Shown here piece by piece: positions 1 to 29,996 of a stretch of DNA of 29,996 nucleotides (its first letter is position 1; every line of letters starts with the position of its first letter). A program made the translations under genes and the position numbers. The stretch lies in the IMG/VR virus record IMGVR_UViG_3300025057_000033, positions 1-29,996 of that record; one strand, written 5' to 3'. Source of the stretch: a virus. The notes beneath the pieces are model-generated. The model was not told the origin of the DNA. It searched no databases and was given only the letters and a program-made list of their open reading frames with translations.

Positions 1-127
1 ATAAAGTTTCTTTTCTTAGTGAGGATTATGGACAGTTTGTAGATAAAGGTGTTAAAGGTGCAAAATCAACATATCCAGAAAGCTCTGCAAGTCCATTTAA
101 ATACACTACTAAACAACCACCAAGTAA
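1..127. repeat. Terminal direct repeat, left copy (circular contig overlap)
   Basis: Bases 1-127 are identical to 29870-29996, the last bases of the window. The reading frame of a tail gene passes through the repeat and stays open on both sides when the ends are joined. This is the signature of a circular or circularly permuted genome assembled with a fixed word length. 127 is a common largest k-mer in short-read assemblers, so the repeat is probably an assembly overlap and not a biological terminal repeat. The unique genome length is then 29,869 bases. Confidence 0.95.
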
Positions 128-347
128 AGTATTTGATAAGTGGAGTATTAGAAAAGGCATTGCGCCAAGAGATAAAGAAGGTAGATTTATAAAAAGGCAA
201 TCATTAAATTTTTTAATTGCAAGAAGTATTAAAAACAAAGGTATTAGAGCAACATTATTTTTTACTAAACCGTTTGAGCGTGGTTTAGATTTATATGGAG
301 ATGAAATAGTTGCTGGTTATTTAGAAGATAAATTGAATTTACAATGA
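1..347 (+). CDS. HK97-gp10-like tail completion protein, C-terminal part (continues from 29737)
   Basis: The window opens inside this gene. Its start lies at 29737 and the protein is complete, 159 residues, once the ends are joined; the TGA stop is at 345-347. The sequence is basic, with a serine/glycine/lysine-rich middle (DYGQFVDKGVKGAKSTYP) and a proline/aromatic patch. Short basic proteins of this kind between the head-tail connectors and the tail proteins are usually the gp10-like neck or tail-completion family. The next gene starts at 344 inside the stop codon (ATGA), which implies coupled translation. The family assignment rests on size, composition and position; the exact role is not proven. 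Confidence 0.6.
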   Translation, partial: KVSFLSEDYGQFVDKGVKGAKSTYPESSASPFKYTTKQPPSKVFDKWSIRKGIAPRDKEGRFIKRQSLNFLIARSIKNKGIRATLFFTKPFERGLDLYGDEIVAGYLEDKLNLQ

Positions 348-1489
348 GTACAATAATAAGAACAAGAAGTCCATTTTTTATAAGAACACCACAAGAAACA
401 AACAGCTTATTAAATTACTTTCAAATTAATATAACTGTATTTGGTGGTTTAAATACATCAACAGAAGTTTGTGATGATTTATATGCAACTTACTCACTAC
501 AGAAAAAACCATTAGGCGCTGAGAATTCTGTTACTGTAGATATTAGTGAAATAGTAAACGACCATTTAGAACAAATATTTACTGGTACTTATTCTGCATC
601 ATCAGCAAAAAGTTCTATTTGGGTAACTGTTGCAACCTCAGCAAGACAATCAGATGGTACTATAATTGGTTCAGTAACTTCTAATACTTATTTAGCACAA
701 GAAGGTTATAATGATTTTAAAGATGGCGTGAACTACACTACAGAACCTATTGCAATGATTAGTGGTAATTATATACAATATGATAGAAATGGTACTGCAA
801 CAATACCAGTTAATGTAGAAAGAGTAAATTCTGTTCAATGGCGTTCAGGTTCAACCGTTCTTGAAACAGATAGTTTTTCAGATAATGATAATCAAAACCA
901 AAAAATACAATATGCACAATATACAAATATATCACAAACTAATTTAGCTGATAATGTATTAATTGTGTATGATGTTGAAAATTCAATATCATTAACTTTA
1001 CAACCAATTGAAGAATGTAAATATCCAGTAAACAAAATAACATTTGTAAATAGATGGGGCGCAATGCAAGATTTGTTTTTCTTCAAAAAATCTACAGATA
1101 GTTTAGAAAGTAGAAGTGAAAATTTTAATAGAAGTATATTTCAAGCAAGAAAAGTTCATCTTGAACCACCAGAAGAACAAGGACAAGATTGCCAAGAAAC
1201 ATTAACATTTAATACTTATTCAACTACAGCACACGCAAAGAAAACATTTAATGCTAATGCAACAGAAAGTGTTAGTCTAAATACTGGTTTTGTTAACGAA
1301 TTAATGAATCCATATTTTGAGGAGTTAATGGTTAGTGAATATATTTGGTTAACAGATTCAAGTAATGTTATATATCCAGTTAATTTAAAAGATAGTTCAT
1401 TTACTTACAAAACAAGTTTAAATGATAGATTAATAAACTATACAATGAACTTTGAAAAAGCATTTAGTTTAGTTAATAATATTAGATAA
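344..1489 (+). CDS. Tail structural protein, 381 aa, unknown exact role
   Basis: The protein has 381 residues rich in Ser, Thr and Asn, with no membrane segment and no catalytic motif I can see. Its N-terminus (RTRSPFFIRTP, then INITVFGG) and beta-rich composition match a protein I know as recurrent in Flavobacteriia siphophages, encoded between the neck proteins and a larger tail protein. It overlaps the preceding gene by four bases (ATGA) and the next gene by one (TAATG), so it is translated as part of the tail operon. A tail-tip, baseplate or fibre-base component is the likely role. That is inferred from position and composition. Confidence 0.6.
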   Translation: MSTIIRTRSPFFIRTPQETNSLLNYFQINITVFGGLNTSTEVCDDLYATYSLQKKPLGAENSVTVDISEIVNDHLEQIFTGTYSASSAKSSIWVTVATSARQSDGTIIGSVTSNTYLAQEGYNDFKDGVNYTTEPIAMISGNYIQYDRNGTATIPVNVERVNSVQWRSGSTVLETDSFSDNDNQNQKIQYAQYTNISQTNLADNVLIVYDVENSISLTLQPIEECKYPVNKITFVNRWGAMQDLFFFKKSTDSLESRSENFNRSIFQARKVHLEPPEEQGQDCQETLTFNTYSTTAHAKKTFNANATESVSLNTGFVNELMNPYFEELMVSEYIWLTDSSNVIYPVNLKDSSFTYKTSLNDRLINYTMNFEKAFSLVNNIR

Positions 1490-3816
1490 TGCAAAAGGTT
1501 ATTCTATACATACAACCACAACTAACAAATACAACAACAGAACAAGATTTTGTAAGAGTTGATTTAATGGAAGAAGATTTAATTGAATTAACTCAAGTTA
1601 TACAAGATGTTCAAGATATAGAAAAATTATTTACTGATTATAGTAGAACATTTAATTTACCAGCAAGTAAAACAAATAACAAAATATTTAAGCATTGGTA
1701 CAATCCAGATATACAAGGATTTGATGCTAATATATTTTGTAGTGCAAGAATAGAGCTTAATCACTTACATTTCAGATTTGGTAAAATACAATTAAATGAA
1801 GTTGTAATGAAGTATGCAGAACCATCAATGTATAGAGTAACTTTTTTTGGTGATACTGTTGGTTTTAAAGATGCTTTGAGTGAAGACCAGCTTTCAGATT
1901 TAGTTTGGTTAAATAACTTCAATCACAATGCAGATTCTGCATATATAGAAGATGCTTTAGAGAATGGAAAAAATTTTATTATTGATTCAGTTACATACAA
2001 TGATGCAATTATATATCCTTTAATAGCACATTCACAAAGTTATATTTACGATGCTACAGGTAGTCAAGACAATGGTTTAAATATTAGTGTTCATCAAAAC
2101 GCATCACATCTTGGTAAGCGTGGAGTATTTCCAGAAGATTTAAAACCAGCAATACCAGTAAAGAATATTATTAAAGCAATAGAAGAACAATATAATATAA
2201 CTTTTAAAACAAGTGAGTTTTTAGATTCTGCTGCTATGAATAACTTATATTTATGGCTGCATAGAGCAAAAGGTAGAATTACAGGAGATTTACTTGTTAA
2301 CTTAAATGATAGTAGTTTTAGTTGTACATCACCTACTGCTAACTGTACTCATTTTAATGGTATATCATATCCAGAAGTTGATTTTAGTAATGGTACTTAT
2401 GCTTTTACACAACCTATTGCAATAGGTGTACAATATCATCAAGGTTATTTCTTTCAAGTTAATATAACACCTTCATCAAGTACAATACCTTATTCAATAG
2501 AAATTGTAGATAGTTTAACAGATACTATTGTTGCTTCAAAAAACAATTTAACTGGTTTTAATAATCATTCTATTGGTTATGGTGATTCATATTCTAATGC
2601 TTTAGATTTAAATGAGTCTAAAAGGTTATTTGCAAGAGTAAGAAGTGTTGACCCAATTACATTTTCTGCTACTATTACAGTTAGGCACAATTACAAAGAT
2701 AATGGTGATTCATCTACAGGAGCTGGTTCAGGTAGATTTGAAAGAGATTATACAGCAAATTATTCAAGTGTATCTTCAAGCATTGTAACAAGTGCAACAA
2801 TAATAATTACAGAACAAATACCTGAAATAAAAGTTAAGGACTTTTTAAATGGTTTGTTTAGGGCGTTTAACTTAACCGCTTATGTAGATTTTAACAATAA
2901 AATTGTAGTTCAAACATTAGATACTTATTATGCTGGTGGCAATAGTTTTGATATAACACCTTATGTAAAAACTGAACAACATACAGTAAGTGAAGCATTG
3001 CCATTTTCAAATGTAGATTTAGAATATAGTGAACCAAAAAGTATATTAGCACAAACTTATCTTACATTAAATAATAAAAGATATGGTGAATTAAATTACA
3101 TTGGTGATACTACTAAAAAGAATGAGTATAAAATAACATTACCATTTGAACATATGTTATTTGAAAGGTTACAAGATAAAACAAGTGGTGCATTAAGTAC
3201 AGTACAAGTAGGTAGTTTTTTAGATGATAATTTAGAACCAAGTATAGGACAACCATTATTATTTTATGCTATATATCAAGAAGATGTAAATGGTATTAAT
3301 TATTGTGAAAATACAAGACCAGAAACTTATGCTGCATTAGCACATAATACTGCAACTCATACCACGCTAACAAGCTACTGGATACCAAGTATGAATAATG
3401 AATTAGGCACATCCTCAACACCGCCAACTTATAACTTAAACTTTGGTAGTGAAATAAATACTTATACACTTACAGATTATGGTGGTAATAATAACAGTTT
3501 ATTTCAAAATTATTACACTAATTACATTACAAGAGTATTTAACAAAAGAACAAGAATATTTAAGTTTAGTGCAATACTACCATTAAAAGTATTATTAAAT
3601 TTAACATTAGATGATTTAATTATAGTTGGCACAAGAGCATATACAATAAATAAAATGTCCACTAAATTACAAAGTGGTGAAACAAGTTTAGAACTATTAA
3701 ATGAACCAATCACACGAAACATTGGTATATCATATGATGCGACGTCATATTGTACGACGGATTCTGACCCAACACCAACAGTTGAACCAGCAGGAGGAAC
3801 ATTTACAGCAAGTTAA
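1489..3816 (+). CDS. Large tail tip/baseplate-like protein, 775 aa
   Basis: The protein has 775 residues. The N-terminal part (about 1-150) carries a pattern common in Bacteroidota phage tail proteins: an acidic DLMEEDLIELT stretch, then DYSRTFNLPASKTNNKIF, then alternating beta strands. The middle (about 230-450) is beta-rich and Ser/Thr-rich, and the last 25 residues are a Pro/Thr/Gly-rich tail. The start overlaps the previous stop by one base. By size and neighbourhood it is probably a tail-tip or baseplate hub-like structural protein. I see no peptidase or glycosidase motif. It lies before the tape-measure candidate, whereas most siphophages encode tip proteins after it. Confidence 0.6.
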   Translation: MQKVILYIQPQLTNTTTEQDFVRVDLMEEDLIELTQVIQDVQDIEKLFTDYSRTFNLPASKTNNKIFKHWYNPDIQGFDANIFCSARIELNHLHFRFGKIQLNEVVMKYAEPSMYRVTFFGDTVGFKDALSEDQLSDLVWLNNFNHNADSAYIEDALENGKNFIIDSVTYNDAIIYPLIAHSQSYIYDATGSQDNGLNISVHQNASHLGKRGVFPEDLKPAIPVKNIIKAIEEQYNITFKTSEFLDSAAMNNLYLWLHRAKGRITGDLLVNLNDSSFSCTSPTANCTHFNGISYPEVDFSNGTYAFTQPIAIGVQYHQGYFFQVNITPSSSTIPYSIEIVDSLTDTIVASKNNLTGFNNHSIGYGDSYSNALDLNESKRLFARVRSVDPITFSATITVRHNYKDNGDSSTGAGSGRFERDYTANYSSVSSSIVTSATIIITEQIPEIKVKDFLNGLFRAFNLTAYVDFNNKIVVQTLDTYYAGGNSFDITPYVKTEQHTVSEALPFSNVDLEYSEPKSILAQTYLTLNNKRYGELNYIGDTTKKNEYKITLPFEHMLFERLQDKTSGALSTVQVGSFLDDNLEPSIGQPLLFYAIYQEDVNGINYCENTRPETYAALAHNTATHTTLTSYWIPSMNNELGTSSTPPTYNLNFGSEINTYTLTDYGGNNNSLFQNYYTNYITRVFNKRTRIFKFSAILPLKVLLNLTLDDLIIVGTRAYTINKMSTKLQSGETSLELLNEPITRNIGISYDATSYCTTDSDPTPTVEPAGGTFTAS

Positions 3817-3821
3817 AAATT

Positions 3822-3974
3822 ATGAAAACAATATTAGAAGCATTAGAATTTTGTAAGAAGAATAAATTATATGATAAACATATAAAGATAGCATTAGGGC
3901 TAAATAAAGCACCTGAATCATTTAAAGAAGTATTTAACTATTTAAGATTAAAAAATGATAACAAAGATATTTGA
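3822..3974 (+). CDS. Small hypothetical protein upstream of tape measure, 50 aa
   Basis: The ORF runs from ATG at 3822 to TGA at 3972-3974 and encodes 50 mostly charged, helical residues (MKTILEALEFCKKNKLYDKH, ending KNDNKDI). It starts five bases after the previous stop and overlaps the tape-measure start by 20 bases in a different frame, a tight arrangement typical of translated phage genes. The helical content and position recall small tail chaperone subunits, but there is no frameshift route into the downstream frame. The function is unknown. Confidence 0.6.
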   Translation: MKTILEALEFCKKNKLYDKHIKIALGLNKAPESFKEVFNYLRLKNDNKDI

Positions 3975-5865
3975 AATAATAACCAAGACTGGTAAAGCTG
4001 AAAAAGATTTAAAAAATGTTTCTGATGGTGTAGAAAAAGTAAATGATGGCTTAGAAACTACAAATAAGGAAGCTAAAAAACTAAGTTTACTTGGTAAAGG
4101 TTTTGCAACAGCTAAAAAAGGTGCTAAAGGTTTTGGAGCTGGTTTAAAGAGAATAGCAAGTGGTGCTGGTATATTTACTATAATAGCTTTATCATTAGAT
4201 AAGTTAAAAGAATTATTTGAATCTAATCAAAAAGTAGTAGATGTTTTTAACATTGCTTTTGAAGCATTATCCATAGCTTTTAATGATTTCTTTAATTTTA
4301 TTTCTAAAAATGTAGGAGCAGTATCTGAGTTTTTTAAGAAAATATTTGATGACCCTTTAGGTAGTGTTAAAGCATTAGGTAAAGCAATAAAAGATAATAT
4401 TATTGAAAGAGTTAAATCAGCTCTTGAAGTATTTGGTTTTTTAGGCAAAGCAATGAAAAAACTATTTGCTGGTGATTTTAAAGGAGCAGTAGAAGAAGTT
4501 AAAAATGCTGGTAGTGAATTTGTAGATGTATTAACTGGTGTTGATAATTCAGTAGAAAAAGCATCAGAAGTAATTAGTGAAGGTGTAACTGCATTAACTG
4601 AATATACTAAATCAACAGTAGCAGCAGCAACAGCAAATGTAGAACTTAAAAAACAAGCTGAATTAGCAGCAGTAGCAAATCAAGGATTAATAGAAAAATA
4701 TGATTTACAAGCAGAATCATTAAGGCAAATAAGAGATGATGAAAGATTAAGCATTGAAGAAAGAAAGAAAGCTAATGATGAATTATTATTAGTATTAGAC
4801 CAACAAGAAAAAGCAATGTTATCTAATGCACAAATATCGTTAAGAGCAGCACAAGCAGAACTTAAAAAAGATAAAGATAATATTGAGTTTAAGAAAGCTG
4901 TAATGGAAGCTGAAAATGAATTAGCTGCTGTTAGAGCGCAAGTTGCTGGTTTTAGAAGTGAACAACAATCAAATGATTTAGCATTAAGTAAAGAGGAGTT
5001 AGAAATGAATAACTCTAAACTTGAATCAGAAGCAAATTTATCTATTGAGCAAAAAAGATTTAATGCAGAACAAATAGAAGATGAATTAGAAAGGTTAGAA
5101 GCATTAAAAAAAGTTGATGCAGAAGAAAAAGCATTACAATTAAAAAGGTTACAAGGTGTAATAGATGCTGCAAGAGCTGGTACACAAGCAAAAATTGATG
5201 CAGAAATAGCATACAATGAAACAAAGCAAGAACTTGAACAACAAGAAGTTTTAAGAGCTAAAGAAATTGCAGATGCTAAAGTTAGAATTAATAAAGAACA
5301 AAATGAGCAAAAAATTCAAGATGATAAAGATGCAGAAGCAGAAATAGCTAAACAAAGACAACAAAACTTAGATGCTTTTGAACAAGCTGCAACAATGACA
5401 ATGAATGCTTTAATTGCTATTAACGAATTGACACAAGCATTTGCAAAAGAAGATGAAGCAAGTCAAAAGAAAGCATTTGAAGTAAACAAAGCAATAGGAA
5501 TAGCAAACGCAATAATAAATACTTCTGTTGGTGTTTCTAAAGCGTTAGCAAGTTCAGCACCGCCTTTAAATTTTATTAATGCAGCAATAGTAGCTGCATC
5601 TGGTATTGCACAAGTAAAAAATATTGAAAAAACAAGATTTGATAGTAGTTCTTTTGACACTACAACACCATCAACAAGCTCAGGTGGAGGAGCAGCAACT
5701 TCACCAACACAACCGCCAAGTTTTAATGTGGTAGGCCAAAGCCAAGCAAATCAAGTAGCAATGGCTTTAAGTAATCAACCACCAACACAAGCATACGTAG
5801 TAGCTGGAGATGTAACAACTGCACAACAACTACAAAACAATACAATACAACAAGCAACTTTTTAA
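3955..5865 (+). CDS. Tape measure protein candidate, 636 aa
   Basis: The protein has 636 residues and is almost entirely helical. The N-terminal 50 residues are charged coil (KAEKDLKNVSDGVEKV). A Gly-rich hydrophobic stretch follows at about 55-85 (GAGLKRIAS, GIFTIIALSL), with a second hydrophobic helical zone to about 200. A long Ala/Glu/Lys/Gln coiled coil spans about 220-480, another hydrophobic patch lies near 500-550, and the end is Ser/Thr/Gln/Pro-rich. This layout fits a siphophage tape measure, which sets tail length and passes through the host envelope. At about 0.15 nm per residue it would suggest a tail near 95 nm, an inference only. It sits between tail-tip-like genes and the head genes. 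Confidence 0.75.
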   Translation: MITKIFEIITKTGKAEKDLKNVSDGVEKVNDGLETTNKEAKKLSLLGKGFATAKKGAKGFGAGLKRIASGAGIFTIIALSLDKLKELFESNQKVVDVFNIAFEALSIAFNDFFNFISKNVGAVSEFFKKIFDDPLGSVKALGKAIKDNIIERVKSALEVFGFLGKAMKKLFAGDFKGAVEEVKNAGSEFVDVLTGVDNSVEKASEVISEGVTALTEYTKSTVAAATANVELKKQAELAAVANQGLIEKYDLQAESLRQIRDDERLSIEERKKANDELLLVLDQQEKAMLSNAQISLRAAQAELKKDKDNIEFKKAVMEAENELAAVRAQVAGFRSEQQSNDLALSKEELEMNNSKLESEANLSIEQKRFNAEQIEDELERLEALKKVDAEEKALQLKRLQGVIDAARAGTQAKIDAEIAYNETKQELEQQEVLRAKEIADAKVRINKEQNEQKIQDDKDAEAEIAKQRQQNLDAFEQAATMTMNALIAINELTQAFAKEDEASQKKAFEVNKAIGIANAIINTSVGVSKALASSAPPLNFINAAIVAASGIAQVKNIEKTRFDSSSFDTTTPSTSSGGGAATSPTQPPSFNVVGQSQANQVAMALSNQPPTQAYVVAGDVTTAQQLQNNTIQQATF

Positions 5866-5875
5866 AATAAATACA

Positions 5876-7009
5876 ATGGATATAATAGAATTAATATTAG
5901 ATGAAGATAGTGAAGGATTAACTGGTATCGAAGCGGTAAGCATCGTTGAAATGCCAGCAATTGAATCTGATTTTGTAGCACTATCAGAACAAGAAATAAA
6001 ATTAGCAAAAGTAGATGAAGAAAAACGTTTGTTAATGGGAGCAGCTTTAATACCTAACAAACCAATCTTTAGAAAGAATGGTGAAAATACTTTTTACGTT
6101 TATTTTTCTGAAAAAACAGTTAGGAGAGCCAGTGAATTATTCTTTCAAAACAGTATGCAAAACAATGCAACTTTAGAACATGAAATGGAGATTAATAACT
6201 TAACTGTTGTTGAATCATGGATTGTAGAAGATACTGAAATGGATAAATCTAAAAAGTATGGCTTAAGTGTACCTAAAGGTACTTGGATGATTTCAATGAA
6301 AGTAGAAAATGAAGAAGTGTGGAATGATTATATAAAAACAGGTAAGGTAAAAGGTTTTAGTATTGAAGGATATTTTGCAGATAAAGCACAAGTAAAGAAT
6401 CCAGATTTAAAATCTAATTGGAGTAAAGAATTAGAAGCAATAGAAGAAGCTGAAGCTGAGTATATGTTAAGCAATATTAAAGCACTAATTAAAAAAGATG
6501 GTAGAACTAAATCTGGTAAAAGAACAGAATTAGAAACATTTAACGATTATCCACAAGCAGTTAGTAATAATGCAAAACGTGGTATAGAACTAAATGAAAA
6601 AGTAAATAATAAATGTGCAACACAAGTAGGTAAAATTAGGGCGCAACAACTTGCTAATAAAGAAAACATTAGTAAAGAAACTTTAAAAAGGATGTATTCA
6701 TATTTAAGTAGAGCGCAAGAATATTATGATGAAGGAGATACTAAAGCCTGTGGTACTATTTCATATTTATTGTGGGGTGGTAAAGCTGGTTTAAGATGGA
6801 GTGAAAGTAAATTAAAAGAATTAGGTGAAATTAGTTTAGCATCTATGGTAGTTGATGATAATTTTGCAATACTTGATGATAGATTAGCATACAGCACACA
6901 AGAAAAAGCTGAAGAAATGGCTAAAAACATTGGTTGTGAGGGTTTTCACATCCACGAATTAGAAGGTAAAAAATGGTATATGCCTTGTAAGGAACATATA
7001 AATAAATAA
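5876..7009 (+). CDS. XkdF-like prohead protease with extra C-terminal domains, 377 aa
   Basis: Residues about 1-170 match the XkdF-like (Peptidase_S78_2) head-protease pattern: TGIEAVSIVEMPAIE near the start, RLLMGAALIPN at 51-61, a conserved LEHEM with His102, and KGFSIEGYF with Ser162 as the likely nucleophile. Such proteases trim scaffold and capsid during head maturation. Residues about 205-315 form a separate domain with CATQVGK, RMYSYLSRAQEYYD and CGTISYLLWGGKAGLRW, a block I recognise from other Bacteroidota phage head proteins but cannot name. The last 35 residues (IGCEGFHIHELEGKKWYMPC) are a third conserved unit. It lies upstream of the scaffold and capsid genes, as expected. Confidence 0.75.
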   Translation: MDIIELILDEDSEGLTGIEAVSIVEMPAIESDFVALSEQEIKLAKVDEEKRLLMGAALIPNKPIFRKNGENTFYVYFSEKTVRRASELFFQNSMQNNATLEHEMEINNLTVVESWIVEDTEMDKSKKYGLSVPKGTWMISMKVENEEVWNDYIKTGKVKGFSIEGYFADKAQVKNPDLKSNWSKELEAIEEAEAEYMLSNIKALIKKDGRTKSGKRTELETFNDYPQAVSNNAKRGIELNEKVNNKCATQVGKIRAQQLANKENISKETLKRMYSYLSRAQEYYDEGDTKACGTISYLLWGGKAGLRWSESKLKELGEISLASMVVDDNFAILDDRLAYSTQEKAEEMAKNIGCEGFHIHELEGKKWYMPCKEHINK

Positions 7010-7011
7010 TT

Positions 7012-7164
7012 ATGAAAAGTAAAAAATTTGTAACACCAAGTAGAACATCACCTAAAAATACTAATAGAGGTTGTTTATGTCCTGATGGTAAAAGATATAG
7101 TAGAAAATGTTGTGATGGTTCACTACAAGCTCAAGGTATAGGTTCTATTAGAGGTGCTAATTAA
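7012..7164 (+). CDS. Small Cys-rich conserved protein, 50 aa
   Basis: ATG at 7012, two bases after the protease stop, to TAA at 7162-7164. It encodes 50 basic residues with a cysteine cluster (GCLCPDGKRYSRKCCDGS) and the ending LQAQGIGSI. I know very similar small proteins from flavobacterial phages next to head genes, and their role is unknown. The four cysteines could bind a metal or form disulfides in the virion. It is the last gene before the 64-base gap that carries the putative head-gene promoter. Confidence 0.7.
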   Translation: MKSKKFVTPSRTSPKNTNRGCLCPDGKRYSRKCCDGSLQAQGIGSIRGAN

Positions 7165-7228
7165 AAAAAATATAAAAAAAAATATAACACTTAACGTTTT
7201 CAAACGTTTATAGATATATACTCAAATT
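7165..7228 (+). promoter_or_regulatory. Putative late promoter/operator before scaffold-capsid genes
   Basis: A 64-base AT-rich gap contains TAACGTTTT (7192-7200) followed at once by AAACGTTTATA (7202-7212), then ATATATA, 16 bases before the scaffold ATG. The same AAACGTTTATA block lies just before the tail-operon start at 28283, and a CACT precedes it in both places. No classic TAnnTTTG -7 box is visible here, so a phage-controlled promoter or a dyad operator around AAACGTTT is possible. It is inferred from two copies only. Confidence 0.45.
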
Positions 7229-7843
7229 ATGAAAGCAAACGAAATACTAAACAAAATTAAAAATATTGTTGGTGAAAAAGTTAATCTTTCTGAAGAAAAA
7301 ATAGAAATGGCTGAAGTAAAATTAGAAAACGGTACTGTACTTGTTGCAGAAAAGTTTGAAGCTGGAGAATCTGTATTTATAAAAACTGAAGATGAGCAAA
7401 TTGCTTTACCAGTTGGTGAATATGAATTAGAAGAAGGCAAAATTTTAGTTGTAACTGAAGAAGGTTTAATAGACAGTATTAAAGAAGCTACTAAAGAAGA
7501 AGAAGTAGTTGAAGAAGAATTATCTGAAGAATCTAATGAAGAAGAAACTGAATTAGAAGAACACGATGAAAAAAAAGAAGAAATGAAATATGTAACCAAA
7601 GAAGAATTTGAATCTGCTGTTGAAGAAATTAAAGCAATGATTGAAAAAATGGGTTACAAAGATAAAGAAGAAATGAAGGAAGAAGTAATAGAAGAAAAAG
7701 AAGAACTTTCTGCTGTTGCTCCTGAACCTGTAAAACATAATCCTGAAGCTGAAGTTGATAATAAAATAAATTTCCACATTGGAGGTAATAGAACACAAAC
7801 AACTAAAGACAGGGTTTTTGATAAAATTTTTAACAATAATTAA
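7229..7843 (+). CDS. Acidic head scaffold-like protein, 204 aa
   Basis: The protein has 204 residues. The N-terminal 75 form a beta-rich domain (ENGTVLVAEKFEAGESVFI, LPVGEYELEEGKILVV). Residues 80-165 are very acidic and coiled, with long runs of Glu, and the C-terminus is basic (NRTQTTKDRVFDKIFN). An acidic, helical protein with a basic tail encoded directly before the major capsid gene, after a protease, is the usual scaffold arrangement, and scaffolds are degraded by the protease during head expansion. It starts 17 bases after the AAACGTTTATA element and ends 11 bases before the capsid ATG. Assigned from composition and order, not from a specific motif. Confidence 0.6.
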   Translation: MKANEILNKIKNIVGEKVNLSEEKIEMAEVKLENGTVLVAEKFEAGESVFIKTEDEQIALPVGEYELEEGKILVVTEEGLIDSIKEATKEEEVVEEELSEESNEEETELEEHDEKKEEMKYVTKEEFESAVEEIKAMIEKMGYKDKEEMKEEVIEEKEELSAVAPEPVKHNPEAEVDNKINFHIGGNRTQTTKDRVFDKIFNNN

Positions 7844-7854
7844 TATAAAATAAA

Positions 7855-8799
7855 ATGGCAAATAGTTTAAATACACCAATTACAAGCACCTATGCTGGTG
7901 AGTTTGCAGGTAAATACATCTCTGCTGCTCTTTTAAGTGCTAACACAATTGATAAAGGCGGAATAGAAGTTATGCCGAATATCAAATATAAGTCAACAAT
8001 GAAGAAAGTTGCAACTGCATCATCTGTTATAGGTAATGCTGCTTGTGATTTTTCTGGAACTGCTGACCAAGTAACATTAACTGAAAGAATACTCCAACCA
8101 GAGGAGTTTCAAGTAAACCTTGAATTCTGCAAGCAAGATTTTGTACAGGATTGGGAAGCGGCTCAAATGGGATATTCTGCATTTGATAAAATGCCTCCAT
8201 TGTTTTCAGATTTTATTATTGGCCACGTAGCTGGTTTAGTAGCTGAAAAAACTGAGCAAAATATATGGGAAGGAGTTAATGCAAACGCTGGGGAATTTGA
8301 TGGATTAGTAACTTTAGCTTTAGCTGATAGTGATGTAAATGACGTAGTAGGACACGCTGCTGTAACTGCTTCAAATGTAATTGATAAATTAGGTTTAATT
8401 GTTGATGCAATACCTTCTACACTTTACAATAAAGAAGATTTACATATTTACGTATCGCAAAACATCGCAAGAGCTTATGTAAGAGCTTTAGGTGGTTTTG
8501 CTACTTCTATTGGTGCTGCTGGTACTGATTCTAAAGGAACACAATGGTATAACGCTGGTGGTCAACTATCTTTTGATGGTGTGAAAATCTTCGTTGCTAA
8601 TGGTTTAGCTGATGATACTGCAATGGCTGCTCAAAAATCTAACTTATACTTTGGTACTGGTTTATTATCAGATATGAACGAAGTGAAAGTATTAGATATG
8701 AGCGATTTGGACGGAAGTCAAAATGTCAGAGTAATAATGAGATTTACTTCTGGAGTACAATACGGAATAGGTTCTGATATAGTTTTATACCACGCCTAA
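7855..8799 (+). CDS. Major capsid protein, 314 aa
   Basis: The protein has 314 residues, soluble and mixed alpha/beta, with features I recognise from Bacteroidota phage major capsid proteins: an N-terminal TSTYAGEFAGKYISAAL, the central GNAACDFSGTADQVTLTERIL and QPEEFQVNLEFCKQDFVQDW, then KEDLHIYVSQNIARAYVRALG and a C-terminal RVIMRFTSGVQYGIGSDIV. It follows the protease and scaffold-like genes. It uses more G/C-containing codons (GCT, GGT, GTA) than its neighbours, as expected for the most abundant virion protein. The following gap has a strong hairpin that could stabilise its mRNA. An HK97-type fold is likely but not shown. Confidence 0.85.
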   Translation: MANSLNTPITSTYAGEFAGKYISAALLSANTIDKGGIEVMPNIKYKSTMKKVATASSVIGNAACDFSGTADQVTLTERILQPEEFQVNLEFCKQDFVQDWEAAQMGYSAFDKMPPLFSDFIIGHVAGLVAEKTEQNIWEGVNANAGEFDGLVTLALADSDVNDVVGHAAVTASNVIDKLGLIVDAIPSTLYNKEDLHIYVSQNIARAYVRALGGFATSIGAAGTDSKGTQWYNAGGQLSFDGVKIFVANGLADDTAMAAQKSNLYFGTGLLSDMNEVKVLDMSDLDGSQNVRVIMRFTSGVQYGIGSDIVLYHA

Positions 8800-8814
8800 G
8801 AATTAATTAATAAC

Positions 8815-8848
8815 AAGGAGGCTGAAATGCCTCCTTAATTTAAATTTT
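8815..8848 (+). terminator. Strong hairpin after the capsid gene
   Basis: AAGGAGGC (8815-8822) pairs perfectly with GCCTCCTT (8829-8836) around the loop TGAAAT. The stem is followed by a mixed A/T stretch and not by a clean T-run. It lies 16 bases after the capsid stop. It could be a weak or partial terminator, or an mRNA 3'-end stabiliser that raises capsid expression over the downstream tail gene. Confidence 0.7.
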
Positions 8849-8854
8849 AATAAT

Positions 8855-9403
8855 ATGGCTTGCGATTTAACAGCTGGTAGAAAAGTACCGTGTAAAGATG
8901 TAATTGGCGGAATAGTTAGAGTTTACTTTATAGATTTCGGATATTTAGGAACTGTAACTAAAGTAGACGATGAAATTACTGGACTTTCTGGTACATTTAA
9001 CGCCTACCAATATGATTTAAAAGGTACTAATAGTTTAGAAACTGCTATTACCTCAAGTAGAGAGAATGGAACAACATTCTTTGAAGAAACATTAACTTTA
9101 ACACTACCTAAATTATCTAAAGAAGATAATAAGGAACTGAAGCTTTTAGCTTACGGTAGACCACACATTGTTGTAGAAGATAGAAACGGTAACTGCATGT
9201 TAGCTGGATTAGAGCATGGCATGGAGGTAACTGGTGGAAGTATAGCAACTGGTACAGCTTTTGGAGATTTAAGTGGATATACTTTAACATTAACTGGTCA
9301 AGAATTAGAACCTGCTAATTTTATTGCTGGTGCTGTAGCTGGAGACCCTTTTGTTGGCGAAACCTTTTCTGGCGCAACAATTGTTTTAGGTACAAATAGT
9401 TAA
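8855..9403 (+). CDS. Major tail tube protein candidate, 182 aa
   Basis: The protein has 182 residues, beta-rich. It begins MACDLTAGRKVPCKDVIGG and contains a conserved core I know from flavobacterial phage tail proteins: TAITSSRENGTTFFEETLTL, LLAYGRPHIVVEDRNGN, AGLEHGMEVTGG and GDLSGYTLTLTG. The first 15 residues have two cysteines. Size, beta content and position downstream of the capsid gene fit the major tail tube protein. It stands 55 bases after the capsid gene, past a hairpin, and is followed by a strong terminator, so head shell and tail tube form one short transcript. A minor head or decoration protein is the alternative. Confidence 0.7.
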   Translation: MACDLTAGRKVPCKDVIGGIVRVYFIDFGYLGTVTKVDDEITGLSGTFNAYQYDLKGTNSLETAITSSRENGTTFFEETLTLTLPKLSKEDNKELKLLAYGRPHIVVEDRNGNCMLAGLEHGMEVTGGSIATGTAFGDLSGYTLTLTGQELEPANFIAGAVAGDPFVGETFSGATIVLGTNS

Positions 9404-9452
9404 AAAAGACGCGATTAATATAATTGTGTGATTCATAATATATAGTTTGATT

Positions 9453-9486
9453 GGAGGGGAGGAAGTGATTAGCCTCCCCTTTTTTA
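9453..9486 (+). terminator. Rho-independent terminator
   Basis: AGGGGAGG (9455-9462) pairs with CCTCCCCT (9473-9480) around a ten-base loop, followed by TTTTTT. This is the most GC-rich perfect stem seen in the window and a textbook intrinsic terminator. It ends the capsid/tail-tube transcript 50 bases after the tail gene and 11 bases before the next ATG. Confidence 0.9.
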
Positions 9487-9496
9487 TTAAAAAAAT

Positions 9497-9850
9497 ATGC
9501 AAATATTAACTACAAGTGGCACACGAATTATTAACTTTATACCAAGAGAAACAATTACTGGTAGTAAAACTTATAAATTAGTGATAAAATCAGAAGCTCA
9601 AAATAAAGTTATAGCAACAGATAATGATGCAACATTTACTGAATTAGACTACTATTATCAATATTCAACTACACAAGCATTAATTGAAAACAATTACTAT
9701 ACTATTACAATCACGAATACAACAGATAACGCAATAATTTTTAAAGATAAAATGTATTGTTCAGACCAAACACTTTCAGACTATGAAATATCAAACGGTG
9801 TTTATATAGAACAAAGCACAGGAGATAACGAATTTATATATTATGGATAA
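9497..9850 (+). CDS. Hypothetical structural-type protein, 117 aa
   Basis: The protein has 117 residues, beta-rich, with many Thr, Tyr and Asn (ETITGSKTYKLVIKSEA, YYYQYSTTQALIENNYYTIT) and no membrane segment or catalytic motif. It begins eleven bases after a terminator and overlaps the portal gene by eight bases, so its transcript presumably starts by read-through or from a promoter I cannot identify. Similar small beta proteins occur next to portal genes in Flavobacteriia phages. A head or neck decoration role is possible; the function is unknown. Confidence 0.55.
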   Translation: MQILTTSGTRIINFIPRETITGSKTYKLVIKSEAQNKVIATDNDATFTELDYYYQYSTTQALIENNYYTITITNTTDNAIIFKDKMYCSDQTLSDYEISNGVYIEQSTGDNEFIYYG

Positions 9851-11663
9851 TCTACATTTAATACAACTTAATCAATATGAAAGACCTACTATTACAGAAG
9901 AACGTAATAGAAACTATGTATCAATAGGAGATAACAATGATTATTATCAAAGTTTAATAGATGCTTATATGAATAGCACTACAAACCAAGCGGTAATAAA
10001 TGGTGTTGTTAATCAAATATATGGCAAAGGCTTAGATGCTACTGATTCTAATAAAAAACCAGAACAGTATGCACAAATGAAAAGTTTAATTAAAAACGAT
10101 TGCTTAAGAAAAGTTTGCCAAGATTTAAAACTATTAGGAGAAGCAAGTTTTCAAGTTACATACACAGGCAATAAAATATCAGCAATTACACACTTTCCAA
10201 GAGAAACATTAAGAGCTGAAAAAATGGATGATAGTGGTGAAATTAAAAACTATTATTATGCACCTGATTGGAGTAAAGTACAAAGAAATACTAAACTAAA
10301 AAAGTTTCCTGTATTTGGTAGTGGCGCACAAAATGAAATATATATTGTAAAAAGATATGTAACTGGATTTTACTATTATTCACCAGCAGATTATAATACT
10401 GCTTATGCAACTTTAGAAAATGAAATTGCGTGTTATTTAATTAACGATACTCAGAACGGTTTTAGTGGTACAAAGGTTGTTAATTTTAATAATGGCGTGC
10501 CAGATAGAGAAAAACAATTAGCTATTAAGAACGATGTAATGCAAAAACTTACTGGTAGTTATGGTGAAAAAGTAATTGTTGCGTTTAATAATAATGCAGA
10601 AAGTAAAACAACTGTTGAGGATATACCACTAAATGATGCACCAGAACACTATTCTTTTTTAAGTGAAGAGTGTAAAAAAATGATAATGTTAACACATAGA
10701 GTTACTTCACCATTGTTATTAGGTTTATCTTCTGCTAATGGATTTTCTTCTAATGCTGATGAAATAGAAAATTCAAGTAGATTATTTAATAATGTTGTAA
10801 TACAACCTTATCAAAATTTATTAATAGATTCTATTGATGAAATGTTAGCTGTTAATGGTATTAGTTTAAATCTTTACTTTAAAACTATTGAACCACTTGA
10901 GTTTATGGAGTTAGATGAATTAGATGATGAAGAAAGAGAAGAACAAACTGGCATTAAAGAAGATGATGATGATTTTAGTGCAGAACTTGAAATAATGGCT
11001 TCTAAGAGCATTTCAGATGCAGATAGTGATTTACTACTAAATGAAGCATTAGATGTTTTAGGTGGCGAAATAATGAATAGTGAAGAGTTTGAGATTGTAG
11101 ATATTAGAGATGTTAGTGATGATAATATGAGTGTTGAAGATTGGGCTGATAATATGATAGAATTAGCAGCAGTAGTTAAAAGTGATACACCAATTAAGAA
11201 CGACCCAAATGGTTTTTCTACATTAGATAAAAGTTATTATAAAGTAAGGTACAAATACAATACAGCAAGTGCTAAAGGCAAAAGCGGTAAGAGTAGAAAG
11301 TTTTGCAAAGAAATGATGGCAAGAAGCAAAAGAGGTGTTGTATATAGATTAGAAGATATTGATAAGGCAAGTAGGCAAATGAATTTTAAAGCTGCTGAGT
11401 TACCAATGCACAAAGGCCAAAAGTATGATTTATTTAAGTTTAAAGGTGGTGTTTATTGTAGACACAAATGGCAACAAGTATTGTATAGAATGAAAATTGA
11501 TGCTGCTTTAGATGGTAAAAAAGGTAGTAAAGATTTAAAAGATTATGATGTGGTAAAGAAAATACCAAAGAGTTATGAAGCAAAACCAAGAGGACATAAA
11601 GATGCAAAAAAAGCTCCTGTGAATATGCCGAATAACGGACATCATCCAAATTATAAAAAATAA
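9843..11663 (+). CDS. Portal protein with C-terminal extension, 606 aa
   Basis: The protein has 606 residues. The first about 340 look like a phage portal: VSIGDNNDYYQSLIDAYMNS at 26-45, NGVVNQIYGKGLDA, CQDLKLLGEASFQVTY, and MIMLTHRVTSPLLLGLSSANGF near 280-301, where portals carry their stem and wing elements. The middle (350-400) is very acidic. Residues about 450-606 are a basic extension (GKSRKFCKEMMARSKRGVVYR, then FKFKGGVYCRHKWQQVLYR) that I recognise as a recurring C-terminal module of Bacteroidota phage head proteins, perhaps DNA-binding or a minor-head function fused to the portal. The portal forms the dodecameric DNA gate in the head. Unusually it lies downstream of the capsid gene. 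Confidence 0.8.
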   Translation: MDNLHLIQLNQYERPTITEERNRNYVSIGDNNDYYQSLIDAYMNSTTNQAVINGVVNQIYGKGLDATDSNKKPEQYAQMKSLIKNDCLRKVCQDLKLLGEASFQVTYTGNKISAITHFPRETLRAEKMDDSGEIKNYYYAPDWSKVQRNTKLKKFPVFGSGAQNEIYIVKRYVTGFYYYSPADYNTAYATLENEIACYLINDTQNGFSGTKVVNFNNGVPDREKQLAIKNDVMQKLTGSYGEKVIVAFNNNAESKTTVEDIPLNDAPEHYSFLSEECKKMIMLTHRVTSPLLLGLSSANGFSSNADEIENSSRLFNNVVIQPYQNLLIDSIDEMLAVNGISLNLYFKTIEPLEFMELDELDDEEREEQTGIKEDDDDFSAELEIMASKSISDADSDLLLNEALDVLGGEIMNSEEFEIVDIRDVSDDNMSVEDWADNMIELAAVVKSDTPIKNDPNGFSTLDKSYYKVRYKYNTASAKGKSGKSRKFCKEMMARSKRGVVYRLEDIDKASRQMNFKAAELPMHKGQKYDLFKFKGGVYCRHKWQQVLYRMKIDAALDGKKGSKDLKDYDVVKKIPKSYEAKPRGHKDAKKAPVNMPNNGHHPNYKK

Positions 11664-11677
11664 TAAAATAAATAAAA

Positions 11678-12046
11678 ATGAGAACACAAAGAAGAGTATT
11701 TGAAAAACTAAGTGAAACTACAAAAGTAGAATTAGCAAGTGAAAAAATTGAGTTAAATAGAATGAACGAACTCAAATCTAATTTTAATAAATTAATGACC
11801 GTGTCTAACAAAGCAGATTCAATCAAAGATAAAGTGGAAAAAGCATTTCAATCAGGTCAAAAAGAATTACAAAAATTGCAATCTGAAAGTGAAACTTTAA
11901 TTAAATTAATAAGAAATGAAGTTATGGACATTGATGCGATTTATAAAGATTTAGGAGAAAAAACACCTGCAAAAATTACAAGTTTATTTGATGATTCGTC
12001 ACAATATCAAATACAAATATCAAATTTAGCAAATATATATAGTTAA
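11678..12046 (+). CDS. Coiled-coil protein, 122 aa
   Basis: The protein has 122 residues, almost all helical and charged (LASEKIELNRMNELKSNFNK, EKAFQSGQKELQKLQSESE), with no Cys and no membrane segment. It sits 14 bases after the portal gene and one base before the connector-like gene. Position suggests a head or neck assembly helper, for example a small scaffold or an internal head protein. I do not recognise a named family and the role is open. Confidence 0.6.
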   Translation: MRTQRRVFEKLSETTKVELASEKIELNRMNELKSNFNKLMTVSNKADSIKDKVEKAFQSGQKELQKLQSESETLIKLIRNEVMDIDAIYKDLGEKTPAKITSLFDDSSQYQIQISNLANIYS

Positions 12047-12047
12047 T

Positions 12048-12551
12048 ATGAGTAAAGCACTATTTGTAACAAGACACGATATTTCAGTATTTACTGCTGC
12101 TAATGGTAATATAGATAATGATAAAATCTTACCATATATTAACCAAGCACAAGACATACACATACAGAATTATCTTGGTACTGATTTATATGTTAAAATA
12201 CAAAACGAAATAGTTGCTGGTACTTTAGTAAATCCTTATTTAGCTTTATTAAACGATTATATAAAACCAATGCTCTTACATTGGAGTATGGTTGAATATT
12301 TACCTTATGCGGGTGTTAATATTTCAAATGGTGGTATATATACTAAAAATCCTGAAAATAGCACAGCATTAACAAAAGAACACGTAGATAGCTTAGTTGA
12401 AAAAAGTAGAAGCACAGCAGAGTTCTACACGAGAAGATTTATAGATTTTATGCAAAATAACGCAGCTGGATTAATACCTGAGTACTATTCTAATAGTCAA
12501 GAAGATATGTATCCAGATGACGTTGCAGATTTTGGAGGTTGGGTACTTTAA
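12048..12551 (+). CDS. Head-tail connector/neck protein candidate, 167 aa
   Basis: The protein has 167 residues. Its helical N-terminal half reads DNDKILPYINQAQDIHIQNY, LGTDLYVKIQNE and LLNDYIKPMLLHWSMVEYLP, which I know from a recurrent Bacteroidota phage protein encoded after the portal. The pattern of helices and the SRSTAEFYTRRFIDFM segment resemble gp6-like head-tail adaptors, which form a ring under the portal. The acidic C-terminus ends GGWVL. The gene starts one base after the previous stop and nine bases before the repeat-containing fibre gene. Confidence 0.6.
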   Translation: MSKALFVTRHDISVFTAANGNIDNDKILPYINQAQDIHIQNYLGTDLYVKIQNEIVAGTLVNPYLALLNDYIKPMLLHWSMVEYLPYAGVNISNGGIYTKNPENSTALTKEHVDSLVEKSRSTAEFYTRRFIDFMQNNAAGLIPEYYSNSQEDMYPDDVADFGGWVL

Positions 12552-12560
12552 AAATATATT

Positions 12561-13913
12561 ATGCCAGATAATACAATAGAATGGGGACAAGGTGCGGTAA
12601 ACAACAATAATGATTGGGGTAAAGCAAAAGCTAATTCTACCAATAATTTTGGTGCTGTTTATGATGATTCGCCAAGTGGTGATACTGATTTAACTGGAGG
12701 TCCACCACCACCACCGCCTTATTCACCTGCAAGATTACAGTATTCTGTAACTTCAGGAGTTGAAAAAACAATAAGTATAAGATTTTACGGAACTGATTAT
12801 ACAATTGATTGGGGAGATGGTACTGTTGAAACTAATCAAACAGACGGAACTAAAACACATACTTATAATTCTGGAGGTTCTGGTACTACTACAAATCCAA
12901 TTGTATCAATTGGTGATGAAAATGATGTAGGATCAGTTACTAGAATCACACAAAATGTTCCAACTGATTTATTAGATATAATTTCTTGGGGAAGTCTTCC
13001 TTATACCAGTTTTTATATTGCATTTTCAGGTGCTACTAATCTTGCAAGTACAATAACTGCAACAGATGCTCCAAATCTTTCAAATGTTACAACATTTCAG
13101 CAAATGTTTCGACAAACTTCATTTAATACTAATATTAATCATTGGGATGTTAGTTCTTGTACAAATTTTTTCGAAATGTTTAGAGAGGCATCTTCATTTA
13201 ATCAGCCATTAAATAATTGGGATGTTAGTTCAGTTACTAATTTTTCGTCAATGTTTTATGCTGCATTTAATTTTAATCAAGATATCGGAAATTGGAATAT
13301 AAACACTTCATCTAATGTTAATATGACTGCTATGTTCCGTTATGCAAGTTCATTTAATCAAGATATAAGTGGTTGGGATGTTAGTAGTGTTACTAGTATG
13401 TATCTGATGTTTAACCTAAATTATTCTTTTAATCAAGATATAAGCGGTTGGGATGTTAGTTCAGTTACTAATTTTTCGTCAATGTTTTATCAATCATCAT
13501 TTAATCAAGATATAAGTGGTTGGGATGTTAGTTCTTGTCAAAATTTTAATACTATGTTTAGGTCTAATGGATCCTTTAGTCAAAATTTAAGTGGTTGGTA
13601 TGTAAATGGTTTATATCCTACTCTCAGACATATGACAGATATGTTTAGAGGGGCAGGCGGAATGACAAATGAAAAATTTACTGACACTTTTGTTGGCTTT
13701 GCAGTAGCAGTAAAAAGAGATGGCGGACCTTATTCTGTTAATGCTTTTACTCGTTCAGGAAAAACGTTTTTAGAATCAAGAACACAGGATACTGATAATT
13801 CTGGAAATACCGTAGATTATTCTATTAAATATGGTTCTTTGTGGGATAGCAACTGGAGTGATGCTGGAGATGCCAGACAATTTTTATTAGATAATAGTTG
13901 GTCAATAAATTGA
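12561..13913 (+). CDS. DUF285/BspA-like repeat protein, putative receptor-binding protein, 450 aa
   Basis: The protein has 450 residues. An N-terminal Trp/Asn-rich segment is followed by a polyproline linker (GGPPPPPPYSP, about 50-60). A PKD-like beta domain (about 65-125) carries DYTIDWGDGTVE. About seven copies of a 24-27-residue repeat follow, roughly residues 185-375, each of the form SFNQDISGWDVSSVTNFSSMF. This is the DUF285/BspA-like surface repeat, a leucine-rich-repeat-like solenoid used in adhesins. The C-terminal 75 residues (VNAFTRSGKTFLES) form a cap. Position between connector and lysis genes fits a virion adhesin or receptor-binding fibre. Repeat DNA is nearly identical between units, so copy number may vary. 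It carries two of the few GATC sites in the genome. Confidence 0.75.
   Translation: MPDNTIEWGQGAVNNNNDWGKAKANSTNNFGAVYDDSPSGDTDLTGGPPPPPPYSPARLQYSVTSGVEKTISIRFYGTDYTIDWGDGTVETNQTDGTKTHTYNSGGSGTTTNPIVSIGDENDVGSVTRITQNVPTDLLDIISWGSLPYTSFYIAFSGATNLASTITATDAPNLSNVTTFQQMFRQTSFNTNINHWDVSSCTNFFEMFREASSFNQPLNNWDVSSVTNFSSMFYAAFNFNQDIGNWNINTSSNVNMTAMFRYASSFNQDISGWDVSSVTSMYLMFNLNYSFNQDISGWDVSSVTNFSSMFYQSSFNQDISGWDVSSCQNFNTMFRSNGSFSQNLSGWYVNGLYPTLRHMTDMFRGAGGMTNEKFTDTFVGFAVAVKRDGGPYSVNAFTRSGKTFLESRTQDTDNSGNTVDYSIKYGSLWDSNWSDAGDARQFLLDNSWSIN
13217..13259 (+). repeat. 43-bp exact direct repeat, copy 1
   Basis: Bases 13217-13259 are identical to 13448-13490 and encode the core of two DUF285 repeat units (WDVSSVTNFSSMFY). 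Shorter near-copies beginning TTTAATCAAGATATAAG occur at three further unit starts. Such identity at DNA level points to recent unit duplication or gene conversion. Confidence 0.9.
13448..13490 (+). repeat. 43-bp exact direct repeat, copy 2
   Basis: Second copy of the exact repeat at 13217-13259, 231 bases downstream in the same reading frame (231 is divisible by three). Recombination between the copies would remove or add whole repeat units without breaking the frame. Confidence 0.9.
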
Positions 13914-13918
13914 AAGAT

Positions 13919-14104
13919 ATGATAAAAACACCAAATACAGATACGTGGTTTATTTGCAGAAATGAAGATAATACAGTAATACATTATACTTTCGTTAATG
14001 CTAATCACGAAATAGCAACAGGACAACCAATAGTTGAAGAATTTGATAATGAAGCTGACTGGATAGAAAGACTAAAAGAATTAGGAATAACGCCTGAATT
14101 ATAA
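13919..14104 (+). CDS. Small hypothetical protein, 61 aa
   Basis: ATG at 13919 is preferred over an upstream in-frame TTG at 13898, which would overlap the previous gene. The 61-residue product is acidic, with aromatic residues and short beta-prone segments (DTWFICRNEDNTVIHYTFV) and the ending DWIERLKELGITPEL. Small proteins with a similar acidic W-IERL end are often encoded between tail-fibre genes in phages, possibly as fibre chaperones. That is only an analogy and the function is unknown. Confidence 0.6.
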   Translation: MIKTPNTDTWFICRNEDNTVIHYTFVNANHEIATGQPIVEEFDNEADWIERLKELGITPEL

Positions 14105-14106
14105 AA

Positions 14107-14889
14107 ATGGCATTATCAATAAATAGCACAACAGGAACAATTGATTTGTCAGCGTCAACTGCTGGAACTTATACTGTAAGATACACAACAGCAGATGGAT
14201 TTGCAACTACTCAAGTAACAGTTCAAAATTGTTCGTTTACAAATACTAGGTCTTTAGATTTAGATGGAGTAAATGATTATGCACAAGGCGTTTCAGCAAG
14301 TGCCTTACAAGGTGCGGCTTCGTGTACTGTTATGGCTTGGGTAAGATTTGATGAATATCCATATTTAGAAGCTATTGCCCATAATTGGATAAATCCAAAT
14401 TATTTATATCTATTAAGATACTACAATGGTCAATGGGAATTTTACATTAGAGGAAACGGAGTTACACGTATCGTAGTTTATACAATGTCAATATCGCAAA
14501 ACACTTGGTATCATGTAGTAGGAGTAAAAGATGGAACTACTTTAAGATTATATGTAAATGGTAGTCAAGTTTCTACAAATTCAACAAGCATACCAGTTAA
14601 TATGCAAAATAATACCTCTGGCTTTACTCAAGACAGAATAAGTGGTTACGATAGTGCATATCTAGGAGGACAAGTTGATGAACTAGCTTTATGGACATCG
14701 GCAGTATCAGCTTCAAATATTTCAACTATTTACAACTCTGGAAATGGTGCAATTGATTTAACACCTTATAATCCCGTAAATTGGTGGAGAATGGAAGAGG
14801 GTAGTGGACAAATTGTTACAGATAGTGGAAGTGCTAACACACAATTAAACTTATATAACGGAGCAGGATTTAGCACATTAGTACCATGA
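14107..14889 (+). CDS. LamG/concanavalin-A-like lectin-domain protein, 260 aa
   Basis: The protein has 260 residues. Residues 1-42 form an Ig-like beta segment (TGTIDLSASTAGTYTVRY). Residues about 48-235 match a LamG/Laminin_G_3 jelly-roll: SLDLDGVNDYAQ, CTVMAWVRFDEY, NTWYHVVGVKDGTTLRLYVN and GGQVDELALWTSAVSASNI. Such domains bind glycans or surface proteins. There is no signal peptide, so a virion location is more likely than secretion. Next to the DUF285 protein it probably provides a second host-binding module, able to contact flavobacterial surface polysaccharide. It starts two bases after the previous stop and shares ATGA with the next gene. Confidence 0.75.
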   Translation: MALSINSTTGTIDLSASTAGTYTVRYTTADGFATTQVTVQNCSFTNTRSLDLDGVNDYAQGVSASALQGAASCTVMAWVRFDEYPYLEAIAHNWINPNYLYLLRYYNGQWEFYIRGNGVTRIVVYTMSISQNTWYHVVGVKDGTTLRLYVNGSQVSTNSTSIPVNMQNNTSGFTQDRISGYDSAYLGGQVDELALWTSAVSASNISTIYNSGNGAIDLTPYNPVNWWRMEEGSGQIVTDSGSANTQLNLYNGAGFSTLVP

Positions 14890-15155
14890 ATAATTTAACT
14901 TACAATATAATAAACATATCAGATTTAGAAAATATCGACTTTTCTCAAATATTTGAAACAAGTTCTGAAACTATAAGAAAATCATTAGACGAAACATTGT
15001 TTGTGATAAAATGGGAAACGCAACCAAGTTTTTTGACTGATGAAACAGTAACGCCAGTACAAACATTGAATCATTCTGAGTGCTTAACATTGATGGCTAC
15101 TGAAAATTGGACTAATCTTGACTCAATGGATGAGTTAATTAATGATAATGAATAA
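14886..15155 (+). CDS. Small acidic hypothetical protein, 89 aa
   Basis: The protein has 89 acidic residues, rich in Thr, Ser, Glu and Asn (SDLENIDFSQIFETSSETI), with aromatic spots (FVIKWETQPSFL). There is no membrane segment or motif. It shares ATGA with the LamG gene, so translation is coupled, and overlaps the first possible start of the next gene. Linkage to the lectin gene suggests a chaperone or accessory of the fibre complex. The function is unknown. Confidence 0.55.
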   Translation: MNNLTYNIINISDLENIDFSQIFETSSETIRKSLDETLFVIKWETQPSFLTDETVTPVQTLNHSECLTLMATENWTNLDSMDELINDNE

Positions 15156-15168
15156 TAAAGTAAATATA

Positions 15169-15459
15169 ATGGATGACCACACAATTTTAATAGGTTTAAT
15201 CTCTGCATTGGGTTTAAAAGAGATTTGGAATATTTGGAAGAAGAAAATAGATGTTAATGCTGCAAAAGAAGAACGTGAAGAAAACATTTATGCAAAACAG
15301 GTTGATGTTCTTACTAATAAAATTGCACAATTAGAAACTAAGATTGAATTACTAATTGAAGAAAATATACAATTAAGAGTTAAGATAGAAAGAATGCAAA
15401 CACGTTTAGTTGTATCTGCTAAGAAGAAAGTAAATAGAAAAAATAATGAGAAAGGTTAA
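15169..15459 (+). CDS. N-terminal hydrophobic helix plus coiled-coil protein in the lysis cluster, 96 aa
   Basis: I chose ATG 15169 because its upstream AAATATA is like other starts here; ATG 15142 is an in-frame alternative that overlaps the previous gene. The product starts with a short hydrophobic stretch (HTILIGLISALGLKEIW), then a coiled coil (NKIAQLETKIELLIEENIQL) and a very basic tail (KKKVNRKNNEKG). It overlaps the amidase gene by 14 bases. Proteins of this shape next to phage amidases are often membrane-associated lysis helpers (spanin- or antiholin-like). The hydrophobic part is short for a full transmembrane helix, so the role stays tentative. Confidence 0.55.
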   Translation: MDDHTILIGLISALGLKEIWNIWKKKIDVNAAKEEREENIYAKQVDVLTNKIAQLETKIELLIEENIQLRVKIERMQTRLVVSAKKKVNRKNNEKG

Positions 15460-15961
15460 TAAAATAGTTATACATTGTACCGCTACAAAAGAAGGTATTA
15501 ATGTAAGTCCAGCCACTATAAAACAATGGCATTTAAAAAGAGGTTTTTCAGATATAGGATATCATTATATCATTGGTATTGAAGGTAAAATAAATTCTGG
15601 TAGGCCAGTATCAAGAGCAGGCGCACACGTTAAGAATGGAAATAGTGATAGTATTGGAATAGCATACGTTGGTGGCTTAGATTCTAACGGAAAAGCAAAA
15701 GATACAAGAACAGAAGCACAAAAAGCATCATTAATTAAAATACTTAAAGTATTAAAAAACATTTATCCACAAGCAAGCATTCATGGCCATCGAGATTATT
15801 CACCTGATAAAGATGGTGATGGAGTTGAGGAACATGAATTTATGAAGCAATGTCCTTGCTACAATGCGGAAGAAGAATACTTAGATTTACAACCAAAATC
15901 TTTTAAACCAAAAACTAAAAAAGTAAAAGATAAATTAAATGGAAAAAAACAATCAAACTAA
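15446..15961 (+). CDS. N-acetylmuramoyl-L-alanine amidase endolysin, 171 aa
   Basis: The protein has 171 residues of the Amidase_2/T7-lysozyme type, which cuts the amide bond between MurNAc and the stem peptide. Visible motifs are VIHCTAT with zinc ligand His10, DIGYHYII at 36-43, RAGAHV at 58-62, and HGHRDYSPDKDGDG at 113-126 followed by CPCY (Cys136 or Cys138), giving the His/His/Cys zinc site. The C-terminal 30 residues are a Lys-rich tail that could bind the cell wall or DNA. There is no signal peptide, so release needs the holin encoded 91 bases later. It is the main lysis enzyme. Confidence 0.9.
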   Translation: MRKVNKIVIHCTATKEGINVSPATIKQWHLKRGFSDIGYHYIIGIEGKINSGRPVSRAGAHVKNGNSDSIGIAYVGGLDSNGKAKDTRTEAQKASLIKILKVLKNIYPQASIHGHRDYSPDKDGDGVEEHEFMKQCPCYNAEEEYLDLQPKSFKPKTKKVKDKLNGKKQSN

Positions 15962-16055
15962 TTTAGAGGACTTAATTAAAAAATTAGAAAAATTACCAGT
16001 ACCAGAACGTACTTGTAATATTGATGATGAAACTTGTGAAAGTTGTAGTGGATGA
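15939..16055 (+). CDS. Tiny Cys-rich protein in lysis cluster, 38 aa
   Basis: ATG 15939 lies inside the end of the amidase gene and TGA 16053-16055 overlaps the holin start, so both junctions suggest translational coupling. The 38 residues are helical and acidic in the first half (NLEDLIKKLEKLPVPE) and end with three cysteines (CNIDDETCESCSG). It has no membrane segment. It could be a small regulator of lysis or a coupling leader. I do not recognise a family. Confidence 0.5.
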   Translation: MEKNNQTNLEDLIKKLEKLPVPERTCNIDDETCESCSG

Positions 16056-16492
16056 ATAAATTAAAAGATACTAAAATAGGAAAATTTTTAGCTGAGAAAG
16101 CACCAGATGTTTTAGATGTTGCTGGTTCTTTATTACCAGATGCTGGTTTATTAGGTGTTGTAAAGAATTTAATAGATAAAAAACCAGATTTAACAGCAGA
16201 AGAAAAACAAGAAATACATCAACAATTAATAGAATTATACAAATTAGAAGTAGAAGATAGAGATAGTGCAAGAAAACGTGAAGTTGAAATATCTAAAGTA
16301 AGAAGATTTGATTTTATGTTTAATTTAACAGGTTTAGTTGGATTAGGTACTTTTGTTTTTTTAGTTTATTGTATAGTGTATATTACAATACCAGAAAGTA
16401 ATGAAAAAACATTCTATACATTAATTGGTTTATGTGAAGGAATAGTGCTTAGCATCTTTGGTTTTTACTTTGGAAGTGTGGCTAAAAAATAG
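16052..16492 (+). CDS. Holin-like membrane protein, 146 aa
   Basis: The protein has 146 residues. An N-terminal amphipathic, Gly-rich helix (VLDVAGSLLPDAGLLGVV) is followed by a charged helix with VEDRDSARKREVEI. Two clear membrane helices then run at about 92-112 (LTGLVGLGTFVFLVYCIVYI) and about 120-141 (TLIGLCEGIVLSIFGFYFG), ending in a basic AKK. The DRDSARKREVEI block before the membrane helices is the pattern of 3-TM GTA-type holins. Position after the amidase supports a holin that opens the inner membrane at lysis time. It is followed by a candidate promoter for the early genes. Confidence 0.7.
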   Translation: MNKLKDTKIGKFLAEKAPDVLDVAGSLLPDAGLLGVVKNLIDKKPDLTAEEKQEIHQQLIELYKLEVEDRDSARKREVEISKVRRFDFMFNLTGLVGLGTFVFLVYCIVYITIPESNEKTFYTLIGLCEGIVLSIFGFYFGSVAKK

Positions 16493-16500
16493 TAAATAAT

Positions 16501-16532
16501 TTTTTTTTATTATATTTAGCAAAAACTATTAA
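16501..16532 (+). promoter_or_regulatory. Candidate promoter with TATATTTA box
   Basis: The 18-mer TTTTTTTTATTATATTTA at 16501-16518 is repeated exactly at 28141-28158. TATATTTA (16511-16518) resembles the Bacteroidota -7 box TAnnTTTG and lies 14 bases before ATG 16533. No clear -33 TTTG is in place. This gap separates late lysis genes from early-type genes, where a promoter is expected. Confidence 0.4.
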
Positions 16533-17594
16533 ATGAAATCACATAAAAAAAGGTGGAGTGACAAAGGTAATCCACGTTATCGCCTTAATTCTGATGAGGC
16601 ACAAATCATAAAAGATTATAGAAGATTAAAGCAAGAAGCAGAAGCAGAAGGTTTAAATCCTAATGATGTTCATAGTGGTTGGATAAAGAACAAAAAAGCC
16701 AGTTTATATTTTAAGAATCCTAATTTTAAACAAAACGATTTAAAGGAGTTTAAGAAAGAATTATTAAAAGAGTTAAGTGAATATGCACCAAACTTTAATA
16801 AGATTGTTAAACCTAAAGTAAATGATGGACATTGTTTGTTAATATCACCAGCTGATATACATATTGGTAAATTATGTAAATCTTTTGTAAGTGGCGAAGA
16901 ATACAATAAACAAATAGCAGTACAAAGAACATTACAAGCTATTGATGGTATTTTACAAAAAAGTAATGGTTTTAATATAGATAAATTAATATTGTGTATT
17001 GGAAATGATGTAATGCATATAGATACATCAAGTGGCGGTAAAACTACTAAAGGAACTATACAAGATGTTGATGGTATGTTTTTTGAACATTTTCATATAG
17101 CTAAAAGATTATATATAAATATTATAGAAACATTAGTTTCTTTCTATCCTGATTTACACGTTGTTTATAATAGTAGTAATCACGATTATTTAACAGGATT
17201 TTGTTTAGCAGATACAATAGCAACATACTTTAGAAATAGTAAAAACATAACTTTTGATATTAGTTTACAACATAGGAAATATTACACCTATTTTAACTCG
17301 TTAATCGGCAGCACTCACGGAGATGGAGCTAAATGGGATTTGCTACCATTATTAATGGCTGATGAATGTAAAGATTGGAGTGTAACTAAATATAGATATA
17401 TGTTTGCACACCACGTACATCACAAGATTAGTAAAGATTTAGTAGGATGTAGTTTAGAAAGTTTACGTAGTCCATCACCAGCTGATAGTTGGCATCATAA
17501 AATGGGATATAGTTCTTCTAATAACCAAGCAATAGAAGGTTTTATCTTCTCTAAATACAATGGCCAAGTAGCCAGAATTACACATTTATTTTAG
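16533..17594 (+). CDS. Calcineurin-like metallophosphoesterase, 353 aa
   Basis: The protein has 353 residues. After a basic N-terminal 90 residues (SHKKRWSDKGNPRYRL, likely nucleic-acid binding) comes a calcineurin-like fold: SPADIHIGK with Asp108 and His110, CIGNDVMHID with Asp159, SSNHD with Asn216/His217/Asp218, GSTHGDGAK with His262, and AHHVHH at 292-297. This is the full set of metal ligands. The closest known relatives are the SbcD/Mre11-type and phage DNA-repair phosphoesterases, so DNA end processing or nuclease activity is likely. It is the first gene after the lysis cluster and has its own candidate promoter. The true substrate is not visible from sequence. Confidence 0.8.
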   Translation: MKSHKKRWSDKGNPRYRLNSDEAQIIKDYRRLKQEAEAEGLNPNDVHSGWIKNKKASLYFKNPNFKQNDLKEFKKELLKELSEYAPNFNKIVKPKVNDGHCLLISPADIHIGKLCKSFVSGEEYNKQIAVQRTLQAIDGILQKSNGFNIDKLILCIGNDVMHIDTSSGGKTTKGTIQDVDGMFFEHFHIAKRLYINIIETLVSFYPDLHVVYNSSNHDYLTGFCLADTIATYFRNSKNITFDISLQHRKYYTYFNSLIGSTHGDGAKWDLLPLLMADECKDWSVTKYRYMFAHHVHHKISKDLVGCSLESLRSPSPADSWHHKMGYSSSNNQAIEGFIFSKYNGQVARITHLF

Positions 17595-17631
17595 AATTAA
17601 CATTTAATTGTTAATAAAGTTTTTAGTGTGT

Positions 17632-17665
17632 TTTGTAATTTGTATTATAATTATATATATATTTA
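17632..17665 (+). promoter_or_regulatory. Candidate Bacteroidota-type promoter
   Basis: TTTG at 17632-17635 and TATATTTA at 17658-17665 are spaced 22 bases apart, close to the TTTG / TAnnTTTG arrangement of Bacteroidota housekeeping promoters. The box lies 23 bases before ATG 17689. The 94-base gap 17595-17688 is otherwise plain AT-rich DNA; an in-frame TTG-started extension through it encodes an artefactual hydrophobic stretch. Confidence 0.5.
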
Positions 17666-17688
17666 CACAAACATTTAAAAATTATATT

Positions 17689-17844
17689 ATGTCAAGAACA
17701 ATAAATTATACAACAAGAACTTTTTATGTGCCAGCAAGTAAAATGGATACATTAGTTCAATTTCAAAATAAATGCAAGAAGAATGGACACCGTTCATATT
17801 CTGAAGTATTAGTTAACTTAATGGAACAATACATAGAACAATGA
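17689..17844 (+). CDS. Small ribbon-helix-helix-like protein, 51 aa
   Basis: ATG 17689 is chosen because an upstream TTG start would run through the promoter-like gap. The 51-residue product has a beta-prone N-terminus (MSRTINYTTRTFYVPAS) and two helices (MDTLVQFQNKCKKN, then SYSEVLVNLMEQYIEQ). That order and size fit a ribbon-helix-helix (Arc/MetJ-type) DNA-binding protein, which would bind operators as a dimer. As the first gene after a promoter in the early region it may regulate early transcription. It shares ATGA with the next gene. The call rests on predicted shape only. Confidence 0.5.
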   Translation: MSRTINYTTRTFYVPASKMDTLVQFQNKCKKNGHRSYSEVLVNLMEQYIEQ

Positions 17845-18158
17845 TACACTATCCACATCCGCACAACGAACACCACCACAATGAAAATATTAATCATTGG
17901 TGGGCTTATGAAACTAACAGATACTTACAAGATAGATTAAGAAACTTAGTAGTTAGAGCGAATTGGAACAAACGTATTATCTGTAGAATACATTTATCAC
18001 CTAATGATTTAGAAATACATCGCCACAGGTTTGATAATTTTATTTCACAATTAGAAAACATTGAGAAGCAATTAAAAACAATTGCAATGCAATATAATGA
18101 ACAAAGAATGAAACAATTAAAAACTATATTTACAAAAATTAGAAACTATGAAAATTAA
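17841..18158 (+). CDS. His-rich N-terminus hypothetical protein, 105 aa
   Basis: The protein has 105 residues. The first 20 are strikingly rich in His and Asn (IHYPHPHNEHHHNENINHWW), enough to bind Zn, Ni or Cu. The remainder is helical and basic, with LENIEKQLKTIAMQYNEQRM near the end. It overlaps both neighbours (ATGA at the start, 11 bases at the end), so it belongs to the early operon between the ribbon-helix-helix-like protein and the recombination genes. No family is recognised. Confidence 0.55.
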   Translation: MIHYPHPHNEHHHNENINHWWAYETNRYLQDRLRNLVVRANWNKRIICRIHLSPNDLEIHRHRFDNFISQLENIEKQLKTIAMQYNEQRMKQLKTIFTKIRNYEN

Positions 18159-18522
18159 AGAATTAGCACAAAAATATAAACTATCAAAAGATGATTTTTG
18201 GGAGTTAAAAAGAGGCACAAGAAGTATGTGGATAATAACACACGATGCTTGTGAGAAAATAGCAGCACAAGAAAATATACAATTTGGCGCACCTACAATA
18301 TATAGAGATAGTAACAAAGATGTTGCAATAGTAGGAGATGCAAAACGTGGTAACAAAATTATATGGAGTACTGGAGAAGCATCGCCAAATAATTGTAAAG
18401 TACCTTATCCTTTTTCAATGGCTGAGAAACGTTTAAAAGATAGATTAATACTAAAATTAATTAACGCTTATGAATATGGTATTTACTCAGATTCTGAAGC
18501 AGATAATTTCAAGAAACAATGA
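18148..18522 (+). CDS. Conserved early protein, possible ssDNA-annealing partner, 124 aa
   Basis: The protein has 124 residues with a pattern I know from Bacteroidota phages: MKIKELAQKYKLSKDDFWEL, MWIITHDACEKIAAQENI, then YPFSMAEKRLKDRLILKLIN and YGIYSDSEADNF at the end. The C-terminal AEKRLKDR helix and YG-IYS-EAD ending recall single-strand annealing proteins. It is encoded just before a RecE-like exonuclease, the usual partner of an annealing protein in phage recombination. At 124 residues it is short for RecT or Erf, so it could be a compact annealer or an accessory protein. Role inferred from context. Confidence 0.5.
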   Translation: MKIKELAQKYKLSKDDFWELKRGTRSMWIITHDACEKIAAQENIQFGAPTIYRDSNKDVAIVGDAKRGNKIIWSTGEASPNNCKVPYPFSMAEKRLKDRLILKLINAYEYGIYSDSEADNFKKQ

Positions 18523-18611
18523 TAGAAACAAATATTTTAGAAGTAATACAAGTGGTCTTGCTTTGCTTCACATTAGGTTTAGTAATTGGTACTATGATTA
18601 AAAAGAAATAA
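18519..18611 (+). CDS. Single-pass membrane microprotein, 30 aa
   Basis: ATG 18519 overlaps the previous stop (ATGA) and TAA is at 18609-18611. The 30 residues are one hydrophobic helix (ILEVIQVVLLCFTLGLVIGT) with a basic MIKKK end, so it would insert with its C-terminus inside. Very short membrane proteins among early phage genes may alter the host membrane or exclude other phages. Function unknown; the ORF is short, but the coupling supports it. Confidence 0.5.
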   Translation: MIETNILEVIQVVLLCFTLGLVIGTMIKKK

Positions 18612-18626
18612 TTAAAACTATATATT

Positions 18627-19355
18627 ATGAAAAAAAATCACTTAAGTTACTCGGCATTATGCCAGTTTAAAAAATCACCTAATCATTTATTAGCATACTG
18701 GAACAAAGAACTAAAAACTACTGATGCAATGCAGTTTGGTAGTTTAATTCATAAAATGTTATTAGAACCAGATACATTTAATAATGATTTTGCAATATTT
18801 GAAGGTGCAAGAAGAGTTGGTAAACAATGGTTAGAATTTAAAGAACAGAACGAAGGCAAAACATTAATTAAGCAACAAGAATTAGATGATGCAAATAAGA
18901 TAATTAACAATGCAATGTTACACCCAGTATTAACTGAAATGATGCAAAATAAAATAGAATCTGAAGTTAATTTAGAATGGCAACATAAAGAAGTTAATTT
19001 TAAAGGCTTTGCAGACCTTTTAACAACGTTTAATGGTAGAAAGTGTATAGTAGATATAAAAACTACTAATGATGCTGGAAAACGCTTTGAACGTGATTTA
19101 TACTATAATGATTATAAAATGCAATTGGCAATGTATCAAGACCAATATGATAAAGATACAGATGTTTACATTGTAGCAATAGAAACTACAACACCATTTA
19201 ATGTACAAGTATATAAATTAGATGATAGTTTATTGTTTAAAGGTTGGATGGATTACGATTATTATACAGATAAGTTTAAAGAATGGAATGGTGAACCACA
19301 AGGTTACACTAATGATATAGTAGAAGTAAAAACAGAAATAGAAGAAATAGTATGA
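18627..19355 (+). CDS. PD-(D/E)XK exonuclease, RecE/Cas4-like, 242 aa
   Basis: The protein has 242 residues of the PDDEXK_1/RecE-C-terminal type. It starts with SYSALCQFKKSPNHLLAY, followed by FGSLIHKMLLEP with the conserved Gly38/His42. The nuclease core is FKGFADLL with Asp130 and IVDIKTT with Asp143 and Lys145, and a KMQLAMYQDQY helix contains the usual Q-Y motif. Such enzymes degrade one strand at DNA ends to feed homologous recombination. With the preceding annealing-protein candidate it forms a likely two-part recombination system used in replication and genome exchange. It overlaps the next gene by four bases. Confidence 0.85.
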   Translation: MKKNHLSYSALCQFKKSPNHLLAYWNKELKTTDAMQFGSLIHKMLLEPDTFNNDFAIFEGARRVGKQWLEFKEQNEGKTLIKQQELDDANKIINNAMLHPVLTEMMQNKIESEVNLEWQHKEVNFKGFADLLTTFNGRKCIVDIKTTNDAGKRFERDLYYNDYKMQLAMYQDQYDKDTDVYIVAIETTTPFNVQVYKLDDSLLFKGWMDYDYYTDKFKEWNGEPQGYTNDIVEVKTEIEEIV

Positions 19356-19507
19356 AAAAACTTGCAATAATAGGTGGATTAAGTTTAATGACTGCTGGAG
19401 CAACTAATATGTTGTGGCACAAACAAAAGTTAAATATAAATCCTAATACATTTGCAATAGCTACAGGAGGTTTTTTTGTAGCTGTAGGAATAACCTATAA
19501 ATTTTAA
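19352..19507 (+). CDS. Two-helix membrane microprotein, 51 aa
   Basis: ATG 19352 overlaps the nuclease stop (ATGA); TAA is at 19505-19507. The 51 residues hold two hydrophobic helices (LAIIGGLSLMTAGATNMLW and FAIATGGFFVAVGITY) joined by a short polar loop. It is one of several tiny membrane proteins in the early region. It may act on the host envelope, but no family is recognised. Confidence 0.5.
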   Translation: MKKLAIIGGLSLMTAGATNMLWHKQKLNINPNTFAIATGGFFVAVGITYKF

Positions 19508-19523
19508 TTAAAAACAAATAACA

Positions 19524-19778
19524 ATGAATAAAAAAGAAGAAACAATATATTGTGGAAGTGGTAAAGTTATGAATCCTAAATGGTTAAAAGTAACTATTAA
19601 TCCAAGTAAATTAGCTGATTACATACAAGAGTATAATGGCAATAAATTCATCAAACTAAATATTAATATAAAAGATGAGCCAGACCAATATGGTAAAGAT
19701 GTAAGTATTAGTGTAGATACTTGGAAGCCTGAACCACAAGCTGAGGTAAGTAATACTTCAAATGATTTACCCTTTTAA
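19524..19778 (+). CDS. Small ssDNA-binding-like protein with acidic tip, 84 aa
   Basis: The protein has 84 residues: a beta-rich core (IYCGSGKVMNPKWLKVTINP, FIKLNINIKDEPDQYGKDV, VSISVDTWKP), then a linker and the C-terminal tip NDLPF. An acidic end closing in LPF is the hallmark of bacterial single-strand DNA-binding proteins, where it recruits partner proteins. The core is shorter than a full OB fold (about 110 residues), so it may be a compact SSB substitute. Position after the exonuclease and before replication genes agrees. I have seen similar proteins in Flavobacteriia phages without assigned function. Confidence 0.55.
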   Translation: MNKKEETIYCGSGKVMNPKWLKVTINPSKLADYIQEYNGNKFIKLNINIKDEPDQYGKDVSISVDTWKPEPQAEVSNTSNDLPF

Positions 19779-19783
19779 GTTTT

Positions 19784-20101
19784 ATGAAGCAGTCAAAGGT
19801 CTTAGAAGCATTGGGTTTAACGTCACAGGATATACAAAATATGTTGATGAACGGTTACACGATGCCAGAGATAGCGAAGAAGTATAAAATAGGTTATATT
19901 TCATTAGTACAAGCGTATAAGATACAAAAGAAAAATTACAAGTACATTGATTTTATACAACCAAAAGAAAAAGTGAAGGATATTAAAAACGTATCCTTCA
20001 CATTTGATAAACTTTATACAGAAGAATCACTTAATGAAAATGAATTATTAGCATATTATAAATACGAACAAAAAAACAAAGCATATTATGAATATACTTA
20101 A
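19784..20101 (+). CDS. HTH-containing hypothetical protein, 105 aa
   Basis: The protein has 105 residues. Residues about 8-45 have helix-turn-helix character (LTSQDIQNMLMNGYTMPEIA, KKYKIGYISLVQAYKIQKKN). A basic linker and a charged helical C-terminus rich in Tyr follow (LLAYYKYEQKNKAYYEY). It starts five bases after the SSB-like gene and overlaps the DUF6378 gene by 14. A DNA-binding regulator or replication accessory is plausible; no specific family is recognised. Confidence 0.5.
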   Translation: MKQSKVLEALGLTSQDIQNMLMNGYTMPEIAKKYKIGYISLVQAYKIQKKNYKYIDFIQPKEKVKDIKNVSFTFDKLYTEESLNENELLAYYKYEQKNKAYYEYT

Positions 20102-20363
20102 AAAAGCAAATGAAATAGTAAATGAAAGATCTGAAGAAAAAGAAAGAGAATACGGTCCTTTTTCTGAAGGTATGATAAGAGCTTCTAAAATATTAACTGC
20201 ATCTACAGGAAAAAAATTTACACCTGAAGATATGTATATGGCAATGATAGCTTTAAAGTTATCAAGACAATCTTTTAATCATAAAGAAGATAATTTACTT
20301 GACGCTGTTGCTTATTTAGGAGCTTTAAATAATTACAAACTAAATACGAATAAAAATGGATAA
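20088..20363 (+). CDS. DUF6378-type protein, nucleotide-metabolism linked, 91 aa
   Basis: The protein has 91 residues with the DUF6378 pattern: ERSEEKEREYGPFSEGM, then FTPEDMYMAMIALKLSRQSF and HKEDNLLDAVAYLGALNNY. The all-helical fold with a D-x-x-x-D helix resembles MazG-like and dUTPase-like phosphohydrolases, and the family is common in phages beside nucleotide genes. It opens the cassette of methyltransferase, thymidylate-synthase-like enzyme and MazG, and its stop overlaps the methyltransferase start. A nucleotide hydrolase role is inference. The coding DNA contains a GATC site, rare in this genome. Confidence 0.65.
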   Translation: MNILKKANEIVNERSEEKEREYGPFSEGMIRASKILTASTGKKFTPEDMYMAMIALKLSRQSFNHKEDNLLDAVAYLGALNNYKLNTNKNG

Positions 20364-21129
20364 TATAAGATTAAACAAAAAAAATTATAATACAACTGAT
20401 TTAAACCCTGAAAAAACATTTGAAAGACATGTTTTTCATAGAGATCAATTTGCTCATTATTTAAGATGGGTACATATATTAAAAGAAGCAAGAATTGGAG
20501 AAACAATTTGTGATTTTGGTTGTGGAAATGGAAATTTATTAGAAGTACTTTATAGAAATAGATTTAAACAATCTAAATATGTTGGAATTGATATTAGAGA
20601 TGCTGCTAAGAATGATTTAAAAAAATTAGATTGGGCAGAATTCTATGTTGATGATTTAGTAAATCCACAAAATAATTTTGATTTTAACAATGTAAATGCT
20701 GACAAAGTATGTTCATTTGAAGTTATTGAACATGTTGGTAAACAAAACGGTTTAAAATTTTTATTAAATATGAAAAAATGTGGTAATAAAAATGCTAAAT
20801 TTTATTTATCTACACCTAATTTTGATGAAAAAGTAGGAGCAGCAGGTAATCATACTTATGATTCTGGAGATGGAAGAGGTGTAGACATACAAGAATTTTC
20901 ACATACTGAATTAGAATCTTTAATATTAGAAGCAGGTTTTGAAATAATAAATAAATATGGAACTTTTGCAAGTATTAGAGACTATAAACCTTTAATGAAT
21001 GAATGGCAAATAAAAATGTTTGAAGGTTTAAAAGATTATTTTGATGCTAATTTATTAAGTAATATTATGGCTCCATTTTTTCCTGAACAATCAAGAAATA
21101 CTTTGTGGGTTTTAAAAAATAAAATATGA
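20356..21129 (+). CDS. SAM-dependent methyltransferase (class I), 257 aa
   Basis: The protein has 257 residues. The SAM-binding motif I is ICDFGCGNGN (51-60), the acidic motif II is YVGIDIRD (75-82), and the motif IV region is SFEVIEHVG (120-128), followed by FYLSTPNF. The FEVIEHV form is typical of UbiG/Methyltransf_11-23 enzymes that act on small molecules or nucleotides; the NPPY/DPPF motif of adenine and cytosine DNA methylases is absent. In this cassette it could methylate a modified base or nucleotide, but the substrate is unknown. No GGC glycine codon is seen, unlike neighbouring early genes, which suggests separate acquisition. Confidence 0.75.
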   Translation: MDNIRLNKKNYNTTDLNPEKTFERHVFHRDQFAHYLRWVHILKEARIGETICDFGCGNGNLLEVLYRNRFKQSKYVGIDIRDAAKNDLKKLDWAEFYVDDLVNPQNNFDFNNVNADKVCSFEVIEHVGKQNGLKFLLNMKKCGNKNAKFYLSTPNFDEKVGAAGNHTYDSGDGRGVDIQEFSHTELESLILEAGFEIINKYGTFASIRDYKPLMNEWQIKMFEGLKDYFDANLLSNIMAPFFPEQSRNTLWVLKNKI

Positions 21130-21761
21130 TATTTAATAATGCTCAAGAAGTTTTTGAATACTATTATGAACTCTTGTCAAATAAAGGGCAAGAGTTTAAT
21201 AATACAAAAGCTTTGTTTAATATAGGATTTCAAATAAATAATCCTTTAGACAATAAAATAAAAACAAATTGGAGAAAATGGAATAATGATTATGCTGAGT
21301 ATGAGTGGCAATGGTATTTATCAGGAGATAAATCTGCTGAATTAATAGCAAAAAAAGCAAAAATATGGTATAATTGTATGGACATATATGGTAATGTAAA
21401 TTCTAACTATGGTTACCAATGGAATAGAGGTAATCAATTAGAATATGTTATAAATGAATTAAAACATAATCCAACATCTAGAAGAGCTTCAATAAGTATT
21501 TATGATGCTAAAGATAGATTTAATTTTGAAAATGATACTCCATGTACTTATGCAATAAATTTTACAATTTTAAATAATAAATTATGTATGAGTGTAATGA
21601 TGAGGTCAAATGACTTATGGTTTGGTTTTTGTAATGATCAATATTGCTTCTCTAAACTTCAAGAGATGATCTCTAATAAATTATCTTTAGAAATAGGATG
21701 GTATTATCATTTTGTAAATAACATTCATTTATATAATAACTTTTTAAATAAAAAAATATGA
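21126..21761 (+). CDS. Thymidylate-synthase-fold enzyme, predicted dCMP hydroxymethylase-like, 211 aa
   Basis: The protein has 211 residues of the thymidylate synthase/dCMP hydroxymethylase fold. Landmarks are EWQWYLSGDKS (Glu60, the folate/acid position), NSNYGYQW (92-99), SRRASISIYD with Arg119/Arg120 for phosphate binding, DTPCTYAINF with catalytic Cys140, MMRSNDLWFGFCND with Arg160, and NNIHLYNNF with His201/Tyr203. In E. coli ThyA, RSCDVFLGLPFN ends in Asn177, which reads uracil. The aligned residue here is Asp171, the change found in T4 dCMP hydroxymethylase. I therefore predict a cytidylate substrate. The end is shorter than in ThyA or T4 gp42, lacking the C-terminal lid, and activity is not certain. 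Confidence 0.7.
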   Translation: MIFNNAQEVFEYYYELLSNKGQEFNNTKALFNIGFQINNPLDNKIKTNWRKWNNDYAEYEWQWYLSGDKSAELIAKKAKIWYNCMDIYGNVNSNYGYQWNRGNQLEYVINELKHNPTSRRASISIYDAKDRFNFENDTPCTYAINFTILNNKLCMSVMMRSNDLWFGFCNDQYCFSKLQEMISNKLSLEIGWYYHFVNNIHLYNNFLNKKI

Positions 21762-22060
21762 AACTAAATAACGAATTTAAAACAATTAGACAATGGGCTA
21801 ATAACAAAGGAATATATCAAAAAGGAGATATAAAGACACAATATATTAAATTACAAGAAGAAGCTGGAGAATTAGCTAAAGCAATAATTAATAATGACAA
21901 TGATGAAATAATTGACGCTATAGGTGATTGTGTAGTTGTTCTAACAAGTATTGCGTATTTTAATAATTGTACAATTGAAGAATGTGTAAATAAAGCTTAT
22001 GATGTAATTAATAAAAGAAAAGGAAAAATGATTAACGGATCATTTGTAAAAAACAATTAA
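21758..22060 (+). CDS. MazG-like nucleotide pyrophosphohydrolase, 100 aa
   Basis: The protein has 100 residues, all helical. It has the MazG metal-binding signature EExxE (Glu34, Glu35, Glu38 in LQEEAGELAKAI) and ExxD (Glu50, Asp53), with Asp57 following. MazG-type enzymes cut (d)NTPs to monophosphate and pyrophosphate. Next to a predicted dCMP-acting enzyme it could turn dCTP into dCMP, supplying substrate and removing the normal base from the pool, as dCTPase does in T4. It shares ATGA with the thymidylate-synthase-like gene. A second, shorter MazG-like gene lies at 27394. The alternative is lowering of a host alarmone. Confidence 0.8.
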   Translation: MKLNNEFKTIRQWANNKGIYQKGDIKTQYIKLQEEAGELAKAIINNDNDEIIDAIGDCVVVLTSIAYFNNCTIEECVNKAYDVINKRKGKMINGSFVKNN

Positions 22061-22075
22061 ATAAAAACATATATT

Positions 22076-22507
22076 ATGAGAAATTATAAATCAAAAATAA
22101 TTATACCAGATAATTTATTAAATAAATCAGTTGGTAAAATAGGAGAAGAAATATTTGAAATATGGTATAAAAGAAACTTTGAGAATGAGGAATTACACAA
22201 ACAAACCAAAGACCGTGAATTTCAACAAATAGATTATGCTGATTGGAAAGGTTACACATATCAAGTAAAGGCAGCAAGTAAAAATACATATACTTTTAAT
22301 ATAAAACCTGAAGAGTTTAATAATAAAGAAAAATATTTAAACTCAGATTTTTATGTGTTGATACAATTAAATATTAATAATAAAACTGCATATATTGAAA
22401 ATATTTATCATAAAAGATATATTATTAAAAAACTTTGTAAAAGTAAACAATATAATAATTGTTATGTTTGGAAAAAAGATTTACAACAAGAAATATTAGA
22501 TATATGA
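22076..22507 (+). CDS. Putative PD-(D/E)XK endonuclease, 143 aa
   Basis: The protein has 143 basic residues. An N-terminal helix with GKIGEEIFEIWYKRNF supplies the conserved Glu (24/25). A hairpin QQIDYADWKGYTYQVKAAS follows, giving Asp53 or Asp56 and the core QVK (Gln63, Lys65), the layout of restriction-enzyme-like PD-(D/E)XK proteins. It is not a resolvase or RecE type; the closest look is small homing or restriction-like nucleases. It lies directly after the nucleotide cassette, where it could act on unmodified DNA, and ends by overlapping the replication gene start. Function predicted from the motif only. Confidence 0.55.
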   Translation: MRNYKSKIIIPDNLLNKSVGKIGEEIFEIWYKRNFENEELHKQTKDREFQQIDYADWKGYTYQVKAASKNTYTFNIKPEEFNNKEKYLNSDFYVLIQLNINNKTAYIENIYHKRYIIKKLCKSKQYNNCYVWKKDLQQEILDI

Positions 22508-22887
22508 AAGAACTACCATACTTTAAATTTTATCCTAATCAATGGATTACAGGCAGTATATCATTTATGGATTTAGATGTTCAAGGTGCATTTATGAAAG
22601 TTTGCTGCTACTACTGGAGCAAAGAATGTAATGTTACAAGAAAACAAATTAAAACATTAATACCTAAACAATGGAGCATATTAGTTGATGCTGAGTTATT
22701 TAAGATAGATAATGAAACTATTAGCATTAAATGGTTAGATGAACAATACCAACAAAGGTTAGTAGAACACAAGAGAAATGTTAGTAACGGAAAGAAGGGT
22801 GGCTTAAGCAGGGCTAAAGCATTAAGAAAAGATAAGATAAGAAAAGATAATAAAGACCCTTATTTAACTACAACATTTATAAAATGA
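22504..22887 (+). CDS. DUF1376-type replication protein, short form, 127 aa
   Basis: ATG 22504 is preferred to the in-frame TTG 22459, which would overlap the nuclease gene by about 50 bases. The 127 residues carry the DUF1376-like domain of phage replication initiators: MKELPYFKFYPNQWITG, DVQGAFMKVCCYYWSKE and LFKIDNETISIKWLDEQY, then the basic hinge NGKKGGLSRAKALRKDKIR. In many phages a longer C-terminal half follows; here the protein stops soon after the hinge and the ATPase is a separate gene (ATGA overlap). It probably binds origin DNA and loads the helicase. The hinge DNA is nearly repeated at 27343-27394. Confidence 0.7.
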   Translation: MKELPYFKFYPNQWITGSISFMDLDVQGAFMKVCCYYWSKECNVTRKQIKTLIPKQWSILVDAELFKIDNETISIKWLDEQYQQRLVEHKRNVSNGKKGGLSRAKALRKDKIRKDNKDPYLTTTFIK

Positions 22888-23741
22888 TAGTTGATAAAGA
22901 AGATAACTTAAAATACTTATACGCTTTTAAAGAAGGTAAAATTAAACGTGGTTTAGGTATTGGAAATGAAATGGATAATTGGTATGTTCACAAGCGTGGT
23001 AGCTTTACAGTTATAGTTGGTTTAGATAATGTAGGGAAAACTTTTTTTATGTTATGGTACTTTTTATGTATAAGTGTAAAACATAATGTTAAATGGTGTA
23101 TATGGAGTGGTGAAAATAGTTCAGGACAATTAACAAGAGATTTAATTCAAATGTATGCACAACAGAAATTAAATGAATTAAGTAAAGATGAAATTAACAA
23201 ATACAATAATAAAATTTCAGAGTGGTTTAATTTTGTTAGTAATAAAAAAATGTATAACCATAAAGATTTATTAAAGATATTTAAACAAAGTAATTGTGAT
23301 GCTTGTGCTATTGACCCATTTACAGGATTAAATCACGACAGAAGAGTAAATCAATATGAACGTAACTATTTGATTTGCAATGATATAAGAGAGTTTTGCA
23401 ATACAACTGGTAAATCAATATATTTAATGACACATCCAATGACTGAATCAGCAAGGAGAGTATTTCCACCAAATCATGAATATGCTGGTTATATACAACC
23501 ACCAAGAAAATCAGATGTTGAGGGTGGTCAAGTGTTTGCAAATCGCTGCGATTCTTTTCTTTCAATACATAGGTTTATTAATTCACCTGAAAGCTGGATG
23601 ATGACACAAGTAAGAGTAGAAAAAATTAAAGACAAAGAAACAGGAGGAACACCAACTCTTGATAAGCCACTATGTTTTGATTACAATAGTGGATTAGGAT
23701 TTACAATTGGTGGTAACAACGTATTAAAACAAAAACAATGA
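22884..23741 (+). CDS. RecA-fold replicative helicase/ATPase (DnaB/RepA-like), 285 aa
   Basis: The protein has 285 residues. Walker A is GLDNVGKT at 46-53, within FTVIVGLDNVGKTFFM; Walker B is near ACAIDPFTGL with Asp144; a sensor-like LMTHP lies at 181-185. Late segments GGQVFANRCDSFLSIHR and TQVRVEKIKDKETGG are typical of DnaB-type helicase loops. The N-terminal domain is short (about 35 residues), so it is a minimal helicase core, like RepA- or SF4-type phage helicases. It is paired with the DUF1376-type protein and overlaps both neighbours by four bases. It is the likely replicative helicase, since I see no phage DNA polymerase or primase. Confidence 0.8.
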   Translation: MIVDKEDNLKYLYAFKEGKIKRGLGIGNEMDNWYVHKRGSFTVIVGLDNVGKTFFMLWYFLCISVKHNVKWCIWSGENSSGQLTRDLIQMYAQQKLNELSKDEINKYNNKISEWFNFVSNKKMYNHKDLLKIFKQSNCDACAIDPFTGLNHDRRVNQYERNYLICNDIREFCNTTGKSIYLMTHPMTESARRVFPPNHEYAGYIQPPRKSDVEGGQVFANRCDSFLSIHRFINSPESWMMTQVRVEKIKDKETGGTPTLDKPLCFDYNSGLGFTIGGNNVLKQKQ

Positions 23742-23977
23742 GATATAAATATGAAGATATAGAAAAGTTTATGGAGTTTAAAACTTGGACTGATAAACAA
23801 AAAATAGATAAACTATTAGAAATAGATTGTAGTTTATACGCACATCTTGGCACAGATTCAACAAGAAGTGAAAAAGATGAAGTAAAAAGAAGAAGTTTAG
23901 AAATATATAGAACCATAAAAACATTAGATAAAAAACTTGGTGATGAATTACTTTACTCAGAAGATTTAAAACAATGA
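23738..23977 (+). CDS. Small charged helical protein, 79 aa
   Basis: The protein has 79 residues, helical and strongly charged (RYKYEDIEKFMEFKTWTDKQ, KDEVKRRSLEIYRTIKTLDK). It overlaps the helicase stop and the next start by four bases each, so it is part of the replication operon. It has no Cys, metal motif or membrane segment. It may be a helicase accessory; no family is recognised. Confidence 0.6.
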   Translation: MRYKYEDIEKFMEFKTWTDKQKIDKLLEIDCSLYAHLGTDSTRSEKDEVKRRSLEIYRTIKTLDKKLGDELLYSEDLKQ

Positions 23978-24237
23978 ATGATTTAGATTACACAATAACA
24001 AAGAACAAATTAGAAATATTACTTTTAAAAGCTCAAGAAGGTTTAAAGGTAGGTAAAGTAACACAAAGCAAATTAGAAGCTGTAGAAACGCTCCAAGACA
24101 CGTTAAAATGTATTATTGAGCTTAGATACGAAATAGATGAACTAAATAAAAAACATACATTATTAACAATGCAAAATATAAAAGCATACAAAGAAACTGT
24201 AGAACTTAAGAAAAAATTTAATACTTTTAAAAAATGA
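23974..24237 (+). CDS. Coiled-coil protein, 87 aa
   Basis: The protein has 87 residues, nearly all helical, with a heptad-like pattern from about 40 to 83 (IIELRYEIDELNKKHTLLT, then AYKETVELKKKFNTF). Start and stop overlap the neighbouring genes by four bases. It probably forms a dimer and could act as an adaptor in replication. Function unknown. Confidence 0.6.
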   Translation: MNDLDYTITKNKLEILLLKAQEGLKVGKVTQSKLEAVETLQDTLKCIIELRYEIDELNKKHTLLTMQNIKAYKETVELKKKFNTFKK

Positions 24238-24320
24238 TAACACTATTAACGTTAATTATAATTACACATTTAATTAGTTTTACAAGTGGTGCAATAATTA
24301 CATATTTGTTTTACAAATGA
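24234..24320 (+). CDS. Membrane microprotein, 28 aa
   Basis: ATG 24234 overlaps the previous stop and TGA 24318-24320 overlaps the next ATG 24317. The 28 residues are one hydrophobic helix (LLTLIIITHLISFTSGAIIT) ending YLFYK. The chain of four-base overlaps on both sides argues for translation in spite of the short length. No family is recognised. Confidence 0.45.
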   Translation: MITLLTLIIITHLISFTSGAIITYLFYK

Positions 24321-24478
24321 AAAAGAAAAGAACATTAAATGAGTACAGACAAACAAAGGACACGTACTATATTAATCGTGATACTCCTGTTGAACATAGT
24401 ATTAATTTCTTGTGTAGATTATATCCTAATGACGCTGAGCTTGGAGCAATAATTAGGAAACACTTTCAAAAATTATAA
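24317..24478 (+). CDS. Small basic hypothetical protein, 53 aa
   Basis: ATG 24317 to TAA 24476-24478. The product is basic, 53 residues, helical (KKKRTLNEYRQTKDTYYINR, SINFLCRLYPNDAELGAII) and soluble. It is linked by ATGA to the gene before and by TAATG to the one after. It may bind nucleic acid; the function is unknown. Confidence 0.5.
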   Translation: MKKKRTLNEYRQTKDTYYINRDTPVEHSINFLCRLYPNDAELGAIIRKHFQKL

Positions 24479-24555
24479 TGGTTAAAATAGCAATAACAAT
24501 AATAGTATGGGAGGTTTTTAAATCATTATATTACTATATATTAAATAAATTATGA
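24478..24555 (+). CDS. Membrane microprotein, 25 aa
   Basis: ATG 24478 begins on the last base of the previous stop; TGA 24553-24555 overlaps the start of the nuclease gene at 24552. The 25 residues form a single amphipathic or membrane helix (VKIAITIIVWEVFKSLYYYI). It may be a real peptide or only a ribosome relay that keeps translation coupled through the AT-rich stretch. Confidence 0.35.
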   Translation: MVKIAITIIVWEVFKSLYYYILNKL

Positions 24556-24902
24556 GTATAAACGCCAATCAAAAAGGTAAACGTTTTGAATTAAGAATCG
24601 CAAAAGATTTAGCAAAGAAATTTGATACTAATATTAGAAGAACACCTAACAGCGGTGGTTTAAGTATTAAAGGAGATATTTTAACAACTTCTGGTATACT
24701 TTCTGAATATAGCTGGGAGTGTAAGAATCAAGAAAAACTAAATATTTGGAAAGCATTAGAACAAAGTAAAAGTGATGCACGTGGTACATTAAAAACACCA
24801 TTAGTTGTATTTACTAAAAACTTTGAAGATGATTATATTGCATTAAAATACGATGATTTTGTTAATTTGCTTCTTGAATTAGATGAGTACAGAAGTAGAT
24901 AA
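24552..24902 (+). CDS. PD-(D/E)XK nuclease, Holliday-junction-resolvase-like, 116 aa
   Basis: The protein has 116 residues with the archaeal-resolvase/VRR-like nuclease pattern: NQKGKRFELRIAKDLAKKF with Glu13, RRTPNSGGLSIKGDI with Asp42, and SWECKNQEKLNIWKAL with the E-x-K pair Glu56/Lys58. This is the complete PD-(D/E)XK set in a protein of resolvase size. It probably resolves recombination or replication junctions before packaging. It ends overlapping the sigma-like gene by 20 bases and lies close to the terminase genes, where phage resolvases are often found. Confidence 0.75.
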   Translation: MSINANQKGKRFELRIAKDLAKKFDTNIRRTPNSGGLSIKGDILTTSGILSEYSWECKNQEKLNIWKALEQSKSDARGTLKTPLVVFTKNFEDDYIALKYDDFVNLLLELDEYRSR

Positions 24903-25392
24903 TATTTTACACATTCTAATAAGAGATGAAAAAACTTGGCTTAACATGGCTGAGGAAATAAGTAAAAATTCTAAAATAAATTCAAGAGATTTATTACATG
25001 ATTTTTATATTAAAATCCATAGCAAAATTGATAGTGGTAAAGTAAAAATTAATGATATTCTATATAACGATTCTTTAAATAAAGCGTTTATATATAAAGT
25101 TATGACTAATTTATTTCTTGATCAATTAAGTAGAGATAAAGATATTATATTAAATAACGAATTAAATTATTTATTAAAATCAGACAACGAACCATATATT
25201 GATATTGAAAAAATGGTAGATGAAATAGTTGATGGTTTCTACTGGTTCGATAGAAAGTTATTTAATTTATATAGAAAGAAATTTCACAGTATTAGAAAAC
25301 TATCAGCAGCAACTAATATATCTCACGTAGTTGTATGGAGAACAATAAACAATTGTATTAAAGAAATTAAAAAAAAAATTAATGAAAAGTAA
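24883..25392 (+). CDS. Sigma-70-like (ECF-type) transcription factor candidate, 169 aa
   Basis: The protein has 169 residues. Residues about 35-85 resemble sigma region 2 (SRDLLHDFYIKIHSKIDSGK, AFIYKVMTNLFLDQLSRDK), and about 125-165 look like region 4 with a helix-turn-helix (FNLYRKKFHSIRKLSAATNI, SHVVVWRTINNCIKEIKKKI). The gap between is acidic. Length and order match small ECF-type sigma factors, which I know from Flavobacterium phages just upstream of the terminase genes. It could direct host RNA polymerase to late promoters such as the AAACGTTTATA sites at 7202 and 28267. Similarity is by pattern; region 2 is weakly conserved. Confidence 0.6.
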   Translation: MSTEVDNILHILIRDEKTWLNMAEEISKNSKINSRDLLHDFYIKIHSKIDSGKVKINDILYNDSLNKAFIYKVMTNLFLDQLSRDKDIILNNELNYLLKSDNEPYIDIEKMVDEIVDGFYWFDRKLFNLYRKKFHSIRKLSAATNISHVVVWRTINNCIKEIKKKINEK

Positions 25393-25759
25393 AGGTTTAG
25401 GCGACACTGTAGAAAAGATAACAAAAGCTACAGGTATTAAAAAAGCTACAGATTGGATATTTGATAAACTTGGTAAAGATTGCGGATGTGATAAGAGAAA
25501 AGAAAAACTAAATAAATTATTTCCATACAAAGTAGAATGTTTAAATGAAGAAGAATATATGTATCTAAAAGGATTCTTTAGTTATCATAAAAACGCTGTA
25601 AATATAAACGAACAAAAAGAACTATTAACGATACACAATAGAGTATTTAACACCAATAAAAAAACATCAAGTTGTGGTTCTTGTGTAAAAGGTTTAGTTG
25701 ATACAATGAGAAGATTATATAATGAATATGAATACGAAAGAGAAAGTAAAAGCAATTGA
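25382..25759 (+). CDS. Conserved Cys-rich protein upstream of terminase, 125 aa
   Basis: The protein has 125 residues of a family I recognise from many Bacteroidota phages: KGLGDTVEKITKATGIKKAT, DCGCDKRKEKLNKLFPYKVE, then SCGSCVKGLVDTMRRLYNEY near the end. The CGC and CGSC pairs could hold one metal ion. It is nearly always found next to the small terminase or the head genes, and its role is unknown. It overlaps the sigma-like gene by 11 bases. Confidence 0.7.
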   Translation: MKSKGLGDTVEKITKATGIKKATDWIFDKLGKDCGCDKRKEKLNKLFPYKVECLNEEEYMYLKGFFSYHKNAVNINEQKELLTIHNRVFNTNKKTSSCGSCVKGLVDTMRRLYNEYEYERESKSN

Positions 25760-25844
25760 AAAAAAGCTATTAATGTTTTTAAAAAAATACAGTGAAAATA
25801 CAGTGAAAAATGTCAAGAGAACAAAACTTAAAAAGTTGGACTAA
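25722..25844 (+). CDS. Possible small Lys-rich protein overlapping terminase small subunit, 40 aa
   Basis: ATG 25722 (or 25728) to TAA 25842-25844 in a third frame, bridging the 50-base gap between the Cys-rich gene and the small terminase. The 40 residues are very basic and helical (KEKVKAIEKKLLMFLKKYSE). It overlaps both neighbours by more than 30 bases, which weakens the case. The sequence ACAGTGAAAA occurs twice in a row at its centre. It is either a real bridging peptide or a chance frame. Confidence 0.3.
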   Translation: MNMNTKEKVKAIEKKLLMFLKKYSENTVKNVKRTKLKKLD

Positions 25845-26148
25845 AGGTCAGAGCGGTAATCCAAAAGGTAAACCAAAAGGTGCTAAAAATAGAAGCACAA
25901 TAATTAAAGAAATACTTAGCTTAATGGTTAAGAAAGTAGATGCAGAAGGTAAAGCAGTTTGGCAAAGTAAAGAGTATTTAATGGTTGAGGCATTAGTTAA
26001 TAAAGCTATTGAGAAAGGTGATGTAAATGCTTTTAATGCTATATATAATAATTTATATGGTAACTTAAAAGATACTGTAGATTTAAATACTACTGAAGAA
26101 GTAAACCATGATTTCAGAAAAATCATTTCAAGGATTAAAGCTCAATAA
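25810..26148 (+). CDS. Terminase small-subunit-like protein (DUF5681), 112 aa
   Basis: The protein has 112 residues. The start carries the DUF5681 motif WTKGQSGNPKGKPKGAKNRS, a basic segment that binds DNA. The rest is helical (EYLMVEALVNKAIEKGDVNA, FNAIYNNLYGNLKDTV). Proteins with this domain sit directly before the large terminase in many phages and act as the DNA-recognition subunit. It overlaps the large terminase gene by 41 bases in another frame. The assignment rests on the motif and on order. Confidence 0.75.
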   Translation: MSREQNLKSWTKGQSGNPKGKPKGAKNRSTIIKEILSLMVKKVDAEGKAVWQSKEYLMVEALVNKAIEKGDVNAFNAIYNNLYGNLKDTVDLNTTEEVNHDFRKIISRIKAQ

Positions 26149-27337
26149 AAAGTATTTAGTATTAGATGAATCTTTTGCACGTTACTTTATTGTAACAGGT
26201 GGTCGTGGTTCTGGTAAATCATTTGCTGTTAACTCTGTTCTATTACTATTAACTTATCAAGCTGGACATACAATATTATTTACACGTTACACACTAAGAG
26301 CTGCAAGTATTAGTATAATACCTGAATTTATAGAAAAGTTAGAATTGCTTGGAGTTATCGACCAGTTTAAAATAACAAAAGATGAAATAATAAATAAAGG
26401 CAATGGTAGTAAGATAATATTTAGAGGTATTAAAACAAGCTCAGGTGACCAAACAGCTAATTTAAAATCATTAACTGGCATTACTACTTGGGTAATGGAC
26501 GAGGCTGAAGAACTTAATGATGAAGATATATTTGATAAAATTGATTTATCTGTAAGAAATAAAATACAAGAGAATAGAGTTATATTAATATTAAATCCAA
26601 CAACAAAAGAACATTTTATTTATAAACGTTGGTTTGAAGATAGAGGAGTTGAAGCTGGTAGTAATTTAACTAAAGAAGATACTACATACATTCACACAAC
26701 ATATTTAGATAACTTAGATAACCTTTCAGAAAGCTATATTAAGCAAATAGAAACAATGAAGGTTAGAAGGCCAAACAGATACAAGCATACAATAGAAGGT
26801 GCTTGGCTGGATAAAGCTGAGGGTGTTATATTTACTGATTGGAGTATAGGAGAATTTAAACAAGTAGGTAAAGTTGTATTTGGACAAGATTATGGTTTTA
26901 GTAATGACCCTTCAACATTAGTTAAAACAAGTATAGATAAAGAAAATAAAGTAATATATATTCAACTATGCTTCTACCAAACTAAATTAACTACAAGTGA
27001 GATATTACAACTTAATAAAAAGTTTGCAGCAGATAATTTAATAGTAGGTGATTCAGCAGAACCAAGATTAATAACAGAACTTAGTAGAGATTGTAATGTT
27101 GTACCAGCTATTAAAGGACAAGGTTCAATAACATTTGGTATTAGTTTACTACAAGATTATGATTTAGTAATTACAGAAGATAGTACAGAATTAATTAAAG
27201 AGTTAAATAACTATTGTTGGTTAGAAAAGAAATCACAAACACCAGTAGATAATTTTAATCACGCTATTGATGCGTTGAGGTATGCAGTTAGCTATCAATT
27301 ACAGAATCCAAATTTAGGAGAATATCACATTTATTAA
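26108..27337 (+). CDS. terL: Terminase large subunit, 409 aa
   Basis: The protein has 409 residues, the usual short length of TerL in small siphophages. The ATPase domain has Walker A GGRGSGKS at 31-38 and Walker B TWVMDEAEEL with Asp131/Glu132, with the coupling motif near ILILNPTT. The C-terminal RNase-H-like nuclease has FGQDYGFSNDPS (Asp261), IVGDSAEP (Asp315) and FNHAIDALRYAV (Asp388). It powers DNA entry through the portal and cuts the concatemer. It starts inside the small-subunit gene and is the last gene of the packaging block. The closed, permuted contig is compatible with headful packaging, though that is not shown by this gene alone. Confidence 0.95.
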   Translation: MISEKSFQGLKLNKKYLVLDESFARYFIVTGGRGSGKSFAVNSVLLLLTYQAGHTILFTRYTLRAASISIIPEFIEKLELLGVIDQFKITKDEIINKGNGSKIIFRGIKTSSGDQTANLKSLTGITTWVMDEAEELNDEDIFDKIDLSVRNKIQENRVILILNPTTKEHFIYKRWFEDRGVEAGSNLTKEDTTYIHTTYLDNLDNLSESYIKQIETMKVRRPNRYKHTIEGAWLDKAEGVIFTDWSIGEFKQVGKVVFGQDYGFSNDPSTLVKTSIDKENKVIYIQLCFYQTKLTTSEILQLNKKFAADNLIVGDSAEPRLITELSRDCNVVPAIKGQGSITFGISLLQDYDLVITEDSTELIKELNNYCWLEKKSQTPVDNFNHAIDALRYAVSYQLQNPNLGEYHIY

Positions 27338-27393
27338 AGCGGTGCTTTAGCCACCCTTAAGCATTTAGATAAGATAAGATAAGAAAAGATAAG
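27338..27393 (+). other. Intergenic gap with GATAA repeats and partial copy of replication-gene hinge
   Basis: The 56-base gap after terL contains a GC-richer hairpin-capable start (GGTGCTTTAGCCACC, GGTG pairs with CACC) followed by GATAA-type tandem repeats at about 27368-27391. Bases 27357-27393 nearly repeat 22817-22853 inside the DUF1376-type gene (about nine in ten bases equal by eye), and similarity may begin at the GGTG. It may be a relic of a duplication or a recombination scar. A replication iteron role is possible but unsupported. Confidence 0.45.
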
Positions 27394-27618
27394 ATGAATA
27401 TAGGTAAAGAATTAAGGGAACATAATAAGTTAGTTGAGGAGCTTTTAGAATTAGCTACTATAATTACACAACAATTAAACAAACCTAAATTAGATTTAGA
27501 AGAAAGTATTATTGAAGAAATAGGTGATGTTAAATATAGATTAGAACAAGTTGAGAAATATTATGATTCTAATAAGATAAAAAAACAAGTATTATTTAAG
27601 AAAAATAAAAATAATTAA
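27394..27618 (+). CDS. Short MazG-like protein, 74 aa
   Basis: The protein has 74 residues, helical. The MazG-type signature is visible as EExxE (Glu15, Glu16, Glu19 in LVEELLELATII) and ExxD (Glu42, Asp45 in IIEEIGDVKYRL). It lacks the longer C-terminal part of the 21758 homologue and ends in a basic tail (KKQVLFKKNKNN). Similar short forms are frequent in Bacteroidota phages. It may hydrolyse nucleotides as a tetramer or regulate the other MazG. It is placed after terL, away from the early nucleotide cassette, so its expression time probably differs. Confidence 0.65.
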   Translation: MNIGKELREHNKLVEELLELATIITQQLNKPKLDLEESIIEEIGDVKYRLEQVEKYYDSNKIKKQVLFKKNKNN

Positions 27619-27651
27619 AAAAAAGTTTAAAAAAGTTTTTTAGTTTATAAA

Positions 27652-27695
27652 TATATTTATATATTAGCATTGTAATTAATTAAAACCAAAACAAA
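27652..27695 (+). promoter_or_regulatory. Candidate promoter and A-rich leader
   Basis: TATATTTA at 27652-27659 resembles the Bacteroidota -7 box and is followed after 18 bases by the leader AATTAAAACCAAAACAA (27678-27694), directly before ATG 27696. The same leader recurs at 27903-27919. No clear -33 TTTG is seen; the upstream stretch is A- and T-runs. Confidence 0.45.
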
Positions 27696-27857
27696 ATGAA
27701 AACAATAACACTAAGAAACGGATTAACAGTATTAGATAAATATTATGTAAATAGAAAACAAGCTGAAAAAGGACAACATAAATTAATGAGAGAATTTGGT
27801 ACAGATAGTTATATTTGGAATAGAGGAGGAAGAGTTTTTTATGTTGCTATAAAATAA
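27696..27857 (+). CDS. Small basic hypothetical protein, 53 aa
   Basis: ATG 27696 to TAA 27855-27857. The 53 residues are basic (MKTITLRNGLTVLDKYYVNR, KQAEKGQHKLMREFGTDSYI, WNRGGRVFYVAIK), with a mixed beta-alpha-beta shape and no Cys or membrane helix. It has its own leader and candidate promoter. The compact shape is like small nucleic-acid-binding proteins or host-takeover proteins. No family is recognised. Confidence 0.55.
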   Translation: MKTITLRNGLTVLDKYYVNRKQAEKGQHKLMREFGTDSYIWNRGGRVFYVAIK

Positions 27858-27861
27858 AAAA

Positions 27862-27919
27862 TACCAAGAGGCAGCCGATGTATATTAGCGTAAGTCCTCA
27901 GAAATTAAAACCAAAACAA
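27862..27919 (+). promoter_or_regulatory. GC-richer leader element before the zinc-ribbon gene
   Basis: Between two tiny genes lies a stretch (27862-27901) with unusual composition, containing GAGGCAGCCGATG and TAGCGTAAGTCCTC. GAGG at 27868-27871 can pair with CCTC at 27896-27899, but the rest of the stem is weak. The repeated leader AATTAAAACCAAAACAA (27903-27919) follows and joins the ATG at 27920. It may be a structured 5' leader or a protein-binding site; no known riboswitch or tRNA is recognised. Confidence 0.35.
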
Positions 27920-28099
27920 ATGAAAGTAAAATGTAATATATGTATAAAGGCAAAACCACAAAATTTACCAAACATAAAAGAAGTAAATGATGATACAGAA
28001 ATATTTTGTAATAGCTGTGGAAAGTTTTTAGCAGTATCCGAAAAATATATATATCCTCACAAGTGGGTAATAGATAAGAAATATACTTTTATAATTTAG
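27920..28099 (+). CDS. Zinc-ribbon-like small protein, 59 aa
   Basis: ATG 27920 is preferred to in-frame ATG 27878 because the same A-rich leader precedes ATG 27696, and because the extra 14 residues fall in a structured leader. The 59-residue product has CNIC near residue 5 and FCNSCGKFL near 34, two C-x-x-C pairs separated by about 27 residues, as in a zinc ribbon. The end is aromatic and basic (IYPHKWVIDKKYTFII). Small zinc ribbons in phages often bind RNA polymerase or DNA. Function unknown. Confidence 0.6.
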   Translation: MKVKCNICIKAKPQNLPNIKEVNDDTEIFCNSCGKFLAVSEKYIYPHKWVIDKKYTFII

Positions 28100-28118
28100 A
28101 TATTTATTCTTCTTTTTT

Positions 28119-28148
28119 AAGAGCTACTGTAAAAGGTAGCTTTTTTTT
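28119..28148 (+). terminator. Rho-independent terminator
   Basis: AGCTAC (28122-28127) pairs with GTAGCT (28136-28141) around the loop TGTAAAAG, extended by AA/TT pairs, and runs into eight T. It ends the packaging-side transcript 20 bases after the zinc-ribbon gene. Confidence 0.85.
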
Positions 28149-28200
28149 ATTATATTTACAAAGTAAAATTTAGTTAATTTAAAATTACGTTTTGGTTGAA
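28141..28200 (+). promoter_or_regulatory. Candidate promoter between two terminators
   Basis: The 18-mer TTTTTTTTATTATATTTA (28141-28158) is identical to 16501-16518, before the phosphoesterase gene. The TATATTTA box (28151-28158) sits after the first terminator and about 45-70 bases before the second, so a transcript from here would be only about 75 bases long and contain no ORF. This fits a small RNA or a transcription buffer; it could also be chance in AT-rich DNA. Confidence 0.35.
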
Positions 28201-28238
28201 AGTAGGTATTTGCAAAAGAGCATTGCCTACTTTTTTTT
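28201..28238 (+). terminator. Second rho-independent terminator
   Basis: AGTAGG (28201-28206) pairs with CCTACT (28226-28231). The stem continues inward with a bulge (UAUUUGC against GCAUUG), and eight T follow. Two terminators within 120 bases insulate the tail operon from packaging genes. Confidence 0.8.
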
Positions 28239-28282
28239 ATATTTGTATATAACGATTCACTAATTTAAACGTTTATATATAA
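28238..28282 (+). promoter_or_regulatory. Tail-operon promoter region with AAACGTTTATA element
   Basis: TATATTTG (28238-28245) is a perfect match to the Bacteroidota -7 box TAnnTTTG. A start about 7-10 bases later would give a leader of roughly 30 bases. Within the leader lies TAAACGTTTATA (28266-28277), whose AAACGTTTATA block is shared with the head-gene promoter region at 7202-7212. The TTTG at 28209-28212 is 25 bases upstream of the box, slightly too far for a good -33 element. Dual control by host and phage factors is possible. Confidence 0.5.
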
Positions 28283-28954
28283 ATGAAGTTAACTATTAAT
28301 ATACCTGAACAATTAAGCGAAGTTACTTTAAAGCAGTATCAAAAGTGGTTAAAGATTGCTGAGGGTAAAGAACTGGATTCTTTTCTACAACAGAAAATGG
28401 TAGAGATATTTTGTAATATACCATTAAAAAAAGTATTACAAATTAAAGCATCTGATATTAACAATATTTGCGAAGAACTTACAAAGCTATTTAATAACGA
28501 ACCTAAATTTATAGATAGGTTTACTTTAAACGATAAAGAATTTGGTTTTATACCTAAGTTAGATGATATTAGTTTTGGTGAGTACGTTGATTTAGATACA
28601 TACTTAGCAGATTGGGATTTAATGAATAAAGCAATAGGTGTTTTATATAGACCAATTACATACAAGAAGAAGAAACAGTATTTAATAGAAGAATACGAAA
28701 GCTCTGATAAATACGACATGTCAGAAGTAACATTAGATATTGTATTTGGAGCGATAGTTTTTTTTTACAGTTTAAAGAACGAATTACAGAAAGTTATCCT
28801 GAACTATTTAGCAACTCAACAGGAGATAGAGCTACCTCAGCATCTGCGGGATTCTCTGCTAAATGGGGTTGGTATCAATCCATATATGGACTTACTCAAG
28901 GCAACATTCTTAAATACAATGAAATTACCAAATCAAAACTACACACCTGTTTAA
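28283..28954 (+). CDS. Tail assembly chaperone-like protein, frame-0 product, 223 aa
   Basis: The 223-residue product begins MKLTINIPEQLSEVTLKQY and continues with QKMVEIFCNIPLKKVL, FGFIPKLDDISFGEYVDLDT and MNKAIGVLYRPITYKKKK. I recognise this pattern from flavobacterial phage proteins in the position of tail assembly chaperones, which bind the tape measure during tail building. It is the first gene after two terminators. Codons 160-161 are TTT TTT within a run of nine T, a slippery site. Frame 0 then continues 62 more codons (YSLKNELQKVILNYLATQQE, ending NQNYTPV), overlapping a -1 frame. Downstream codons are unusually GC-rich for this genome (CTG, CGG). Confidence 0.75.
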   Translation: MKLTINIPEQLSEVTLKQYQKWLKIAEGKELDSFLQQKMVEIFCNIPLKKVLQIKASDINNICEELTKLFNNEPKFIDRFTLNDKEFGFIPKLDDISFGEYVDLDTYLADWDLMNKAIGVLYRPITYKKKKQYLIEEYESSDKYDMSEVTLDIVFGAIVFFYSLKNELQKVILNYLATQQEIELPQHLRDSLLNGVGINPYMDLLKATFLNTMKLPNQNYTPV

Positions 28955-29022
28955 TGCACTTAGCATTTGAAAAGGATAAATATGAATTAGAGCAACAGAT
29001 ATTAAAAAGAAGCCAGCGATGA
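28283..29022 (+). CDS. Predicted -1 frameshift fusion of the tail assembly chaperone, 246 aa
   Basis: Slipping back one base on T TTT TTT (28759-28765, inside T9 28758-28766) joins residues 1-161 to a -1 frame that stays open to TGA 29020-29022, adding 85 residues: LQFKERITESYPELFSNS, then KWGWYQSIYGL and LKYNEITKSKLHTCLMHLAF. The KWGWY-SIYGL core and the helical end look like the second chaperone part in other phages (lambda gpG-T logic). The stop overlaps ATG 29019 of the next gene, so the fusion is coupled to it. The alternative is a one-base T-run assembly or mutation error; both frames staying open for about 190 bases argues against this. Confidence 0.65.
28758..28766 (+). promoter_or_regulatory. 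Programmed -1 frameshift site (T9 slippery run)
   Basis: Nine T follow GCGATAG and precede ACAG. In frame 0 the codons read GTT TTT TTT TAC, so the heptamer T TTT TTT meets the X-XXY-YYZ rule. The -1 frame is open from 28711 to 29019, so slippage here leads to an in-frame fusion. No clear downstream hairpin or upstream Shine-Dalgarno is seen; slippage may depend on the run itself. Confidence 0.65.
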
Positions 29023-29285
29023 CGAAAGAAGATATATTAGAAGAATTAACACGCAGAGATTTATTAATTGAAAATGAACATATTATTCTTGTTGATGGTT
29101 TTGAAGAAGCGTTTTTAGGTTGTACTGCTAATAATCCAATTAGAGCAGTTTATGATTATTGGATATGTTTAGATTTATTAATACAACGTGATAAAATGGA
29201 TTTTGATAATGCTATTGATAGTTTAGATGAATTTATAGAACAAGATTTAGGAGAACACACACCAACTTATATGAAAGTAATATGA
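29019..29285 (+). CDS. Conserved phage protein with DGFEEAFLG motif, 88 aa
   Basis: The protein has 88 acidic residues. It contains ILVDGFEEAFLG, then AVYDYWICLDLLIQRDKMDF and DLGEHTPTYM. This resembles a small family found in many phages (DGF-x-x-AF-x-G, a YDY-x-x-C-x-x-IL-x-x-RDGM core and an ending near GEHTP) whose function is not known; this copy is short. It overlaps the frameshift product and the next gene by four bases, so it is co-translated with the tail operon. Confidence 0.65.
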   Translation: MTKEDILEELTRRDLLIENEHIILVDGFEEAFLGCTANNPIRAVYDYWICLDLLIQRDKMDFDNAIDSLDEFIEQDLGEHTPTYMKVI

Positions 29286-29737
29286 ACAGTTTTTATAATA
29301 TAATAGATAAAATAAAAGAAGTAATTACAGCAGAACCATTTAATAATGAAATTACATTTGGTGATATAGCTGATATAGATTTAAAGAAACAAAGTTTGTT
29401 TCCATTAGCACATGTAATGATTAACAATAGTACAATAAACAACAACTATGTAACATTTAACATTACTATCTTCTTTATGGATTTAGTAGATATTAGCAAT
29501 GAGCAAACAAACGATTTGTATAGAGGTAACGACAATAGGCAAGATATATTAAACACTCAATTAGCATTAGCAACAAGAGTAATGCGAGTATTACAAAAGA
29601 GTGATTTATATAGAGATAAATTTGAAGTAATTGATACTGCAAGCTGTGAACCGTTTACAGAAAGATTTGATAATATGCTTGCTGGATGGGCTGTTACTTT
29701 TGATGCTGGTACTAAAGATGAAATGACTTACTGCTAA
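29282..29737 (+). CDS. Tail terminator/neck protein candidate, 151 aa
   Basis: The protein has 151 residues, alpha/beta (FYNIIDKIKEVITAEPFNNE, LFPLAHVMINNSTINNNYVT, FNITIFFMDLVDISNE), with a conserved acidic middle TNDLYRGNDNRQDILNTQLA and the end GWAVTFDAGTKDEMTYC. Pattern and position before the gp10-like gene match a recurrent Bacteroidota phage protein that I take for the tail terminator or completion factor. It shares ATGA with the previous gene, and its TAA overlaps the next ATG by one base. Confidence 0.6.
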   Translation: MNSFYNIIDKIKEVITAEPFNNEITFGDIADIDLKKQSLFPLAHVMINNSTINNNYVTFNITIFFMDLVDISNEQTNDLYRGNDNRQDILNTQLALATRVMRVLQKSDLYRDKFEVIDTASCEPFTERFDNMLAGWAVTFDAGTKDEMTYC

Positions 29738-29996
29738 TGAGTGAATTTAGAAAAGCATTAGAGAAATATGCAAAGTATGTTATTAAACAATCACGTAGTA
29801 ATTTAACACGTGGTAAAAACAATGCTTCTAAACAACTATATAATAGTTTAGAGTATAATATTAAAGGTGATAAAGTTTCTTTTCTTAGTGAGGATTATGG
29901 ACAGTTTGTAGATAAAGGTGTTAAAGGTGCAAAATCAACATATCCAGAAAGCTCTGCAAGTCCATTTAAATACACTACTAAACAACCACCAAGTAA
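29737..29996 (+). CDS. HK97-gp10-like tail completion protein, N-terminal part (continues at 1)
   Basis: ATG 29737 begins on the last base of the previous stop (TAATG). The first 86 residues lie here (MSEFRKALEKYAKYVIKQSR, then a basic NLTRGKNNASKQLYNSLEY). The frame runs through the terminal repeat and continues at base 1, closing at 345-347 after 159 residues. The helical, basic start followed by a Ser/Pro-rich middle fits gp10-like neck proteins. The intact frame across the join is direct evidence for circularity. Confidence 0.6.
   Translation, partial: MSEFRKALEKYAKYVIKQSRSNLTRGKNNASKQLYNSLEYNIKGDKVSFLSEDYGQFVDKGVKGAKSTYPESSASPFKYTTKQPPS
29870..29996. repeat. Terminal direct repeat, right copy
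   Basis: Exact copy of bases 1-127, checked at both ends of the repeat (ATAAAGTTTC start, CCACCAAGTAA end). See the left copy for meaning. It should be removed when the circle is closed. Confidence 0.95.

Follow-up and report, generated by a model that had tools for sequence, protein, structure and literature searches.

A conserved nine-T slippage site followed by two open and selected reading frames in a gene of marine Flavobacteria-type phages

The gene and its slip site

We have examined a gene of a marine Flavobacteria-type phage in which a run of nine T is followed by two overlapping reading frames, both of which stay open over a long distance. The window, by which we mean the whole stretch of 29,996 bases that was analysed, encodes a Terminase_3 large terminase, a portal, a head protease and a tape-measure gene, and it is syntenic with Nonlabens phage P12024L. 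The features of the locus are collected in Table 1. The run is read as GTT TTT TTT TAC, which places the heptamer T TTT TTT in the slippery phase of the gene. Frame 0 has 223 codons, of which 62 lie past the run, and its stop is at 28952-28954; the -1 frame contains no stop from 28711 until 29020-29022, and a protein entering it at the run would have 246 amino acids in total. The phase of the run, the 85 and 62 codons past it and the lengths of the two products had been described in an earlier note on this DNA and were all reproduced here, as was its observation that the shared stretch is enriched in GC (36.4% vs 27.8% upstream in the same gene).

Table 1. Features of the gene, its slip site and the overlapping frames in the window
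Feature	Position	Strand	Basis
Frame-0 gene, 223 aa; N-domain of 161 codons up to the slip site, then a 62-codon frame-0 tail	28283-28954	+	Open reading frame and translation
Slippage site: nine-T run, heptamer T TTT TTT in the phase of the gene	28758-28766	+	Phase of the open reading frame; relatives
-1 frame extension, 85 codons and stop (LQFKERITESYPELF...KWGWYQSIYGL...ILKRSQR)	28765-29022	+	Translation; homology to P12024L
Dual-coding stretch, 62 frame-0 codons (186 bases)	28766-28951	+	Codon-position counts, simulation, codon-shuffle tests
ATGA: -1 stop overlapping the ATG of the next gene (29019-29285, 88 aa)	29019-29022	+	Window sequence; relatives

The ATGA overlap between the -1 stop and the start of the next gene is kept in 128 of the 152 relatives that have a long frame-0 tail, and given this overlap, expression of the next gene may be coupled to shifting. 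Ribosomes that remain in frame 0 would stop about 65 bases upstream of its ATG. Elsewhere in the window, a run of ten A lies at 25369-25378, near the 3' end of the open reading frame 24883-25392 and not far from where the next one begins (25382); it is a possible candidate for a second slippage site.

The run and the -1 segment in related phages

Could the true run have ten T, the gene being a plain single-frame one that was altered by an assembly error? Viral contigs were scanned with the frame-0 product, with the N-domain only, with the -1 segment only and with two divergent -1 segments, and as relatives we counted the 164 distinct sequences in which both frames were complete. Exactly nine T in the same phase were found in 161 of them, from many metagenomes, and nearly all relatives had the run in the identical phase whichever query was used, be it the whole frame-0 product, the -1 segment only or the N-domain only. 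Two relatives have ten T, but their preceding codon has become TTT and the phase is unchanged. A single one has eight (L200, 2303-2310), which breaks the phase and puts the N-domain into the third frame; this is probably an assembly error, or else a defective variant. A plain one-frame fusion, as an extra T would produce, occurred in none of the 164. The run is also present in the same phase (CTTTTTTTTTA) in the isolates P12024L and P12024S of Nonlabens (Persicivirga) phages, at about 30% identity. The single match in the genome collection was a contig of a Flavobacteriaceae MAG (L253, 4445-5181), which has ten T as ATT TTT TTT TTG, again in the slippery phase, with both frames open, a long frame-0 tail and a terminase gene upstream; this match points to Flavobacteriaceae as the hosts.

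Homopolymers are error-prone and the relative with eight T looks like an error of just this kind, but the recurrence of nine T in the relatives and in two isolate genomes, together with the preserved phase of those with ten T, stands against a miscounted run, and frame 0 would not stay open in a single-frame gene. We regard the single-frame gene as extremely improbable, and a sequencing error that hides a tenth T in the window is ruled out by the relatives. The earlier note, which had pointed to homologues as the place to look, is upheld in this respect: practically all of the relatives have the nine T together with the two open frames.

When the -1 protein was aligned in 35 diverse members, 11 columns were invariant. 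The part of the -1 segment right after the site (FFLxF, then for example YPELF) is conserved as far as P12024L, in which the extension is homologous, at 30% identity, to the gp40 frame overlap plus gp41. A protein search with the -1 segment, which had been proposed earlier, returned homologues including P12024L, but no functional family.

Is it possible that the -1 part is made by internal initiation? The relatives differ in the number of frame-0 codons past the site, which is 16-25 in a P12024-like group of 12 distinct sequences and 47-66 in the other 152. An ATG is absent from the first 30 codons of the -1 segment in 151 of these 152 long-tail relatives, so that internal initiation cannot supply the -1 part there, and we rejected it for this group. 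All 12 sequences of the P12024-like group have a -1-frame ATG before codon 30; for them internal initiation is possible as an extra route, and re-initiation could yield a separate C-domain besides the frame change. In P12024L (L082 3436-3695), the -1-frame ATG overlaps the frame-0 stop as TAATG.

Selection on the two frames

The earlier note had proposed that the shared stretch is truly dual coding. The opposite would be that only the -1 product matters and that the frame-0 tail is a passenger, open simply because of the amino-acid composition of the -1 protein, and it is true that the -1 motif KWGWYQS partly determines some frame-0 residues, NG-GIN among them. However, when the -1 protein of the window was kept and codons were drawn from genome usage, frame 0 stayed open for at least 62 codons in 0.2% of the draws, and when its own synonymous codons were permuted, this was the case in 0.9%. 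At least 47 open frame-0 codons were found in 37 of 41 lineages, vs 3.2 expected with the -1 protein kept and the codons redrawn; these lineages are less than 80% identical to each other in nucleotides, yet they have a common ancestry and are therefore not independent draws. We also simulated the evolution of a 58-sequence clade under -1 constraint only, calibrated on the N-domain, with a single kappa, per-codon omega and a consensus root, so that the exact ratios are approximate. Without frame-0 constraint, 57.9 of 58 simulated sequences acquired a frame-0 stop in the 62 codons, whereas none of the 58 observed ones has any, a contrast which is too large for the simplicity of the simulation to matter.

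At the third position of -1 codons we counted 22 changes vs 104 expected in frame-0 codons 1-20, 53 vs 127 in codons 21-40 and 82 vs 128 in codons 41-62, with 46 vs 78 in the -1-only control, and the excess constraint from frame 0 is therefore strong in the first part, moderate in the second and none in the third. Within codons 1-20 there were 52 changes at frame-0 position 3 vs 22 at position 2, which is position 3 of the -1 frame; such a pattern identifies a translated frame 0, as opposed to an RNA structure, and it also argues against the passenger explanation. In codons 41-62 the -1 third position varies about as freely as in the control and stops are absent. The distal tail appears to be maintained mainly by stop avoidance and is not clearly conserved as a protein, and this scarcity of protein-level constraint is what the passenger explanation would predict for this part. 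For the tail as a whole we consider that explanation improbable. The synonymous-site comparison which had been suggested thus found constraint in both frames, by codon-position counts, simulation and codon redraws alike, and these patterns indicate that the shared stretch is under purifying selection in each frame, graded along frame 0. Dual coding holds across many lineages, but it is not uniform, being strong for about 20 codons and moderate to about 40.

The predicted structure agrees with this profile. An AlphaFold2 model of the 223-aa product, built from a 35-sequence alignment, has a pLDDT of 78.8 and a confident N-domain, whose last helix (151-178) spans the site at residues 160-161 and takes in the first 17 residues of the frame-0 tail; residues from 195 onwards have a pLDDT below 50. 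The -1 segment modelled alone is helical, with moderate confidence (70.7).

Slippage, probable role and comparison with known phages

A programmed -1 frame change at the conserved in-phase T TTT TTT is supported by these comparisons, and we infer that both proteins are produced, with a common N-terminus and different ends. Most ribosomes would read the nine T in frame 0 and make the 223-aa protein, whose last 62 residues would first prolong the last helix of the N-domain and then continue into the segment predicted with low confidence. A minority would slip on T TTT TTT into the -1 frame and produce the 246-aa protein, which would end in the KWGWYQSIYG domain. Slippage by the ribosome is the conventional reading and the one to which we give a moderate preference. 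Could the RNA polymerase slip instead? Some transcripts would then gain one U and be translated normally into the -1 frame, and transcripts of other lengths would give minor products. Bacterial RNA polymerase does slip where nine A or nine T follow each other (review, PMC5009743). Neither alignment folding nor single folds revealed a conserved RNA structure downstream of the site, as none of the 7 predicted pairs showed a double (compensatory) change and the fold z-scores lay between -1.2 and 0.7. At the third base of Phe161, a C in place of T would alter neither the frame-0 protein nor the -1 protein (TTR/CTR Leu), and the heptamer would still be an ordinary slippery one. Even so, the run is intact here: this base was unchanged in all 101 sequences, compared with 22, 6, 0, 5 and 10 changes at five other conserved Phe codons. 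However, one of these control codons likewise has no changes, T TTT TTC may just be a poorer slippery sequence, and the phase of T TTT TTT exactly suits ribosomal slippage, which lambda-type tail genes use, sometimes without stimulators (PMC5009743). Nine T without a conserved stimulatory RNA would fit either enzyme, and we look upon polymerase slippage as a possibility to be taken seriously, albeit the less probable one.

What could the two proteins do? A change of frame by one base which gives a short and a long product typifies the tail chaperones of long-tailed phages (PMC5009743), and by its two-product design the gene of the window, too, looks like one for a pair of tail assembly chaperones. 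The databases say little about this. The frame-0 gene matches phrog_32199 (E 3.5e-16), which is one of the two unknown families, the other being phrog_38404, between which PHROGs divides the gene. Similarly, in GenBank gp40 and gp41 of P12024L/S are annotated as two hypothetical proteins and the frameshift site is unannotated. The gene products have no match in Pfam, nor in the PDB by sequence or by fold, and our literature searches did not find the gene described. A fold search of BFVD returned the homologue from P12024S, a large number of uncharacterised proteins of phages and one weakly matching protein annotated as a tail assembly chaperone (probability 0.90, E 0.08, TM about 0.3), and a search with the model of the -1 domain gave only unnamed or uncharacterised proteins.

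The location of the gene urges caution as well. Several genes separate it from the tape-measure gene (3955-5865), in P12024L as in the window. The terminase gene precedes it and neck-like genes follow, an order seen in the window, in P12024L and in the Flavobacteriaceae MAG. Together with the lack of a chaperone family match, this position might suggest some other assembly factor, for example one for the neck or for packaging. On the other side stand the short and long products typical of tail chaperones, the weak fold match and the fact that no other chaperone candidate was seen near the tape-measure gene, and we think such a different factor rather unlikely, though well worth keeping in mind. 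A role in tail assembly, which the earlier note had assigned, is plausible from the layout, but the structural matches to named chaperones are weak, and given the location and the absent family matches we do not claim membership in the lambda G/GT family. We consider it probable that this is one gene for two proteins, selected by slippage at the nine T, and that the pair are tail chaperones. By analogy with lambda gpG/gpGT, they would most likely chaperone the tape-measure protein and recruit tail-tube subunits in a fixed ratio; a candidate gene for the tube protein lies at 8855-9403 of the window.

These findings extend the kind of frame changing known from tail genes to a widespread and almost unannotated group of marine phages, and they provide a natural case in which about 190 bases encode two C-termini with measurable selection in both frames. 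Since the nine T are invariant and come without a conserved RNA structure, a clean test between ribosomal and transcriptional slippage should be possible in the isolate P12024L. More tentatively, and with somewhat less than even confidence, we suggest that, for a large family of marine phages of the Flavobacteria type, the 47-66 overprinted codons give the unshifted product a functional C-terminal tail of its own, that slippage picks between two C-terminal parts instead of deciding between the presence and absence of an extension, and that the nine T may act via RNA polymerase.

The unusual feature of the gene, as the sequences present it, is an unshifted product that continues well beyond the site, with a conserved tail overprinted on the shifted reading. 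In the relatives compared, the long frame-0 tail is the rule in this phage gene family, unlike in the classical enterobacterial phages. The earlier note was right that unshifted products of the lambda type end soon after the site, as far as lambda and P2 are concerned, which have 5 and 6 frame-0 codons left; HK97 has at most 16, and for the mycobacteriophages D29, Bxb1 and Che8 the tail lengths are upper bounds only, because their records do not give the shift point. Lambda and P2 are the precedents for the two-product design (PMC5009743). As in our gene, the unshifted and -1 products of lambda, gpG and gpGT, have a common N-domain, the C-domain being read in the -1 frame, and there is no sign of a stimulatory RNA. 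Lambda slips at GGGAAAG, however, not at nine T, its gene lies beside the tape-measure gene, between the latter and the major tail protein gene, and no sequence relationship between the two systems was detected. P2 gpE/E+E' shares with the window gene a T-run heptamer (TTTTTTG) in the right phase, a -1 shift and two products, but its run has six T and it is adjacent to the tape-measure gene T. The true homologues are gp40 and gp41 of P12024L and P12024S (JQ823123, JQ823122), which share the nine T, their phase and the order of genes with the window and have a homologous -1 segment. They differ in that their frame-0 tail has 25 codons and in that their -1 part has an ATG at codon 26, which is annotated as the start of a separate gene, gp41.
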